Assembly (NCBI GenBank): GCA_026005175.1
Contig: BPKO01000001.1
Coordinates: 1,054,001-1,118,000, forward strand
Direction: 5' to 3'
DNA from: Candidatus Tectimicrobiota bacterium
GTDB lineage: Bacteria; Tectomicrobia; Entotheonellia; Entotheonellales; Entotheonellaceae
DNA length: 64,000 bases
Below the pieces are notes generated by a model, which saw only the letters and a list, made by a program, of their open reading frames with translations, made no database searches and was not told the DNA's origin. Below are positions 1 to 64,000 of this stretch, piece by piece (position 1 is the stretch's first letter; every line of letters begins with the position of its first letter). The translations under genes and the position numbers were made by a program.

Positions 1-1790
1 TGGAGGAGGCCCTGGCGCGCATTCGCAACTCCAAGTACGATGCCATCAACCGCCGCGGCGGCGTGCGCCTTGCTCTGTTGCCGCTGCCTACCGCCTGGGC
101 CGTAGAAGCCAATATCCCGGTGCTGGCAGAAGCCGCCTGGGGCAGCGGCTACTTCACCACCGCTACTGACATCGACGGTGCCATTCGCCGCTACCCGCTC
201 ATTGTCAGGTACCGTAGCCTGGTCGACTTGCCCGGGGAGCAGGACTACCTTTTTGCACCTCTGGCCATCCGCGTGCTGGAGCGCTACTTCGAAGCGCAGA
301 CCCTCTTCTGGATTGGCCCCACCGGCGTCGAGGAAGTGGGGCTGGTGAGCCGCCGCCAGCAGATCCGGATCCCCACCGATGCCCAGGGGAAGCTGCTCAT
401 CAACTACTATGGCCCGGCCCGCACCTTTCCCTATTACTCGATCGCCGACATCCTGGCCGGCGCGGTGCCGCCCGAGGCCCTGCGCGACAAAATCGTCCTC
501 ATCGGTGCTGCGGCCACCGGCCTTGCCGACTTGCGCGTCACCCCCTTTGACAGCGCCCTACCGGGCGTGGAAGTGCATGCCAGTGTGCTTGCCAACCTTT
601 TGCAGCGTGACTTCCTGGTGCAGCCGTGGTGGGAGAAAGGCTATGTCCTGGGCTTTATTTTGCTCAGTGGGGTGGTGCTCATCCTGGCTCTGGCGCGCTG
701 GGGGGCGCTGTGGGGCGGCGCGGTGGCGTTCCTGCTGGCCGCGGGGAGCATGCTTCTCAACTACGCCCTCTTTGGGGCCGGCTGGTGGTTGAGCCTCGTC
801 TCCCCCGTACTCGGCACGCTTCTGATCTACGGCGGCTTGGCGCTGCACCACTACGTGGTGGAAGAACGCGACAAGCGCTTCCTCAAGCGCACCTTTAGCA
901 CCTACGTTTCGCCAGAGCTCATCGAGATCATGGTGCGCAACAAAACCGAGCCCAAGCTGGGCGGCGAGGCGGGGGTGCGCACCGCCTTTTTTACCGACAT
1001 TGCCTCGTTTTCGAGCTTTTCCGAGGTGCTGAGCGCCACCGAGCTGGTGGCGCTGCTCAACGAATACCTCACGGCCATGACCGAGGTGCTGCTGGCCGAA
1101 GGCGGCACTCTGGACAAGTACGAAGGCGACGCCATCGTGGCCTTTTTCGGTGCCCCTTTGCCCCTGGAAGACCACGCCACGCGGGCGCTGCGCACGGCGT
1201 TGGGCATGCAGCAGGCCCTGGCCCGCCTGCGGCAGAAGTGGACGGCCGAGGGCGACAAGTGGCCGGCGCTGGTCAAGACCATGCGCATGCGCATCGGCAT
1301 CAATTCCGGCGAGATGGTCACCGGCAACATGGGCTCGCAGATGCGCATGAACTACACCATGATGGGCGACGCGGTGAACACGGCAGCGCGCCTGGAGTCG
1401 GCGGCCAAGCAGTACGGCATCTACATCCACTGCACCACCACCACGCTGCGGCTGGCCGGCGCCGAGCGCTTCGAGTGGCGCTACATCGACAAGCTGCGCG
1501 TAGTGGGCAAAGCAGAAGCGGTGGAGACGGTGGAAATCATGGGCTACAAGGGCGAACTCAGCGACACGCAGCAGCGCATGCGCGACCTCTACCACCAGGG
1601 GCTGGCCCTTTACCGCCAGCAGTGCTGGGACGAGGCGCGGGCGCTGTTTCTGGAAAGCGCCGAGCTGGAAGAGATGTTTCCGCAGCGGCCCACCAACCCC
1701 AGCCTGGTCTACGCCGCCCGCTGCGAGTTCTTGAAAGCCAACCCCCCAGGGGCCGACTGGGATGGCGCCTGGACGCTGACTTCCAAGTGA
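1..1790 (+). CDS. CHASE2-domain class III adenylate/guanylate cyclase (5' partial)
   Basis: Membrane-bound cyclase that would make cAMP or cGMP in response to an extracytoplasmic signal sensed by its CHASE2 domain. The frame is open to the left edge, so the N-terminus is missing; the GTG at 63 is not the real start. Counted from there, residues 1-190 are the end of CHASE2, about 190-260 hold three membrane segments, and about 305-480 form the cyclase domain. That domain has the metal-binding FTDIASF, the DKYEGDAIVAFF loop and GDAVNTAARLE. The Lys in DKYEGD and Asp in MGDAVN are the residues usually linked to adenine specificity. A roughly 100-residue helical tail follows. It sits 58 bases upstream of leuB without a clear functional link. 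A second cyclase of the same architecture lies at 8959-10911. Confidence 0.9.
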   Translation, partial: EEALARIRNSKYDAINRRGGVRLALLPLPTAWAVEANIPVLAEAAWGSGYFTTATDIDGAIRRYPLIVRYRSLVDLPGEQDYLFAPLAIRVLERYFEAQTLFWIGPTGVEEVGLVSRRQQIRIPTDAQGKLLINYYGPARTFPYYSIADILAGAVPPEALRDKIVLIGAAATGLADLRVTPFDSALPGVEVHASVLANLLQRDFLVQPWWEKGYVLGFILLSGVVLILALARWGALWGGAVAFLLAAGSMLLNYALFGAGWWLSLVSPVLGTLLIYGGLALHHYVVEERDKRFLKRTFSTYVSPELIEIMVRNKTEPKLGGEAGVRTAFFTDIASFSSFSEVLSATELVALLNEYLTAMTEVLLAEGGTLDKYEGDAIVAFFGAPLPLEDHATRALRTALGMQQALARLRQKWTAEGDKWPALVKTMRMRIGINSGEMVTGNMGSQMRMNYTMMGDAVNTAARLESAAKQYGIYIHCTTTTLRLAGAERFEWRYIDKLRVVGKAEAVETVEIMGYKGELSDTQQRMRDLYHQGLALYRQQCWDEARALFLESAELEEMFPQRPTNPSLVYAARCEFLKANPPGADWDGAWTLTSK

Positions 1791-1848
1791 CCCGGCGCGG
1801 GGCTAGCTCGCCTCGCCAGCCCGGCCAAGCGATTCTGGAGAGGAAAGG

Positions 1849-2937
1849 ATGACTTATCGCATAGCCGTGTTGCCCGGAGATTACGCGGGACCAGAAGTCA
1901 CTGCCGAAGCGGTGAAAGTGCTGCGCACGTTACAGGAAGTATCTTCCCTGCGCTTTGACCTCCAGGAAGGGCTTATTGGCGGCGCTGCCGTTGACGCCAC
2001 CGGCGATCCCCTGCCGGCGGCCACCTTGCAGCTCTGCCAGGCCAGCGATGCCGTGCTCCTGGGGGCGGTGGGCGGACCGCGCTGGGACGGCCTGCCGGCC
2101 GCCCAGCGGCCCGAGCAGGGGCTGCTGCGCCTGCGGCGGGCCCTTGACCTCTACGCCAACCTGCGCCCCGCCAAAGTCTACGAGCCCCTGGTGGCGGCCT
2201 CGACGCTGCGGCCCGAGGTGGTGCGCGGCATTGACTTGCTGGTGGTGCGCGAGCTGGTAGGCGGCATTTACTACGGTGAGCCGCGCGGTATCGAGCGCCT
2301 GGCAGAGGGCGAGCGGGCAATCAACACCATGGTCTACACCACCGCCGAAATCCGGCGCGTGGCGCACCTGGCCTTTACCCTGGCCCGGCAGCGGCGGCAC
2401 AAGGTGACCTCGGTGGACAAGGCCAACGTGCTGGAAGTCTCGGTGCTGTGGCGCCGCGAGGTAACGGAAGTGGCCGGGGCCTTTCCCGACGTCACCCTGG
2501 AGCACCTCTACGTTGACAACTGTGCCATGCAGCTGGTGCGCGACCCGCGGCAGTTCGATGTTATCCTCACCGGCAACCTCTTTGGCGACATCCTGAGCGA
2601 CGAGGCGGCGATGCTGACCGGCTCTATCGGCATGCTGCCTTCGGCCAGCCTGGGCGGCAAAACGGGGCTGTTCGAGCCGGTGCACGGCAGCGCCCCGGAC
2701 ATTGCCGGGCGTGGAGTGGTTAACCCCCTTGCCGCCATCGCCTCGGTGGCCATGCTGCTCGCTTACGGCCTGCAAGAGGTAGCGGCGGCGCAGGCCGTGG
2801 AGGCCGCGGTGGCCCGCGTGCTCGAAGAGGGCTACCGCACGCCCGACATCATGGCGCCAGGGTGCACGCCGGTCAGCACGGCCGAGATGGGGGATCACGT
2901 CTGCGCCGCCCTGCGCCAGGGGCTTGCCACTGCGTAG
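1849..2937 (+). CDS. leuB: 3-isopropylmalate dehydrogenase
   Basis: Cytosolic leucine-pathway enzyme that oxidises and decarboxylates 3-isopropylmalate with NAD+. Its 362 residues match the family length. Diagnostic segments are [14 protein letters not shown] (substrate loop), the DKANVLE strand, DNCAMQLV and the [21 protein letters not shown] metal/NAD region, whose Asp residues bind the divalent cation. The start ATG follows the strong ribosome site GGAGAGGAAAGG. The gene ends 10 bases before the downstream Usg-like gene, an arrangement (leuB then asd/usg) common in proteobacteria, so the two are probably co-transcribed. No other leucine gene is in the window. Confidence 0.95.
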
Positions 2938-2947
2938 GGAGAAAGGC

Positions 2948-3958
2948 ATGCGGCATTGCCACGTCGCCGTCATTGGTGCCACTGGGGCAGTAGGGCAGGA
3001 AATCCTGCAGCTCCTCGAAGAGCGCGACTTCCCCCTTACCCGCCTTACTCTGCTCGCTTCTGGCCGCTCTGCCGGCACGCGGCTAGAGTTCCGCCACCAG
3101 AGCCACATGGTGCACGTGCTCACCGCCGAGGCGCTGCAGGCGGTGGACCTGGCCTTCTTTGCTGCCAATGCCGAAGCCAGCCAGGCGTTTGCGCCCCTGG
3201 TGGCCGAAGGCGGCGGCGTGGCTATTGACTGCAGCGGGGCGTTCCGCTGCGACCCGGCCGTGCCCCTCTGTTTGCCGGCGATCAACGCCGCGGTGCTGCC
3301 GCGGCGGGGAGGTATCGTGGCCTTGCCGCACAGCATCACCACCCAAGTGGCGCTGGTGCTGGCGCCCTTGCACGCCGTGGTGCCGCTGCGGCGCGTGCTA
3401 GTGACCACCTACCAGTCGGTGTCGGGACTGGGACGCCGGGCGGTGCAGGCCTTTGACCAGCAAGTACGCGACCTCCTCAACTTTCGTCCCGTGCAGCCGC
3501 GCTTCTTGCCGGTGCAGATGGCCTTTAACTGCATTCCCCAGTGCGGGGCGTTTACCGACACCGGCTATACCGAAGACGAGATGGCGGTGATGCAAGAGCT
3601 GCCGCGGCTGCTCGCTGCCCCGGACCTGGCCGTGGCAGCCACCGCCGTCCTGGTGCCCCTGGCACACAGCCACGCCGCCGTGGTCAGCGCCGAGCTGGCG
3701 GCGCCACTGGCCGTGGACACGGCGCGGCAGCAGCTGCAGCAAGCCCCTGGGGTGGTGGTGGAAGACGACTGGCAGCGGCAGCGCTACCCCTCGACGCTGC
3801 GGGCCAACGGGCAGGACGCCGTCTTCGTGGGCCGCCTGCGTGCCGATCCTACTTCCCCCAACCGCCTGCACCTGTGGGTGGTGGCCGACAACCTGCGCCG
3901 CGGCGCCGCGCTGGGGGCAGTGCAGGTGGCCGAGCGCCTGCTTGCCGGCCAGGGATGA
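2948..3958 (+). CDS. Usg-like homologue of aspartate-semialdehyde dehydrogenase lacking the catalytic cysteine
   Basis: The fold is that of aspartate-semialdehyde dehydrogenase: IGATGAVGQEIL binds NADP at the N-terminus and TYQSVSGLGRRA matches the family TYQAVSGAG. Key catalytic residues are absent. The strand that normally reads ANPNCSTIQ is ALPHSITTQ, replacing the nucleophilic Cys by Ser, and the ATCVRVPV substrate-Arg strand is ATAVLVPL, replacing Arg by Leu. This matches E. coli Usg and Pseudomonas leuB-linked Usg-type proteins, which are not thought to be active dehydrogenases. The complete enzyme is at 44509-45588. I chose the ATG at 2948 because GGGAGAAAGG lies just upstream. It is 336 aa, and its role is unknown. 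Confidence 0.85.
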   Translation: MRHCHVAVIGATGAVGQEILQLLEERDFPLTRLTLLASGRSAGTRLEFRHQSHMVHVLTAEALQAVDLAFFAANAEASQAFAPLVAEGGGVAIDCSGAFRCDPAVPLCLPAINAAVLPRRGGIVALPHSITTQVALVLAPLHAVVPLRRVLVTTYQSVSGLGRRAVQAFDQQVRDLLNFRPVQPRFLPVQMAFNCIPQCGAFTDTGYTEDEMAVMQELPRLLAAPDLAVAATAVLVPLAHSHAAVVSAELAAPLAVDTARQQLQQAPGVVVEDDWQRQRYPSTLRANGQDAVFVGRLRADPTSPNRLHLWVVADNLRRGAALGAVQVAERLLAGQG

Positions 3959-4008
3959 CGGGTGGCCTTGCCTGGCGTAAGATATCCTGTAGCGGGAGGA
4001 AGACAGGG

Positions 4009-4879
4009 ATGCGTATCGGGGTCATCGGTGGCAGTGGCCTCTACGCCATGGAGGGGCTGGAAGGGGTGCGCGAGGTGACCCTCGACACCCCCTTTGGGCC
4101 GCCTTCTGATGCCTACCTTCTGGGCACCCTAGAGGGGCAGGAGCTGGTTTTTTTGCCGCGCCACGGCCGCGGCCACCGCTTTTCCCCCTTCGGCACTCAA
4201 CTTTCGCGCCAACATTTACGGCTTTAAAGCCCTGGGTGTGGAGTGGCTCATCTCGCTTAGCGCGGTGGGCAGCATGCGCGAGGACATCCACCCCGGCGAG
4301 CTGGTGGTGCCCGACCAGTTCTTCGACCGCACGCGCGGGCGACCGATGACCTTTTTCGACCGCGACGTGGTGGTTCACGTGGCTTTTGCCGATCCCGTAT
4401 GCCCGGTGCTGGCCCCGCATTCTTTACGAGGCCGCGGTGGCCCACCGGCGCCACGGTGCACTTTGGTGGCACTTACTTGTGCATCGAAGGGCCACAGTTC
4501 TCCACCCGCGCCGAGTCGCGCATCTACCGCCAGTGGGGTGTCGACGTCATCGGCATGACCAACCTGCCCGAAGCGCGCCTGGCGCGCGAGGCCGAGCTGT
4601 GCTACGCCACCCTGGCGCTGGTCACCGACTACGACTGCTGGCACGAAAGCGAAGGCGACGTGGACGTCCAAGGCGTGCTGGCCATCCTGCAGCGCAACGT
4701 GCAGCTGGCCCAGGCGGTCATCCGCCGCGCCGTGCCACAGCTGCGCGGGGCGCGCAGCTGCCCCTGCAGCCGGGCGCTGGAGCATGCCATTCTCACCGCA
4801 CCCGAAGCGATTCCGGCGGCGGCGCGGCAGCGCCTTGGCCTTTTCCTTGAGCGCTACCTGGCCAAAGAAGGAACCCGCG

Positions 4880-4887
<8 letters not shown>
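4009..4887 (+). CDS. mtnP: S-methyl-5'-thioadenosine phosphorylase (three frame shifts)
   Basis: Cleaves methylthioadenosine with phosphate, the first step of methionine salvage. The N-terminus [17 protein letters not shown] and [11 protein letters not shown] are the phosphate-binding signatures; [37 protein letters not shown] and [18 protein letters not shown] complete the family pattern in later frames. The reading frame moves forward at about 4190, 4415 and 4450. Three one-base insertions bring the 879-base span back in frame and give about 291 aa, the normal length, so I read these as sequence errors. The stop overlaps the hemL start by 8 bases. Purine nucleoside phosphorylase is a less likely alternative. 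Confidence 0.85.
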
Positions 4888-7481
<2,594 letters not shown>

Positions 7482-7482
<1 letters not shown>

Positions 7483-7846
7483 TGCGTTCTACCCGTACCC
7501 GTCGTCAGGCTTCTGCCCGCGTGCGGCCGCGGGCGCCGCGGCCGCACGCCAAGGGAGCCCTGCTGACCACGCCGCGCCTGGCTTTGCCGTTGCTGCTGAG
7601 CGCCCTGGTCTTTGTGGCTCTGCTCGTGGCGGCGATCTGTGGCGAGCGGGGCTTTGTGGCCGTGTGGCACGCGCAGCGGGAGGTGGCGCAGCTGGCGCAG
7701 GAGGTGCAAGACATCGAGGCCGAAAACCGCCGCTTGGGGGAAGAGATCCGGCGCCTGCGCAGCGACTTGCACTACATCGAGAACTCGCGCGCGAGGAGCT
7801 GGGACTGGTCCGGCCCGGCGAGCTCGTCTTTGAGTTCGCCGACTGA
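7482..7846 (+). CDS. ftsB: FtsB/DivIC-family septum formation protein (one frame shift)
   Basis: Small bitopic cell-division protein of the FtsB/DivIC family, expected to pair with an FtsL-like partner at the septum. An Arg-rich cytoplasmic N-terminus (about 30 residues) is followed by one membrane helix, LALPLLLSALVFVALLVAAI, and a periplasmic coiled coil (QLAQEVQDIEAENRRLGEEI). The conserved end REELGLVRPGELVFEFAD lies in a second frame after about 7785, implying one missing base; corrected length is about 121 aa. Position directly after eno supports the call. The start overlaps the enolase stop by one base. Confidence 0.82.
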
Positions 7847-7853
7847 GGGGGAC

Positions 7854-7882
7854 TTGACAAGCCCCGGCCAGCTCGCTAGAAT
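7854..7882 (+). promoter_or_regulatory. sigma70-type promoter of the tRNA-fMet gene
   Basis: TTGACA at 7854-7859 and TAGAAT at 7877-7882 are separated by exactly 17 bases. Transcription would begin at about 7889, a few bases before the mature tRNA 5' end at 7896. This is the best match to the housekeeping consensus in the window. Confidence 0.85.
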
Positions 7883-7895
7883 TGGGGGTGTCAGA

Positions 7896-7969
<74 letters not shown>

Positions 7970-7970
7970 T

Positions 7971-8030
7971 AAAAAGGGGACAGGCTACTTTTCCGGAAGA
8001 GGCCGAAAAAGTAGCCTGTCCCCTTTTTTA
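7971..8030. repeat. palindromic repeat family, copy 1
   Basis: Inverted repeat whose arms read AAAAAGGGGACAGGCTACTTTT (left, 7971-7992) and the complement (right, about 8006-8029), separated by about 13 bases. It is immediately downstream of tRNA-fMet and its right arm reaches the stop codon of the minus-strand DUF167 gene. As RNA it would form a long stem ending in a U-run, so it could terminate transcription from both sides. Two more copies lie at 8313-8369 and 10930-10990. Similar palindromes elsewhere belong to REP-like or MITE-like families, but no transposase is seen here. Confidence 0.9.
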
Positions 8031-8291
8031 GCTCAGGCGTGCCAGCGCCGCCTCGGTGGTGAGCCCTGCAATGGCCACCACTTTGCGGCGCGAGCGCTGG
8101 CCCTGCAGCACGCGCACGGCGCTTTTGGCCACTCCCAGGGTGTGCGCCAGCAGCTCTCTTAGCGCCTCGTTGGCCGCCCCTGCCACCGGCGGCGCCGCGA
8201 TGCGCACCACCAGCACGCCGTTTTCTAAGCCCACCACTTCGCTGCGCGCCGCCCCGGGCCTAACCCGCACCGCAATTCTTGCTTCCACCAT
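8028..8291 (-). CDS. DUF167/YggU-family protein
   Basis: Small conserved protein (87 aa) of unknown function. Typical YggU/DUF167 features are RVRPGAARSEVVG near the N-terminus, VRIAAPPVAGAANEALRELLA in the middle and VLQGQRSRRKVVAIAG near the end. The ATG at 8291 is chosen because GGAGAGGGT precedes it and the family begins at this point; a longer frame would run through the upstream repeat copy. The gene is bracketed exactly by two palindromic repeats, one touching its stop codon and one starting about 20 bases upstream. It is probably a single-gene unit. Confidence 0.85.
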   Translation of the reverse strand: MVEARIAVRVRPGAARSEVVGLENGVLVVRIAAPPVAGAANEALRELLAHTLGVAKSAVRVLQGQRSRRKVVAIAGLTTEAALARLS

Positions 8292-8312
8292 ACCCTCTCC
8301 CATAAAGGCCAT

Positions 8313-8369
8313 AAAGGGGACAGGCTGCTTTTCTACAGCACAGCGCAAAAAGTAACCTGTCCCCTTTTT
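8313..8369. repeat. palindromic repeat family, copy 2
   Basis: Diverged copy of the 7971-8030 palindrome: AAAGGGGACAGGCTGCTTTT on the left and AAAAAGTAACCTGTCCCCTTTTT on the right, with a spacer ending CAGCGC. Two arm positions differ from copy 1, so it is older or less constrained. It lies between the DUF167 gene and the membrane protein gene at 8414-8902, both on the minus strand. Confidence 0.88.
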
Positions 8370-8413
8370 ATCTGCCACGGCGGAACAGGGAGCAAGGCCT
8401 TGTTCCGAGATCC

Positions 8414-8902
8414 TCAATCGGGACCCCGGCCCCGCTCGGCGATGGTCCGCACCACCTTTTCGAGGCGGGGGCAGAACGCTGGAGCAAGGGTGTAGCGCGC
8501 ATACGCAGTATGTAACGTATACTGCCTAACCGGGAAGAGAATCCCAACCGAGTACAAGCATTCGATGGCGGTGATGCGGTTGAGGTCGCCCCATCTGAGG
8601 CGGCATTTCCGCAGCGGGAAGAAACACCCACCGCCCCGGATCGTCGGGATAACCATGGACAGGCCATCCTGATCGAACGCGAGGAAAGTTCGAAACCGCA
8701 ACCAGCCCTGGAGGAAAGCGAGGCTGCCGCCCATAACCCCTGGCAGGGAGATAAAGAGTATCGCCAGCAGCAGATCGCCCGTGCCCTGGTGGCGGACGAC
8801 GAAAGGAAAAGCAATGCCGGTCAGCAGCACGCCGAGGCTCAAGAGAACCATCAGGCCGCTTGCCCACCGCGAGGGACGCACAACCACAGGCCGGTTCTGC
8901 AT
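8414..8902 (-). CDS. two-TM membrane protein of unknown function
   Basis: 162 aa, not recognised. Two hydrophobic helices lie at about residues 14-34 (GLMVLLSLGVLLTGIAFPFV) and 43-63, followed by a soluble half rich in beta-type sequence with FRTFLAFDQDGL and WGDLNRITAIE. A two-helix anchor followed by a small beta domain resembles bacterial PH-like membrane proteins, but I see no decisive motif. It lies 56 bases downstream of the cyclase gene on the same strand and may be co-transcribed with it. Confidence 0.6.
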   Translation of the reverse strand: MQNRPVVVRPSRWASGLMVLLSLGVLLTGIAFPFVVRHQGTGDLLLAILFISLPGVMGGSLAFLQGWLRFRTFLAFDQDGLSMVIPTIRGGGCFFPLRKCRLRWGDLNRITAIECLYSVGILFPVRQYTLHTAYARYTLAPAFCPRLEKVVRTIAERGRGPD

Positions 8903-8958
8903 TGCGCCTGCCTCCTGGTGTGTTTGTCAGCGGCCAGCGCAGGACGCCCGCATCTGAG

Positions 8959-10911
8959 CTACGCCTGCCGAAGGCCCTCAGGCGCCTCGCCAGGGCGAGG
9001 GCGCAGGCCGATCAGGAGATAGGTTTGCAGCGCCTCAGCGATCCCTTTAACGTGGATGGGGGCCTGCGGCGCCAATATGAATTCTTCGCCCAGCACCGCC
9101 GCCGCCGCCTCTGAGACCACGATCTGGCCACCTCTCGCGGCGCTGCACAGCCGCGAGGCGATGTTGACGGTGCTGCCGATTGCCGTGTACTCCATACGCT
9201 GGGGAGTCCCCACCCGGCCCACCACGGCCTCTCCACGGTGGATGCCGATCCCCACCTGCCGACCGCTGGGATGGTCCCGCAGCCCTTCCTGGATGGCCCA
9301 GGCAGTACGCGCCGCGCGCCGGGTGTGGTCGGGCTGGCTCAGGGGGGCGTTGAACAGCACCAGGATCGCGTCTCCGATGAACTTGTCCAGGGTCCCCTCG
9401 TGGGCGAAGGTACAGTCCACCATGATCCGGAGCAAGGCGTTGAGCTGGTTCAGGACTTCTTCTGGAGAGAACCGTTCCGAAAACGCGGTAAAGCCCCGGA
9501 TATCGGCGAAGAGCACCGTCACCTCCTGGCGCACGCCGCCGAGGGCGAGGGCCCGGGCCTCGGGCTCCTGGACCAACTGGGCCACGACCGCCCGCGGGAC
9601 ATAGCGCCCGAAGAGATCGGTGATCCGGAGCCTTGCCCTCACCTCGCCCCAGTAGCGATAGCCACCGGCTGCCAGGCCGCCTGCCAGGGCTGCGGCCGGC
9701 GCGAGTACCAGGTCCGGGAGCCAGCCGGCGCGATACAGGGCAACGGCGACCGCGAAGTACGCCGCCAGTAGCGCCGCAATGCCGAAAGCGGCGGCCACGG
9801 GCCGCAGCAGCCCGCCTGCCAGTGCCGCAATCAGGGCCAGCAGCACGGGCGCCATCCATAGGGCCCAGAGGGGCAAGGGGCGCATGAAACGCGAGCGCAG
9901 TACCGTAGCCAGCGCCGCCGCTACGGTCTCTGCGGCCGCGACCCTGGTGGCGCTAGTAGGCACCACATAGGTGTCGGCAGCGGGATCCACGTCGGCGTCG
10001 AAGCCGATCACCACGATTTTGCTTGCCAGGTGTGCCCTTGTCTTGCCCACATCCACGTAGGAGATCCGAGGGAGGGTAGAGGGCGGGATCGCGTAGTTGA
10101 TCCAGAAGGCGGCCGGCGCGATCAAGGGCGACTTGCTAAGGAAGGGTAGCCACGGAATGCACCTCTCGCCCAGGGGATAAGGGAGCGGCAGGCGTCCATC
10201 GGCGCGCCACGCCGCCGGCAGCGCCCTCCCTGCCGGCATGCGCCGCTGCCAGACGGCGGCGATGCCCGCGCGCTTGACCTGCTCGGCCACCTCGTCGGAG
10301 TCCAGCGGTGGCAGGCCCAGCGCCGCCCGCGCGAGGCGCAGGGGCATGGACTCGTGCAACCCGTCGACCGCGGCGCTGACCAGTGGATAGAGCCGGGATT
10401 CGTAGAAGCCGTCCGCGTTAGGGCGCATGTTGAGGAGGTTGTGGGCGATCACCGGGCGGTATCGGCGCAAGCGCTCCGGCGGCCAGTCTCCGGGCAGCCA
10501 GACGTCGCGCACCAGCCTGCCGCTGGCGTCGAGAGCCAGCATCTGGTCGAGCAGCCACGGGATCCGCGACGCCGGGTCCACGCCGCTGTCGGCCAGCATA
10601 CGGGTGTCGGCCACAAGGCGCGCGCCCGCGTTCAGCAACACGCGATAAAGCTGCAGGTCTTGCTCGAACGCCGGGAGGCCGCCCAGGGCCGAGAAGGATC
10701 TCGCGTCGAACAGAACCAGCTGGATCTCACCCGCATCTGCCCTGATTCCCAAGCGCGGCCCTTCCTCGGCCAGGAACACATAGTCATTTGCCGCGACCTG
10801 CAGGCGCTCCAGGGGAGCGACGCCGACGAAGAGGACGAACAAGAGGACAAGCCCTTCGGCACCCAGGCCGATCAGGCCCGCCGCCAGCGCCGCTTTCCAG
10901 CCCCGAGCCAT
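8959..10911 (-). CDS. CHASE2-domain class III adenylate/guanylate cyclase
   Basis: Second CHASE2 cyclase of the window, 650 aa from the ATG at 10911, which is preceded by GAGGGGTG; an upstream TTG at 10932 is possible. An N-terminal membrane helix (about residues 8-30) is followed by an extracytoplasmic CHASE2 domain (about 35-340), three membrane helices (about 345-425) and a cytoplasmic cyclase domain from about residue 460. That domain has LFADIRGFTAFSE (metal Asp), LDKFIGDAILVLF, GIHRGEAVVG and EYTAIGSTVNIASRL. All catalytic positions are present, and the Lys/Thr pair fits an adenylate cyclase. No regulator or cAMP-binding gene is adjacent. Confidence 0.92.
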   Translation of the reverse strand: MARGWKAALAAGLIGLGAEGLVLLFVLFVGVAPLERLQVAANDYVFLAEEGPRLGIRADAGEIQLVLFDARSFSALGGLPAFEQDLQLYRVLLNAGARLVADTRMLADSGVDPASRIPWLLDQMLALDASGRLVRDVWLPGDWPPERLRRYRPVIAHNLLNMRPNADGFYESRLYPLVSAAVDGLHESMPLRLARAALGLPPLDSDEVAEQVKRAGIAAVWQRRMPAGRALPAAWRADGRLPLPYPLGERCIPWLPFLSKSPLIAPAAFWINYAIPPSTLPRISYVDVGKTRAHLASKIVVIGFDADVDPAADTYVVPTSATRVAAAETVAAALATVLRSRFMRPLPLWALWMAPVLLALIAALAGGLLRPVAAAFGIAALLAAYFAVAVALYRAGWLPDLVLAPAAALAGGLAAGGYRYWGEVRARLRITDLFGRYVPRAVVAQLVQEPEARALALGGVRQEVTVLFADIRGFTAFSERFSPEEVLNQLNALLRIMVDCTFAHEGTLDKFIGDAILVLFNAPLSQPDHTRRAARTAWAIQEGLRDHPSGRQVGIGIHRGEAVVGRVGTPQRMEYTAIGSTVNIASRLCSAARGGQIVVSEAAAAVLGEEFILAPQAPIHVKGIAEALQTYLLIGLRPRPGEAPEGLRQA

Positions 10912-10929
10912 CGGCACACCCCTCGCAAG

Positions 10930-10990
10930 CAAAAAAGGGGACAGGCTACTTTTTCACGGCATAGCGCAAAAAGTAGCCTGTCCCCTTTTT
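10930..10990. repeat. palindromic repeat family, copy 3
   Basis: Nearly perfect copy: AAAAAAGGGGACAGGCTACT on the left and AAAAAGTAGCCTGTCCCCTTTTT on the right, with a central CACGGCATAGCGC spacer resembling that of copy 2. It sits between the 5' end of the cyclase gene and the 3' end of tRNA-Leu, so it would lie at the end of the tpiA-secG-tRNA-Leu transcript. Confidence 0.9.
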
Positions 10991-10992
10991 CA

Positions 10993-11077
10993 TGCCGAAG
11001 GGGGGATTTGAACCCCCACGCCCGGTTGGGCACCACCCCCTCAAGATGGCGTGTCTACCAAGTTCCACCACTTCGGC
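10993..11077 (-). tRNA. tRNA-Leu (GAG anticodon)
   Basis: 85-base class II tRNA on the minus strand. Acceptor arms GCCGAAG and CTTCGGC pair perfectly, with discriminator A. The D-arm holds TGGTGGAACTTGGTAGACACG, the anticodon loop is TTGAGGG (GAG), a long variable arm GTGCCCAACCGGGCG follows, and the T-arm has GTTCAAATC. CCA is not encoded. It lies just downstream of secG, the same neighbour order as in several proteobacteria, and is probably processed from that transcript. Confidence 0.94.
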
Positions 11078-11120
11078 AGGGCTACCGTATTTTTAGCTTA
11101 GCGAGTGGGCCGCCGGGTTG

Positions 11121-11486
11121 TCAACGGCTTTCTTGCCCGCCCGTTTCCGCGGGTTGCGGCGCTTCCCCGGCCGGCGACATGGGCTGCGGCGCCGTCTCGG
11201 TCATCGGCGCCGTCTCGGTCATCGGCGCCGTCTCGGGCAAGGTGGAACGCTGCCGGGCATGCGAGGAGAGATAGGCCAGGGCTAGCGAGGTGAGCATGAA
11301 AATGGTCGCGGCAATGGTGGTCAGACGCGACAGAAACGTCGCCGGCCCGCGGCCGCCAAAGAGGGTCTGCGAGCTGCCGCCCCCAAAGGTGGCGCCCAGC
11401 GATTGCCCTTTGCCAACTTGTAGCAGCACCACCAGGATGAGAAAGAGCGAGACAAGGACGTGCAGGATGACCAAGAGTGCGGTCAC
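11121..11486 (-). CDS. secG: preprotein translocase subunit SecG
   Basis: Small inner-membrane subunit of the SecYEG channel. Two membrane helices flank the conserved loop: LVILHVLVSLFLILVVLLQ, then GKGQSLGATFGGGSSQTLFG, then the second helix around ATIFMLTSLALAYL. The 121-aa protein is longer than usual because of a Pro/Thr/Glu-rich tail with repeated APMTET units encoded by an 18-bp tandem repeat. The start overlaps the tpiA stop by 4 bases (ATGA), so the pair is translationally coupled. Confidence 0.93.
   Translation of the reverse strand: MTALLVILHVLVSLFLILVVLLQVGKGQSLGATFGGGSSQTLFGGRGPATFLSRLTTIAATIFMLTSLALAYLSSHARQRSTLPETAPMTETAPMTETAPQPMSPAGEAPQPAETGGQESR
11191..11236. repeat. 18-bp tandem repeat (2.5 copies) inside secG
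   Basis: GCCGTCTCGGTCATCGGC occurs at 11191-11208 and 11209-11226, with a partial third unit to 11236. It keeps the frame and encodes the repeated APMTET units in the SecG tail, a site where copy number could vary without breaking the protein. Confidence 0.85.
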
Positions 11487-12259
11487 GACCCCTTTCCTCC
11501 ACGACGCACGATGGCGGCAAACGAGGCGGCGTCGAGGCTGGCGCCGCCCACCAGCGCCCCGTCGATGTCGGCTTCTGCCATCAGCGCGGCAATATTGTCA
11601 GGCTTGACGCTTCCCCCGTACTGGATGCGCACCGCCTCGGCTACCGCCTCCCCCCAGCGCCGCGCCAGCAAGGTGCGAATGTGGCGGTGCACTTCCTGCG
11701 CCTGCGCCGGCGTCGCCGTCACCCCAGTGCCAATGGCCCACACCGGCTCGTAAGCGATGACCACCTGCGCGGCGCTGGCCGCAGTGCAGGCGGCCAGCCC
11801 GCGCTCTACTTGCTGCGCCACCACGGCAAACGTCTGCCCTGCTTGCCGCTGCGCCAGGGATTCGCCAACGCAAACGATGGGGCGCAGGCCGGCGCGCAGC
11901 ACCGCCTCGACTTTCTTGCCCACCGCCTCGTCGGTTTCCCCGAAGTACTGGCGCCGCTCGGAGTGGCCAACGATCACGTAAGTACAGCCTACATCGGCCA
12001 GCAGCGGCGCCGACACCTCTCCGGTGTAGGCCCCCTCGTCGATCCAGAAGACGTCCTGCGCCGCCAGGGACAACGCCGTGGCCCGCAGCCGCTCGCCCAG
12101 CGGCGCCAGCGCAGTAAAAGGCGGCGCCAGCACCACTTCTACCGTATCAGTGTCAGGGCACAGGCGCAGGAAGTCGGTGACGAATTGCTGCGCCTCGGCC
12201 ACCGTCTTGTGGAGCTTCCAGTTGGCAGCAATGATCGGCCGTCGTGCAGAAGCGGGCAT
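11483..12259 (-). CDS. tpiA: triosephosphate isomerase
   Basis: Interconverts dihydroxyacetone phosphate and glyceraldehyde 3-phosphate. The TIM-barrel landmarks are all present: ANWKLHKT (catalytic Lys), YVIVGHSERRQYF (catalytic His) and VIAYEPVWAIGTG (catalytic Glu), then the phosphate loop region RIQYGGSVKPDNI. Its 258 aa match the family. It leads the tpiA-secG-tRNA-Leu unit on the minus strand. A TATACT-like element lies upstream at about 12307-12312 on the minus strand without a convincing -35. Confidence 0.96.
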   Translation of the reverse strand: MPASARRPIIAANWKLHKTVAEAQQFVTDFLRLCPDTDTVEVVLAPPFTALAPLGERLRATALSLAAQDVFWIDEGAYTGEVSAPLLADVGCTYVIVGHSERRQYFGETDEAVGKKVEAVLRAGLRPIVCVGESLAQRQAGQTFAVVAQQVERGLAACTAASAAQVVIAYEPVWAIGTGVTATPAQAQEVHRHIRTLLARRWGEAVAEAVRIQYGGSVKPDNIAALMAEADIDGALVGGASLDAASFAAIVRRGGKGS

Positions 12260-12343
12260 GGCGGAGCCTCGTACTGGCCTGCGGCGTGGAAACGCGTCTT
12301 GCGTCTAAGTATAGCGGAGCGCGGCGGCGGCGGCCAGCCCCGC

Positions 12344-14485
12344 TCAGCGCACCCGTTTGCGGCGCTGGGTGAGGTAGTCGACAAGGACGTAGTCGCCGAT
12401 GTCCTCCGGAGAGGTGAAAAAGACGCGGCCGCGGTTGAGGCGCGCCAGTTCGTGAACGAAGCGCTCCATGTAGTAGTCCTGCCCGAGCATGAAGGTGTTG
12501 ATGACGATGCCGCGCTGCGTGCAGCGCTTCACTTCTTTGAGGGTCTCGGTGAGGGTGCGCTGCGAAGGCGGATACTCCAAGCAGATCTTGTTGTGGCGCA
12601 TGTGGGCCGTGGGCTCGCCGTCGGTGATCAGGATCACCTGCTTGTTGCTGGCACGCTGGCGGGCAAAGATGCGCTCGGCCACCTGCAAGCCGGCCTGGAT
12701 GTTGGTAAAGGCCTGCGGCACCTCGACGCGTCCGGCCACCACGTCGGTGGTGTCGATCTGCAGGTCGAGGTAGCCCATGGGGTTGTAGTACATGTCGCTG
12801 TACATGAAGGGGAAAAAGCCAAAGGGCTTGGGGGTCAGGTAAGGCAGGTCTTCCAGCTTGATCTCGTGGGCGTAGGTGTAAAAGCCGACAATGTGCAGGG
12901 TGTCGCGGGGAAACTGAGAGCGGATGAGGGCGTCGAGGGCCAGGGCCACTTTCTTGGCGGCGGCAAAGCGCTGGAAGCGCTCCATGGAGCCACTCATGTC
13001 CAGCAGCAGCACCGTGGCGCAACGCGACACCGCCTCGCGGCTGTGCACTTCGAAGTCTTCGGGGGTGAGGCGCAGCGGCAGGCGCGCCTGCCGCTGTACG
13101 GCGTTGAACACCGTGCGCGGCAGGTGCAAGTCGAAGGGATCCCCAAACTCGTAGGCCTTGGTTTCTTCCAGGCGCTGGCTGCCAGGGCCGCGCTGGCGCC
13201 GGGGGTGGGCGCCAAAGGGGTCGCGGCGGATCGAGGCAAAGATGTCCAGGAGGGCCTTGTGGGCGATTTGGCGGATACCGCGCGCGGTCAGCTCCAGCTT
13301 CTCGGCGCTGCGGCGCACGTAGCCCCGGCGCTCAAGCTGCTCGGCCAGCTCCTGCAAGGCGCGAAAGTGCGAGGACGCCTCGTCGCCCAGCACCTGCTGT
13401 ACCGTTTCGGCAGCGATGTCTTCGAGGTGCTCCTGCCACAGGGCGCGCTCGAGCTGGGCTTCCAGGGCTTTCATGGCGTGCAGCTGCTCCATGAGCTCCA
13501 GGGCTTCCGGCAGCGGCAGCGCTTCCTCGCCGCGGAAGGGCCAGCCGGCATCGCGTTGCCGCAGGTAGGCCTGCAGGTGGGCCATGAGCCGCTGCAGGGT
13601 CTGTTGCAGTTCCTCGTCGGCAAAGAGCTGCGTCAGGAGCTGCTGCAGTTCCTGGCGCATGGCCGGGCTCATGCTGTTGAGCAGCGTCTGCATGGCCTGC
13701 ATGCCTTGCGCCAGCTGGGCCAGAAAGGCCTCCAGGTCGGCCGGGGTGTCGGGAGGCAAGAGGTCGCGGTAGCGGTCGCGGAAGGCCTGGAAGTCGGCGC
13801 TTTCGCCCGCGGCGCGCCGGTCCAAAAGGCGCGTGAGGTCGGCCAGCATCTGGTGCAGGCGCTGCATGTCGGCCGCACTCGTGTCCTGGAGCTGCGCTTT
13901 GAGGGAGCGAAACAGCGCCTGCGCCGCCTGCTGCTGTAGGGACTGGAGCAGGGCGGCAAAGTCCTCCCGCGCCTGGCGATCCACGAAGTCGTACTGCTGC
14001 AAGTGACGCAGCCGCTCGGCCAGCCGCGGCGGCAGGTGGTCGAGGACGCCGCGCCGCTCGGCCACCAGCTCTTCCATCTCCTGCACGGCGCGCATCTCGT
14101 TGGCGCGCTGCTGGGCGTCGGTGATGCCTTGCGCCTCTAGGGCGGCCAGGCGCTGGCGGGTGGCCGCGAGCTGGGCTTCCAGGGTCTGGCGTTCGCGGGC
14201 CACGATGTCGTCGAGGCGACGCCGGATGTCTTCGACCACGCCGTCGGGGGCGTAGCGCTGCAAGAGCTGCTCGCGGCGGCGGCGCAGCTGCTGCAGCAGG
14301 TCCTGCAGGCCGTACAGCCGGCGGCCGCGGGCGTCCCACATGCCCTGCTGCAAGAGACGGCGCAGGGCCTGCCGCAGGTCCCCGCCGCGCAGGAGGGCAT
14401 CGCCCAAGTGTTCCAGCACGTCTTCGGGGCGCGGCGGCACAAAGTCCTGGGTGTTGTCCCACTGGGAATAACGGTAGCGGATCAT
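12344..14485 (-). CDS. VWA-domain protein with coiled-coil N-terminal region
   Basis: 713-aa cytosolic protein with a C-terminal von Willebrand A domain. The metal-ion-dependent adhesion site is intact: LLLDMSGSMERF (DxSxS), AFTNIQAGL (Thr) and LITDGEPTAH (Asp). The N-terminal 450 residues are charged, helical and Leu/Gln/Arg-rich. Such VWA proteins usually work with a MoxR-type AAA+ ATPase, but none is adjacent here. The start at 14485 is chosen because MIRYRYSQWD begins the conserved region and GGGGGATC precedes it. It is divergent from the acyl-CoA dehydrogenase gene. Confidence 0.85.
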   Translation of the reverse strand: MIRYRYSQWDNTQDFVPPRPEDVLEHLGDALLRGGDLRQALRRLLQQGMWDARGRRLYGLQDLLQQLRRRREQLLQRYAPDGVVEDIRRRLDDIVARERQTLEAQLAATRQRLAALEAQGITDAQQRANEMRAVQEMEELVAERRGVLDHLPPRLAERLRHLQQYDFVDRQAREDFAALLQSLQQQAAQALFRSLKAQLQDTSAADMQRLHQMLADLTRLLDRRAAGESADFQAFRDRYRDLLPPDTPADLEAFLAQLAQGMQAMQTLLNSMSPAMRQELQQLLTQLFADEELQQTLQRLMAHLQAYLRQRDAGWPFRGEEALPLPEALELMEQLHAMKALEAQLERALWQEHLEDIAAETVQQVLGDEASSHFRALQELAEQLERRGYVRRSAEKLELTARGIRQIAHKALLDIFASIRRDPFGAHPRRQRGPGSQRLEETKAYEFGDPFDLHLPRTVFNAVQRQARLPLRLTPEDFEVHSREAVSRCATVLLLDMSGSMERFQRFAAAKKVALALDALIRSQFPRDTLHIVGFYTYAHEIKLEDLPYLTPKPFGFFPFMYSDMYYNPMGYLDLQIDTTDVVAGRVEVPQAFTNIQAGLQVAERIFARQRASNKQVILITDGEPTAHMRHNKICLEYPPSQRTLTETLKEVKRCTQRGIVINTFMLGQDYYMERFVHELARLNRGRVFFTSPEDIGDYVLVDYLTQRRKRVR

Positions 14486-14577
14486 GCCGGGGATCCCCCT
14501 TCTGAGGAGGTGCGCCAAGCGGGCTGCCTCTGAGGCGACTCTTACCAGCTCGGGCGGCCCAAGTCAACTGCGGCGGC

Positions 14578-14606
14578 TTGACGGCTCGCTGGCCCTGGCC
14601 TATACT
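14578..14606 (+). promoter_or_regulatory. sigma70-type promoter for the acyl-CoA dehydrogenase gene
   Basis: TTGACG at 14578-14583, 17-base spacer, TATACT at 14601-14606. Transcription would begin at about 14613, 30 bases before the start codon of the downstream gene. Confidence 0.75.
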
Positions 14607-14642
14607 GGCCGCCAGCGGCAACCCGGTGCGTGGGGAAAGGGC

Positions 14643-15785
14643 ATGATCGGTTTTCACTTAACACCCGAACAGGAAGAACTGCGGCGGCTGGCGCGGCGCT
14701 TTGCCCAGCAGGAAATTGCGCCCGTGGCGGCTGCCTACGACCGCTCCGGCGACTATCCCTGGGAGATCATCAAAAAAGGCCACGAGATCGGCCTGCTCAA
14801 CGAAAGCATTCCCACCGAGTACGGGGGCGGCGGCATGGGGGTGCTGGAAGCCTGCCTCATTGCCGAGGAGCTGTCGGCGGCCTGCGCCGGCATGGCCACC
14901 AACTTCATGGCCAACACCCTGGCCACCAACCCCATTGTCTTGGCCGGCACGCCAGAGCAGAAGGCCCACTTTCTCTTGCCCTTTACCGCCTCGCCGCAGA
15001 TGGCGGCCTTTTGCCTCACTGAGCCCAGCGGCGGCTCGGATGTGGCCGCCATGCTCAGCACCGTGCGCCGCGACGGCGACACCTACGTGCTCAACGGCAC
15101 CAAGACCTTCATCAGCAACGGCAGCGTTGCCAGCCTATACACGGTGTTTGCCACGCTCGACCCCAAGCTCAAGCACCGCGGCATCTGTGCCTTTGCCCTG
15201 CCGGCGACCACCCCCGGGGTGCGCGCCGGCCGCAAGCTGGAAAAAATGGGCCAGCGCTGTGCCGACACCGCCGAGGTGGTCTTCGAGGAGGTGCGGCTAC
15301 CCCGCTTCAGCCTGCTTGGCGCCGAAGGCGAGGGCTTTAAAATTGCCATGCAGACTCTTGACCGCACGCGGCCGCTCATTGCCGCCCAAGCCGTGGGGTT
15401 GGCCCGTGCCGCCATGGAGGCGGCCATCGAATACGCCAAGCACCGCGTGCAGTTCGGCGTGCCGATTGCCCGTCACCAGGCCATTCAGTTCATGCTTGCC
15501 GACATGGCCACCGACATCGAAGCCGCCCGCCTGCTCGCCTGGCAGTCGGCGTGGCTGGCCGACCAGGGCCGGCGCCAGACGCGGGAGTCGGCCATCGCCA
15601 AGCTCTTTGCCACCGACATGTGCATGCGCGTCACCACCGATGCGGTGCAGATCTTTGGCGGCTACGGCTACATGACCGAGTTTCCCGTCGAGAAGTACAT
15701 GCGCGACGCCAAGCTCCTGCAGATCTACGAGGGGACGAACCAGATCCAGCGGCTGGTCATTGCCCGCCACACTTTGGGCGAGTAG
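14643..15785 (+). CDS. acyl-CoA dehydrogenase
   Basis: FAD-dependent dehydrogenase forming trans-2-enoyl-CoA. The 380-aa length is typical. FAD/substrate motifs are AFCLTEPSGGSD and TFISNG; the C-terminal domain has RVQFGVPIARHQAIQF and IFGGYGYMTEFPVEKYMRDA. The catalytic base Glu is in [18 protein letters not shown], the position used by short/medium-chain enzymes. The ATG at 14643 fits the conserved N-terminus (HLTPEQEELRRLARRF). The amidohydrolase gene begins 9 bases after its stop, suggesting co-transcription. Substrate chain length cannot be read from sequence. Confidence 0.94.
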   Translation: MIGFHLTPEQEELRRLARRFAQQEIAPVAAAYDRSGDYPWEIIKKGHEIGLLNESIPTEYGGGGMGVLEACLIAEELSAACAGMATNFMANTLATNPIVLAGTPEQKAHFLLPFTASPQMAAFCLTEPSGGSDVAAMLSTVRRDGDTYVLNGTKTFISNGSVASLYTVFATLDPKLKHRGICAFALPATTPGVRAGRKLEKMGQRCADTAEVVFEEVRLPRFSLLGAEGEGFKIAMQTLDRTRPLIAAQAVGLARAAMEAAIEYAKHRVQFGVPIARHQAIQFMLADMATDIEAARLLAWQSAWLADQGRRQTRESAIAKLFATDMCMRVTTDAVQIFGGYGYMTEFPVEKYMRDAKLLQIYEGTNQIQRLVIARHTLGE

Positions 15786-15794
15786 CCGGCAGCC

Positions 15795-17045
15795 ATGCGC
15801 CTGGTGTTGCGTGCTGCCCGCCTCATCGACGGCACCGGCGCCCCACCGCGCCCCGAGGCGGCGGTGCTCGTCGCAGGCGATACCATTCGCGGCTTGCACT
15901 TCGGGCCTACCCTGCCGCCGGCGTGGCAGGAAGGGGCCCGCCTCCTCGACTATCCCGGCTGCACCCTGCTTCCTGGCCTCATCGACGCCCACGTGCACCT
16001 GGTGTGGGGCGGGACCGCCGATCCGGTTGGCGATTTGCAGCGCGAGAACAATGCCCACCTCTTGCTGCGGGCTGCCGACAACGCCCGCCTGGCGCTTTTT
16101 TCCGGCGTCACCACGGTGCGCGACTGCGGCGGCCGTGACGACACCACCTTCGTGGTGCGCGATGCCTTGCAGCGGGGCCTGATCCCCGGGCCGCGCCTGC
16201 GCGTGTGCGGGCGGCCCCTGACGCGGCCTGGTGGCCACTGCTTCTTCTTCCACGGGGAAGCCGAAGGCGTAGAAGGGGTGCGCCGCGCGGTGGCGCAGCT
16301 GGTGGCCGAAGGGGCGGACTTCATCAAGGTGATGGCCACCGGCGGGGCGATGACTCCCACCACCAACCCCGGCGAAGCGAGCTACAGCCTCGAGGAGCTG
16401 CAAGCCATCGTGGAGGCGGCAGCCGCCGCGGGGCGGACGGTGGCCGCCCACTGCCATGCCCTGGCTGGGATCGAGCGCGCCGTGACTGCCGGGTGCCAGA
16501 CCATCGAGCATGCCAGCTTCCTCACCCCTGACCGCCGGGTGCAGTTCGAGCCCCGCCTGGCGGCGCGCCTGGTCGAGCGCGGCACCTACCTCGTGCCCAC
16601 CCTGGCGGCCGGCTATCACCGGGCGCGGGCCTTGCAGCGGCGTCCCACGCGCACCCCGGAAGAGACGCGCCTGCTCGAGATGCGGGCGCGACGCCTGGAG
16701 CTCTTCCACCGCCTCTACCAGATGGGGGCTCGCCTGGTCTACGGCAGCGACAGCGGCGTCACCCTGACCCCCTTTGGGGAGCCGCTGGTGGGCCTGCGCC
16801 TCCTCGAGCAGCTGGGCATGCCGCCGCTGGCCGTGCTGCACGCCGCCACCGGCCTTGCCGCTGCTGCGCTCGACATCGCCGACACCGTGGGTACCCTGGC
16901 GGTGGGCAAAAAGGCCGATCTTCTGGTCGTGGCAGGCGACCCCAGCCGCGACCTCGGCGCCTTGCAGCAGCTGCGCCTGGTGATGCTGGGGGGCCAAGTC
17001 GTGGTTCCCCACCGCCCCGTGCACTGGCAGGAGCCCGAGGGCTAA
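15795..17045 (+). CDS. metal-dependent amidohydrolase (imidazolonepropionase/prolidase-like subgroup)
   Basis: 416-aa TIM-barrel hydrolase. Metal ligands are visible in order: IDAHVHLVW (HxH) at about residue 58-64, FIKVMATGG (bridging Lys) near 178, AAHCHALAGIERA (His) near 217, TIEHASF (His) near 237 and VYGSDSGVTL (Asp) near 318. A beta-sandwich subdomain flanks the barrel. The subgroup includes prolidases and amide-bond hydrolases acting on small molecules or dipeptides, but the true substrate is unknown. Its stop overlaps the stop of the converging cupin gene. Confidence 0.85.
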   Translation: MRLVLRAARLIDGTGAPPRPEAAVLVAGDTIRGLHFGPTLPPAWQEGARLLDYPGCTLLPGLIDAHVHLVWGGTADPVGDLQRENNAHLLLRAADNARLALFSGVTTVRDCGGRDDTTFVVRDALQRGLIPGPRLRVCGRPLTRPGGHCFFFHGEAEGVEGVRRAVAQLVAEGADFIKVMATGGAMTPTTNPGEASYSLEELQAIVEAAAAAGRTVAAHCHALAGIERAVTAGCQTIEHASFLTPDRRVQFEPRLAARLVERGTYLVPTLAAGYHRARALQRRPTRTPEETRLLEMRARRLELFHRLYQMGARLVYGSDSGVTLTPFGEPLVGLRLLEQLGMPPLAVLHAATGLAAAALDIADTVGTLAVGKKADLLVVAGDPSRDLGALQQLRLVMLGGQVVVPHRPVHWQEPEG

Positions 17046-17548
17046 GCCCGCTTGCTGAAGCTGAGATACTGCTGCCCGCGGCCAAGGCGGCCATCGGCTG
17101 CCTCCTCTGGTGCCGCCTCCCAAGGGGCGAATTCGGTCTGCGCCTTCACGTACGGACCGGCCAGCGTTTCGAGATACACCGCCGTCTCTGACAGGCAGCA
17201 GACCGTGTGCCACTGGCCGGCCGGAAAGGTGTAGAGAAACGCCCCGCCGCCGCTTGCAGGCCCCAGCTCGACCCGGCGTATCACCTGCCCGTCCTCGCCA
17301 AAGAAGGCGACCGAGATCCTGCCTTCGATGAGGGTGTATGTCTTCCGTTTATGCTTTTGGCGATGAGGACGGATGTGGGTGTCTTTGCAAATCGCAATGA
17401 GCATCTCTTGAACTTTTTCTCTGGGCGACTTGTGAAGACAGAATCTTGCTCTCTTGAGAGGAGAAGCCGAGAGCTTTTCTTTGAGCATAGACAGTTTTCT
17501 TGCGTCTATCGTCACATGATCGTCTTTGAAGTATATTGCTATTGACAC
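17042..17548 (-). CDS. WbuC-like cupin-fold metalloprotein
   Basis: 168-aa protein resembling WbuC, a cupin associated with O-antigen and capsule clusters whose biochemical role is unsettled. Cupin motif 1 is HIRPHRQKHKRKTYTLIEGR (metal His residues) and motif 2 is FPAGQWHTV. I chose the GTG at 17548 because AGGGAGG lies 8 bases upstream; a TTG at 17575 is less likely. It is the last gene of the 16-gene sugar operon and overlaps the preceding aminotransferase stop. Its N-terminal half (17340-17545) is clearly richer in A+T than the surroundings. Confidence 0.8.
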   Translation of the reverse strand: MSIAIYFKDDHVTIDARKLSMLKEKLSASPLKRARFCLHKSPREKVQEMLIAICKDTHIRPHRQKHKRKTYTLIEGRISVAFFGEDGQVIRRVELGPASGGGAFLYTFPAGQWHTVCCLSETAVYLETLAGPYVKAQTEFAPWEAAPEEAADGRLGRGQQYLSFSKRA

Positions 17549-18651
17549 GGCCTGCCTCCCTTGAAGAATTCCCAAATGCAGTCGGTGACGTACTTGACCT
17601 CATCGTGGGTGAGTTTGTCGTGGATGGGCAAGCAGAGGAGGCGCCGGATGAGGCGCTGGGCGTTGGCAAACTCTGCCCGGTAGCCGTCACGGTAGGCGGG
17701 GTGACACGGCAGCAGGTCGGCGTCGCGGGTTTGGACTTCGATCCCGCGGGCTGCGAGGAAAGCCCGCAGGGCATCGCGGGCGTCGGTGCCGATGGGAAAG
17801 AGGTAGTAGACGCTGCGGGCTCCGGCGGTCTCGGGGAGCACGTCGACGAGACCCTTGAGGTGCTTGCGGTACCAAGTGGCCACCTCGCGCCGGCGCGCGA
17901 GGCGCCGCTCGAAGTCGGACAGGCGGCGCAGCAGGATCGCTGCCTGCAGGGTGTCGAGACGGCCGTTGAGGCTGGGCTCGTGGCACAGGCGCCGCTGGTG
18001 CATGCCGTTGTAGCGCAGCGCCAGGAGGCGCTCGTAGACATCGCGGCGGTTGGTCACCACCAGCCCGGCTTCCCCGCAGGCCCCGAGCACTTTCATGGGA
18101 TTCATGCTGAAGCAGGCCACGTCGCCAAAGGCGCCGGCAGGGCGTCCGTGATCCCAGGCGCCAAACGCCCGCGCTGCATCTTCAATGACGAGCAGGCGGT
18201 GCGCTTGGGCCAGCTGCAGCAGGGCTGGCATCGCGCAGAGGCTGCCCGTGTAGTGCACGGGGACGATAGCGCGGGTGCGAGGCGTGAGCAACCGGCGTAC
18301 GGAGTCCGGCGCCATGGTGAGGTCGTCGCCCACGTCGGCGAACACCGGGGTGGCCCCGGTGAGCCGGATGGCGTTGGCGGTAGCGATCCACGACAGGGAC
18401 GCGGTGATGACTTCGTCGCCGGGCCCGATGCCGAGGCTTTTGAGGCCCAAGAACAGCGCGTCGGTGCCCGACTTTACCCCCACGGCGTAGGTGCGGCCGC
18501 AAGCAGCGGCCAGACGCTGCTCGCACGCCGCCACTTCGGGGCCCAGGATAAAACGCCCATGCTGCAAGACGGCCTCTACGGCCGCGAGGAGGTCGCGGCG
18601 CTCCTCAGGGTCGTCGACCCGCAGGTCCAGAAACGGGATCTTCCATGTCAT
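17539..18651 (-). CDS. DegT/DnrJ/EryC1/StrS-family sugar aminotransferase (first)
   Basis: PLP-dependent aminotransferase that converts a keto-sugar nucleotide to an amino sugar. Fold signatures are IPFLDLR at the N-terminus, GVKSGTDALFLGLKSLGIGPGDEVIT, IVPVHYTG and VIEDAARAFGA (PLP Asp). The Schiff-base Lys is in FSMNPMKVLGACGEAGLV. It is 370 aa from the ATG at 18651, which follows AGAGGAGGG. It overlaps the formyltransferase gene by 47 bases, so amination and N-formylation of the same sugar are likely successive steps. Whether C3 or C4 is aminated cannot be told. Confidence 0.92.
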   Translation of the reverse strand: MTWKIPFLDLRVDDPEERRDLLAAVEAVLQHGRFILGPEVAACEQRLAAACGRTYAVGVKSGTDALFLGLKSLGIGPGDEVITASLSWIATANAIRLTGATPVFADVGDDLTMAPDSVRRLLTPRTRAIVPVHYTGSLCAMPALLQLAQAHRLLVIEDAARAFGAWDHGRPAGAFGDVACFSMNPMKVLGACGEAGLVVTNRRDVYERLLALRYNGMHQRRLCHEPSLNGRLDTLQAAILLRRLSDFERRLARRREVATWYRKHLKGLVDVLPETAGARSVYYLFPIGTDARDALRAFLAARGIEVQTRDADLLPCHPAYRDGYRAEFANAQRLIRRLLCLPIHDKLTHDEVKYVTDCIWEFFKGGRPCQ

Positions 18652-19456
18652 CGTTGCCCTCCTCTCGCAAGGCGCTCTCGGCATGAAGCGAGCGTACGGC
18701 GTCGTCCGTTTCAGGGGCAGTGCCGCCTTCTGTGACCGTCAGCGTCAAGCGGTAAGTGCGGCCACGGTAGCGCATCTCCGCCGTGGTGCGCGGGGAAAAG
18801 TCGTGGGCCAAAATCCAGAGCACGAAGTCCTCCAGGCTCATGACCGCGGTGGCAGGCAGCACGCGATCCCGTTCGGTTTGGCGCCGGGTGTGGTAGTGCC
18901 CTTCGCCACACTGTGGCTTGGGTACCAGGGTGCCGGCGTAGATGGCTGGCCAGGCGTCGCGGAAGAGGCGAATGGCTTCTTCTTGCAAGCGGTGGTGCAG
19001 GTCCTGGCCGCGCGTGGGAAACGTGTACGGCACGGGCCGCTGCACGTACACCTCGCCGGCATCGATCTGCTCCCGCATTTCGAGGAGGGCCACACCGGCC
19101 GGCAGCCGTTTGCGAATCGTCCAGGCGGCGTTGTCGTTCCCGCGGCAGAGTGGGACCAGACCGGGATGCACGTTGAGGCGGTGGTCGAACAGCGACAAGA
19201 ATTCTCCGCGCAGGCGGTGGGGAGACCACAAGTTCAAGAGCCAGGCATAACGCCGCCGTTCCTGAATGAGGGTGGCCTGCGTTGCCGGCGTATACCCTTC
19301 AGCTGCCACGCCGCGGCGGGTGGCCAAGGCCACCAGCGCCGCATCGGCAGGAGTGGCGGCGATCACGCGCTCGACGGGCGCCTCACTGTCGAGCAAGTAG
19401 CGGACGAGCTCCAGGCCCACGCGTTTGGAAGCCAGAACCAGGATGCCGGTGGCCAT
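18605..19456 (-). CDS. sugar N-formyltransferase-like protein
   Basis: 283-aa formyltransferase-fold protein using N10-formyl-tetrahydrofolate. The catalytic segment is LNVHPGLVPLCRGNDNAAW (Asn, His) and the Asp is in REQIDAGEVYVQRPV, as in methionyl-tRNA formyltransferase and dTDP-aminosugar N-formyltransferases. The N-terminus ILVLASKRVGLELVRYL is Rossmann-like. Its overlap with a DegT aminotransferase gene points to an amino-sugar substrate rather than tRNA. It has a C-terminal extension of about 80 residues containing a small beta-rich module. Confidence 0.85.
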   Translation of the reverse strand: MATGILVLASKRVGLELVRYLLDSEAPVERVIAATPADAALVALATRRGVAAEGYTPATQATLIQERRRYAWLLNLWSPHRLRGEFLSLFDHRLNVHPGLVPLCRGNDNAAWTIRKRLPAGVALLEMREQIDAGEVYVQRPVPYTFPTRGQDLHHRLQEEAIRLFRDAWPAIYAGTLVPKPQCGEGHYHTRRQTERDRVLPATAVMSLEDFVLWILAHDFSPRTTAEMRYRGRTYRLTLTVTEGGTAPETDDAVRSLHAESALREEGNDDMEDPVSGPAGRRP

Positions 19457-19484
19457 GCGCCTGCGCCTCCGCCGTCAGGTTCCC

Positions 19485-20705
19485 CTAGAGGAGCGCTTGC
19501 GCCTGGTGCCCGAGCAAGAAGGGGTTGCAGCGGACGTATTCCTCGCTGACGCGTGCCTGGCAGACCGCAGGGCCAAAGTAAGGAAAGGGAAGCTCGCCGC
19601 GGGAGCGCACCAGGTGCGCCAGGTGCTCATCTTCACGGAGCTTGGCGTAAATGGCCGGGGTAGGCTTATAGGTGCCGGCAAGGTGCTCGACCATTTCCGC
19701 GGTGCTGCGCAGAATTTCCTCGGGCGTGTTGGGCACCAGCTGCACGCCGTAGCGCGTAAACTCCTCGTGGCGCGAAAAGTCAACGAGGGGGGAAAGCAGC
19801 ACCTCGCGATAGGTCAGCAGGCGGCCAAGGCTATGCGAGAAGTATTTCTTGTAGACAAAGAGGTCCTGCGGGCCTGCCAGCACCACAGCCTGCACCGGGC
19901 TGTTGACGGCCAGGATCGGCTTGTTGAAGGCACGAGCCACCGACCAGGGCCCGGAAAGCGTGCCGAGCAGGAAGTCGCTGCACCACAAGAAGTAGGGATC
20001 CACAAACGGCTCGTAAGCGGGATGAAACGGGGCGTCGATGAGCTGGGGATGTGAGGAGACAAGCCGCTGCATCGTTGGGTCACCCAGGCGCACCACGTAG
20101 AACCCGCGCCGGATGAGAAACTCCATGGCCGGAATGTAAGTGGCGATGTCGGCGTCGCGAAAGGCGTGGTAGCGGGCATGAGGCAAGTAGCCGGCCTCGC
20201 GCACGTGCAAGGTGACGATGCGGGCTTCGGCCGGAATACCAAAGGCACGGCGCAATGCCAAGCCCCGGCGTTCGTCTTCTGCCGTCAGTGTCACGTGCTG
20301 GAACGTTCCACCCTGCATCAGCCGCTCGAACATCAGCCGGTAGAGGGTGGAGGGGTTGTAGAGGGCGTACAGGCGGTTGCCGCGGCGCACCGAGCCGAGG
20401 TCTGCCCAGCCCAAATGTAAGACCTCCTCGTCTGCGCAGGGCACCCAGCGCATGCCGCGGGTGAAAATGCGGAACACTTCGACGTTGACGCGCTCACTGA
20501 GCGGCGGCGTGATGAGGACACACTCGTCATACTCGCCGTGGAAAATGCTCTGGATCTGGAAGATCTCCTGCGCCAGCTGCCCGAGGCGGCCTACCTGGAC
20601 CAGAATGTAGACGAGCTGCCGGGGGGCCTGCTCCGGCGGCGTGCCAAGAACGGCATCGATTTTGTCCAGTGCCGCGTCGAGCGACGACAAAACGATAGAT
20701 GGCAT
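19485..20705 (-). CDS. TIGR04372-type glycosyltransferase-like protein
   Basis: 406-aa protein of the family usually named putative glycosyltransferase TIGR04372, found in polysaccharide clusters. Matching features are VTLHVREAGYLPHARYHAFR, the DADIATYIPAMEFLIRRGF helix, VVRLGDPTM, and FLLGTLSGPWSVARAFNKPILAVN near the C-terminus, which resembles the nucleotide-sugar pocket of GT-B folds. The ATG at 20705 follows AGGAGGCAGGCGC. It is the only glycosyltransferase candidate in the cluster. The call is by recalled family pattern, not alignment. Confidence 0.75.
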   Translation of the reverse strand: MPSIVLSSLDAALDKIDAVLGTPPEQAPRQLVYILVQVGRLGQLAQEIFQIQSIFHGEYDECVLITPPLSERVNVEVFRIFTRGMRWVPCADEEVLHLGWADLGSVRRGNRLYALYNPSTLYRLMFERLMQGGTFQHVTLTAEDERRGLALRRAFGIPAEARIVTLHVREAGYLPHARYHAFRDADIATYIPAMEFLIRRGFYVVRLGDPTMQRLVSSHPQLIDAPFHPAYEPFVDPYFLWCSDFLLGTLSGPWSVARAFNKPILAVNSPVQAVVLAGPQDLFVYKKYFSHSLGRLLTYREVLLSPLVDFSRHEEFTRYGVQLVPNTPEEILRSTAEMVEHLAGTYKPTPAIYAKLREDEHLAHLVRSRGELPFPYFGPAVCQARVSEEYVRCNPFLLGHQAQALL

Positions 20706-20767
20706 GCGCCTGCCTCCTGTGCGCGGGTTCCCGCCCGTGGCCGCCATGACGGCGGCAGCCAGTGCCT

Positions 20768-21673
20768 TTAAGCAGCTAGCCGTGCCAGCAGCGTCTGGCA
20801 AATGCGGTACGTCTCTTCAATGCCCGGTGCCGTCACCGTGACATGGCCCTGGCCGTCGTCGCGGTAAAAGTCGAAGAGGGAAAGCCGTTTCCGAATGCTC
20901 AGGTCTCTTAAACAGTCCATATAGGCACAAAAGAGTTGCAACACGTGCCAGTTGTCAACGAAGCGATTATCGATGTTTTGGAGTTTTTTAGTCGTAGGAT
21001 TTATGATTACTTCTTCTATGATGTCGTCGCTGCATTTTGTTCCTACGAATCTCGCAATTTCTTTGAATCTTTCTTGAATATTTTCATAATCAACGTGCAT
21101 GGCTTGATAAGCTCTTTTGTAAATCTCTAAGCAGACCAAATCGTTGACAAATAGAATCAAAACAGTGTTAACAATGGCGTTGAAGCTTTCCTGGTTGACG
21201 GCGAGGGGCTGGTAAGTCGATTCCGCTTCTGGTGGGGTGGTGCGCAGGGTGTCGGCGAGGACGCCCGTGAGGCGGGGGTCGGTGGGCTGGGCGAGGCGGT
21301 TGATGCCGCCGCGCACCAGGAGCGACTTGATGATGCTGAAGTAGTCTCTGGTGAGAAAGACGATGCGGATGTCGGGCTCAATGGTTGCCAGGAGCGCCTC
21401 GATCTCGCTACGGCTGAGCATGGCGTAGGGGTCGAGGACGAGCTTCGAGCCGACCACCGGCGCGGTCGCAGACAGCTGGCGGAGCTGCTCGCGGCAGCGC
21501 CACGTGGCATCGGGAATGACGAGGTGGAGGGGACGGGGGGGATAGGCGGGGCGCCACTTGATTTCGTAGTCGGCGTGGACGTCGGGAAGGGCGGCAAGGG
21601 AGGTTTCCACCCACGTCGAGCCGGTTCGCACGTTCGAGACGCACAGGAAGTAATGCCGTTTATCGGGGTGCAT
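20768..21673 (-). CDS. sulfotransferase-family protein
   Basis: 301-aa protein with the PAPS-binding motifs of sulfotransferases: the 5'-phosphosulfate loop CVSNVRTGSTWVE near the N-terminus and the 3'-phosphate segment RIVFLTRDYFSIIKSLLVR near residue 120. It would transfer sulfate to a hydroxyl of the cluster's sugar product. Codon use changes sharply within the gene: the C-terminal third (about 20930-21170) is AT-rich against a GC-rich N-terminal part, suggesting a recombined or recently acquired segment. It lies 19 bases after the dehydrogenase gene stop. Confidence 0.83.
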   Translation of the reverse strand: MHPDKRHYFLCVSNVRTGSTWVETSLAALPDVHADYEIKWRPAYPPRPLHLVIPDATWRCREQLRQLSATAPVVGSKLVLDPYAMLSRSEIEALLATIEPDIRIVFLTRDYFSIIKSLLVRGGINRLAQPTDPRLTGVLADTLRTTPPEAESTYQPLAVNQESFNAIVNTVLILFVNDLVCLEIYKRAYQAMHVDYENIQERFKEIARFVGTKCSDDIIEEVIINPTTKKLQNIDNRFVDNWHVLQLFCAYMDCLRDLSIRKRLSLFDFYRDDGQGHVTVTAPGIEETYRICQTLLARLAA

Positions 21674-21692
21674 GGCAGGGTCCTTTTGAGGG

Positions 21693-22724
21693 TCAGGGCG
21701 CCATCACCAGCACACAGCGGCTTGCTTCTCCCCGCTGCACGGTGGCGATGGCGGCGTTGATCTCTTCGAGTCGGTAGCGGTGCGTGATCTGCTCTGCCAG
21801 CTTGAGCTTGCCGCGCTGGTAAAGCTGCACGTAGCGCGGAATATCTCGGTCGGGCTGGGTGCCGCCCCCGTGTGAGCCCCGCAGCTGGCGGCCAAAGTGA
21901 AGGGGAAAGGAATCGATGCACAGCGGCTCGCCAAGGGCTGGCACGCCGGCCAGGATGGTCTTGCCGGCCGTGCTCGTCAGACGGTAGGCCAGGGCGCGCA
22001 CCGCCGCGTGGCCCGTGGTATCCACGGTGACGTCAAAGCCTTGTCCGCACGACAGGCGCCGCAGCTGCACGTAAGGGTCGCCGCTGCCGGCGTTGACCCC
22101 GTGCGTGGCACCAAAGTGCTGGGCCCAGGCCAGCTTGTGCTCGTAGAGGTCGACGGCGACGATCGGGTAAGCGTTGACCAGGGCTGCCCCCTGGATCACG
22201 TTGAGGCCTACCCCGCCCACGCCAAAAACGGCAATGCTTTGCCCCGGCTGTAAAGCGGCGTCGTGGAACACGATGCCCAGCCCGGTGGGCACCGCACAGC
22301 CCAGCAGGCAGGCCACGTCGAGCGGCACGTCAGCAGCAATGGGAGTCACCCGGTTTTCGGCAACCACCGTGTATTCGCTGAAGGTGGTCACCGGGCCGGC
22401 GTTGACGACCGTGTCCTGCCAGCGAAACTGCGGCGGCAGGGCCTCGATGCCCGTGCCCTTCATCCAGTGGAGCACCACGTGATCTCCAGGCTTGACCTTG
22501 CGCACGCCGGGACCCACCGCCGCCACTACCCCGGCGCCTTCGTGGCCAAGCAGGTGCGGGAGGTAGGGGTCGTCACCACGCCGGCCGCTGATCTCGTCGA
22601 GCTGCTTGCCACAAATGCCACTGTACATGACGCGGACAAGGACCTGCCCCACCCCCAGCGGGGGCAGGTCGAGCTCTGCAACCACCAGCGGCGCGTGCTG
22701 CTGAACGAGGATGGCAGCTTTCAT
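21693..22724 (-). CDS. zinc-type medium-chain alcohol dehydrogenase
   Basis: 343-aa MDR-family oxidoreductase. Catalytic-zinc ligands lie in MYSGICGKQLDEI (Cys) and LLGHEGAGVV (His, Glu). The NAD-binding loop is FGVGGVGLNVI. The four-Cys structural zinc lobe of classical alcohol dehydrogenases is missing. It begins at the ATG at 22724, preceded by AGAGGAG. Within the cluster it would oxidise or reduce a sugar hydroxyl or keto group; similar proteins are annotated as sorbitol or threonine dehydrogenases, so the substrate is open. Confidence 0.85.
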   Translation of the reverse strand: MKAAILVQQHAPLVVAELDLPPLGVGQVLVRVMYSGICGKQLDEISGRRGDDPYLPHLLGHEGAGVVAAVGPGVRKVKPGDHVVLHWMKGTGIEALPPQFRWQDTVVNAGPVTTFSEYTVVAENRVTPIAADVPLDVACLLGCAVPTGLGIVFHDAALQPGQSIAVFGVGGVGLNVIQGAALVNAYPIVAVDLYEHKLAWAQHFGATHGVNAGSGDPYVQLRRLSCGQGFDVTVDTTGHAAVRALAYRLTSTAGKTILAGVPALGEPLCIDSFPLHFGRQLRGSHGGGTQPDRDIPRYVQLYQRGKLKLAEQITHRYRLEEINAAIATVQRGEASRCVLVMAP

Positions 22725-22753
22725 GGCTTCTCCTCTCGCTCTATACCACAAGC

Positions 22754-23416
22754 CTATTCAAAAAACAGACAGCCATAGTCGCCGGTGTAGCCGCTCTGAG
22801 AAAAGAACCACTCCCACTCTTTTGGGGTATAAAACGAGCGACAGGTGAGTTGCCAGTAAAGAAGGTGAACTTTTTCCCGCTCGGTGCGATACGACTCCAC
22901 GACCACATACTTGCCCCCACACCCCACCCGCTCGATTTCTTGCAAAGCCTGGTAGAGTTCATAGTTGTAAAGGTTGTGCAAGGTGCCAAACGACACCACC
23001 AGGTCAAAGGTGCGATCGGCGTAAGGCAAAGCGGTGGCGTTGCCGCGCTGCAGGTAAGGCTTGACTTCCTCTTTGGCGTGCGCCAAGGCGTAAGCGGAAA
23101 TATCCAAGCCGGCCACCTGTACCCCGGGGACCACCTGCAGGAACTCGAAGAGCAAGTAGCCCTTGCCGCAGCCGACGTCGAGGACGCGGTGCCCGGGGCG
23201 AAGGCCATAGTGCGCGGCCAAGGCGGCAGCCACGGGCCGCCAGCGGCCGTCGTAGTAGTAGCCCCCGTAGCCGTACTTGCGATCGCCGTCCCAGTATTCC
23301 TTGCCGTACTGCAAGGCCACTTCGGCACAGGCCGCTTTGTCATGAGCAAGGACCCGCTCGCGGTAGTTGCGCCGGGTACGCGTGTGAAGGCTGCTCACAA
23401 AGTCGAGGTAAGCCAT
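22754..23416 (-). CDS. class I SAM-dependent methyltransferase
   Basis: 220 aa. Motif I is VLDVGCGKGYLLFEF and motif II is VQVAGLDISAYALAH; LPYADRTFDLVVSFGTLHNL is the following strand. The N-terminal YGYGGYYYDGRW segment resembles enzymes in sugar clusters. It would O-, N- or C-methylate an intermediate. The gene overlaps the transketolase C-terminal gene by 22 bases. Its last third is moderately richer in A+T. Confidence 0.87.
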   Translation of the reverse strand: MAYLDFVSSLHTRTRRNYRERVLAHDKAACAEVALQYGKEYWDGDRKYGYGGYYYDGRWRPVAAALAAHYGLRPGHRVLDVGCGKGYLLFEFLQVVPGVQVAGLDISAYALAHAKEEVKPYLQRGNATALPYADRTFDLVVSFGTLHNLYNYELYQALQEIERVGCGGKYVVVESYRTEREKVHLLYWQLTCRSFYTPKEWEWFFSQSGYTGDYGCLFFE

Positions 23417-24357
23417 AGGGCATGCACTCCAGAAGTGATGAGATCCATAACTGCCGCGACCAAGCGCGTGACGGTCAAGCCATAGTGCGCCATGAGGCTG
23501 GCCTGTGACCCATAGCCCTCGGGAAAGACGTCGGGAAGGCCCAGGCGCTTAAAGCGCTTGGCCGGATGAAACGGGGTTTCGGCGATGAGCTCGGCCACGG
23601 CACTGCCCAGCCCGCCGACCACGGTGTGCTCTTCGAGGGTCACCACCACCGGGACGGCGGCCAGCGCGTCGAGCAGGGTTTCGGTGTCCAGCGGCTTAAG
23701 CGTCGGCACGTGGAGCACCCCCGTGCTCACGCCCTCGCGCTGCAGATGCCCCGCGGCTTCCAGGGCGAGGGAAAGCACGGTGCCGGTGGTGATGAGCAGC
23801 GCATCGCTGCCCTTCCGCATCCAGTAGGCCTTGCCGATCTCGAAGGTGCCTGCGGCCGGGGTAACCAGCGGTTCGTTGCCTTTCCCCAGTCGGATGTACA
23901 GGGGGCCCTGGTGCGCCAGGGTGGCCAGCATCAAGCGCCGCATCTCGTTGGCGTCTGCCGGGGCAAGGACAGTCATGTGGGGCAAAGCACGCAGGATGGC
24001 CAGATCCTCGATGGCCATGTGGGTGGGGCCAAGCGGGGCATAGACCAATCCCCCACCGTTGCCCAGCAGGCGCACATTGGCGCGGTGGAGGCAAAGGTCG
24101 ACGACGAGCTGTTCGAAGCAGCGCCGCGTCAAGAACGTGGCGATGGTGTTCACGTACGGCAGGTTGCCTTCGAGGGCCAAGCCGGCAGCAAGGCCAATGA
24201 GATTGGCCTCGCTCACCCCTTCCATGAGGAAGCGCTCGGGCATGGCCGCCCGAAACGACTCCAGGGTGCCGGCACCGAGGTCAGAGCCGAGGAAAAAGAC
24301 CCGCGGGTCTTGCTTGGCTAGGGTGTAGACCATCTCGAGGCACGCTTTACGCATCAT
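23395..24357 (-). CDS. transketolase C-terminal subunit (split transketolase, beta)
   Basis: 320-aa protein covering the pyrimidine-binding and C-terminal domains of transketolase/DXS-type enzymes. It carries VFFLGSDLGAGTLESF, RFLMEGVSEANLIGLAAGLA (catalytic Glu contacting thiamine) and YIRLGKGNEPLV. It starts at one of two ATG codons (24357 or 24354) overlapping the end of the N-terminal subunit gene, so the two are made together. With that partner it would transfer a two-carbon ketol unit, giving sedoheptulose 7-phosphate or a two-carbon branched sugar. Confidence 0.88.
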   Translation of the reverse strand: MMRKACLEMVYTLAKQDPRVFFLGSDLGAGTLESFRAAMPERFLMEGVSEANLIGLAAGLALEGNLPYVNTIATFLTRRCFEQLVVDLCLHRANVRLLGNGGGLVYAPLGPTHMAIEDLAILRALPHMTVLAPADANEMRRLMLATLAHQGPLYIRLGKGNEPLVTPAAGTFEIGKAYWMRKGSDALLITTGTVLSLALEAAGHLQREGVSTGVLHVPTLKPLDTETLLDALAAVPVVVTLEEHTVVGGLGSAVAELIAETPFHPAKRFKRLGLPDVFPEGYGSQASLMAHYGLTVTRLVAAVMDLITSGVHALWLTSTL

Positions 24358-25198
24358 TGGCCTCCAAAGCCGCGAGCAGGCGCTGTCCCTCTTCTCGGGT
24401 GACCCGGTTGCGATGGTGCCACTGCCCGTTGTGTTCCACTTCGGCAATGCCTTTGCCTTTGACCGTGTGGCAGATGAGGGCGGTGGGCCGCTGCGGGTGA
24501 AGCGGCAAAGCAGCGAAGGCCGCCCGCAAGGCAGCCACGTCGTGGCCGTCGACTTCCGCTGTGGCAAAGCCAAAGGCCTGCCATTTGGCGGCAAACGGCT
24601 CGAGTTCTTGCACCACCGCGGTGGGACCGTACGACTGGTAGCGGTTGTAATCGATGATGAGGGTCAGGTTGCTGAGGCGATGCTTGCTTGCGCACAAAGC
24701 ACCTTCCCAGATTGCCCCTTCGTCACATTCGCCGTCTCCGACAATCACGAAAACGCGGTGTCCGGCGCCGGCGTGCCGCGCGTGCAAGGCAAATCCGATG
24801 CCGATCGCCAAGCCGTGTCCCAGACTGCCGGTGGCCACTTCCACCCCGGGCAATCTGGGTTCGGGATGTCCGCCCAGCAGGCTGCCGGAGTGGCAGAAGG
24901 TGCGCAGAAGGCGGGGGGGAAAAAAGCCTTTGCTGGCCAGGACCGCGTACAGCGCCAGGCATCCGTGCCCTTTGCTGAGAATGCAGCGGTCGCGGTAGGG
25001 CCACTTGGGATCCTGGGGAGCATAGCAGAGCACGTCGTCGTAGAGGACGCGTAGGATCTCGACCAGCGACAAGGCCGATGCCAGGTGCCCTCGCCCCCCG
25101 GCAACAAACGTTCGCACGATCAGCCGGCGCAGCGCCAGGGAGCGCGCGTCCAGCGGCACTGCCGGCTCAGCGGTCCAGCAGGGTGAGAGGTTCGGCAT
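24347..25198 (-). CDS. transketolase N-terminal subunit (split transketolase, alpha)
   Basis: 283-aa thiamine-diphosphate-binding half of a transketolase. The ThDP motif is GDGECDEG followed about 25 residues later by NLTLIIDYNRYQ. Other landmarks are RGHLASALSLVEIL, RCILSKGHGCLALYAVLA and GHPEPRLPGVEVATGSLGHG. The ATG at 25198 lies 8 bases after GAGGAG. The size and split are those of heterodimeric transketolases seen in secondary-metabolite and polysaccharide clusters rather than the housekeeping single chain. Confidence 0.9.
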   Translation of the reverse strand: MPNLSPCWTAEPAVPLDARSLALRRLIVRTFVAGGRGHLASALSLVEILRVLYDDVLCYAPQDPKWPYRDRCILSKGHGCLALYAVLASKGFFPPRLLRTFCHSGSLLGGHPEPRLPGVEVATGSLGHGLAIGIGFALHARHAGAGHRVFVIVGDGECDEGAIWEGALCASKHRLSNLTLIIDYNRYQSYGPTAVVQELEPFAAKWQAFGFATAEVDGHDVAALRAAFAALPLHPQRPTALICHTVKGKGIAEVEHNGQWHHRNRVTREEGQRLLAALEANDA

Positions 25199-26228
25199 GC
25201 ACAAGGCTCCTCAGCAGTCGCTCGGCTTTGGCCAGCTGTTGTCTGCGGTACGCTTCCCCAAGACAGGCCGCTCCCTGAGCAAAGCGCCGCCTTGCCCTCT
25301 CGGCAGGCACGAATTCGTTGAGCAGAATCAGACACCACTTGAGCCCGAAGAGGGGATAGAGGTACCTGACTCTTGTCGCGAGCCCAGGCAGGTCGGCAAA
25401 GGCGGCCAGCGCTTTGCTTAGGAAAGCGCGCTTGCTCTCGGCCGCAAGCGCCATGGCCGGGTGAAGCAGGAAGTCACAAATGAGCTTTGCCGGATCGTCG
25501 ACCCCAAAGTATTCAAAGTCGAGGAAGACAAGGCGATTGGCGCGTGTCCGGCGGGCATTGTGGAAGCCAAAATCCGACGGACTGAGCGTGCGCGCCGGCA
25601 GCGGCAGCTCGTCGGTGAAGGCTTCCCCGGCGCCGGCGGTGGCGCGGGCCGTCAGGGCATAAAACGCGGGAAGGAAGGAGTCCTGTAGGAAGGCCTGCAG
25701 GGCGACGGTGGCCGGATCAGCCGACGGCACGGCCAGCAGGCGCGCGAGGCGCCCGGTGAGGTTGGCAACGACGGCAGCTCCCGAGAAGCACGCCTCCGAG
25801 GCGGGGGCCCAGGCCGGGGAAGGAAGGCGCCGGTACAGCTCCCGCAGGCGCCAAAGAAAGGCGACCGCCGCGTCAATGTCGCCGGGGGTAACGGCGTGGG
25901 GCGGAATGGGGCGACCGGCCACGTACGTATAAACCGCGAGGCCGGATGCGCGATCCATGGCCAAAGGACGCGGAACGCAGCGGATGCCGTGCTGCCAGAG
26001 CAGCTGCAGGGCGGCCACCTCGGTGCCCAGGCGGTCGCGCGTATCGGCGGCCGAGGCATAGTACTGCTTGACGGCATACACGCGCCCGTCGTCGCACACC
26101 ACGCGGTACACGCGGTTGTTGCGCCCCCCAGGCAAGGGGGTACAGCGGACGATCTGCCGGCCAACGAGGGCTGCCAGCTGCGCCGGGGAGACGGCCTCGC
26201 TTCCTTCAGCGGCCAAAGAAGTATGCAT
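25167..26228 (-). CDS. aminoglycoside-phosphotransferase-fold small-molecule kinase
   Basis: 353-aa kinase of the APH/choline-kinase fold. PGGRNNRVYRVV is the nucleotide loop, YAVKQYY holds the ATP-binding Lys, LSPSDFGFHN is the catalytic loop and FLDFEYFGVDDP holds the magnesium-binding Asp. The SPSDFGFHN variant replaces the usual HGD and is shared with several sugar-cluster members. It begins at 26228, overlapping the HAD gene by 23 bases. A sugar or sugar-like alcohol is the probable substrate; an antibiotic is unlikely in this context. Confidence 0.82.
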   Translation of the reverse strand: MHTSLAAEGSEAVSPAQLAALVGRQIVRCTPLPGGRNNRVYRVVCDDGRVYAVKQYYASAADTRDRLGTEVAALQLLWQHGIRCVPRPLAMDRASGLAVYTYVAGRPIPPHAVTPGDIDAAVAFLWRLRELYRRLPSPAWAPASEACFSGAAVVANLTGRLARLLAVPSADPATVALQAFLQDSFLPAFYALTARATAGAGEAFTDELPLPARTLSPSDFGFHNARRTRANRLVFLDFEYFGVDDPAKLICDFLLHPAMALAAESKRAFLSKALAAFADLPGLATRVRYLYPLFGLKWCLILLNEFVPAERARRRFAQGAACLGEAYRRQQLAKAERLLRSLVHAEPLTLLDR

Positions 26229-26823
26229 GAATGGCGCTCCAACTCCGAAACGTGCGCACCGGAGGCGCCAGTCGGTAGGCGCGGTGCGGATCGTAAAGGA
26301 GGCGCTCCACCTGGGGAGGAAAGGCCGGTGCCAGCAGCGCCTCTGGCAAGTCGTCGATGAAGTGCGTGCAGCCCAGCGCCGCAATGCGCGCCAGCTTGGC
26401 CTCGCGTGACGGCTCGAAGAAGACATCTGCCTCGCGCAGCCCCACCCCGCCGGGGGCAAGAAAGCCTTGTGCGCGCAGCCAGGCAAAGGCTGCGGCGTGC
26501 AGGTCGGTTTGGGCAGCATCGCCTGGAGCGACCCTGGTCTTGTGGCTGACGATATACACTTCCACCCCCTGGCGCCGGCAAGCGGCGAGAAAGGCGGCAA
26601 CTCCGGCGCTGGGGCGGGCTTGGGCAATCGCCGTGCTGTAGAGTACCGCCTGCACCTGCTGCCACTGGCGCTCGCCCTCGGGACGGCGGCGAATGGCGTC
26701 GCGAATCGCTTTTTTGCCGCGTGGCCCGCGAGGGCCGAGCAGTCCCCGCTGGCGGGCCAGGCGATAGAGCACGGCGTCGTAGTCGACGAGGGTGTGATCA
26801 AAATCGATGCCAATGACGGGCAT
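26206..26823 (-). CDS. HAD-superfamily phosphatase-like protein
   Basis: 205-aa HAD protein. Motif I is IGIDFDHTLVDYD (nucleophile Asp and +2 Asp), motif II is VYIVSHKT and the C-terminal acidic motif is HFIDDLPEAL. A cap of about 60 residues sits between motifs I and II. The start ATG follows AGGGACAGGCC. Since the cluster encodes a heptose kinase/nucleotidyltransferase and an isomerase but no recognisable GmhB, this HAD may remove the C7 phosphate of a heptose bisphosphate. That is inference from context; it is not close to GmhB in sequence. Confidence 0.78.
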   Translation of the reverse strand: MPVIGIDFDHTLVDYDAVLYRLARQRGLLGPRGPRGKKAIRDAIRRRPEGERQWQQVQAVLYSTAIAQARPSAGVAAFLAACRRQGVEVYIVSHKTRVAPGDAAQTDLHAAAFAWLRAQGFLAPGGVGLREADVFFEPSREAKLARIAALGCTHFIDDLPEALLAPAFPPQVERLLYDPHRAYRLAPPVRTFRSWSAIHAYFFGR

Positions 26824-26852
26824 GGCCTGTCCCTGACGGCGGTGGCCCGGGC

Positions 26853-27977
26853 TCAAGCGCACTGCGCGGTGGCGTGCCTGCGATAAAAGCGATGCACGTG
26901 GTGGACCATGTACTCGAGCTCGGCGGCACTCAGGTGCTGGTGGACGGGCAAGGTGATGATGCGCTGGCACTGCGCCTCGCAGACGGGAAAGTCCCCACGC
27001 CGGTAGCCCAGGTGGGCGGCGGCCGCCTGCAAGTGCAGCGGGATCGGGTAGTGGACTTTGGCCTCGATGCCTTGCTGGCGCAAGTATGCCAACAGGCGGT
27101 CGCGCTGGGCGGCCTGAACAACATACGTGTGGAAGACTTGGCGCACGTTGGGGCGCCGCGGCGGAATGGTGATCAGCGGCGCCAGCTCGGCCAGGGCCGC
27201 GTCGAGCCGCTGCGCATGGGCGATGCGCTGGGCGGTCAGCGCCGGCACCTGGGGCAGCAAGCGATTGGCCACCACCGCTTGGATGGTGTCGAGGCGGCTG
27301 TTGTAGCCAAAGCAGCGCGCTTCGTCGCGGGTGACCAGGCCGTGGTTTCTCAGCAGCCGTAGCCGCTCGGCCAGCTCTGCCGAGCGCGTGACGATGACGC
27401 CGCCGTCTCCCCAGACGTTGAGGTTCTTGAGGGGATGTAAGCTAAAGCAGCCGGCGTCTCCCCATCCGCCTACCGGCTGCCCGTCAATGGCAGCGAAGAT
27501 GGCCTGTGCTGCGTCTTCTACCACGTAGAGGCCGTGGCGGCGGGCAAAGGCCATGATGGCCGGCATGTCGGCAGGGTTGCCCGTCAAGTGCACGGGGACG
27601 ATGGCTTTGGTGCGGGGTGTAAGGACCCCCTCGAGCCGGTTGACGTCGAGGGTGTACTGCTCGTTGACGTCCACGAACACCGGCCGCGCTCCTGTCATGA
27701 CAATGGCGCCGACGGTGGCGATAAAAGTATTGGGCACGGTGATGACCTCGTCCCCTGGGCCGATGTCCAGGGCTTTCAAGGAGAGAAAGAGGGCATCGGT
27801 TCCCGAATTGACGCCGATGGCGTAGGGCACCTGGCACAAAGCCGCAAAACACTGCTCGAACTCTGCCACCGCCGCTCCCAGGGTGAAGTCGCCGCGTACC
27901 ACCACCTCGCGAATGGCCTCCAGGTAGGCGTCGACGTCGGCAAACTGGCGGGAAAGATACGAAAACGGCACGCGCAT
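26853..27977 (-). CDS. DegT/DnrJ/EryC1/StrS-family sugar aminotransferase (second)
   Basis: 374-aa PLP sugar aminotransferase: VPFSYLSRQF, GVNSGTDALFLSLKALDIGPGDEVIT, IVPVHLTGNPADM and VVEDAAQAIFA, with the PLP Lys in CFSLHPLKNLNVWGDGG. It is paralogous to the enzyme at 17539-18651 but diverged, especially in the C-terminal substrate region (VHYPIPLHLQ here), so it probably acts on a different keto sugar. The start at 27977 follows GGAGAAGGACG. Two such enzymes in one operon suggest a diamino sugar or two separate amino sugars. Confidence 0.93.
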   Translation of the reverse strand: MRVPFSYLSRQFADVDAYLEAIREVVVRGDFTLGAAVAEFEQCFAALCQVPYAIGVNSGTDALFLSLKALDIGPGDEVITVPNTFIATVGAIVMTGARPVFVDVNEQYTLDVNRLEGVLTPRTKAIVPVHLTGNPADMPAIMAFARRHGLYVVEDAAQAIFAAIDGQPVGGWGDAGCFSLHPLKNLNVWGDGGVIVTRSAELAERLRLLRNHGLVTRDEARCFGYNSRLDTIQAVVANRLLPQVPALTAQRIAHAQRLDAALAELAPLITIPPRRPNVRQVFHTYVVQAAQRDRLLAYLRQQGIEAKVHYPIPLHLQAAAAHLGYRRGDFPVCEAQCQRIITLPVHQHLSAAELEYMVHHVHRFYRRHATAQCA

Positions 27978-27998
27978 CGTCCTTCTCCTTGGCTTCCT

Positions 27999-29015
27999 TC
28001 AGCGCCACGCAAGGGCTTGCAGCATCTTGATGTTGTAGTAGCGAATGTCGGTCATGGCCGCAGGAAGGCGGCCCTCGCCAAATGCCACCACCAGGTCGTG
28101 AACGGCGTCGGCCACCGTCCGCCGGGGCTCAAAACCCAGCTGACGCTTGAGCTTGTCCGATGCAATGTGGTACGACCGCGGGTCCGCGGTGGGCACGGTG
28201 ACGAGGTCGACCGCCGGGCGGTGCGGCACCTCGCGTTGCACGATGTCCCGTACCAAGGCGGCCAGCTCGGCGACGGTGTAGTTCTCCCCACCGGCGTTGT
28301 ACACTTGCCCTGAGACCAAGGCGGCAGGGGCTTCGAGCAGCAACTGGTACACAGCCACCATGTCTGCAATGTGGATGTTGGGCCGCCGCTGGGAGCCCCC
28401 GTAGACCGTGATGCGGCCGAGGTGCACGGCTTGGGCGGTGAGCAGGTTGACGACGAGATCGAGGCGCTGGCGTGGGGAATAGCCGCACACGGTGGCCGGA
28501 CGGACCACGATAGGCACGAAGTCGGGGGACTGCTCGGCGAGCAGCAGCGGCTCGCACCACGCTTTGTACTTGCTGTAGTCGGTAAGCGGCGCCAGGGGAT
28601 GGTCTTCGGTCACCCGCGGTGCCGCGCTGACGCCGTAGACGCTGGAGCTGGAAGCGTAAATGAAGCGCTGCACGCCGCTGGCTTTGCTCTGCTGCACCAG
28701 CGGCGCGAAGGCGTCGTAGTTGACCGAGCGGCCCAGGGCGGGGTTGAGCTCGAAGCTGGGGTCGTTGGAGATGCCGGCCAAGTGGATAACGGCGTCACAA
28801 CCCCGCAGCGCATCTTTCAGGAGAGCCTGATTGCGGATGTCTCCCTTGATCTGTTCCAAGCCGGGATGGTCTTTGAGAGGCGCGAAGACGTGCTCGCCAA
28901 AGAGATACCAGTCGAGCACGCGCACCGCATAGCCGTGCGCCAGCAGGTGGGGCACCAGCACGGCGCCTACGTAGCCGGCCCCTCCCGTGACCAAGACGCG
29001 GCGGATGGCCGGCAT
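27999..29015 (-). CDS. NAD-dependent epimerase/dehydratase (extended SDR)
   Basis: 338-aa extended short-chain dehydrogenase acting on nucleotide sugars. The NAD loop is TGGAGYVGAVLVP, the active-site triad contributes IYASSSSVYG (Ser) and DYSKYKAW (Tyr-x3-Lys). The RPATVCGYSPRQRLD segment and NIHIADMVAVY resemble enzymes that epimerise or dehydrate NDP-heptoses and NDP-hexoses. It is tightly packed: its ATG at 29015 sits at the stop of the SIS gene. Confidence 0.88.
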   Translation of the reverse strand: MPAIRRVLVTGGAGYVGAVLVPHLLAHGYAVRVLDWYLFGEHVFAPLKDHPGLEQIKGDIRNQALLKDALRGCDAVIHLAGISNDPSFELNPALGRSVNYDAFAPLVQQSKASGVQRFIYASSSSVYGVSAAPRVTEDHPLAPLTDYSKYKAWCEPLLLAEQSPDFVPIVVRPATVCGYSPRQRLDLVVNLLTAQAVHLGRITVYGGSQRRPNIHIADMVAVYQLLLEAPAALVSGQVYNAGGENYTVAELAALVRDIVQREVPHRPAVDLVTVPTADPRSYHIASDKLKRQLGFEPRRTVADAVHDLVVAFGEGRLPAAMTDIRYYNIKMLQALAWR

Positions 29016-29016
29016 C

Positions 29017-29607
29017 TCAGTTTCTCCCTGCGGCGTGGCAGCGCACCGCCAGGAGCTGGTCCGCCAGGCCGTGGGCCAGGACCATGTGCGCCACCTCGAC
29101 AAAGCCATAGGTGTGGGCGGGCACGTAGAAATTGACGTCGCCCAGGCGGCGCAGCGGGTTGGTGGGACTAAACCCCGAAAACGTGATCACCCTGCACCCG
29201 TGCAGCGTGGCCACCTCCACGGCCCGCAAGATGTTGGCCGATTGGCCAGAACTGCTGATCGCCAGCAGCAAGTCTCCCGGGGTACTCCAGCGCGCCAGGG
29301 CGTGGGCAAAGACCTCCTCGTAGCCCAGATCGTTGGCCAGGGCGGTAAGGAGGGGCTGGTCATAAAACACCATGGCGCGCAAGCCGGCTTCCTTGCAGAG
29401 GTCGTTGTGCAGGTGGCTGGCGATGGCGGCGCTGCCCCCATTGCCGACGAGCAGGATTTTGCCCGAGGTGCCGGCGGTGGCGAGCAGCTCGACAGCGCGG
29501 GACATCCCCTGGTCAAAAGAAAGGCGACGCCCATGCCAGTCGGTGACGTCAATGCGACACAGGTAGCCGTGGAGTTCGTGCAGATAGGCAGTGGCCCAGC
29601 CGTGCAT
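29017..29607 (-). CDS. GmhA-like SIS-domain phosphosugar isomerase
   Basis: 196-aa single SIS domain protein resembling sedoheptulose-7-phosphate isomerase. It has ILLVGNGGSAAIASHLHNDL, DLGYEEVFAHAL, LLLAISSSGQSANI and ITFSGFSPTNPLR, and a C-terminal VEVAHMVLAHGLADQL helix as in GmhA. It would turn sedoheptulose 7-phosphate (a possible product of the split transketolase in the same operon) into heptose 7-phosphate. The ATG at 29607 follows GGGGGATACCGCA. It is followed upstream by the kinase/nucleotidyltransferase gene. Confidence 0.88.
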   Translation of the reverse strand: MHGWATAYLHELHGYLCRIDVTDWHGRRLSFDQGMSRAVELLATAGTSGKILLVGNGGSAAIASHLHNDLCKEAGLRAMVFYDQPLLTALANDLGYEEVFAHALARWSTPGDLLLAISSSGQSANILRAVEVATLHGCRVITFSGFSPTNPLRRLGDVNFYVPAHTYGFVEVAHMVLAHGLADQLLAVRCHAAGRN

Positions 29608-29626
29608 TGCGGTATCTCCCCCTTGC

Positions 29627-31174
29627 TTATTTGAGAAGGGTTTCGAGGTAGCGCAGCAGCGACACGCGCGCCACGGCGGTGCGATGTCCGACGGTGGCCA
29701 CCGCCTGGGCGCCCACCGCATTGCCGATCACCCCGAGCACCTCCATAGGCGCCCCTTGCGCGGCGCACAGGGCGGTCAGGGCAAAGAAAGCGTCCCCGGC
29801 ACCCATGCGGTCTACCACCGGCCCGGCAAACGCCGGCACATCGACGAATCCTTCGTCCCTGCTATACCCCAAGCAGCCGCGCCGGCTGCGGGTCACGGCC
29901 AGGCGCGGCCACTTGAGCCGCTCGGCCACGTCGTGGACCAGGTCGCGCAGCGGGCCTCGTCGTTGCCGGGCTTCGAGGCGCAGCTCGCTTTCTGCCAGCG
30001 AGACGTAATCGGCTCCGGGATATCTGGAAATGGTGTGAAAGCCCCAGTTTCCCGCGTTGGCCTGGGTATTGACGGCCAGAAAGGCGGCGCGGCTGTAGAG
30101 AAGATCGATGGCTTCCCGACTCAGCATGCCATGGCCAAAGTCGGTCACCAGGACCACGTCGTAGCGCGGCAGGAGGTCGGTAAGCGCGGCACACAGCTGC
30201 GCCTCGCTGGCCGCCTCTAGGGGACTGTCGTCCATTTCGTAAAGCTCAAAGAGCTTGGTAAAAGTGTCCTCGTCGATAAAGCGGCGCTTGACGATGGTGG
30301 GGGCCGCTTGGCGATAAATGAAGACCGGCTCGATGTGACGCTGCAGCTGGGCGCGCAGGAAGGCGGCTCGGGAATCCCTTGCCCCCAGCGTGGTCACCAG
30401 CGCCACGGTGTCACAGAAGTGCGCCACCTGATTGGCGACGGCAGCACTCCCGCCGGCAAAGGTCTCGTAGCGCCGTGGCCGCAGGGCGAGCATGGGCGCT
30501 TTGGCCGCTTTGCCTATGGCTTCGCAGTAGCAGTACTCGTCGACGATGGCTTCCCCTACCACCAGCACCTTGAGGTGGCGGGCGCGCTCGAGGTAACCCA
30601 GAACCTGCTCAGGGCGGTAGCGAGCCGAAAACGCCGCCAAATACTCCCGGACTTCTTCCGGCAAAGTGGGCAAATAGCGGTTGAGGAGGTGAGAGGCGCT
30701 GCACGTGAGCTCGTCGGTAAATACCACTTGCCCGCCTACTGCCGCTACGGCAGCGGCTTCGGCCACCATGCCTCCGGTGCGGTCTTGGCTGGCGTCGCGG
30801 TACTCGGCTCCCTTGACGTAGACGTGCGGGCGCAGCAGCCCGATGGCCTCGGTGGCGGTGGGCCACCGGTTAATGGCGACGTAATCGACGCAATCCAGGG
30901 CAGCCAGGGCTTCGGCCCGCAGCGTCTCGGTAAACGCCGGACGATGCGGGCCTTTGTTGACATAGACGTCTGGCGTCACGGGCACAACCAGGACGTCGCC
31001 ATACTGCTTGGCGCGAGTGAGATGGCGGATGTGACCGATGTGAAGCAAGTCAAACACCCCATGGCAGTGGACAATGCGGTCTCCCCTGGCCCGGTGGTCG
31101 GCCAGGCGCCTCGCCAGCCCCTCCAGGGATTGGATCTTGTCGCATGCACGTCGTGCCACTGGCGGTTCCCTCAT
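29627..31174 (-). CDS. heptose nucleotidyltransferase-kinase with inverted domain order (HldE-like)
   Basis: 515-aa bifunctional protein. Residues about 15-150 are a cytidylyl-type nucleotidyltransferase with HGVFDLLHIGHIRHL (HxGH signature) and VYVKGAEYRD. Residues about 180-510 are a PfkB/ribokinase-like kinase with FAGGSAAVANQVAHF, FDTVTDFGHGM-type acidic strand (VLVTDFGHGML) and the anion hole VDRMGAGDAFFALTALC. In standard HldE the kinase comes first and the transferase second, so the order is reversed here. The start at 31174 overlaps the upstream epimerase stop (ATGA). Together with the SIS gene it defines an NDP-heptose-type route. Confidence 0.9.
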   Translation of the reverse strand: MREPPVARRACDKIQSLEGLARRLADHRARGDRIVHCHGVFDLLHIGHIRHLTRAKQYGDVLVVPVTPDVYVNKGPHRPAFTETLRAEALAALDCVDYVAINRWPTATEAIGLLRPHVYVKGAEYRDASQDRTGGMVAEAAAVAAVGGQVVFTDELTCSASHLLNRYLPTLPEEVREYLAAFSARYRPEQVLGYLERARHLKVLVVGEAIVDEYCYCEAIGKAAKAPMLALRPRRYETFAGGSAAVANQVAHFCDTVALVTTLGARDSRAAFLRAQLQRHIEPVFIYRQAAPTIVKRRFIDEDTFTKLFELYEMDDSPLEAASEAQLCAALTDLLPRYDVVLVTDFGHGMLSREAIDLLYSRAAFLAVNTQANAGNWGFHTISRYPGADYVSLAESELRLEARQRRGPLRDLVHDVAERLKWPRLAVTRSRRGCLGYSRDEGFVDVPAFAGPVVDRMGAGDAFFALTALCAAQGAPMEVLGVIGNAVGAQAVATVGHRTAVARVSLLRYLETLLK

Positions 31175-32181
31175 GCACTGCGGCAGGTGACCGTTTGGGG
31201 TTGCAGGTAGTGAAACCAGGCGCGAGTTGCTTCGGCAATGGAAGCGGCGTCCCACACCGGAGCGTGGCGCCACTGCTCAAGGTGGGCCAGCATGATGCGT
31301 ACCCCCGCTTCCAGGCTGACGCGGGGAGTCCAGCCCAGGACGCGGGAGATTTTGGTGATATCGGCCCACGTGCAGTCGGGCTCCCCGGGCCGCTTGGGGA
31401 GGTAGACGGCAGTCCCGCCCAGGAGGCGGACAAGCTCGTTGATGCTTGTGGGGCGTCCCGAGCCCACGTTGAACACCTCGCCGTGCACCTCGGCCGCCGC
31501 GGCACGGACAAACGCCTCGACGACGTCGGTGACGAAGACAAAATCCCGCCTCTGGGTGCCATCGCCGACGACGGTGCAGGCCTTGCCGGCGGCCATCTGC
31601 GCCAGGAAAACGCCGAAGACCGCGCCGTAAGTGCCGGAAGTGCGGGCGCGCGGGCCGTAGACGTTGAACAGCCGCAGCGAAACCACCGGCAGGCGATAGA
31701 CCCGCCCCCAGTGCAGCACGCATTGTTCACCGAGGTACTTGCTCAGGGCGTAGGGGTATTGGGGACGCGCCGGCGCCGTCTCCGGCGTTGGATAGGTGTC
31801 GGGAATGCCGTAGCAGGACGAGGACGCGGCGTAGAGAAACCGCCGTACTCCCGCCAGGCGGGCTGCCTCAAGCGCCGCCACCGTGCCGTCGACGTTGGCG
31901 CGGTGATAGGCCAAGGGCTGCTCAATAGAAGGCACAATGTCGGCAAGGCCTGCCAAGTGAAAGACCCACTCGGCCCCCTCGAAGTGGGCCCGCAGGACGT
32001 CCAGGTCGGTAACGTCCGCCGCCACCAAGCGCAGTCGCACCTGATGGCGGTGCTGCGCCAGATTGTCCCGTCGCCCCGTCGCGAAGTTGTCGATTACCGT
32101 CACCTCATGGCCGTCGGCCAGGAGGCGGTCGACCAGGTGACTGCCGATGAAGCCTGCACCTCCGGTAACCACCGTCTTCAT
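31171..32181 (-). CDS. NAD-dependent nucleotide-sugar epimerase (GalE/WbpP-like)
   Basis: 336-aa extended SDR. It has VVTGGAGFIGSHLVDRLL, IDNFATGRRDNL, FHLAGLADIVPSIEQP, a Ser in LYAASSSCYG, the catalytic YALSKYLGE and LRLFNVYGPRA, and is close in pattern to UDP-hexose 4-epimerases. The ATG at 32181 lies after CAGGAGAAGCGG. It is the first gene of the minus-strand sugar operon that continues to 17042. Confidence 0.9.
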   Translation of the reverse strand: MKTVVTGGAGFIGSHLVDRLLADGHEVTVIDNFATGRRDNLAQHRHQVRLRLVAADVTDLDVLRAHFEGAEWVFHLAGLADIVPSIEQPLAYHRANVDGTVAALEAARLAGVRRFLYAASSSCYGIPDTYPTPETAPARPQYPYALSKYLGEQCVLHWGRVYRLPVVSLRLFNVYGPRARTSGTYGAVFGVFLAQMAAGKACTVVGDGTQRRDFVFVTDVVEAFVRAAAAEVHGEVFNVGSGRPTSINELVRLLGGTAVYLPKRPGEPDCTWADITKISRVLGWTPRVSLEAGVRIMLAHLEQWRHAPVWDAASIAEATRAWFHYLQPQTVTCRSA

Positions 32182-32579
32182 CCGCTTCTCCTGTGGGCGA
32201 TGGCGTGGTGTTTGCGCCCGCCGCGTCAGAGCAAGAAGCATGCCACAGAAGCGTGGTACCGCCGCGCCGTCGCAAACCTCGCCCGGCACAAGGATGGCCG
32301 GCGCTTGTATGGGTTTTTGTTTTTCTGCTTGCCAGCCAGGGGCACGGCAAGCGTCAGGGTTCTGGCGGCAGGGCCGTCGGGGTCCTGACAGGCGCCCGCA
32401 AACGGCAAGCCGCGGCGCCGCGGTCCAAGTCCCCCTTGCACCGCTTTGCCGGCTTGGCGTATGCTCTCGGTGCACGTCAACCACGAAAACCGCGCTGACG
32501 TTGGGGACGCGCACGACGGGGAGTGACGAGGTCCTGCACCCCGGGCGGCTTGGCCTCCAGCAAAGAGGAGCCATCGCGT
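32182..32579. other. divergent intergenic region between the sugar operon and the HMGS-like operon
   Basis: About 400 bases with no convincing gene; open stretches here lack family features. It must hold the promoters of two divergent operons. I see one candidate rightward promoter (32436-32465) and no clear minus-strand -10/-35 pair for the sugar operon. Confidence 0.6.
32436..32465 (+). promoter_or_regulatory. candidate promoter for the HMGS-DUF35/thiolase operon
   Basis: TTGCAC at 32436-32441 and TATGCT at 32460-32465, spacer 18. It would leave a leader of about 110 bases before the ATG at 32580. Confidence 0.5.
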
Positions 32580-34006
32580 ATGAGCGCAGGGATCCGTGCC
32601 TTTGGGGCCTACGTGCCCTGGTTGCGTCTGAGCCGGCAAGCCATCGCCACCTACTGGGGCGGCCGCGCCGCCCCGGGCGAAAAGGCCATGGCCAACTACG
32701 ACGAGGACACCATCACCATGGGCGTGGCGGCGGCCCCTCGACGCCTTGGGAACGCTGCCGCGCGAGCGCATCGACGGCCTCTACTTTGCCACCACCACCC
32801 TCGCCCTACAAGGAAAAGCAGGCGGCGCAGGTGATTGCCACGGCGCTCGACTTGCGGCGTGACGTCTACACCGCCGACTTTACCGACACCTTGCGCGCCG
32901 GCACCATCGCCATGAAGGCGGCGCTCGACGCCGTGCGCAGCGGCTCCATGCAGCAGGCGCTGGTGGTGGTGGCCGACATGCGCACCGCGGTGCCCAAGTC
33001 GGCCGAGGAGCAGATCTTCGGCGACGGCGCCGCCGCCTTTCTCATCTCTGCCAGCGACGTGGCGGCTACCGTCTTGCACCACGTCGCCCTCCAGGACGAG
33101 ATCACCGACGTCTGGCGCACCGAAAGCGACCTTTTCCCCCGCCAGTGGGAAACCCGCTTCATCGTCAGCGAGGGCTACCTGCGGGTGAGCCGGGAAGCGG
33201 TGCAGACGCTGCTTGAGCGCAGCCGGCTGCAAATCAGCGACTTCAGCAAAGTGGCCCTCTACGGCCCCGACCCGCGCAGCCAGACGACGCTGGCCCGCGC
33301 CCTGGGCGTCGACGTGAAGACGCAGCTGCAAGACGACTTGTTCAATACCGTTGGCAACACCGGCGCGGCCTTTGCCCCCATGCTGCTGGTAGGCGCCCTA
33401 GAAGCCGCCCAGCCCGGCCAGAAGCTGCTGCTGGTCGCTTACGGCAACGGCGCCGACGCCTACGCTTTGGAAGTGACCGAGGCCATCGCCCAGGCTCAGA
33501 AAAACGCGCGTCGCGGCCTCAAAGGGCACCTGGCCATCAAGCACACGGTGGAGAACTACGAGACCTACGTGCGCTTCCGCCAGCTGATGCCCACCGAGGG
33601 GGCGCGGCGGCCGCCTCTGGGGGCCTCGGCCAGCGCCACCTGGCGCGACCGCGATGCCATTTTCCGGCTCTACGGCAGCCAGTGCACCGCTTGCGGCACC
33701 ATCCAGTACCCGCCCCAGCGCGTCTGCCTCCGCTGCCAGGCCAAAGACCGCATGGCGCCGGTGCGCCTCTCCGACAAGCCAGGCACCCTCTTTACGTTTA
33801 CCCGCGACTACCTCAACGCCAGCATTGACCCGCCCAGCGTCATGTGCGTGGTCGACTTCGAAGGCGGCGGCCGCATTTACTGCGAGATGACCGACCGCGT
33901 ACCGGCCGAGGTGCACGTCAACATGCCGGTGGAGATGACGTTCCGCAAGATCAGCGACGCCGGAGGCTTCCACAACTACTACTGGAAGTGCCGGCCGCGG
34001 CGCTGA
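32580..34006 (+). CDS. HMG-CoA-synthase-like protein fused to DUF35 (Zn ribbon/OB fold), no catalytic Cys (two frame shifts)
   Basis: Condensing-enzyme-fold protein joined to a DUF35 domain. The synthase half runs to about residue 355 (IRAFGAYVPWLRL, FGDGAAAFLIS, LFNTVGNTGAAFAPMLL). The strand that carries the nucleophile in HMG-CoA synthase (CxAGT) reads TDTLRAGT, and no cysteine occurs before the zinc ribbon. The ribbon CTACGTIQYPPQRVCLRC (four Cys) and the OB fold follow. Extra C bases at about 32735 and 32795 shift the frame; correcting both makes the 1427-base span 474 codons plus stop. It precedes a thiolase gene, so it resembles the PhlA-PhlB part of PhlACB-type acyltransferase complexes. 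Confidence 0.85.
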
Positions 34007-34084
34007 GCGATTTTCCCTAGAGACGCCTGGCCGCAGGTGGTACACTGCAGGCGAGGCGGAACCGCAAGACAAAGGAGGCCCGAG

Positions 34085-35238
34085 ATGGCAAGCATCGCCG
34101 ATAAAGTGGCCATCATTGGCATGGGCTGTACCAAGTTTGGCGAAAACTGGGACAAGAGCGCCGAGGACATGATCGTCGAAGCGGCCTACGAGGCCTTTGA
34201 GGACGCCGGCGTGGGGGCCGCAGGACATCCAAGCCGCCTGGGTGGGGACGACCTCCTCGGGCACCACGGGGCAGTCGCTGTCGCGGCCGCTCAAGCTCCA
34301 GTACATCCCCATCACGCGGGTGGAAAACGCCTGCGCCACGGCCCAGGACGCGCTGCGCAACGCCTGCTTTGCCGTGGCCGCCGGCCTCTACGACATCGTG
34401 CTCGCCCTGGGCTTCGAAAAGCTCAAAGACTCCGGCCTCAGCGGCCTGCCGGGGTCGCAGGTGGGGGTGATCGGGGCCGGCAGCACGGCGCCGGGGGGCT
34501 TTGCCCTGGCCGCCACGCGCTACTTCCACCAGTTCGGCGTGGGGCGCGAAACGCTGGCCAAAATCGCCGTCAAGAACCACCACAACGGCGCCCTCAACCC
34601 CAAAGCCCACTTCCAGACCGAGATCACCGTGGAGCAGGTGCTCAAGGCGCCGATGATCGCCGATCCCCTGGGGCTCTACGACTGCTGCCCGACCACCGAC
34701 GGGGCGGCGGCGGCCATCCTGTGCCGCAAGGAAATCGCCGCCAAGTTCAACCCGGACTACGTGACCATCAAGGGGCCTGGGGCTGGCGGTGGGCCCGGGG
34801 ACGGGCCGCATGGACCCCGAGTACGACTTCATCCACTTTCCGGAAACGGTGCGCGCCGCGCGCCAGGCTTATGAGCAGGTGGGCATCACCAACCCCCTCA
34901 AGCAGATTAGCATCGCCGAAGTCCACGACTGCTTCACCATCACCGAGCTGCTCATCTACGAGGACCTGGGCTTTGTCAAGAAAGGCGAAGCGAAAGAGGC
35001 GGTGGATGCCGGCCTGTTCACCCTGGAAGGCGAGCTGCCGGTGAATACCGACGGCGGGCTGAAGTCTTTTGGCCACCCCATCGGCGCCAGCGGCTTGCGC
35101 ATGCTCTACGAGATCTACAAGCAGTTCCAGGGCAAAGCCGGCCCGCGGCAGGTGAAGAACGTCGAGCTCGGCCTCGCCCACAACCTGGGCGGCGTGCCGG
35201 GGTCGTTCACGTGCAGCGTGGTGATTCTCGGACGCTAG
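34085..35238 (+). CDS. thiolase-family protein (SCP2-thiolase/PhlC-like; two frame shifts)
   Basis: Thiolase-fold acyltransferase. The N-terminus VAIIGMGCTKFGENWDKS, the nucleophile Cys in RVENACATAQDALRNA and the C-terminal GLKSFGHPIGASGLRMLYEI (His) and GLAHNLGGVPGSF match the lipid-transfer-type thiolases found next to DUF35 proteins. The frame moves at about 34213 and 34790; removing one base at each gives 383 aa, a normal length. AAAGGAGG lies before the ATG. With the upstream HMGS-like/DUF35 protein it probably forms one complex that moves acyl groups between CoA and an acceptor. This subunit supplies the only thiolase-type Cys. Confidence 0.88.
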
Positions 35239-35322
35239 ACGAGGCGGCCCCGCCCTGCCGGGAGCGCTTGACCTTCTGGCAGGACGGGGCTGACTTCCTT
35301 GGCAGTTGGAGGCGGTAGGTCA

Positions 35323-35646
35323 ATGGCAGGGATCAAGAGCGCCCTTGAGCTGGCCATGGAAAAGCTGGGGAAGCTGGAGGCAGAGGAACCCTCCGTGCCC
35401 CTTACCGACGAGCAGCGCCGCGAAATCAGCGAACTGCGCAAAGTCTACGACGCCAAGATCGCCGAAAAGGAGATCATGCTGCAGGCCGAGATTCGCAAGC
35501 TCATGCAGCAGCGGCCACCCCACGAGGCGGCCGCGGCGGCCAGGGAGCTGCGGGAGAAGTTCCAGGAAACCAAACGGGCGCTGCAGCGCGAGCTGGAGGA
35601 GAAAATCGCAGCGGTGCGGGCGCGCAAGCCGCAGGCGGCTTCCTAA
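35323..35646 (+). CDS. small coiled-coil protein of unknown function
   Basis: 107-aa highly charged, helical protein (ELRKVYDAKIAEKEIMLQAE, REKFQETKRALQRELEEKI) predicted to form a coiled coil through most of its length. No family recognised. The ATG at 35323 is preceded by GGAGGCGGTAGGTC. It lies 84 bases after the thiolase stop on the same strand. Confidence 0.7.
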   Translation: MAGIKSALELAMEKLGKLEAEEPSVPLTDEQRREISELRKVYDAKIAEKEIMLQAEIRKLMQQRPPHEAAAAARELREKFQETKRALQRELEEKIAAVRARKPQAAS

Positions 35647-35764
35647 GGGCCACGCCTGCCGCTTTCTCACCCCTGCGCGGCGGGGTGTTTCTCCGCCCTG
35701 CCGGGGTGCCGTGTGGCGCTGCCACACCGGAAGCGGGAGGGAGCGTGCCGCAAGGGGAGCGGGG

Positions 35765-36793
35765 GTGGTCAGCGAGCAGTGGCAGTTTGGCGTCAGCTAC
35801 TTCGGGGTGCGCAATCCACACCACTTCCGCGCCGACCTGGAGGTCATCGCCCGCCTGGGCTTTGACTACCTCGTCTTTACGTTTTCCGAGCACGACCACC
35901 GCTTCTATCAGGGCAGCGTGGCCCAGTGCGTGCGCCTGACGCAGCAGCGGGGCCTCAAGGCGTACGTCGATCCCTGGGGCGTCTGCGGCATCTTTGGGGG
36001 CGAGGCCTTCAGCGAGCGCGGCGCCTGGGACCTGGAAGGACAGCAGCGGCGCAGCGACGGTCGCCCGCTGCCCCTGCTGTGCCCGACTTCGGCGGAAGTG
36101 CGTGCCTACTTGCGGCAGTGGCTGACTGCGGTGGCGGAAGTGTTGCAGGCCGACGGCGTCTTTTGGGATGAGCCGCACTTTTACCTGCCCGGCGGCGAAA
36201 GCCGCCGGCGCGGCCTGTGGGCCTGCTGCTGCCCGCGCTGCCAGCAGGGTTTTGCCGCCCGCTTCGGGCAGCCGCTGCCCGCTCAGGAAACCCCCGAGGT
36301 GCGGCAGTGGAAAGAGGAGGCCATTGCCGCATTGCTGCGCGAGCTGACCGCGCAGGCGGCCGCCGCCGGCTTGCGCAACACGGTGTGCGTGCTGCCGATT
36401 TACGAGGACCCGCAGGCATTTGCCGCCAGGCTGGAGCGCCTCGCCGCCGATCCCCACCTGCACGTCCTGGCCACCGACCCCTACCCGCTCTACCACCGCC
36501 AGCCTGTGGCCGCCACCCGCCGCTTCTGCGACGCCCTGCGCCACGTCTGCCGCCGCTTCCACAAGGAGGCCCAGGTCTGGGTGCAGGGGTTCCTGGTGCC
36601 AGCAGGCGAGGAAGCGCAGCTGGCAGAGGAAATCCGGCTCATCGCCGCCAGCGGCATCCGCAACATTGCCGTCTGGAGTTACCTGGCCACGGCGTACATG
36701 ACCTCGCACGCCTGCGCCGATCCCGACACGGCGTGGGCGGTGATCACGCAGGCCTTGCAAGAAGTCCGCCAGGCCGGCGCGCCGCGGCTTTGA
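35765..36793 (+). CDS. TIM-barrel-like protein of unknown function (possible glycoside-hydrolase fold)
   Basis: 342-aa protein, probably cytosolic (no signal peptide). The alternation of strands and helices, e.g. FGVSYFGVRN, FDYLVFTFSEHD, LKAYVDPWGVCGIF, DGVFWDEPHFYLP, VLATDPYPLYH and IAVWSYLATA, resembles glycoside-hydrolase-like barrels, with DEPHF a candidate acidic site. A CCCPRC cluster in the middle could bind metal. GTG at 35765 follows [12 protein letters not shown] do not recognise a named family. It lies upstream of threonine synthase. Confidence 0.65.
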   Translation: MVSEQWQFGVSYFGVRNPHHFRADLEVIARLGFDYLVFTFSEHDHRFYQGSVAQCVRLTQQRGLKAYVDPWGVCGIFGGEAFSERGAWDLEGQQRRSDGRPLPLLCPTSAEVRAYLRQWLTAVAEVLQADGVFWDEPHFYLPGGESRRRGLWACCCPRCQQGFAARFGQPLPAQETPEVRQWKEEAIAALLRELTAQAAAAGLRNTVCVLPIYEDPQAFAARLERLAADPHLHVLATDPYPLYHRQPVAATRRFCDALRHVCRRFHKEAQVWVQGFLVPAGEEAQLAEEIRLIAASGIRNIAVWSYLATAYMTSHACADPDTAWAVITQALQEVRQAGAPRL

Positions 36794-36818
36794 GCCCGCA
36801 GAGGCGGTGGCGTATAAT
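36790..36818 (+). promoter_or_regulatory. promoter of threonine synthase gene
   Basis: TTGAGC at 36790-36795 and TATAAT at 36813-36818, spacer 17; it overlaps the end of the preceding gene. Transcription would begin near 36825. Confidence 0.7.
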
Positions 36819-36861
36819 GGAGGCGCAGCAAGAACGCGTTCTGGCAAGCAAAGGGGTTGCT

Positions 36862-38237
36862 ATGACAGCGGAGGCGGAAAAAAGCGCAGAGGAACCGTAC
36901 CGTGCCTGGTTCCAGTGCATTGCCGGCTGCACGGGCCAGTACAGTCTCAAGGAAATCATCTACCGCTGTCCGCGGTGCGGCAACTTGCTCGAAGTGCGCC
37001 ACGACCTCGAGCGGCTGCGGCGACACCCGCCGGAGTACTGGAAGCAGCTCTTTGACAGCCGTTTTCTGCGCAACCAGTGGCCCTACGGCAGCTCGGTGTG
37101 GGGCAAAAAAGAAATGGTCTGCCCCGACGTGGAAAACCACAACGTGGTCTCGACGTTTGAGGGCGGCACCAACCTCTTCTGGGCCGAGCGCTTGGGCCGC
37201 GCCATTGGCGTTCCCGACTTGTGGATCAAGCAGTGCGGCAACAGCCACACGGGGTCGTTCAAAGACCTGGGGATGACGGTGCTGGTGTCGATGGTGCGGC
37301 AGATGATTGCCGACGGGCAGGAGATCCGGCGGTGGCCTGCGCCTCTACCGGCGACACCTCGGCGTCGCTGGCGGCATACTGCGCCGTGGCTGGCATTCAG
37401 GCCATCGTCTTCTTGCCCCGCAACAAGGTATCGCTGGCGCAGCTCATCCAGCCCCTGGCCCACGGCGCGCTCACCCTGGCCCTGGATACCGACTTTGATG
37501 GCTGCATGGCCCTGGTGCAGGAGATGTGTGCCCGCCACAATATTTACCTTGCCAACTCGATGAACTCCCTGCGCCTGGAAGGACAAAAGACGGTCAGCAT
37601 CGAGATCGTGCAGCAGTTTGACTGGGAAGTGCCCGACTGGGTGATCATTCCCGGGGGCAACCTGGGCAACGTCAGCGCTCTGGGCAACGGCTTTCTCCTC
37701 ATGCGCGACTTGGGGATGATCTCCAAGCTGCCCCGCATTGCCTGCGCCCAGGCAGAGCGGGCCAATCCCCTTTACCTGAGCTACCTCAAGGGGTTTCGAG
37801 AGTTCCACCCCATCCAGGCCAAGCCTACCCTGGCCAGTGCCATCCAGATCGGCAACCCGGTGAGCGTGCAGAAGGCCATCCGCATTCTGAAGGAATTCGA
37901 CGGGGTCGTCGAGCAGGCCAGCGAGGACGAGCTGGCCAACGCCGCTGCCCGCGCCGACCTCACCGGGCTCTTCAACTGCCCCCACACCGGAGTGGCGCTG
38001 GCCGTGCTCTTCAAGCTTGTCGAGCGTGGCTACATCAAGCGGCACGACCGCGTGGTGGTCATCTCCACCGCCAACGGGCTGAAGTTCCCCGAATTCAAAA
38101 TCAAGTACCACGAGGCGCGGCTGGCCGACGTGACCCCGCGCTACCGCAATCGCCCCATCGAGCTTCCCGCCGACTATCACCGCGTGCGCGACGTGGTGCT
38201 GCGCGCCCTGGACGCGCGGGCGGCGTCGCTGCACTGA
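36862..38237 (+). CDS. thrC: threonine synthase (one frame shift)
   Basis: PLP enzyme converting O-phosphohomoserine to threonine. An N-terminal zinc-ribbon-like segment ([22 protein letters not shown]) is typical of one threonine synthase group. The PLP Lys is in [32 protein letters not shown] and [17 protein letters not shown] bind the cofactor phosphate. One G is missing at about 37333 (ATCCGGCGGTGG should give IRAVA). Adding it makes 458 aa, consistent with the family. No homoserine kinase or dehydrogenase gene is adjacent. Confidence 0.93.
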
Positions 38238-38248
38238 GGCGCGGCGCC

Positions 38249-39569
38249 TCAGTGCTGGTAGTACTCGATGCCCAGGTGGGTAATCTGTTCTTCGCCCATG
38301 AGGTAGCGCAGCGTGTTTTGCAGCTTGGTGTACTGCACGAAGAGGTCGTGCTCGGGATAGAGAAACGGGGCGCACATGGGGCTCTTGAAGTAAAACGACA
38401 GCCATTCCTGGATGCCGTATAGGCCGCTGCGCTGCGCCAGGTCGAGAAAGAGCACGAGGTCGAGCACGATGGGCGCGGCGAGGATGCTGTCGCGGCAGAG
38501 GAAGTTGATTTTGATCTGCATGGGGTAGTCGAGCCAGCCAAAAATGTCGATGTTGTCCCAGCCTTCCTTGTTGTCGCCGCGCGGCTTGTAGTAGTGGATG
38601 TGGACCTGGTGCTCGTAGTGGCCGTAGAGCTCCTCGTTGCGCTCCGGCTGCAGGATGTGGTCGAGGACGGAGAGCTTGCTGTGCTCCTTGGTGCGGAAGG
38701 AGCCGGGGTCATCGAGGACTTCCCCGTCGCGATTGCCCAGGATGTTGGTGGAAAACCAGCCGTGCAGCCCCAGCTGCCGCGCCTTGAGGCCGGGGGCGAC
38801 GATGGTCTTGAGCAGCGTTTGCCCGGTCTTGAAGTCCTTGCCGCACACCGGCACCCGCTGCTGCTCGGCCAGCTCGAGCAGCGCCGGAATGTCTACCGAG
38901 AGGTTAGGAGCCCCGTTGGCAAAGGGGACGCCGCAGCGCAACGCCGCATAGGCATAAATCATGCTGGGGGTAATGGCCGGATGGTCCTCGCGCAGCCCCT
39001 GCTCAAAGCGGTGCAAAGTCTTGTGGACGTCCTCGAGCGCCATGAACACTTCCGTGCTGCCGCACCACACCATCACCATGCGGCTGAGGCCATGGCGCTG
39101 CTGGAACGCGGCAATGTCGGCCATCAGCTGCTCGGCCAGGTCGTACTTGTTGGCCCCCTGCTTGACGTGCGGGCCCGCACAGGCGGCGCACGTAGCGCTG
39201 GTCAAAGACCGCTTTCCACGGCACGATGGCTTCTAGCTCGGCGCGCACTTGCTGCAGCCGCGCCGGCTCGATGACGCCGGCGTGCAAGGCCGCTTCGTAG
39301 CAGTTGTCGGGGAAGATGTCCCAGCAGCCAAAGACCAAGTCCTCGAGGGCGGCCAAGGGAACGAAGTCCTTGATGCGCGGGATGTTGTGTTCGGTGCGCT
39401 TGCCCAGACGGATGGTGCCGTACTGGGTGAGGGAGCCAATGGGGCGCCCCAGCCCTTTCTTGATCAGTTCGACGCCGGCAATCAGCGTGGTGCTGACGGC
39501 GCCCATGCCGGGAAGCAGCACCCCGAGCTTTCCCGTGGCAGGCGCAATGGTCACCTTTGGCTGTCCCAT
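38249..39569 (-). CDS. ino1: inositol-3-phosphate synthase (one frame shift)
   Basis: Converts glucose 6-phosphate to 1L-myo-inositol 1-phosphate with bound NAD+. Landmarks are GVLLPGMGAVSTTLIAG (NAD loop), ITPSMIYAYAALRCGVPFANG, VCGKDFKTGQTLLKTIVAPG and FRTKEHSKLSVLDHIL (active-site Lys residues). The N-terminal 130 residues are in another frame; an extra C in GGGCCCGC near 39172 explains it and correction gives 439 aa. The ATG at 39569 follows AAAGGAGG. It converges with threonine synthase and diverges from the acyl-CoA dehydrogenase gene. It could supply inositol for lipids or solutes. Confidence 0.93.
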
Positions 39570-39722
39570 AGGACCTCCTTTGGTCGCAGTTGGCGCACGA
39601 GAGGTGGCAGGTGCAAGCGCGTGCCCCACAGCATACCCGTCGGCCGCGCCCGTTGCAAGGGGGGGGGCCGCGGCGCGGTGCAGTATAATGGAAGCACGCC
39701 CCCCGTGTGAAAGGAGAATGGC

Positions 39723-40880
39723 ATGGATTTTACCCTCAGCGAAGCCCAGCAGCAGCTGCAAGCCACCCTGCGCCGCTTTGTCGAGCGCGAGGTGCTTCCC
39801 GTGGTCAGCGAGTACGAGCACGCCGACGCCTATCCCGAGCCCATCGTCGAGCAGATGGCCCGCATGGGCCTCTTTGGCTGCATTCTGCCTACCGCGTACG
39901 GGGGCATGGGGCTTGACTACGTCAGCTATGCCATCATCTGCGAGGAGCTCTCCCGGGGCTGGATGAGCCTGGCGGGGATCCTCAACTCGCACCTGATGAC
40001 GGCCCTCATGATTTGCTGGTACGGCACCGAGGCCCAAAAGCAAGCCTACGTGCCGGCTTTTGCCCGCGGCGAGCGGCGCGGCGGGCTGATGCTCACCGAG
40101 GGCCGAGGCGGGCTCAGACGCTGCCGCCCTGCGCACCACGGCGGTGCTTGAGGGCGACGCCTACGTGATCAACGGCACCAAGATGTTCGTGACCAACGCC
40201 GAGCGCGGCAACACCTTTATGCTGCTGGCCAAAACCGACCCCACGGCACGGCCCCCGCACCGGGGCATCAGCGCCTTTGTGGTGGAAAAGGGACGCCCGG
40301 GGCTGCGCGTGGGCCGGCGTATCAAGAAGCTCGGCTACAAGGGGCTGCGCACCTGTGAGGTGGTCTTCGAGGACTACCTCGCGCCGCGCGACGCGCTGAT
40401 CGGCGAGCCAGGACAGGGGTTCAAGTACGTGCTGGCAGCCCTGGAAGTGGGACGCATCAACATTGCGGCACGCGCCGTCGGCATGGCACGTGCCGCCTTT
40501 GAGGACTCTATCCGCTATGCCCAGCAGCGGGTGCAGTTCGGACAGCCCATCGCCAACTTCCAGGCCATCCAGTTCAAACTGGCCGACATGGCCACCAACA
40601 TCGCGGCCGCGCGCCTGCTCACTTACCAGGCGGCGGCCAAGAAAGACCGCGGCGAACGCTGCGACCTAGAGGCAGGAATGGCCAAGCTCTTTGCCAGCGA
40701 GATCTGCGAGAAAGCCGGCTTCCGAAGGCATCCAGATTCCACGGCGGCTACGGCTATACTGAGGACTTTGCCGTGGAGCGCTACTACCGCGACGCCAAGC
40801 TCCTCACCGTAGGCGAAGGCACTAACGAGATCCAGCGCCTGGTCATCGCCCGCCGCCTGCTGGAGCTCTACCGCCTCTGA
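39723..40880 (+). CDS. acyl-CoA dehydrogenase (three frame shifts)
   Basis: Second acyl-CoA dehydrogenase, about 384 aa after correction. N-terminus [39 protein letters not shown] motif LMLTEAEAG region (broken at about 40102 by an extra G); [21 protein letters not shown]. The catalytic Glu is in [15 protein letters not shown] near the end, in the third frame after shifts at about 40727 and 40744. Three insertions cancel in length, so the 1158-base span remains a multiple of three. AAAGGAGAATGGC precedes the ATG; a TATAAT lies at 39684-39689 but no good -35 is seen. Confidence 0.9.
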
Positions 40881-40886
40881 GGCCGC

Positions 40887-42837
40887 CTAGCTCGCCTCTT
40901 CGCGGCGCGGATAGGGGCGGTGGCCGCCGTTGGACCCCGAGGAGCGACGCCGCCACCAGGGGCGGAATGCGCCGCGTCAGCCGGCCCACCGCGTTTTTGC
41001 TCCGAACGCGGCGGCTCAGGGCTCTCCGGGGGCTCCTGGCGGCCACCAGCTCAAAGGGCCGCGACGCCGCCAGCAGGCGCCAGAAGACGCGGCCGCGCGC
41101 CGTGGCGAAGGGCACCTCGGGCGCTTCCGGTACCGGAGCAGCCGGCACTGCCACGGGGGCAGCGGCCGGCACCGCTTCGCCAGCGCTGGCCGCCTGGCCG
41201 TTGGGGGGGGCCTCCACACCAATGGGCCACCGTGGGCTTGGCTTCCTCGCTGGCGTTGTCCGCAGCGGCCGCTGGCGCCTCGGCGGGTTGCTCGCGCTTG
41301 GCGGCCGTCGGCGCTTCGGCAGGCGGCTCGCGCCTGGTGGCTTCGCGGCGCACGAACTCGATTTCGAACTCGTTTTGCCGTGCCGTCGGGTTGCCCTGAA
41401 GGTGGATGGTGATCCCGTAGTCTTCCTCGAGGCGGGCAAGCTCCTTGCGCTTCTGGTTGAGCAAGTAGCTGGCCACCTCCATGGGCAGCACGGCGCGCAC
41501 CGCCGCCAGCGTCTCCTTGGCCGCCTCGGCGCGGATGCGCCGCAGCACCTGCAAGGCGAGCGAAATGGTCGACTTCACCATGCCGGTGCCGTCGCAATGA
41601 GGGCACTTGAGGTAGTTGCCCCTCGAGGATGGTGGGCTTGAGGCGCTGCCGCGACAGCTCCATGAGGCCAAAACTGCGAGATGCGCGACACCTGCGTGCG
41701 GGCTTTGTCGCGCTTGAGGGCCCTGCTTCATCGTCTTTTCGACTTCCTGAATGTGCTTGAGGTTGCGCATGTCGATGAAGTCGATCACCACCAGGCCCCC
41801 CAAGTCGCGCAGGCGCAGGCTGGCGGGCGATTTCTTGCGCCGCTTCCAAGTTGGTTTTGAACGCCGTCTCTTCGATGCTCTTTTCCCGCGTGGCACGCCC
41901 GGAGTTGACGTCGATGGCCACCAGGGCCTCGGTGGGGTCGATAAACGATGGAGCCGCCCGACTTGAGTTCCACTTTGTGGCTGTAAATGGCCTCGATCTG
42001 GTCCTCGAGCTGGTACTTGGTAAAGAGCGGCTTTTTGTCGCGGTAGAGACTTGACGCGGTTCTGATAGCGCGGCATCACCGCTTGGAAGAAGTCGCGCGC
42101 CCGCCGGTAGACGTCGCGGTTGTCGATCAGCACTTCCTGGATGTCTGGGGTAAAGTAATCGCGAATAGAGCGAATGACCAGATCGTGCTCCTGGTATAAT
42201 GAGGGGCCGGCGCCGGCAGCTGCTGGCTCTTTTCCTGGATGCTGGCCCACAGCCGCAGCAGGTAAGTGAGATCGCGCTGCAGCTCCGCCTTGGTGCGGTT
42301 GAGGCCGGCGGTTGCGCACGATGACGCCCATGCCCTGGGGCACGTTGAGCTGGGCGACAATCTCCTTGAGCTTGCGCCGCTCCTCCTCGTCCTCGATTTT
42401 GCGCGAGATGCCGCCGGCGGTGTCGGAAATGGGCATGAGCACCAAGTAGCGCCCGGGCAGGGTAATGTAAGTGCTCAGGCTCGCCCCCCTTGGTGCCGGT
42501 CTCTTCCCTTGACCACCTGCACCATGATTTTGTGGTTGCGCTTGAGGGACGTCCCTGGATGCGGGGGCGCCGCTCGCCGTTGTGGCCTTCGCCGGTGGCA
42601 TAGCAGCTGGGATGGATTTCGCCCATGGGCAGGAAGCCGTGGCGCTTGCCGCCGTAGTCGACAAACGCCGCTTGCAGGCTGGGCTCGACTTTGACCACCA
42701 CCCCGTTGTAGATGTTGCCGCGGATCTGCTCCTTGATCGCGGTTTCAATGGTAAATTCTTCGAGAACGCCGTCTTCTACAATGGCAACACGGCTTTTCTT
42801 CCTCGTCTGCGACGTTGATGAGCATCTTCTTCTGCAT
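40887..42837 (-). CDS. rne: ribonuclease E/G (about a dozen frame shifts)
   Basis: Endoribonuclease E/G for mRNA decay and rRNA processing. The S1 domain (GNIYNGVVVKVEPSLQAAFVDYGG, HGFLPMGEI) is N-terminal; the catalytic Asp residues lie in LVAIDVNSGR and VVIDFIDMRN, and the zinc-link LKCPHCDGTGMV joins dimers. The C-terminal 150 residues are Pro/Ala-rich without clear domain. The gene is spread over three frames with single extra bases, e.g. near 41618, 41671, 41720, 41819, 41945 and 42049, about 50-130 bases apart. Start is the ATG of MQKKMLINV at 42837; the end HRPYPRREEAS stops at 40887. I consider the indels errors, but a decaying gene is not excluded. Confidence 0.85.
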
Positions 42838-42971
42838 CGTGTGGACCTTCGCTGGAAAAACCGGTTACGCTTGCTGACTGGTTGGTTGTTCGTCATCGGG
42901 TGGACCCTGAAGGGCGACCGGTGGCATGCAGGAAAAGGGTGCGTGACCCCCTCTGCCGGCGAGGGTTCTGC

Positions 42972-43451
42972 CTAAGTGTAGCATTTTTCAGCCTCTTCTG
43001 CCAGGAAACGTCGCCGGCGGGGGCCGTCCGCTGGCCCCCCGGCTTCCAGGGGCTGGGCGTACTCGATGAGGACGCCGTGGCTGGCGCGCGGGTGCAAGAA
43101 GCAAGATGAGGGCCGGCCAGCCCCAGGCGGGGGCCCGCTGGTCGATGAGGGGCAAGCCGCGGGCGCGTGCCGCCGCCAGCGCCTGCTCGATGTCGTCGGT
43201 TGCCAGGCAGAGGTGGTGCAAGCCCTTCGCCGCGGCGGGGCGAGGAAAGCGGGCCACCCCGGTGTCGGGCGCGATGGGTTCTAAAAAGCTCGATTTCGCT
43301 CTCGCCGACGGTGAGCAGCGCCGCCCCGCACGCCTTGGTCCTGCACGACGGCTTCTTTGTGCACGGCAAGGCCAAGCGTGTCGCGGTAAAATGCATAGGC
43401 GGCTTCCAGGTTGCGCACCACGATGCCGACGTGGTGAATTTTGGTGAACAT
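42972..43451 (-). CDS. methylmalonyl-CoA epimerase-like VOC protein (several frame shifts)
   Basis: Glyoxalase/VOC-fold metalloenzyme, probably methylmalonyl-CoA epimerase, of about 159 aa. Reading across frames gives MFTKIHHVGIVVRNLEAAYA (metal His), FYRDTLGLAVHKE, LLTVGESEIELF, GLHHLCLATDDIEQALAAAR (second His) and HGVLIEYAQPLEA (metal Glu). At least four single-base shifts interrupt it. The next gene leftwards is RNase E/G, whose region has the same density of shifts. It is divergent from thioredoxin reductase. Confidence 0.78.
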
Positions 43452-43494
43452 GGCGCGTTCCTTCTGGCATGACCGTCGGCGCGTTGCCTAAAGA

Positions 43495-43523
43495 GTTGTA
43501 GCACGCGGCGAGGCGGGGAGCAA
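43495..43523 (-). promoter_or_regulatory. candidate promoter for the VOC-protein gene
   Basis: On the minus strand TTGCTC (43518-43523) and TACAAC (43495-43500) are separated by 17 bases, placing the start of transcription about 35 bases before the ATG at 43451. Confidence 0.5.
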
Positions 43524-43564
43524 TGGCGAATTCGCCTCGCCTACCCCAAAAAGAGGAGACGAGC

Positions 43565-44512
43565 ATGCCGCAGCGTGAGGCGTACAAAGTGATCATCGTC
43601 GGTTCGGGACCGGCGGGGCTGACCGCCGCCATCTATGCCGCGCGGGCCAATCTGGCGCCGCTGGTGATCGAGGGCAGCCAGCCCGGGGGCCAGCTCACCT
43701 TGACCACGCTGGTGGAAAACTACCCCGGCTTTGTCGACGGCATCCAGGGGCCCGAGCTGATGGAAGCCTTCCGCAAACAGGCCGCCCGCTTTGGCGCCGA
43801 ATTCTACACCGACGACGTCACCGGCGTCGACTTGCAGCAGCGGCCTTTCCGCCTCCAGGCCGGCCCCCTCACCCTGCAAGCCACCGCCCTCATCGTTGCC
43901 ACCGGCGCCTCTGCCCGCCTCCTGGGCCTGGAAGCCGAAAAGCGCCTCATGGGCTACGGCGTGTCGACGTGCGCCACTTGCGATGGCTTTTTCTTCCGTG
44001 ACAAGGAAGTGGTGGTGGTGGGCGGCGGCGACTCGGCCATGGAAGAGGCGCTCTTCCTGACCCGCTTTGCTACCAAAGTAACGGTGATTCACCGGCGCGA
44101 CCGCCTGCGGGCCTCGAAGATCCTGCAAGAGCGTGCCTTTGCCAACCCCAAAATTGCCTTTCTCTGGGACACGATCGTGGTCGACATCCTGGGCGAGCCC
44201 GGCCCCGGCAAAGGGGTCACCGCGGTGCGGCTGCAGCACGTCAAGCGCGGCGACACCTGGGAGCTGCCCACCGCCGGCGTCTTTTTGGCCATCGGCCACG
44301 AGCCCAACACGGCACTCTTCCGCGGCCAGCTCGAGCTCGACGCCCAAGGCTATATCCGCACCCGCCCCGGCTCTACCGCCACCAGCGTGGAAGGGGTCTT
44401 TGCCGCCGGCGACGTCGCCGACCGCGTCTACCGCCAGGCGGTGACCGCCGCCGGCAGCGGCTGCATGGCCGCCATCGATGCCGAACGCTGGCTGGAAGCC
44501 CAAGGGGCCTAG
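43565..44512 (+). CDS. trxB: thioredoxin reductase
   Basis: NADPH-dependent flavoenzyme reducing thioredoxin. The FAD loop is [19 protein letters not shown], the redox-active disulfide is in [11 protein letters not shown], the NADPH loop is [17 protein letters not shown] followed by [10 protein letters not shown], and the second FAD motif is [29 protein letters not shown]. It is 315 aa, the normal length, from the ATG at 43565 after AGAGGAGACGAGC. No thioredoxin gene is adjacent. Confidence 0.95.
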
Positions 44513-45588
44513 CCGATATACCCCCGGTGCACCAGGAACTCGGCGGCCAGCACCGCGCCCTTGGCGGCGCCCATCTTGGTGTTGTGCGACAGCACCACGT
44601 ACTGCACGCCGCGCTCAAAGGCGGTGTCGGCGCGCAGCCGCCCCACCACCGTGGCCATGCCGTCGTCGCAGTCGCGGTCAAGCCGCGGCTGCGGCCGGAA
44701 GGGATCGTCGTGCACGACGATGAACTGCCGCGGCGACGAGGGCAGCCCCAGCCGCACGAAGTCCTCGCCAAAGCGGGCAAACGCCTCGCGCACCGCGGCA
44801 AGCGGAGCCGGCTGCTGGGTGAGCGCCAGCACGCTTTCGGTGTGGCCGTCGAGCACCGGCACGCGGGTACAGGTGGCGCTGATGCGCAGCGGCGCCGGCT
44901 CGAGGCCGGCCGCGCTGCAGCGGCCGAGGATCTTGCAAGTCTCGCGCCGCACTTTCTCCTCTTCGTTGGGAATATAGGGAATCAGGTTGTCGAGAAGGTC
45001 GAGCGCCAGCACCCCGCCGCGCCGCCCGGCTCCGGAGACCGCCTGCATGGAGGTCATGACCACCGCCTCGAGGCCAAAGTGCCGCTGCAGGGGCGCCAGG
45101 GTGATCACCAGCCCCACGGTGGTGCAGTTGGGGTTAGGGGCGATGAAGCCGCGCCAGCCGCGCTGCCGCCGCTGCACGTCAAGGAGCTGCACGTGCTCGG
45201 GGTTGACCCCGGGCACCAAGATGGGCACGTCGTCGTCGTAGCGAAAGGCCGAGGCGGTGCTGATCACGGCGCAGTGCTTGGCGTATTGCGGCTCTAGCAC
45301 GCGGGCTGCCTCGGCGTCGACGCCCGAAAAAACCACGTCAAAGCGCGAAGCATCAAGGTCCTCGGCCGCTTCTACGGGCAAGTCCCACAGGCTCGCCTCG
45401 GGCTCGGGGCCGGCGTACCACTGCCGCGCCCCGCTTGCCGGGTCGCGCAGGGCCTCGCCGTAGGTCTGCCCGGCGGCGCGGCGCGAGGCGGCCAGGGCCT
45501 CGATGCGAAACCAGGGGTGGTGCTGCAGGGCCAGCACGAACTGCTGCCCGACCAGGCCGGTGGCTCCAACAATGGCGGCTTTCAACAT
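44509..45588 (-). CDS. asd: aspartate-semialdehyde dehydrogenase (catalytically complete)
   Basis: NADPH-dependent reduction of aspartyl phosphate to the semialdehyde, shared by Lys, Met and Thr synthesis. [13 protein letters not shown] binds the cofactor, [20 protein letters not shown] carries the catalytic Cys, [11 protein letters not shown] follows, and [20 protein letters not shown] has the substrate Arg and catalytic His. The pattern is closer to the archaeal/fungal type than to E. coli Asd. It is 359 aa from the ATG at 45588. This contrasts with the Usg-like paralogue at 2948-3958, which lacks these residues. It converges with trxB, the stop codons overlapping. Confidence 0.94.
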
Positions 45589-45647
45589 CGGTGCCTCATT
45601 CCTCTGCTGCGGTCCGTTCCTGCCCGGGGATTGTACCAGAAAGTCCC

Positions 45648-45676
45648 TTGCCTTGCCGCGGGGCCTCTGGCACAAT
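45648..45676 (+). promoter_or_regulatory. candidate promoter for the aldehyde:ferredoxin oxidoreductase gene
   Basis: TTGCCT at 45648-45653 and CACAAT at 45671-45676, spacer 17; the start codon is at 45714. Confidence 0.5.
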
Positions 45677-45713
45677 GGCAGTCAGGCTTGAGTTTGCAGC
45701 ACGGAGGAACGCC

Positions 45714-47560
45714 ATGCACGGCTACGGAGGGCGCATTCTGCACGTGGACCTCAGCCGCGGCACGTACACGATTACCGCCTTTGACGAGGCCTTTGCCCAG
45801 ACGTTCCTGGGCGGCAACGGCTTTGCCATCCGCCTTCTTTACGAGCACGTGCCGCCGGGCACCGATCCCCTGTCGCCGCAAAACATGATTGTCTTTGCCG
45901 TGGGCCCCCTCACCGACACCCCGGTGCCGGGTGCCACGCGCTGCTGTGCCGCCACCAAGTCGCCTTTGACCGGCCTTTTCTGCGACAGCACCTTCGGGGG
46001 CATGTTTGCCGCCATGCAGAAGCGCACCGGCTTTGATGCCATCGCCATCCGCGGCCGGGCACCGCAGCCCGTGTACTTGCTGGTGCACGAAGAGGGGGCG
46101 GTCCTCAAGCCGGCCGATGACTTGTGGGGCCGCTTCACGCGCGACACCAACCAGGCCATCCGCCAGCGCGAGGGCGAGGAGGTGGAAGTGCTGGCCATCG
46201 GCCCGGCGGGCGAGAACCGGGTGCGCTTTGCCTGCGCCGTGCACACCTGGGAGCGCAGCCGCGACGGCGTGGCCGGCCGCGGCGGCCTGGGGGCGGTGAT
46301 GGGCGCCAAAAACCTCAAAGCCGTGGCCGTGCGCGGCACGCGCAAAACCACCGTAGCCGACCCCGAAGCCCTCAAGGCGCTGCTTGCCGAGGTGCGCGAG
46401 CCGATGAAAGTGGGCACCGCCGCCCTCAAGGAATTCGGCACCACCGTGCTGGTCACCCTCATCAATCGCATTGGGGCCCTGGGCACCCGCAACCTGCAGA
46501 GCGAGGTTTACCCCCAGGCGGAGGCCATCTCAGGGGAGGCGTTTAAAGCGGACTTCTTCGTGAAAGACACCACCTGCTTCAAGTGCCCGGTGGCCTGCGG
46601 TAAGGATTTCCACGTGCGCGAGGGGGAGTACGCCGGCACCGCCTGGAAGATGCCAGAGTACGAGACGATCTACGCCTTTGGCTCCATGCTCGACAACCCG
46701 CACCGTGCCTCTATCGTCAAGGCCAACGAGCTGTGCGATCAGCTGGGCATGGACACCATCAGCCTGGGCGTCACCCTGGCCCTTTGCCTGCGAGTGCGCG
46801 GAGCGCGGCCTGCTCTCTCCGGCACAGACGGGGGTGCCCTTGCGCTTTGGCGACTACCACACCATGCTGGCGCTCATCGAAGCCACCGCCTACCGCCGCG
46901 GCTTTGGCGCCCTCTTGGCCGAGGGTTCGGTGCGGCTGGCAGCGCAGCTGGGCCCCGCAAGCGCACAAGTACCTCTACGCCGTCAAAGGCCTCGAGCTGC
47001 CCGCCCACTCTGCCCGTGTCCTCAAAGGCATGAGCATCGGCTACGCCACCGCCACCCGCGGCGGCAGCCACCACGATACCCGCCCCACCTTGCAGTACGC
47101 CACCGAGCACGACAATACCACGCCAGAGGGCAAGCCGGAGTTTGCCGTACGCAACCAGCACTTTACTGCCGTGGGTGACTCCCTGGTGCAGTGCCGCTTT
47201 GTGAGCGAGCGCGGCTTTGGCGGCATGCTCAACGACCACTACCCGCGCCTGATCAACGCCGTCACCGGCTGGCAGCTCTCCCTTGCGGAAGTGGAGCGCA
47301 TCGGCGAGCGCATCTGGAACCTCGAGCGCGCCTTCAACGTGCGCGAAGGGGTGCGCCGTGCCCAGGACGTGCTGCCTTACCGGGTGATGCACGAGCCGGT
47401 GCCCGAAGGGCTGCACAAAGGCATGTACTGCCCGCCGGAGGAACTCGACGCCATGCTCGATGCGTACTATGCCCTGCGCGGCTGGCGTCCCGACGGCGTG
47501 CCCACGGCGGCCAAGCTCGCCGAGCTGGGCCTGGCCTCCCTGGTAGGAACGCTGCCCTGA
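45714..47560 (+). CDS. aldehyde:ferredoxin oxidoreductase family tungstoprotein (two frame shifts)
   Basis: Oxidises aldehydes (or reduces acids) with ferredoxin using a tungsten-bispyranopterin and a 4Fe-4S cluster. The N-terminus GYGGRILHVDLSRGTY, FLGGNGFAIRLLYEHV and GRGGLGAVMGAKNLKA are pterin-binding; the cluster Cys residues are in CFKCPVACGKD and GDSLVQCRF. Extra C bases near 46780 and 46957 shift the frame; removing both leaves 614 aa, the family size. GGAGGAACGCC precedes the ATG. The MoaD-like gene begins 3 bases after its stop, so the two are one operon. Substrate unknown. Confidence 0.93.
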
Positions 47561-47562
47561 GC

Positions 47563-47955
47563 GTGCGCCTTACCATCACCACGCGGCTTTTTGGCCTGCC
47601 CGGCGGGCAGCAGCAGTGGCAGACGCAAGTGGTGCTGCCCGCCCCCACGGTGACGGTGCGCGAGCTCATCGCCTGCAAGATCCGGCAGGAAGTCGCTGAT
47701 TACGCCGCCGGGCGGCGCCCGGCCCTCAGTGGCGAGTACCTGCCGCCCGAGGCGCTGCTGCGCGCCGTCGCTGCCGGCGGCTATCGCCCCGGCGCTGTGG
47801 AGGAAGAAGTGGCGCGCGCGCAGGACGCCTTTGCCCGGCGGGCGTTCATGGTGGTGGTCGACGAGCGGCGGGTAGACGACGCCGATGCCCGCCTCACCCT
47901 GAGCCCTGCCTCGCGGGTGGAGTTCATCAAGATCCTGCCCCTGGTGGGCGGCTAG
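47563..47955 (+). CDS. MoaD/ThiS-like beta-grasp protein with C-terminal Gly-Gly and a central insert
   Basis: 130-aa protein beginning with GTG. The first 30 residues (LTITTRLFGL, VVLPAPTVTVRELIACKI) and the last 45 (FMVVVDERRVDDADARLTL, EFIKILPLVGG) resemble the strands of MoaD/ThiS sulfur carriers, whose C-terminal Gly-Gly is adenylated and thiocarboxylated. Between them is an insert of about 50 residues (about 39-90) not found in ordinary MoaD. Its position directly after the tungsten aldehyde oxidoreductase suggests a pterin-cofactor role. Family membership is from pattern, not alignment. Confidence 0.75.
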   Translation: MRLTITTRLFGLPGGQQQWQTQVVLPAPTVTVRELIACKIRQEVADYAAGRRPALSGEYLPPEALLRAVAAGGYRPGAVEEEVARAQDAFARRAFMVVVDERRVDDADARLTLSPASRVEFIKILPLVGG

Positions 47956-47956
47956 C

Positions 47957-48895
47957 CTACGGGTTGAGCGTGGCCTGCAAGACGGCGGCCAGGCGCACGG
48001 CGGCTTTGAGGAGCTGCTGGCGCAGGGTGCGGTAGTGGCTGCGAATGTAGCAGTCGTCGATGAGATTTCCTGCCGGGTAAATGTCCTGAAGCTCGAGCAG
48101 GGCGTGGGTTTCGCTGAGCCAGCGCACAATGAGCGCGCGCCACTGCGCCTCGGTGCCGGCGGCGAGCGGCGGTTCGGCTGCCTGCACGGGGGCAAGCAAA
48201 GGGCGCAGGGCGCGGGCGAGGTCGGGGGCAGCCTGCGGCCGTCGCTCGCCGGTTACGGCCTCAAGCAGCAGGCTGTCCCAGACGGCGTGCAAGTCGGCGC
48301 CCGAGCAGGCAAGGTCGCCGTCACGCCGCACCAGCCGCGACGGCTGCCCCAGCCAGGTGACGCAGGTGAGCGTGCCGCCGCGGTCGGCCGCCCTGCCGGT
48401 GTGCAGGGGTTGGTGCAGGTCTCCCAGCAGGTGGGTCACCCAGGCCAGGGCAACGATGCGCCGCGGCAGGGGCTGCTGCGGATCGGCAAGGCGCGCCCGC
48501 TCCGCAAGCAGCGTCTCCACCAGGCAGAGGTCTTGGGGGCAGTGGCGGGCGCGGTCGTAGCGGGCGCCGGCAGGCAAGTTGACGTAGTGGCGCTGGCTGT
48601 CAAAAGGCAGCATGCCCGGCGCGCCGCGGTGCCAGTCGGGCCAAAGGGCCAGGGTGCGCAGGGCCTTGCCCGGCCCAGGAGGATGCGTCCCCAGCAGCGC
48701 CGCGCGCACCGCCTCGCGCTGGGCGGGGTGGCGCATTTCGGCGAGCAGGCGCTGCAGGCCCGGGTCGTCGCGCAGCAAGTACGCCTCCGCCAGCTCGCCG
48801 ATCACCGCGTGGGCCAGGGGCCCCCAGGCCAAGGCCGCGGCAGGCAGCAGCCCGCTGCCCAGGAGCCACACCAAAACGTGCAGCCCGGCACGCAT
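47957..48895 (-). CDS. S1/P1-family zinc nuclease, secreted
   Basis: 312-aa phospholipase C/P1-nuclease-fold enzyme that degrades single-stranded nucleic acid outside the cytoplasm. A signal peptide (MRAGLHVLVWLL to AAALA) ends before the mature Trp-Gly, and this N-terminal Trp is a zinc ligand in the family. Further ligands are His in GPLAHAVIG, Asp/His in PDWHRG and HYVNLP, and HLLGDLHQPLH plus a later His-Asp. The start at 48895 overlaps the stop of the upstream gene (TAATG). It converges with the MoaD-like gene, two bases apart. Confidence 0.88.
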   Translation of the reverse strand: MRAGLHVLVWLLGSGLLPAAALAWGPLAHAVIGELAEAYLLRDDPGLQRLLAEMRHPAQREAVRAALLGTHPPGPGKALRTLALWPDWHRGAPGMLPFDSQRHYVNLPAGARYDRARHCPQDLCLVETLLAERARLADPQQPLPRRIVALAWVTHLLGDLHQPLHTGRAADRGGTLTCVTWLGQPSRLVRRDGDLACSGADLHAVWDSLLLEAVTGERRPQAAPDLARALRPLLAPVQAAEPPLAAGTEAQWRALIVRWLSETHALLELQDIYPAGNLIDDCYIRSHYRTLRQQLLKAAVRLAAVLQATLNP

Positions 48896-49387
48896 TAGCG
48901 GCGGTCGCGGTGCCACTGGCGCAGCGCCGCCACCAGCGGCTCGAGGTGCGATGCTTGAGCCGCCAGCGCCTGGCGATAAGCCGGGTCGGTGGCGGCACGC
49001 TGGTAGCGCTCGCGGACAAACGCGGCACCGTGTACCGTTAGCTCCTCGAACCGCCACTCCCGTCTGTCCTCCTCCAGCATCGCTTCGACAAACGCGATCA
49101 CCTCGTCGCTGGCCATGCCGGCCACCAGGCCGGCCGCCGTGACCGCGGCCAGCCAGCGCAGCGCCTCCAGCAGAACGGCGCCGTAGCCCTCAGGCCCTAG
49201 CTCCAGCGCCAGCGTCTGGGGCCCCGCGCGGCTGCAGCCGGTAAGGGCGAATGGTACGCACAAAAGGGCTGGGGGGCAGGCCGGCGGCAGCCCATACCGC
49301 TTCAGGAGTAACCTCTGCGGCCACGGTGAGGCGCACCGGAACCGGGTCCACCCCGACCAGCCAGAACTCGCGCGGCGCTACCGACAC
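48895..49387 (-). CDS. conserved hypothetical protein (one frame shift)
   Basis: About 163 aa after removal of one extra base near 49222 in a GGGGCCCC run. The N-terminal part (REFWLVGVDPVPVRLTVAAEV, PSPFVRTIRPYRLQ) is beta-rich; the C-terminal part (GYGAVLLEALRWLAAVTAAG to LEPLVAALRQWHRDR) is helical. No family recognised. GTG at 49387 follows AAAGGAGACGCTT. It overlaps the nuclease gene by one base and is probably co-transcribed with it. Confidence 0.6.
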
Positions 49388-49464
49388 AAGCGTCTCCTTT
49401 GCAATCGCCGTTGGCCTGCAGGGGTATATAGCACGAACCGCTTGCCGGGGCCAGCACGGGGGAC

Positions 49465-49493
49465 TTGACGCCGCCCGTCTGTCGGGGCATAAT
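49465..49493 (+). promoter_or_regulatory. promoter of the enoyl-CoA hydratase/ABC importer operon
   Basis: TTGACG at 49465-49470 and CATAAT at 49488-49493 with a 17-base spacer; the first ATG is at 49519, giving a leader of about 19 bases. Confidence 0.7.
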
Positions 49494-49518
49494 GGCGCAC
49501 CACCGCAAGGAGGTTGCC

Positions 49519-50307
49519 ATGGACTACCGCCGCTATCGCTGCTTGCAAGTGCAGCGCCAGGAGCGCATCCTGACGGTGGCGTTCAACCGCCCCGAAGCCC
49601 TCAACGCCGTCGATGCCGCCATGCACGCCGAGCTGGCGCAGATCTTTGCCGACATCGCCCAGGACCGCGACACCCACGTCGTCATTCTCACCGGCAACGG
49701 CCAGGCCTTCTCCGCCGGTGGCGACCTCAAGTGGTTCCAGCACATGACGCCGGCCCAGCTCGACGCCCTGTTTGTGGAAGCGCGCAAGATCATCATCGAC
49801 TTACTGGAAGTGGAGCAGCCCATCATCGCCGCCATCAACGGCGCGGCCATGGGCCTGGGAGCCACCCTTGCCCTGTTTGCCGACATCATTCTCGCCGCCC
49901 GCACCGCCCGCATTGGCGACCCGCACGTGCGCATCGGCGTGGTGGCCGGTGACGGCGGGGCGGTCATCTGGCCGTGGCTGGTGGGGGCGGCGCGGGCCAA
50001 GGAGTACTTGCTGACCGGGGACACCCTCAGCGCCGAAGAAGCCGAGCGCATCGGCCTCATCAACCGCGTGGTGCCGCCCGAGCAGCTCATGCCAACCGCC
50101 ATGCAGCTGGCGACGCGGCTGGCCAACGGGCCGACGCGGGCCATCCGGGGCACCAAGGCGGCGGTAAACAAGATCCTGCGCGACACGGTGAACCTGGTGC
50201 TCGATACCAGCCTGGCCTTGGAAAAGCAGTGCTTTACGACCCAAGACCACCGCGAGGCGGTGGCCGCCTTTCTCGAAAAGCGCCCTCCCCGTTTTTGCGG
50301 GCAGTAG
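49519..50307 (+). CDS. enoyl-CoA hydratase/isomerase family protein
   Basis: 262-aa crotonase-fold enzyme. FNRPEALNAVDAAMHAEL, the first oxyanion-hole segment AFSAGGDLKWF and INGAAMGLGATLALFADI with the second oxyanion Gly are clear. The region of the second catalytic acid reads GVVAGDGGAVIW rather than the usual E...G pattern, so hydratase versus isomerase cannot be decided. AAGGAGG precedes the ATG. It is 49 bases upstream of the importer genes and probably co-transcribed, suggesting that the imported compound is degraded as a CoA thioester. Confidence 0.9.
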   Translation: MDYRRYRCLQVQRQERILTVAFNRPEALNAVDAAMHAELAQIFADIAQDRDTHVVILTGNGQAFSAGGDLKWFQHMTPAQLDALFVEARKIIIDLLEVEQPIIAAINGAAMGLGATLALFADIILAARTARIGDPHVRIGVVAGDGGAVIWPWLVGAARAKEYLLTGDTLSAEEAERIGLINRVVPPEQLMPTAMQLATRLANGPTRAIRGTKAAVNKILRDTVNLVLDTSLALEKQCFTTQDHREAVAAFLEKRPPRFCGQ

Positions 50308-50356
50308 CCACCGCCCGCAGGCGAGGGCGGGCGCCTACGAAAGAGGAGGGAGAGGG

Positions 50357-51535
50357 ATGAAGACGCGCCATGTTCTGTGGGTGCTCGTCCTGCTGGTGGC
50401 GGTCGCCCTGAGTGGCCCCACGCAGGCCGCCGAGCCGATCAAAATCGGGGCGGCCATTTCCCTCACCGGCAAGTACGGCCGCACCGGCGAGTACCAGCTC
50501 GAAGGCTACCAGCTCTGGGTGAAGCAAGTCAACGAGCGCGGCGGGCTGCTTGGGCGGCCGGTCGAGCTCATCGTGCTCGACGACAAGAGCGATCCGGCCA
50601 CCAGCGTCAAGCTCTACGAGAAGCTGATCACCGTAGACCAGGTCGATCTGGTGCTGGCGCCTTACTCGAGCGCGGTGACGTACGCCGTGGCGCCGGTGAC
50701 CGAGAAGTACGGCTATCCCATGCTGGCGGCCGGAGCGTCGTCGACCAAGATCTGGGAACAGGGCTACCGCTACATCTTCATGATGGTGTCGCCGGCCGAG
50801 GTGTACCTCGAGGGGGCCGTCGACATCGCCGCCCGCAATGGCCTGAAGACGGTGGCCATGCTGGCCGAAAACAGCCTCTTTCCCAAGGCCTCGGCGGCAG
50901 GGACCAAGAAGCTGCTCCAGGCGCGCGGCATGGAGCTGGTGTTCTACGAGGAGTATCCCAAGACGGTGACCGACTTTTCGGCCGTCATGCTCAAGCTGCA
51001 GCAGCTGCGGCCCGAGGTGGTGCTGGCCAATACTTACTTTCCCGATGCGGTGATCATCACCCGCCAGATGAAAGAGTACAACGTCAGCCCCAAGCTGTAT
51101 GCCGCTACGGTGGGGCCGGCGCTGCCAGACTTCTACGAGAGCCTGGGCAAGACGGCAGAGTACGTCTACGGGCCTTCGCAGTGGGACATCAAGCTAAAGA
51201 CGCCAGGCAACGCCGAGTTCGTCAAGGCGTACACCGAGCTGCACGGGCGGCCGCCGGACTACCACTCGGCTTCGGGCTACGCCTCCTGCGTAATGCTGGA
51301 AATGGCGGTCAAGCAAGTCGGCAGCCTGGACCGCGACAAGATCCGCGACGCCCTGGCGCGGCTTGACACCACCACCGTCTTTGGCGACTACGCCGTCGAC
51401 GAGCAGGGCAAGCAGCTCAAGCACAAGATGGTGCTGCTGCAGTGGCAAGACGGCCAGCTGGAAATCGTGTGGCCCGACGAGCTGGCCACGGCGCCGCCGC
51501 GCTTTCCCACGCCGCCGTGGGAGCAGCGCGGCTAA
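50357..51535 (+). CDS. branched-chain amino-acid-type ABC transporter substrate-binding protein
   Basis: 392-aa periplasmic receptor of the LivJ/AmiC-like (HAAT) family. A signal peptide (MKTRHVLWVLVLLVAVALS) ends near PTQAAEP. Family motifs are IKIGAAISLTGKYGRTGEYQLEGY, LIVLDDKSDPATSVKLYEKL and YSSAVTYAVAPVTEKY. No lipobox is seen. It is the first importer gene and is followed by two permeases and two ATPases. The ligand may be a branched-chain amino acid, amide or aromatic acid. Confidence 0.93.
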   Translation: MKTRHVLWVLVLLVAVALSGPTQAAEPIKIGAAISLTGKYGRTGEYQLEGYQLWVKQVNERGGLLGRPVELIVLDDKSDPATSVKLYEKLITVDQVDLVLAPYSSAVTYAVAPVTEKYGYPMLAAGASSTKIWEQGYRYIFMMVSPAEVYLEGAVDIAARNGLKTVAMLAENSLFPKASAAGTKKLLQARGMELVFYEEYPKTVTDFSAVMLKLQQLRPEVVLANTYFPDAVIITRQMKEYNVSPKLYAATVGPALPDFYESLGKTAEYVYGPSQWDIKLKTPGNAEFVKAYTELHGRPPDYHSASGYASCVMLEMAVKQVGSLDRDKIRDALARLDTTTVFGDYAVDEQGKQLKHKMVLLQWQDGQLEIVWPDELATAPPRFPTPPWEQRG

Positions 51536-51547
51536 AAAGCGGCAGCG

Positions 51548-52441
51548 ATGCGACTCCACGTGCAGCTTGTGGTCAGCGGCCTGCTGCAGGGCGGCGTCTA
51601 CGCCGTCATCGCCCTGGGCCTGACGTTGGTTTTTGGCGTCATGCGGGTTATTAACGTTGCTCATGGCGAACTAGTCATGCTAGGCGCGTACACCACGTTT
51701 TGGGTGTTTGCCCTGTGGCAGGTCAACCCCTTGCTCACCCTGCTGGTCTCTATTCCCTTGCTCTTTTTTCTGGGGATGGTGATCGAGCGGCTGCTCATTG
51801 CCCGCGTCGTCGACCAGCCAGAAGTGACGGCCCTGCTGCTCACCTTTGGCCTGTCGATTTTCCTCGTGGGCACCGCCCTCAACCTGTGGAGCGCGGACTT
51901 TCGCTCCGTGGAGTCGCCCATGCTGGCCGGCTCGGTGATGCCCTGGCTGTGGCTGCCCGGCCTGGGCTGGCTGCAGGTGTTCATCCCCAAGCCGCGCCTC
52001 ATCAGCTTCCTCCTCAGCCTGCTCATCACCGGGACGGTGTTTGCTTTTCTCAAGTACACGCGCACCGGGAAGGCCATTCGCGCCACCGCCCAGAGCCGAG
52101 AAGTGGCCATGGCCTGCGGCATCAACGTCCGGCGCATCTACACCCTCACCTTTGGCCTGGGGGCGGCGCTGGCTGCGGCCGGCGGCTCGCTCATCAGCCT
52201 CATGCTGGCCATCTTTCCCGAAATGGGGGCGGTGCTGACGCTCAAGTCGTTTTGTATCATCGTCTTGGGCGGCATGGGCAACTACGCCGGCGCCTTCTTC
52301 GGCGGCCTGGTGCTGGGCCTGGCCGAAACCTACGGCGCGTTTTACACCACGCCGCAGCTGCAAGAGGCGTTTGCTTACCTCCTGCTCATCCTCATTTTGC
52401 TCCTTAAACCCTCGGGTCTGCTGGGAGTGGTGCGCCAATGA
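51548..52441 (+). CDS. livH: branched-chain amino-acid-type ABC permease (LivH family)
   Basis: 297-aa integral membrane protein with about eight helices. It has LLQGGVYAVIALGLTLVFGVMRVINVAHGELVMLGAY near the N-terminus and the EAA-like loop (RAIRATAQSREVAMACGINV), with IIVLGGMGNYAGAFFGGLVLG at the C-terminal end. Its stop overlaps the livM start (ATGA). It contacts one of the two ATPases and forms a heterodimer with LivM. Confidence 0.93.
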   Translation: MRLHVQLVVSGLLQGGVYAVIALGLTLVFGVMRVINVAHGELVMLGAYTTFWVFALWQVNPLLTLLVSIPLLFFLGMVIERLLIARVVDQPEVTALLLTFGLSIFLVGTALNLWSADFRSVESPMLAGSVMPWLWLPGLGWLQVFIPKPRLISFLLSLLITGTVFAFLKYTRTGKAIRATAQSREVAMACGINVRRIYTLTFGLGAALAAAGGSLISLMLAIFPEMGAVLTLKSFCIIVLGGMGNYAGAFFGGLVLGLAETYGAFYTTPQLQEAFAYLLLILILLLKPSGLLGVVRQ

Positions 52442-53385
52442 GACCGCTGCCGCGCGATCTCCTGCTGCTGGGCCTCTGCCTGGTGCTTGCCGTGCTGCCC
52501 GTCAGCGCCGCCCCCCAGTATGTCGTCTCGCTTGTGCTCTTTGTCTTTATGTTCATCGCCCTGGCCGAGAGCTGGAACCTGCTTTCGGGCTACACCGGCT
52601 ACGTTTCGTTTGGCCACGTGGTTTTCTTTGGTGTGGGGGCTTACACGACGGCCATCACCATGACGCGCTGGGGGCTGGCTTGGCTTCCGGCGTCCTTGCT
52701 GGGTGGCGTGGCGGCGGTGGGGCTGGCGCTGCTGATTGGCTATCCCTGCTTGCGCCTGAAAGGTCCTTACTTTGCCATCTCCATGCTGGGGCTCAGCGAG
52801 GTGGTGCGGCTGCTGGCGCTTTACCTCGAGCCGCTCACCGGCGGCGGCATGGGCATTTCGCGCATCCGGCCGCCGACGCCCGACCCCACGCCGGTGGTCT
52901 ACTGGGCCATGGAAGCGATGGCCGTGCTCGTGGTGGCGGTCACGTATGCCATCGACCGCGCCCAGTTTGGCCTGCGGCTCAAGTCGATCCGCGAAGACGA
53001 GCTCGCCGCCGAGGCCATGGGCATCAACACCACCGCGTACAAGATGTACGCGTTTCTGCTCAGCGCCTTCTTCCCGGGAATCGTGGGGGGCATCCACGCG
53101 TATTACCTGAGCTATATCGAACCGGACTCGACGTTTGCCTTGCTTTACACCATCAACATGGCCATCATGACCATCTTCGGTGGCCGCGGCACGGTATGGG
53201 GACCGGTGATCGGCGCGGTGACCCTGTACCTGGTGTCCGAAGCCGTCTGGGTGCGCTTTCCCTTCCTGCACCTGGTGCTCTTTGGCCTGGTGATTATGAT
53301 CGTCGTGCTCTTCATGCCGCGCGGCGTCCTGGGATGGATCGCCACCCGGCGCCCGCGGCTCGTTCCGGCAGGCAAGGAGTTGTGA
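52438..53385 (+). CDS. livM: branched-chain amino-acid-type ABC permease (LivM family)
   Basis: 315-aa membrane protein with about eight helices: LAESWNLLSGYTGYVSFGHVVFFGVGAYT is the LivM signature, FGLRLKSIREDELAAEAMGIN is the coupling loop, and FGGRGTVWGPVIGAV matches the C-terminal conserved region. It overlaps livH and livG, showing translational coupling along the operon. Confidence 0.93.
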   Translation: MRPLPRDLLLLGLCLVLAVLPVSAAPQYVVSLVLFVFMFIALAESWNLLSGYTGYVSFGHVVFFGVGAYTTAITMTRWGLAWLPASLLGGVAAVGLALLIGYPCLRLKGPYFAISMLGLSEVVRLLALYLEPLTGGGMGISRIRPPTPDPTPVVYWAMEAMAVLVVAVTYAIDRAQFGLRLKSIREDELAAEAMGINTTAYKMYAFLLSAFFPGIVGGIHAYYLSYIEPDSTFALLYTINMAIMTIFGGRGTVWGPVIGAVTLYLVSEAVWVRFPFLHLVLFGLVIMIVVLFMPRGVLGWIATRRPRLVPAGKEL

Positions 53386-54097
53386 TGGGCGAGGAGGTCC
53401 TGCTGCGCGTCGACAACCTCACCAAGGCGTTTGGCGGCGTGGTGGCCGTCAACCGCTGCTCGCTAAGCATCGCCCCGCGCCGCATTTACGGGCTGATTGG
53501 CCCCAACGGCTCGGGCAAAACGACGCTCTTTGACCTCATTACCGGCATCCAGCGGCCCGACAGCGGCGAGGTGTACTTTCGCGGCGAACGCCTCACCCAC
53601 CTCAAGCCTTACCAGATCGCCCGCCGCGGTATTAGCCGCACCTTCCAGATCATCCGCGTCTTTCCGGAAATGACGGCGCTGGAAAACCTCCTCGTCGTCG
53701 CCCCGCGCAACGGGGCGGCAGCGCGGGGCCCCGCGCCCTGGAGCTGCTCGAGTTTGTCAACCTGTTGCCGCTGCGCGACGAGTACGCCGGCAACCTCTCC
53801 TACGGGCAGCAGAAGCTTCTGGAGTTCGTGCGCGCCCTCATGCTCGAGCCCGAGCTCATCTTGCTCGACGAGCCGGCCGCCGGGGTGAACCGCACCCTGC
53901 TCAACGACTTGCTAGCGCGCCTGCGCGCCCTGCAGCAGCAGGGCAAGACGATCGTCATCGTCGAGCACGACATGAAGGTGGTGATGAGCCTGTGCGAGCA
54001 CCTTTACGTGCTCGACCACGGCGAGGTGATCGCCTCGGGTCCTCCCGAAGCGATTCAGCGCGACGAGCGCGTCATGGAGGCCTATTTTGGACGCTAG
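53385..54097 (+). CDS. livG: branched-chain amino-acid-type ABC ATPase (LivG family; frame shift)
   Basis: ATPase of the importer. Walker A is GPNGSGKTTLF, the Q-loop region is GISRTFQIIRVFPEMTALEN, the signature is LSYGQQKLLEF, Walker B is LILLDEPAAGV and the H-loop is VEHDMKVV. The frame changes near 53730 in a GGGGCCCC run, and the helical region there is shorter than in most LivG proteins, so a small deletion is possible as well as a sequencing error. ATG at 53385 overlaps the livM stop. Confidence 0.88.
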
Positions 54098-54803
54098 CCT
54101 GCTCAGCGTGGAGAAAATCGTCGCCGGCTACGGCAAAATGGACATCCTGCACGGCGTTTCCCTGCACGTGCGGGCCGGCGAAGTCGTCAGCATCATCGGC
54201 CCCAACGGCGCCGGCAAGTCAACGGTCTTCAAGACCATCATGGGCTATCTGACGCCGCGGCAGGGGCGGGTGTGCTTTGACGGCGCCGACATCACCGGGC
54301 TGCGCCCCGACCAGGTGATGCGCCGCGGGCTGAGCTACGTGCCCCAGGGCCGCATCGTCTTTCCCCTCATGACGGTGCTGGAAAACCTGGAAATGGGGGC
54401 CTACACGGAGCGCAACCGGGCGCGCTTCCGTGCCACCCTGGAGCGCGTCTACGAGCTCTTCCCCATCCTGGCCGAGCGGCGCCACCAGAAAGCCGGGACG
54501 CTGAGCGGCGGCGAGCAGCAGATGCTGGCCATTGGCCGCGCCTTGATGGTCAGCCCCAAGCTCCTCCTCCTCGACGAGCCCTCGCTGGGCCTGGCCCCGC
54601 GGTTTGTCACCATGGTCTTTGAGACCGTAAAGCGCCTGCGCGCCCTGGGGCTGACCCTGGTCATCGTGGAGCAAAACGCCGTGCGCGCTCTCGAGGTGGC
54701 CGACCGCGGCTACGTGCTGGAGCTGGGAAGAAACCGCTTCGAGGACACCGGCCACCGGCTGCTCACCAACCCCGAAGTCAAGCGCCTCTACCTGGGTGGC
54801 TAG
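54087..54803 (+). CDS. livF: branched-chain amino-acid-type ABC ATPase (LivF family)
   Basis: 238-aa second ATPase: GPNGAGKSTVF (Walker A), YVPQGRIVFPLMTVLENLEMGAY, LSGGEQQMLAIGRALM (signature), LLLLDEPSLGLAP (Walker B) and VEQNAVRALEVADRGYVLELG. A TTG at 54087 is the likely start, overlapping the livG stop by 11 bases; no ATG occurs before the conserved N-terminus. It ends the operon, 7 bases before the converging DnaJ-domain gene. Confidence 0.92.
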   Translation: MDASLLSVEKIVAGYGKMDILHGVSLHVRAGEVVSIIGPNGAGKSTVFKTIMGYLTPRQGRVCFDGADITGLRPDQVMRRGLSYVPQGRIVFPLMTVLENLEMGAYTERNRARFRATLERVYELFPILAERRHQKAGTLSGGEQQMLAIGRALMVSPKLLLLDEPSLGLAPRFVTMVFETVKRLRALGLTLVIVEQNAVRALEVADRGYVLELGRNRFEDTGHRLLTNPEVKRLYLGG

Positions 54804-54810
54804 AGTGGGC

Positions 54811-55638
54811 TCAGGGCGGAGCAGGCCAGGAGGCCTGAGGCCAGCGGGCCCGCAAGGGAAAGCCGCGCCACGCTTCCCAGCGCACCACGCGGTCGTGCAC
54901 GAAGTAAACGCGGGAAAGGCCGTATTCCCAGAGGTTTTCGCTCAGGCGCGTGGGGGTTCCCTGCACGGCGAGCACTTCGGCTTTGCTCGAGCCCAGGGTA
55001 AAAAACGCCGGCGCCGGCACCGGCAGGGAAGGCAGGGACAAGCGTACCCGCAGGGGCGAGCGCGGCCAGACCTCCCATCCCACCACCCGCCCGTGGCGAA
55101 AGGAAACGCGCGAGCCCCGGTATTCCCAGAGGGTTTCGCTCAGGCGCGTGGGGGTGCCCTGCACGGCGAGCACTTCGGCTTTACTCGAGCCCAGGGTAAA
55201 AAACGCCGGCGGGGCGGGTTCAGGTTCTCCCTGAGTGGAGGGCGGCGCCAGGGGCGCGGCAGGGGAAGGGGCCGCCTCTGGTGCCACGGCTGGCGCCGGG
55301 GCTACGAGGGCGTACGTGGGAAAAAGCGGCGCCAGGCCCAGGCGCAGGCCAAGGAACAGGCCCAGGACCAGCAGCCAGAGGGGCACAGGGCCCTGTCGGG
55401 CACCGGGGCGGCGCGGAGCGCCGGGTGCGCCGGCGCGCAGCCGGGCGTAAGCGGCGTTGAGGCGCTGGCATACTTCCAGCGCCTGGCGCTGCCGCTTGGC
55501 GTCGGTGGCCCAGCGGTCGGGATGCCACTGCTGGAGCAGGCGGCGATAAGCGCGGCGCACCTCGACCCACGGCGCGCCAGGGGGAAGGCCCAGCAGGGCG
55601 TAGTCGGCTTCCAAGGGAACGCGCCGGTCGCGTGCCAC
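54811..55638 (-). CDS. J-domain membrane protein with two tandem C-terminal repeats
   Basis: 275 aa. Residues about 10-70 form a J domain (DYALLGLPPGAPWVEVRRAYR, QQWHPDRW with the HPD motif) that would stimulate a DnaK-type ATPase. A single membrane helix lies at about 84-108, then a Pro/Ala linker, then two repeats of about 66 aa at about 143-205 and 209-271, each with FFTLGSSKAEVLAVQGTPTR, LWEY and RVVxWExW. The repeat resembles a small module known from secreted or periplasmic proteins with FTLGSSKxEVLAVQGTP; its function is unknown. With this topology the J domain would be cytosolic and the repeats periplasmic. The start overlaps the HtrA stop by one base. Confidence 0.83.
   Translation of the reverse strand: MARDRRVPLEADYALLGLPPGAPWVEVRRAYRRLLQQWHPDRWATDAKRQRQALEVCQRLNAAYARLRAGAPGAPRRPGARQGPVPLWLLVLGLFLGLRLGLAPLFPTYALVAPAPAVAPEAAPSPAAPLAPPSTQGEPEPAPPAFFTLGSSKAEVLAVQGTPTRLSETLWEYRGSRVSFRHGRVVGWEVWPRSPLRVRLSLPSLPVPAPAFFTLGSSKAEVLAVQGTPTRLSENLWEYGLSRVYFVHDRVVRWEAWRGFPLRARWPQASWPAPP
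54922..55012. repeat. 91-bp direct repeat, unit 1 (inside J-domain gene)
   Basis: Nearly identical to the unit at 55120-55210 (few mismatches over 91 bases, spaced 198 bases = 66 codons). It encodes the repeated core FFTLGSSKAEVLAVQGTPTR and flanking residues. Near-identity at DNA level suggests recent duplication or ongoing gene conversion. Confidence 0.9.
55120..55210. repeat. 91-bp direct repeat, unit 2 (inside J-domain gene)
   Basis: Second unit of the duplication in the J-domain protein gene; the first is at 54922-55012. Confidence 0.9.
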
Positions 55639-56750
55639 TAGCCCACCTCTTGCAACGTCACCGGCAGGCGCAGGCGCTTGTCTTGGCGCACAATGGTGAC
55701 CGTCACCGTGTCGCCCACCTGATGCTTTTCCAGGGCATCGAAGAGGTCGTTGGTGGTTTTGATGGGATCGTTGTCGATGGCCACGATGATGTCTCCCAAC
55801 ACCAGGCGCCCCAGCAAGTCCCGCCGCGTTCCCCGCAAGCCGGCCCGCTCGGCCGGGCTGCCTTTCTCCACCTGGATGATGAGCACCCCCTCTATGCCCA
55901 GCCGCTGCGCCGTGGCATCGTCGGCCACCCGCACCCCCAAGCCCGGGCGGATGACGCGGCCGTAGCGGATGAGCTGGGGCACGACGCGGTTGACGGTGTC
56001 GACGGGGACGGCAAAGCCGATGCCGGCGTTGGCGCCTGAGGGGCTGTAAATGGCCGTGTTCACGCCGATCAGGCGGCCGGCGCTGTCGAGCAGCGGCCCG
56101 CCGGAGTTGCCGGGGTTAATGGCGGCATCGGTCTGGATCACCCCGCTGATGGTGCGGCCGGTCACCGAGGTGATCTCCCGTCCCAGGGCGCTAATTACCC
56201 CCGTGGTCAGCGTCTGGTCGAGTCCGAAGGGGTTACCAATGGCAAAGGCTTTCTGCCCCACTTGCAAGTCGGCAGAGGTGCCCAAGGGAATGGGCTGCAG
56301 GCGCTCAGGCGGGGCGTCGATGCGCAGCACGGCAAGATCCTTGTCCGGCGCGATGCCCACCAGGCGCGCGTCCCACTCTGAGTGGTCGGCAAGGGTCACT
56401 TTGGCGGCGCTGGCCCCCTGGATGACATGAAAGTTGGTGATGATGTGGCCCTCGCGGTCCCAGATAAAGCCCGAGCCGGTGCCCTGTGGGATCTCGAACA
56501 GGTTGAGGGTAAAAATGTCGCGGCGCAGCGCCACTGTGGTGATGTATACCACCGAGGGTGAGGCGCGGCGAAAGAGCTCGATGGTCGCCAGCTCTTCGCG
56601 CCACAGCTCGCCGCGCGGCGCAATCGGCCGCGGCGCCGCGCGGTTGGCGGCCAGGCCGGGCAGCAGGTGCCCCCCGGCCCACAGCCCAAGCACGAACGCC
56701 GCCAGCGCCAGCCCCAGCCACCCCCGTGGCCCGATACTCTTCACCCGCAT
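55638..56750 (-). CDS. HtrA/DegP-family serine protease with one PDZ domain
   Basis: 370-aa envelope protease. An N-terminal membrane anchor (WLGLALAAFVLGLWAGGHLL) is followed by the trypsin-like domain with His108 (TNFHVI), Asp138 (DKDLAVL) and Ser216 (GNSGGPLLD), the complete triad. One PDZ domain follows (about 255-365). The size and single PDZ match DegS/HhoA-type proteases. The downstream J-domain gene overlaps it by one base, so the two may act together in envelope protein quality control. Confidence 0.93.
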   Translation of the reverse strand: MRVKSIGPRGWLGLALAAFVLGLWAGGHLLPGLAANRAAPRPIAPRGELWREELATIELFRRASPSVVYITTVALRRDIFTLNLFEIPQGTGSGFIWDREGHIITNFHVIQGASAAKVTLADHSEWDARLVGIAPDKDLAVLRIDAPPERLQPIPLGTSADLQVGQKAFAIGNPFGLDQTLTTGVISALGREITSVTGRTISGVIQTDAAINPGNSGGPLLDSAGRLIGVNTAIYSPSGANAGIGFAVPVDTVNRVVPQLIRYGRVIRPGLGVRVADDATAQRLGIEGVLIIQVEKGSPAERAGLRGTRRDLLGRLVLGDIIVAIDNDPIKTTNDLFDALEKHQVGDTVTVTIVRQDKRLRLPVTLQEVG

Positions 56751-56826
56751 AGTCCTTTCCTGCCTTGCCTGGAGTTTCCCCTATTGTAGCGCCCTTGAGC
56801 GGCCGTCTGCCACCGTCGGGAGCGAG

Positions 56827-57969
56827 CTAAGGGGCCAGGGCCACCGCCGTCTGCAGGTAGCGCTGCAGCCCGTGAAAAATGCCTTCCGCCAGGGCACGCT
56901 GGTAGCTGGGGCTGCGCAGGCGGCGCGCCTCTTGCGGGTGGCTGATGAAGGAGAGCTCGACGAGGATGCTGGGCATGGCGGTGTGCAAGAGGACGACAAA
57001 GGGAGCGCCGTCGACGCCGCGATCGACGATGCCAGAGTAGTGGCGACCCAGGTGATTGAGCAAGGCGGTGTGGGTCATGCCGGCCAGCAGGGCCGAGCGG
57101 TTGATGCGGTCGGTTTCCCGCAAGTCGCGCAGGATAATCTCGAGCTCTGACAGCGAGGTCTGCGCCAGGCGGTTCTCGCGTGCGGCAATGCGCTTGGCGC
57201 GCTCGTTGGCGGCAAAACTCAGGTACCAGGTCTCGATCCCTCGCGCCTCGCCGCTGTCGCTGGCGTTGACGTGAATGGAGACAAAGAGATCGGCCTGGTG
57301 CGCGTTGGCAATACGGGCGCGTTCCTCAAGCGGCACGTAGACGTCGCGCTCGCGCGTGAGAATGACGCGCGTGTTGGGCATGGCCTCCTCAATGAGACGG
57401 CGCAGCGCTTTGGCCACCGCGAGCACCACCGTTTTTTCTTCCAGGCCGCCCGGGCCGATGGCGCCGGGGTCCTTGCCACCGTGGCCGGGATCGATGACGA
57501 TGGTGCGCCGCGGCACGTCCGGGCGGTGCCCATTGGGGGCCGACAAGTCGATCACGACGCGATACGGCTGGGTCAGAGTAAACACGCGGTAGGCGTTCTT
57601 GCCCTGCAGGTCGAGCACCACGCGCACCTGGTCACGCTGGTACTGGGCAATGCGGAGGCGGCGCACCCGGCCGTCGCCGATGGCCACGCTGCGGTGTCCC
57701 CAGTCACGGGGCAGGCGGGCGTGCAGCAAGTCGACGTAGAGCCGCGCCGGCTGCCTCAGTCGCCCGACTTTGTAGTCGCCGCCGCGGTCCAGCTCGATCA
57801 CCACCCGCGTGCTGCCCGGCGCCGAATGGTAGCGCACGTCTTCGACGACGCGCAGCGGCGCCGCTTCTCCTCCTTGGGACCAGGCCAGGCTCAGCACCAG
57901 CAGGATGGATAACAGCGGAAGTTTCTCTTGACGCCACGGGCGGGAACGGGAAAGGCGCTCGACTTTCAT
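56827..57969 (-). CDS. amiC: N-acetylmuramoyl-L-alanine amidase with AMIN domain (AmiC type)
   Basis: 380-aa periplasmic zinc amidase that splits septal peptidoglycan. A signal peptide (LLSILLVLSLAWSQGGEAA) is followed by an AMIN domain (about 35-130; VVIELDRGGDYKV, LYVDLLHARLP) that targets it to the septum. The Amidase_3 domain has IDPGHGGKDPGA (zinc His), GLEEKTVVLAVAKAL (zinc Glu), FVSIHVNASDS (zinc His) and VELSFISHPQEA (catalytic Glu). The ATG at 57969 is chosen as the last Met before the signal peptide. It is divergent from the selenoprotein operon. Confidence 0.93.
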   Translation of the reverse strand: MKVERLSRSRPWRQEKLPLLSILLVLSLAWSQGGEAAPLRVVEDVRYHSAPGSTRVVIELDRGGDYKVGRLRQPARLYVDLLHARLPRDWGHRSVAIGDGRVRRLRIAQYQRDQVRVVLDLQGKNAYRVFTLTQPYRVVIDLSAPNGHRPDVPRRTIVIDPGHGGKDPGAIGPGGLEEKTVVLAVAKALRRLIEEAMPNTRVILTRERDVYVPLEERARIANAHQADLFVSIHVNASDSGEARGIETWYLSFAANERAKRIAARENRLAQTSLSELEIILRDLRETDRINRSALLAGMTHTALLNHLGRHYSGIVDRGVDGAPFVVLLHTAMPSILVELSFISHPQEARRLRSPSYQRALAEGIFHGLQRYLQTAVALAP

Positions 57970-58110
57970 CCGTGGGCAATTCCGCGGTGCGTCGAGGTTC
58001 CGGAGGAGGCAATGCCGCTTGGCCCTGCCGTCTTGACTAAATGTAAAGGACCAGGTGAAGCGATGCAACCGCATTGTCAACCCAAATGCTCGATGTACAC
58101 GCGCGAGGGG

Positions 58111-58139
58111 TTGACGGCGGGGGCAAGGGGCGCTAGAGT
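58111..58139 (+). promoter_or_regulatory. promoter of the selenoprotein operon
   Basis: TTGACG at 58111-58116 and TAGAGT at 58134-58139, spacer 17; the first ATG is at 58173. Transcription would begin near 58146. Confidence 0.7.
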
Positions 58140-58172
58140 AGGGCGCCACGAGCGCTCAGACGGGGAGGAGCC

Positions 58173-59228
58173 ATGACCCAGGACGCCATCCAGGACGTGG
58201 ATGCCATCGAGTTTTACTTCGACAAGGGGGTCACGGACGGCCTGCCGGTGGTGCCGCCTACCGAGGAGCGGGTGCAGCGCATGCTGGCCGCCACCTCGCG
58301 CGCGCCCGACGAGGTCATCGCGCTGGTGCCGCCCAACTACGGGGAGGCCACGGTGGAGAAAATCGCCGTCAACGCGGTGATGGCCGGTTGCAAGCCGGCT
58401 TACTTGCCGGTGGTGCTGGCCGGGGTGCAGGCGATGTGCGACGAGCGCGTCAACCTGCACGGCGTGCAGGGGACCACCCACACCGCCACGCCGCTGTTTA
58501 TCGTCAACGGCCCCATTCGCCGCGAGCTGGACATCAACTGCGGCGCTGGCGTCTTTGGCTCGGGCTGGCGGGCCAACGCCACCATCGGCCGCGCCCTGCG
58601 TCTGATCATGGTCAACATCGGCGGCGCCAGGCCAGGGGAAATCGACAAATCCACCATGGGCCATCCCGGCAAGTACACGTACCTCATCGGCGAGTACGAG
58701 GAGGTGAGCCCCTGGGAGCCGCTGCACGTCGAGCAGGGGTTTGCCCGCGAGCAGAGCACCATCAGCGTCTACTGCTGCGATGCCCCGCAGTGCATCAGCA
58801 ATCACGGCAGCCGCACGGCGCGGGGAATCCTGCAGACCATTGGTGCCAGCATGGCGGTGGGGTGGAGCGACAAGACGTACCTGGCCGACAGCTACCTGGT
58901 GGTGATTGGCCCCGAGCATGCCAAGACCATTGCCGCCGATGGCCTGAGCAAGCAGGACGTCAAGCGGTTCTTGTACGAGACGGTGCGTCGGCCGCTGCGC
59001 GAGCTGCTCCCCGGGCCCGACGGCAGCGAGGGGCTGGCGCGCGAGCGCCTGCCCGGGTGGCTCGACGCCACCCGCGACGAGACGCTGGTGCCCAAGGTGG
59101 CCTCGCCCGAGGGCATCATCGTGGTGGTGGCCGGGGGCACTGCCGGCCGCTTCTCCCTCCACATGTGTGGCTGGGGCAGCGGGGCAGGGGCCAGCCGGCT
59201 GGTGACCGTGCCCATCAGCAAGGAGTGA
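58173..59228 (+). CDS. conserved protein of unknown function, operon partner of the UGSC selenoprotein
   Basis: 351-aa soluble protein with no signal peptide. No characterised family is recognised. Conserved-looking segments are DGLPVVPPTEERV, VAVNAVMAGCKPAYLPVVLA, GTTHTATPLFIVNGPIRRELDINCGAGVFG, FAREQSTISVYCCDAPQCISNHG and VVVVAGGTAGRFSLHMCGWG. The CCDAPQC cluster and other Cys residues could bind metal or take part in redox. GGGGAGGAGCC precedes the ATG, and the selenoprotein gene starts 4 bases after its stop, so the two should be made from one transcript and may form a complex. Confidence 0.75.
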   Translation: MTQDAIQDVDAIEFYFDKGVTDGLPVVPPTEERVQRMLAATSRAPDEVIALVPPNYGEATVEKIAVNAVMAGCKPAYLPVVLAGVQAMCDERVNLHGVQGTTHTATPLFIVNGPIRRELDINCGAGVFGSGWRANATIGRALRLIMVNIGGARPGEIDKSTMGHPGKYTYLIGEYEEVSPWEPLHVEQGFAREQSTISVYCCDAPQCISNHGSRTARGILQTIGASMAVGWSDKTYLADSYLVVIGPEHAKTIAADGLSKQDVKRFLYETVRRPLRELLPGPDGSEGLARERLPGWLDATRDETLVPKVASPEGIIVVVAGGTAGRFSLHMCGWGSGAGASRLVTVPISKE

Positions 59229-59232
59229 AGCG

Positions 59233-59754
59233 ATGACGCGACTTTACGAACCCACGGCGGCACCGCGCGTGGAGGCCAGCCTGGCGCCGCGCGTGGACAG
59301 CCTCAATGGCAAAGTGATCGGCCTGCTCGACATCAGCAAGCCCAAGGGGAATTACTTTCTGGATCGCCTGGCCGAGCGGCTGTGCGCGGAGTTCCAGCCC
59401 AAGGCCCTCCTTCGCCGCATGAAGCCGACCTACGCGCGGCCGGCACCGGAGGAGCTGCGCAAAGAGCTCGCGCAGCAGTGCGACCTCATCATCGAAGCGC
59501 TGGCGGATTGAGGGTCGTGCACCACGTGCAGTGTGCACGACGGCGTGGCTTTTGAAAAGGCAGGAAAACCGGCAGCAGTTTTTGCCACCACCGAGTTTGC
59601 CGATGCCGCCCGCGCCCAGGCGGCGGCGCTGGGCCTGCCGGCCTTCGAGGTCATTCTCGTTGACCATCCCATCCAGCCCCTGACCCAGGAAGAAGTCTAC
59701 CAGCGCGCCGATGCCGTCTTTGCGCAGCTGGTGGCCAAGCTCACGCGCCGTTGA
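59233..59754 (+). CDS. UGSC-family selenoprotein (in-frame UGA read as selenocysteine)
   Basis: The frame starting at ATG 59233 meets TGA at 59509-59511, but continues in the same frame with good codon use and family-like sequence to the TGA at 59752. Read-through gives 173 aa, with Sec at residue 93 in ADUGSCTTCSVHDGV, the UGSC motif (Sec-Gly-Ser-Cys) that names a family of microbial selenoproteins with a Cys variant. Before it are VIGLLDISKPKGNYFLDRLAE and CDLIIEALAD; after it ...AVFATTEFADAARAQAAALG. A perfect 9-bp stem-loop begins 3 bases after the UGA. The neighbour at 58173 is a probable partner. Sec machinery lies outside the window. Confidence 0.88.
59514..59541 (+). promoter_or_regulatory. 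candidate bacterial SECIS hairpin
   Basis: GTCGTGCAC (59514-59522) and GTGCACGAC (59533-59541) form a perfect 9-bp stem around the 10-base loop CACGTGCAGT, starting 3 bases downstream of the UGA. A hairpin directly after the UGA is the arrangement required by SelB. Distance from UGA to the apical loop is 11 bases, slightly shorter than the usual 16-37, and the first loop base is C rather than G. Confidence 0.72.
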
Positions 59755-59755
59755 G

Positions 59756-59849
59756 GACGCCGCTGTCGTGGACGAGGCGCCCTCCGCCCCATGTTTCTGC
59801 ACACGCGCGAGCCGGTACCACCGTGTGCCGGCTCGTCCACGGCGGCGTC
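59756..59849. repeat. nested inverted repeats after the selenoprotein gene
   Basis: GACGCCGC at 59756 and GTGGACGAG to 59776 pair with CTCGTCCACGGCGGCGTC at 59832-59849 (18-21 bases with a small bulge). Inside lies a perfect 8-bp hairpin, CGAGCCGG 59808-59815 with CCGGCTCG 59828-59835, which competes for part of the outer right arm. It could be a terminator without U-run or a structured 3' element. The remaining bases to 59977 show no gene. Confidence 0.55.
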
Positions 59850-59977
59850 TTGCCGGTAGGCTGGGAAGACCCTTGATGACCCGGCGCACAAACGCCGCAG
59901 CCATTTGTCAGGTTGACGGAAGAGCCAGAGAAGCCTCTGGCCGTCTTGGAGGGGCTGGGCGGGGAACGGGCAGAGAC

Positions 59978-60416
59978 TCAGGGGCGTTCCTCTGGCCAGA
60001 CCTGCATCCCGGAATGCCGGCCTGCCTGCCACAGCTGCCGGTCGTAGGTCGCCAGAATCACCGGCAGCGCCATCATTTCGTGCCACAAGACCGCACACGC
60101 CAGGTGGACGGCATCATAGCCCCGCAGGTTGTGCTCCCAGGCGAGGTCGGCGGCCCCGCTGCACGGTGTACTCGGTCACCCGTAATCGGTTAAAGCGCTC
60201 CCACTCACGCCGAAAGGCCCTTAAGGCCACGCGCGCCGCTCTGCCTTCGAGCGCCCGTCTCCGCACGGCCCCGGCAAGCGCCGCTGCCACCTCCGCCATC
60301 GTAATGAGCGCCGTTCCCACCGCGGTCGTCGCGCCAACCATCTCCGCCACCGCCTCAGACCCCGCTTCCTCCACGTAGAGCTTCACGATGACGCTGGCGT
60401 CCAGATACACGATCAC
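59978..60416 (-). CDS. vapC: VapC-type PIN-domain toxin (one frame shift)
   Basis: About 145-aa PIN-domain ribonuclease toxin. The acidic residues are in MIVYLDASVIVKLYVEE (Asp5), TMAEVAAALA (Glu) and LRGYDAVHLACAVLW (Asp), the last in a second frame. An extra C in CGGGGCCGCCGAC near 60155 splits the gene; removing it restores a continuous protein ending QVWPEERP. It overlaps the antitoxin gene by 4 bases. The module lies at the border of the lower-GC dnd region. Confidence 0.87.
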
Positions 60417-60685
60417 CCGCGGTTCTCCACCAGCAGCTCCGCCACCGTCTTTTTCCCCCGCACGCGGGCGACGGGCTTTCTGGGCTTCACCTTACCCCGC
60501 CCGAGCACCAGGAATCCCAGCCGCGCCAGCATCTCCATGCGCGCTTGCAGCGGGATGTCCGCCGGAATCACCCGCCCGATGGGCTTCCCCCGCTCTGCGA
60601 TTTCCACCACCTCCCCTGCCTTCACCCGTCGCAGGTAGGCGCTTAAGTGCGCTTTAAACTCCCGAATGTTCACACGCACCGCCAT
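60413..60685 (-). CDS. Phd/YefM-type antitoxin
   Basis: 90-aa antitoxin paired with VapC. The N-terminus VNIREFKAHLSAYLRRVKAGEVVEIAERGKPIGRVIP is the Phd/YefM DNA-binding and dimerisation fold, and the basic C-terminal half would wrap the toxin. The ATG at 60685 follows TGGAGGAACAGCA. Autoregulation through the promoter at 60718-60746 is expected for this type. Confidence 0.88.
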   Translation of the reverse strand: MAVRVNIREFKAHLSAYLRRVKAGEVVEIAERGKPIGRVIPADIPLQARMEMLARLGFLVLGRGKVKPRKPVARVRGKKTVAELLVENRG

Positions 60686-60717
60686 TGCTGTTCCTCCAGC
60701 GAACTCGTTGTGACTAC

Positions 60718-60746
60718 ATCTTAGCGATTCGTGGTCATGTCTGCAA
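60718..60746 (-). promoter_or_regulatory. promoter of the phd-vapC module
   Basis: On the minus strand TTGCAG (60741-60746) and TAAGAT (60718-60723) are 17 bases apart; the antitoxin ATG is at 60685. Confidence 0.65.
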
Positions 60747-60915
60747 TCGGCCCTTGCGCGCCGGAGCGACTCGGCTGCTGGGCCAATCGGGGTCTCCCGA
60801 TGCAGGCGGCGCGTGACCACGTACAAAGCACGCCCTGCATCCGGTTGGCACTTGCGCTGGAGGCGCTATGGGCCCTCCAGGGCACACCCTTTGGCAAAGA
60901 ACCATTGTTGTCTAT

Positions 60916-62049
60916 TTAGCGAAGCTTTCTTATGATATTCACCACTGCATCCCAGTCAGGATCTGGGGTCATATGACACCATGACAATCGAAGAGCACTC
61001 TGGATAATTATGTCGGGCAATCTCATTGCTTTAAGAACATGGCTTGGTTCATAGTTGTGTGAGGTGCATGCCGAGCCGTTAGAAATTGCAATGTAGTCTT
61101 TAACAGCTACCATCACAGCTTCGGCGTCTATTCCAGGGAACGCTAGATTGACCACGTGGGGTAACGTGCGTCTTGAATCCCCGTTGATTATAGGATCAAG
61201 CGGCGCGAGGGCAGCGAGGGTCCGCTCACGAAAAGCTTGACAGATTTTTGCGCGATGCCGTGCTTCACGCAGGGCAAGCTCAGCGGCAACCCCAAGGCCA
61301 ACAATAAGAGGGACAGGCAATGTTCCAGGGCGCAGACCACGTTCTTGCCCACCTCCGTATAGTAGCGGTGTCAGCGGGGGGCGACGGAAACCCCGCCGTC
61401 GCACAATGAGTGCACCGATGCCTTTGGGGCCGTAAATTTTGTGTCCACTGATGCTAATGAGATCAATTCGTGGGTGCTGCAGCGTCTCAATATCCTTGCC
61501 AAAACCCTGGGCAGCATCGACATGGAAATAGGCCCGGATGATTTGCCAAACACTCAGCAATGTCATAAAGAGGCTGTACTACCCCTGTTTCGTTGTTGAC
61601 ATGCATAACCGATACCAGTAATGTATCAGCGCGTAGAGATTTGCGTATTGCCTCCGGGTCTACCCATCCTCCTGATGTGGGAGGAATGAGGGTGACTGTA
61701 AAGCCACGTGCAGCAAGTACGGCAAGAGGTTCGAGCACTGCTTTGTGCTCAATCTGCGTGCTGACAATATGCTGCCGTTTGGTCGCTTCCCCATGGCTTG
61801 CTAGGCCGAGGAGTGCCAAATTATTGCTCTCGGTGGCGCCACTGGTAAAGATCACCTCGTCGCGTTGCGCCTTGACCACTGCTGCTACTTGGTTCCCCGC
61901 GCGTGTTGCACCGCCTGCTTAGCGCGGGCGCCGAAATCGTGTGTACGACTCCCAGCGTTACCGAATTCGACGGTCATATACTTCATCACCGCATCCCGCA
62001 CCCGTGGCTCTAGCGGGGTAGTGGCATTACAGTCCAAATACACAACCAT
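60916..62049 (-). CDS. dndA: cysteine desulfurase DndA-like (two frame shifts)
   Basis: PLP-dependent cysteine desulfurase, about 377 aa, supplying sulfur for DNA phosphorothioation. Signatures across three frames are MVVYLDCNATTPLEPRV, FTSGATESNNLALLGL, HVDAAQGFGKDI, ISISGHKIYGPKGIGALIV (PLP Lys) and SNGSACTSHNYEPSHVLKAM (catalytic Cys loop). Frames change near 61890 and 61545. It is divergent from dndB, as in Streptomyces. GGGAGGA lies upstream of the ATG at 62049. An IscS/SufS housekeeping role is the alternative; the neighbour genes make DndA more likely. Confidence 0.87.
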
Positions 62050-62439
62050 GACCATTCCTCCCTGCACGCCTCACTTCGTGGATCCCGAAGTTCGCGACGA
62101 GAGTTTATCAGATTATCCGCAAAGTTTGTGAATTTTTTGTGGTCTGTTCGCTTTTTTCTTGACATACGGGCGAGAGTATGCTTTCCTGGATGGCCGGAGA
62201 CGGAGGAACGGGGCGGAGGGGTTCACCCGTATAGTGGCAGAATCGGTTCGCCGGGGATGTCATCTACGGTAATGTAATTCCTCCAGGGGGCTGGCAATGT
62301 GGCAATGGGCGAGCAAATGGCGGGTCATTGATTGAAGTGCCGAGTTATTTTAATTTTCAGTATGAATGATAACGAATTGATATATTGATTATCTCAATAT
62401 TGGCAAGTTTATTATAGACGTATCCATAGGAGTGAATCC
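62050..62439. other. AT-rich divergent intergenic region between dndA and dndB
   Basis: 390 bases, markedly richer in A+T than the window average, with no gene seen. It contains TTGACA at 62159-62164 without a well-spaced -10 (TATGCT follows after 12 bases), and TTGATT (62385-62390) with TATTAT (62410-62415) at a 19-base spacing before dndB. An inverted repeat overlaps the latter -35 box. Confidence 0.55.
62382..62400. promoter_or_regulatory. inverted repeat upstream of dndB, candidate operator
   Basis: ATATTGA (62382-62388) and TCAATAT (62394-62400) around TTATC form a perfect 7-bp palindrome about 40 bases upstream of the dndB ATG and overlapping its possible -35 element. dnd operons elsewhere are repressed by dedicated regulators; no regulator gene is in the window. 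Confidence 0.4.
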
Positions 62440-63543
62440 ATGAATGCCGCCTTTGAGTATGTCTTTCCAGCAATACGGGGAGTACAAGCGCGTCGAGAAT
62501 ACTATGTATCGATGTGTCCACTACGTCTTTTGCCTAAGATTTTCCTATTTAATGAGGAGGAGCTGGTTTCCAGAGTTGCGCGCGCAGCGTACTTTGAACA
62601 AGAGTCGTATTCCGGAGATTACTCGCTATATTCTGGACAACCGTGACACCTATGTTTTCTCTGCAATAACCGCTTCTATTGATGGTGAAATACGATTTGA
62701 GCCGCTAATAGATGGATTAGAAGGTCAACGGGTTGGGCTTTTACATATCCCCATGTCGTCGCAATTCATCATCAACGACGGGCAACACCGTCGCGCTGCC
62801 ATTGAAATGGCACTTCGTGAAAATCCAGATCTCGCGGATGAAAGCATTGCGGTTGTCTTTTTCCTCGATGTAGGGACTTGAACGCTGCCAACAGATGTTT
62901 GCCGACCTGAACCGCTATGCGGTTCGTCCATCTAAGTCGTTAGGGGTTCTATATGACCATCGAGACGAACGTGCAAAGCTAGCCAAACTGGTGGTGCTCC
63001 GCTCGCCGATGTTTCGCGATGTAGTGGAGATGGAAAAAAGCACGCTCTCGGCACGATCACGGAAGCTCTTCACCCTTAGTGCTATCTATACGGCAACGTC
63101 AGCGCTATTGGCGCATACAGATCATGGCTCATTGGAAGAGCGAGCACAGCTGGGCCGTGGATTTTTGGGAAGAAGTGGCAAAGCAGTTTCCAGAATGGCA
63201 GATGGTACGCAATCGGCAAATGACGGCAGCAGAAGTGCGTCGCGATTTCATCCATTCCCACGGGATTGCCTTGCAGGCGATCGGTAAGGTAGGGAACGTT
63301 CTCATACAGGACAGCGCGACAAACTGGAAGCACCGCTTGCGGCGCCTCAGAAGCCTTGACTGGTCACGCGCTAATGCCAAGTTATGGGAAGGTCGGGCCA
63401 TGATTGGCGGTCGCGTGTCCAAGGCTACCCATAATGTCATCTTGACTACTAACGTTATCAAAAAGCATCTCCAGCTGTCCCTTTCGCCGGAGGAACAGCG
63501 CGTTGAGGACGCTTTTCTGCGAGGAGACTATGTCAGCACATAA
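62440..63543 (+). CDS. dndB: DNA sulfur modification protein DndB (three frame shifts)
   Basis: About 367 aa. DndB is associated with DNA phosphorothioate systems and carries the DGQHR motif, seen here as FIINDGQHRRAAIEMAL. Other segments are MNAAFEYVFPAIRGVQARRE, ITRYILDNRDTYVFSAITAS, VVFFLDVGLERCQQMFADLN, YDHRDERAKLAKLVVLRSP and FIHSHGIALQAIGKVG. Frames change near 62570, 62880 and 63150; the span stays a multiple of three. AGGAGTGAATCC precedes the ATG. It is divergent from dndA and overlaps dndC by 14 bases. Confidence 0.87.
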
Positions 63544-64000
63544 TGTCCACCACCTGGTTTCTGTCTTCGCCAAAGACGGTTTCAAGATAACGGTAAATCT
63601 TCTCCTAGAAGAGATCCAGGAACTCTACTGCGCTGATGAGGCTCCTTGGATTGTCGGTTATAGTGGTGGAAAAGATTCTACTGCAGTGCTTCAGCTTGTC
63701 TGGCTTGCTCTGTCGACTTTGGAACCACACAAGCGTACCAAAACGGTGCATGTCATCAGTACTGATACCCTAGTGGAAAATCCCGTCGTAGCTGCCTGGG
63801 TCACCCAGTCCCCCTGCAGACCATGCAGCGCACTGCACAGCGAGATAACATTCCTATTGTGCCCCATCGGCTTACGCCTGACATCACTGACACCTTCTGG
63901 GTTAACCTGATCGGCCGTGGCTACCCTGCGCCGCGACCTAAGTTCCGCTGGTGCACAGACCGATTGAAGATAAAACCCTCTAATGCATTTATTACCCGTA
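63530..64000 (+). CDS. dndC: DNA phosphorothioation protein DndC (3' partial, one frame shift)
   Basis: PAPS-reductase-like ATP pyrophosphatase that activates the DNA backbone for sulfur insertion. The PP-loop is IVGYSGGKDSTAVLQLVWLAL, followed by VISTDTLVENPVVAAWV; after a frame change near 63808 the protein continues with TFWVNLIGRGYPAPRPKF and RWCTDRLKIKPSNAFI, containing the Cys of the family. The gene runs off the right edge. dndD and dndE are expected next. Confidence 0.88.

Follow-up and report, generated by a model that had tools for sequence, protein, structure and literature searches.

A UGSC-family selenoprotein gene of Candidatus Tectimicrobiota, its partner gene, and a distant link to glycine and D-proline reductases

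The stretch of DNA analysed here (64,000 nucleotides, "the window") carries a reading frame interrupted by a TGA codon, and it raises the questions of whether this codon specifies selenocysteine (Sec) and, if so, what the resulting protein might do. The frame is open from the ATG at 59233, reopens directly after the TGA and runs to a TGA stop at 59752–59754 (Table 1). Its 173-amino-acid product reads MTRLYEPTAAPRVEAS...CDLIIEALAD-U-GSCTTCSVHDGVAFEKAG...VDHPIQPLTQEEV...LTRR, in which TGA GGG TCG TGC (59509–59520) gives U-G-S-C within the motif ...ALAD-U-GSC-TTC-SVHD..., with cysteines at +3 (C96) and +6 (C99) from Sec. The Pfam UGSC family (PF24696) spans residues 5–171 at 167.9 bits against a curated cut-off of 25 (E=3e-49), and the NCBIfam equivalog NF041046 scores 158.2 bits against a cut-off of 125 (E=1.4e-46). 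Since a single profile matches both sides of the TGA, the in-frame codon is not a matter of chance. An earlier, sequence-only reading had described a frame that resumes at once and continues to 59754, a Sec-Gly-Ser-Cys motif with a further Cys at +6, and a UGSC-type protein, and the translation and the two profile matches agree with it on all three points. The window gene is thus almost certainly a UGSC-family selenoprotein gene whose UGA codes for Sec93, and the second gene of a two-gene operon with the partner described below. It belongs to an already known selenoprotein family, so far uncharacterised in function, and is like other members in its whole-length match above cut-off, in Sec within the UGSC motif and in the exchange of Sec for Cys among relatives, with no important difference; the novelty concerns its partner, its number of copies and the fold assigned to it.

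Table 1. Features of the UGSC operon, in window coordinates
Feature	Position	Strand	Basis
Partner protein P0002, 351 aa, uncharacterised family	58173..59228	+	4 nt between its end and the UGSC start codon
Shine-Dalgarno AAGGAG	59220..59225	+	7 nt before ATG 59233, within the last partner codons
UGSC selenoprotein gene	59233..59754	+	173 aa, Sec93; PF24696 and NF041046 matches, AlphaFold model
Sec codon TGA	59509..59511	+	TGA in 7/7 own-genome UGSC genes and 79/80 homologues; TAG in 1/80
bSECIS-like hairpin, 9-bp stem, 10-base loop	59514..59541	+	sequence; family-wide excess folding versus synonymous controls
Codon of C96 (putative resolving Cys, U-x-x-C)	59518..59520	+	invariant in 71-member alignment
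His145-Pro146 codons	59665..59670	+	nearly invariant; within GrdB/PrdB-aligned stretch

The Sec machinery expected elsewhere in the genome was found in full in the assembly searched (14 contigs, 77% complete): selA (C3:365135) and selB (C3:366298) lie side by side, a tRNA-Sec with anticodon tca (UCA) is at C3:375030, and selD (C9:120631) carries an in-frame TGA of its own. This genome has seven UGSC genes, each with one TGA at the same position in the motif. In each of four further genomes from the same phylum there are between four and seven UGSC matches, and these too carry a single TGA at the motif, the sole exception being a fragment cut off before it. A GTDB genome scan with the Sec column masked gave 80 homologous loci in other genomes, among which the nearest named ones are labelled Candidatus Binatota/Binatia; the proteins continue beyond the Sec codon, which is TGA in 79 cases and TAG in one. 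The TAG copy is in a Blastococcus genome whose tRNA-Sec has the anticodon CTA (labelled Pyl by ARAGORN), and since UAG-coded UGSC selenoproteins have already been reported in Geodermatophilaceae (PMC5330540) it is a confirmation, not a discovery. Cys takes the place of Sec in UGSC homologues of Natrinema, Halalkalicoccus, Halorientalis, Arthrobacter and Embleya, so that the Cys at position 93 that the sequence-only reading proposed to look for in relatives does occur; for all of these but Embleya the codon itself was read, as TGC or TGT, and the haloarchaeal and Arthrobacter copies are plasmid-borne. Viral contigs were looked for, and there were none. None of the outcomes that the sequence-only reading had listed as contradicting it turned up. 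We reject as highly improbable the view that the TGA is a genuine stop, or an error of sequencing, with a relic frame downstream: this assembly does have frameshifts elsewhere (a partner copy on contig C2, a UGSC copy on C6 and the dnd genes at the window's end), but seven paralogues and 79 independent homologues have this TGA with conserved protein beyond it, and in Blastococcus the codon matches the tRNA-Sec anticodon. On sequence grounds the Sec coding of the window gene is secure, and selenium in the protein itself is predicted. Gene callers truncate such genes, as had been anticipated; a copy on an Acidovorax T1 plasmid is annotated as a hypothetical protein of ~97 amino acids ending at the TGA, and its fused partner is unannotated.

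The hairpin after the UGA is exactly the perfect stem and loop first described: 59514–59522 (gtcgtgcac) pairs with 59533–59541 (gtgcacgac) around the loop 59523–59532. Its folding energy is not significant alone (z -0.47 versus dinucleotide shuffles), so single-sequence energy was dropped as proof of a SECIS element and a family-wide folding test was used instead. Across 101 family genes, the 45 nt beginning at the Sec codon form more stable structures than their synonymous-codon controls (mean z -1.10 +/- 0.09 s.e.), well beyond the z values of -0.08 to -0.48 obtained when six further offsets of these genes are tested. By its 9-bp stem and by this family-level folding, a SECIS-like hairpin lies just after the UGA.

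The UGSC Shine-Dalgarno sequence is inside the end of the upstream gene, and so the two genes are likely translationally coupled. The upstream product, P0002, has no match in Pfam, NCBIfam or PDB sequences. It is a near-constant companion of UGSC. Relatives of it stand beside all seven UGSC genes of this genome and are present at 75 of the 80 homologous loci (73 adjacent on the same strand, two nearby on the other strand); two of the five loci that lack it have UGSC at a contig edge. In some cases the two are one fused polypeptide with UGSC first. The UGSC and partner distance matrices correlate with r=0.89, a value that none of 2000 permutations reaches and that partly reflects species history; among the diverged paralogues of the phylum alone, r=0.72. 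The Global Ocean Sampling survey (PMC2398784), in its account of the major selenoprotein families, includes UGSC and describes it as fused to an uncharacterised conserved domain, "Unknown_1", which is probably the partner family of the window. That case is alike in joining UGSC to an uncharacterised conserved domain and differs in being a fusion, where here the partner is a separate neighbouring gene, seven times out of seven in one genome. At five loci from some Dehalococcoidia and haloarchaea (L102, L109, L114, L187 and L188) there is a partner gene on both sides of UGSC, which suggests complexes with two different partner subunits.

Comparison with the Sec domain of GrdB (glycine reductase) and PrdB (D-proline reductase) is informative in understanding what UGSC may be. 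Profile alignment by hhalign places Sec on Sec over 91 columns (93.9%, E=1.6e-7, a pairwise E-value for about 90 residues of alpha/beta fold) and continues after Sec through the E-x-x-GIP and HP(L/I) stretches. The match persists with Sec masked (E=3.3e-6) and with both Sec and C96 masked (E=1.1e-5), against E-values of 0.08 to 0.91 for reversed and column-shuffled decoys and 0.29 for the unrelated partner alignment. A PrdB profile detects 97 of 100 UGSC sequences versus three decoys, and its best UGSC match is a paralogue from this same genome (E=8e-6 at Z=10,000). The Pfam model PF07355 (GRDB) has no direct match among 71 UGSC members at E<=5; it ends just before Sec, and it appears to be truncated at the UGA and so to miss the second half of the Sec domain. 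Most PF07355 matches at loci L132–L176 likewise end at model positions 344–347 of 347. On the strength of these profile comparisons we regard UGSC and the GrdB/PrdB Sec domain as distantly homologous. The link is new: the UGSC literature examined does not state it and gives no function. The sequence-only statement that the function is unknown therefore stands for the literature; it overlooked the partner gene, the six further copies and the GrdB/PrdB link.

UGSC shares with GrdB/PrdB the homology just described, including U-x-x-C, and the two-gene pairing with a substrate-side subunit. It is shorter, its third Cys (of UxxCxxC) is not conserved in the family alignment, and most of the genomes that carry it belong to groups that are not known to use Stickland fermentation; haloarchaea have it too. 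Its partner is also unlike GrdE/PrdA (PF09338): none of 55 partner proteins matches PF09338, and hhalign of the two families gives E=0.33, so we rejected the partner as a GrdE/PrdA protein. A partner beside PrdB-like genes was also looked for, and none was convincing. PF07355 proteins themselves (GrdB-like and short PrdB-like) occur in this genome and its relatives, and nearly all those read have TGA at the U-x-x-C equivalent. One is a PrdB-like gene of this genome with an in-frame TGA at U-P-x-C (L136; G000:C5:119379–119765 and downstream). Full-length GrdB-like genes with an in-frame TGA beside GrdE-like (PF09338) genes are found at five loci in relatives (L133, L134, L137, L138 and L141), and these are Grd-type selenoenzyme component B genes.

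From these relationships we lean, with moderate assurance, towards the view that the operon encodes a two-subunit, Grd/Prd-like Sec reductase of catabolic substrates that is reduced by thioredoxin, with paralogues specific for different substrates. In Grd and Prd the substrate is activated by a pyruvoyl-bearing subunit and attacked at carbon by Sec, and the Se-S bond that forms is reduced by thioredoxin/GrdA or PrdC (PMC3091704, PMC10298544); for glycine reduction the electron route is TrxR-Trx-GrdA-GrdB (PMC3091704). UGSC would be the catalytic redox half, acting like the GrdB/PrdB Sec domain, and binding and activation of a small catabolic substrate would fall to the partner, whose conserved pocket (N67, C73, R133, N135, R140 and E174) may face Sec93. 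Sec93 follows strand 3 and stands at the N-terminus of helix 3; its selenolate would attack this substrate, so that a C-N, C-S or C-X bond is cleaved or reduced; C96 would resolve the intermediate as a Se-S bond, which thioredoxin would then reduce. Thioredoxin as the reductant is favoured by Arthrobacter sp. ERGS1:01, whose Cys-type pair lies in an operon trxB-trxA-partner-UGSC; this was the only trx operon found, with thioredoxin-like genes near four of the other loci examined. The seven diverged pairs of one genome would be substrate-specific versions, in keeping with their different catabolic neighbourhoods. Since the partner is not detectably GrdE/PrdA-like, pyruvoyl-type activation need not be common to the UGSC pair, and the analogy may end at the Sec half.

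An alternative, in line with a suggestion in the literature, would make UGSC a thioredoxin-like redox protein of general function, a thiol-disulfide oxidoreductase or peroxidase, with the partner as its redox client. The U-x-x-C motif would fit this, as would the trx operon of Arthrobacter. The thioredoxin-like fold supposed for UGSC in the Global Ocean Sampling survey (PMC2398784) is, however, not what the AlphaFold model predicts. In the model (pLDDT 95.9) strands at 28–33, 58–63, 85–91, 114–119 and 141–143 alternate with helices, Sec93 directly precedes a helix starting at residue 94, and the thioredoxin beta-hairpin is not present. Its fold matches are CheY, lumazine synthase, flavodoxin-like proteins and similar sandwiches; thioredoxin is not among the top matches listed, an absence that is no proof. 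The predicted fold is thus a five-strand Rossmann-like sandwich and probably not a thioredoxin-like one. Nor would one expect to find a housekeeping redox protein as seven diverged copies that each have a partner and that differ in their catabolic surroundings, and we regard this alternative as unlikely.

The neighbourhoods bear on a further alternative, in which the pair works without redox chemistry, as a lyase, hydrolase or isomerase, with Sec or Cys as a covalent nucleophile and the main active site in the partner. By profile, the neighbours in this genome include an AMP-ligase (acyl-CoA ligase), a molybdo-hydroxylase and hydantoinase B, which would suit such an enzyme, and Cys versions of UGSC exist. 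The partner has Foldseek matches to the class-I fumarate hydratase alpha subunit and to cyclic amide hydrolases, but they are poor (E 1.4e-4 at best, TM about 0.27; best Z 5.9), and we did not adopt the partner as fumarase-like or as a cyclic amide hydrolase. The invariant Cys of U-x-x-C suits redox resolution, and trxA/trxB in the Arthrobacter operon also speak for a redox role; the non-redox alternative seems improbable to us.

More widely, the seven copies sit in different neighbourhoods, where translations alone also suggest enoyl-CoA hydratase, acyl-CoA carboxylase and Liv-type transport genes, and annotated homologous regions contain CoA transferases, PEP-mutase-like lyases, LLM enzymes and TRAP/TTT transporters. 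Genes for acyl-CoA dehydrogenases and SDR proteins turn up repeatedly near UGSC loci, though scattered. Phosphosulfolactate synthase, encoded near the copies in Natrinema and Arthrobacter, was looked for at the other UGSC loci and not found. With no constant third gene, a single shared catabolic pathway was rejected.

Substrate-specific catabolic reductases remain the most economical reading of the UGSC family. We suggest more tentatively that the UGSC pair represents a new branch of the GrdB/PrdB superfamily. It would be a two-subunit reductase, mostly dependent on selenium and widespread beyond Stickland fermentation, with substrate-specific paralogues; its activating subunit would have no relation to GrdE/PrdA, and its electrons would come from thioredoxin. 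If this is true, reductive cleavage that depends on selenium is common far beyond the anaerobes that ferment amino acids. The family itself was known, and the finding draws its value from the partner, the number of copies and the glycine/proline reductase link; partner, homology and the Arthrobacter trx operon make UGSC function testable, and the Cys versions are easy to express.

Downstream of the UGSC operon lies a low-GC3 dnd (DNA-phosphorothioation) island (60916–63910), and between the UGSC gene and this island is a pair of genes for a PIN-domain toxin and a Phd/YefM antitoxin (60114–60826, minus strand). The island contains a DndA/SspA-like cysteine desulfurase in two overlapping frames (60916–61879, minus strand), DndB in three frames (62444–63543) and the start of DndC (63503–63910); these genes are broken by frameshifts, which reflect either decay or assembly indels.
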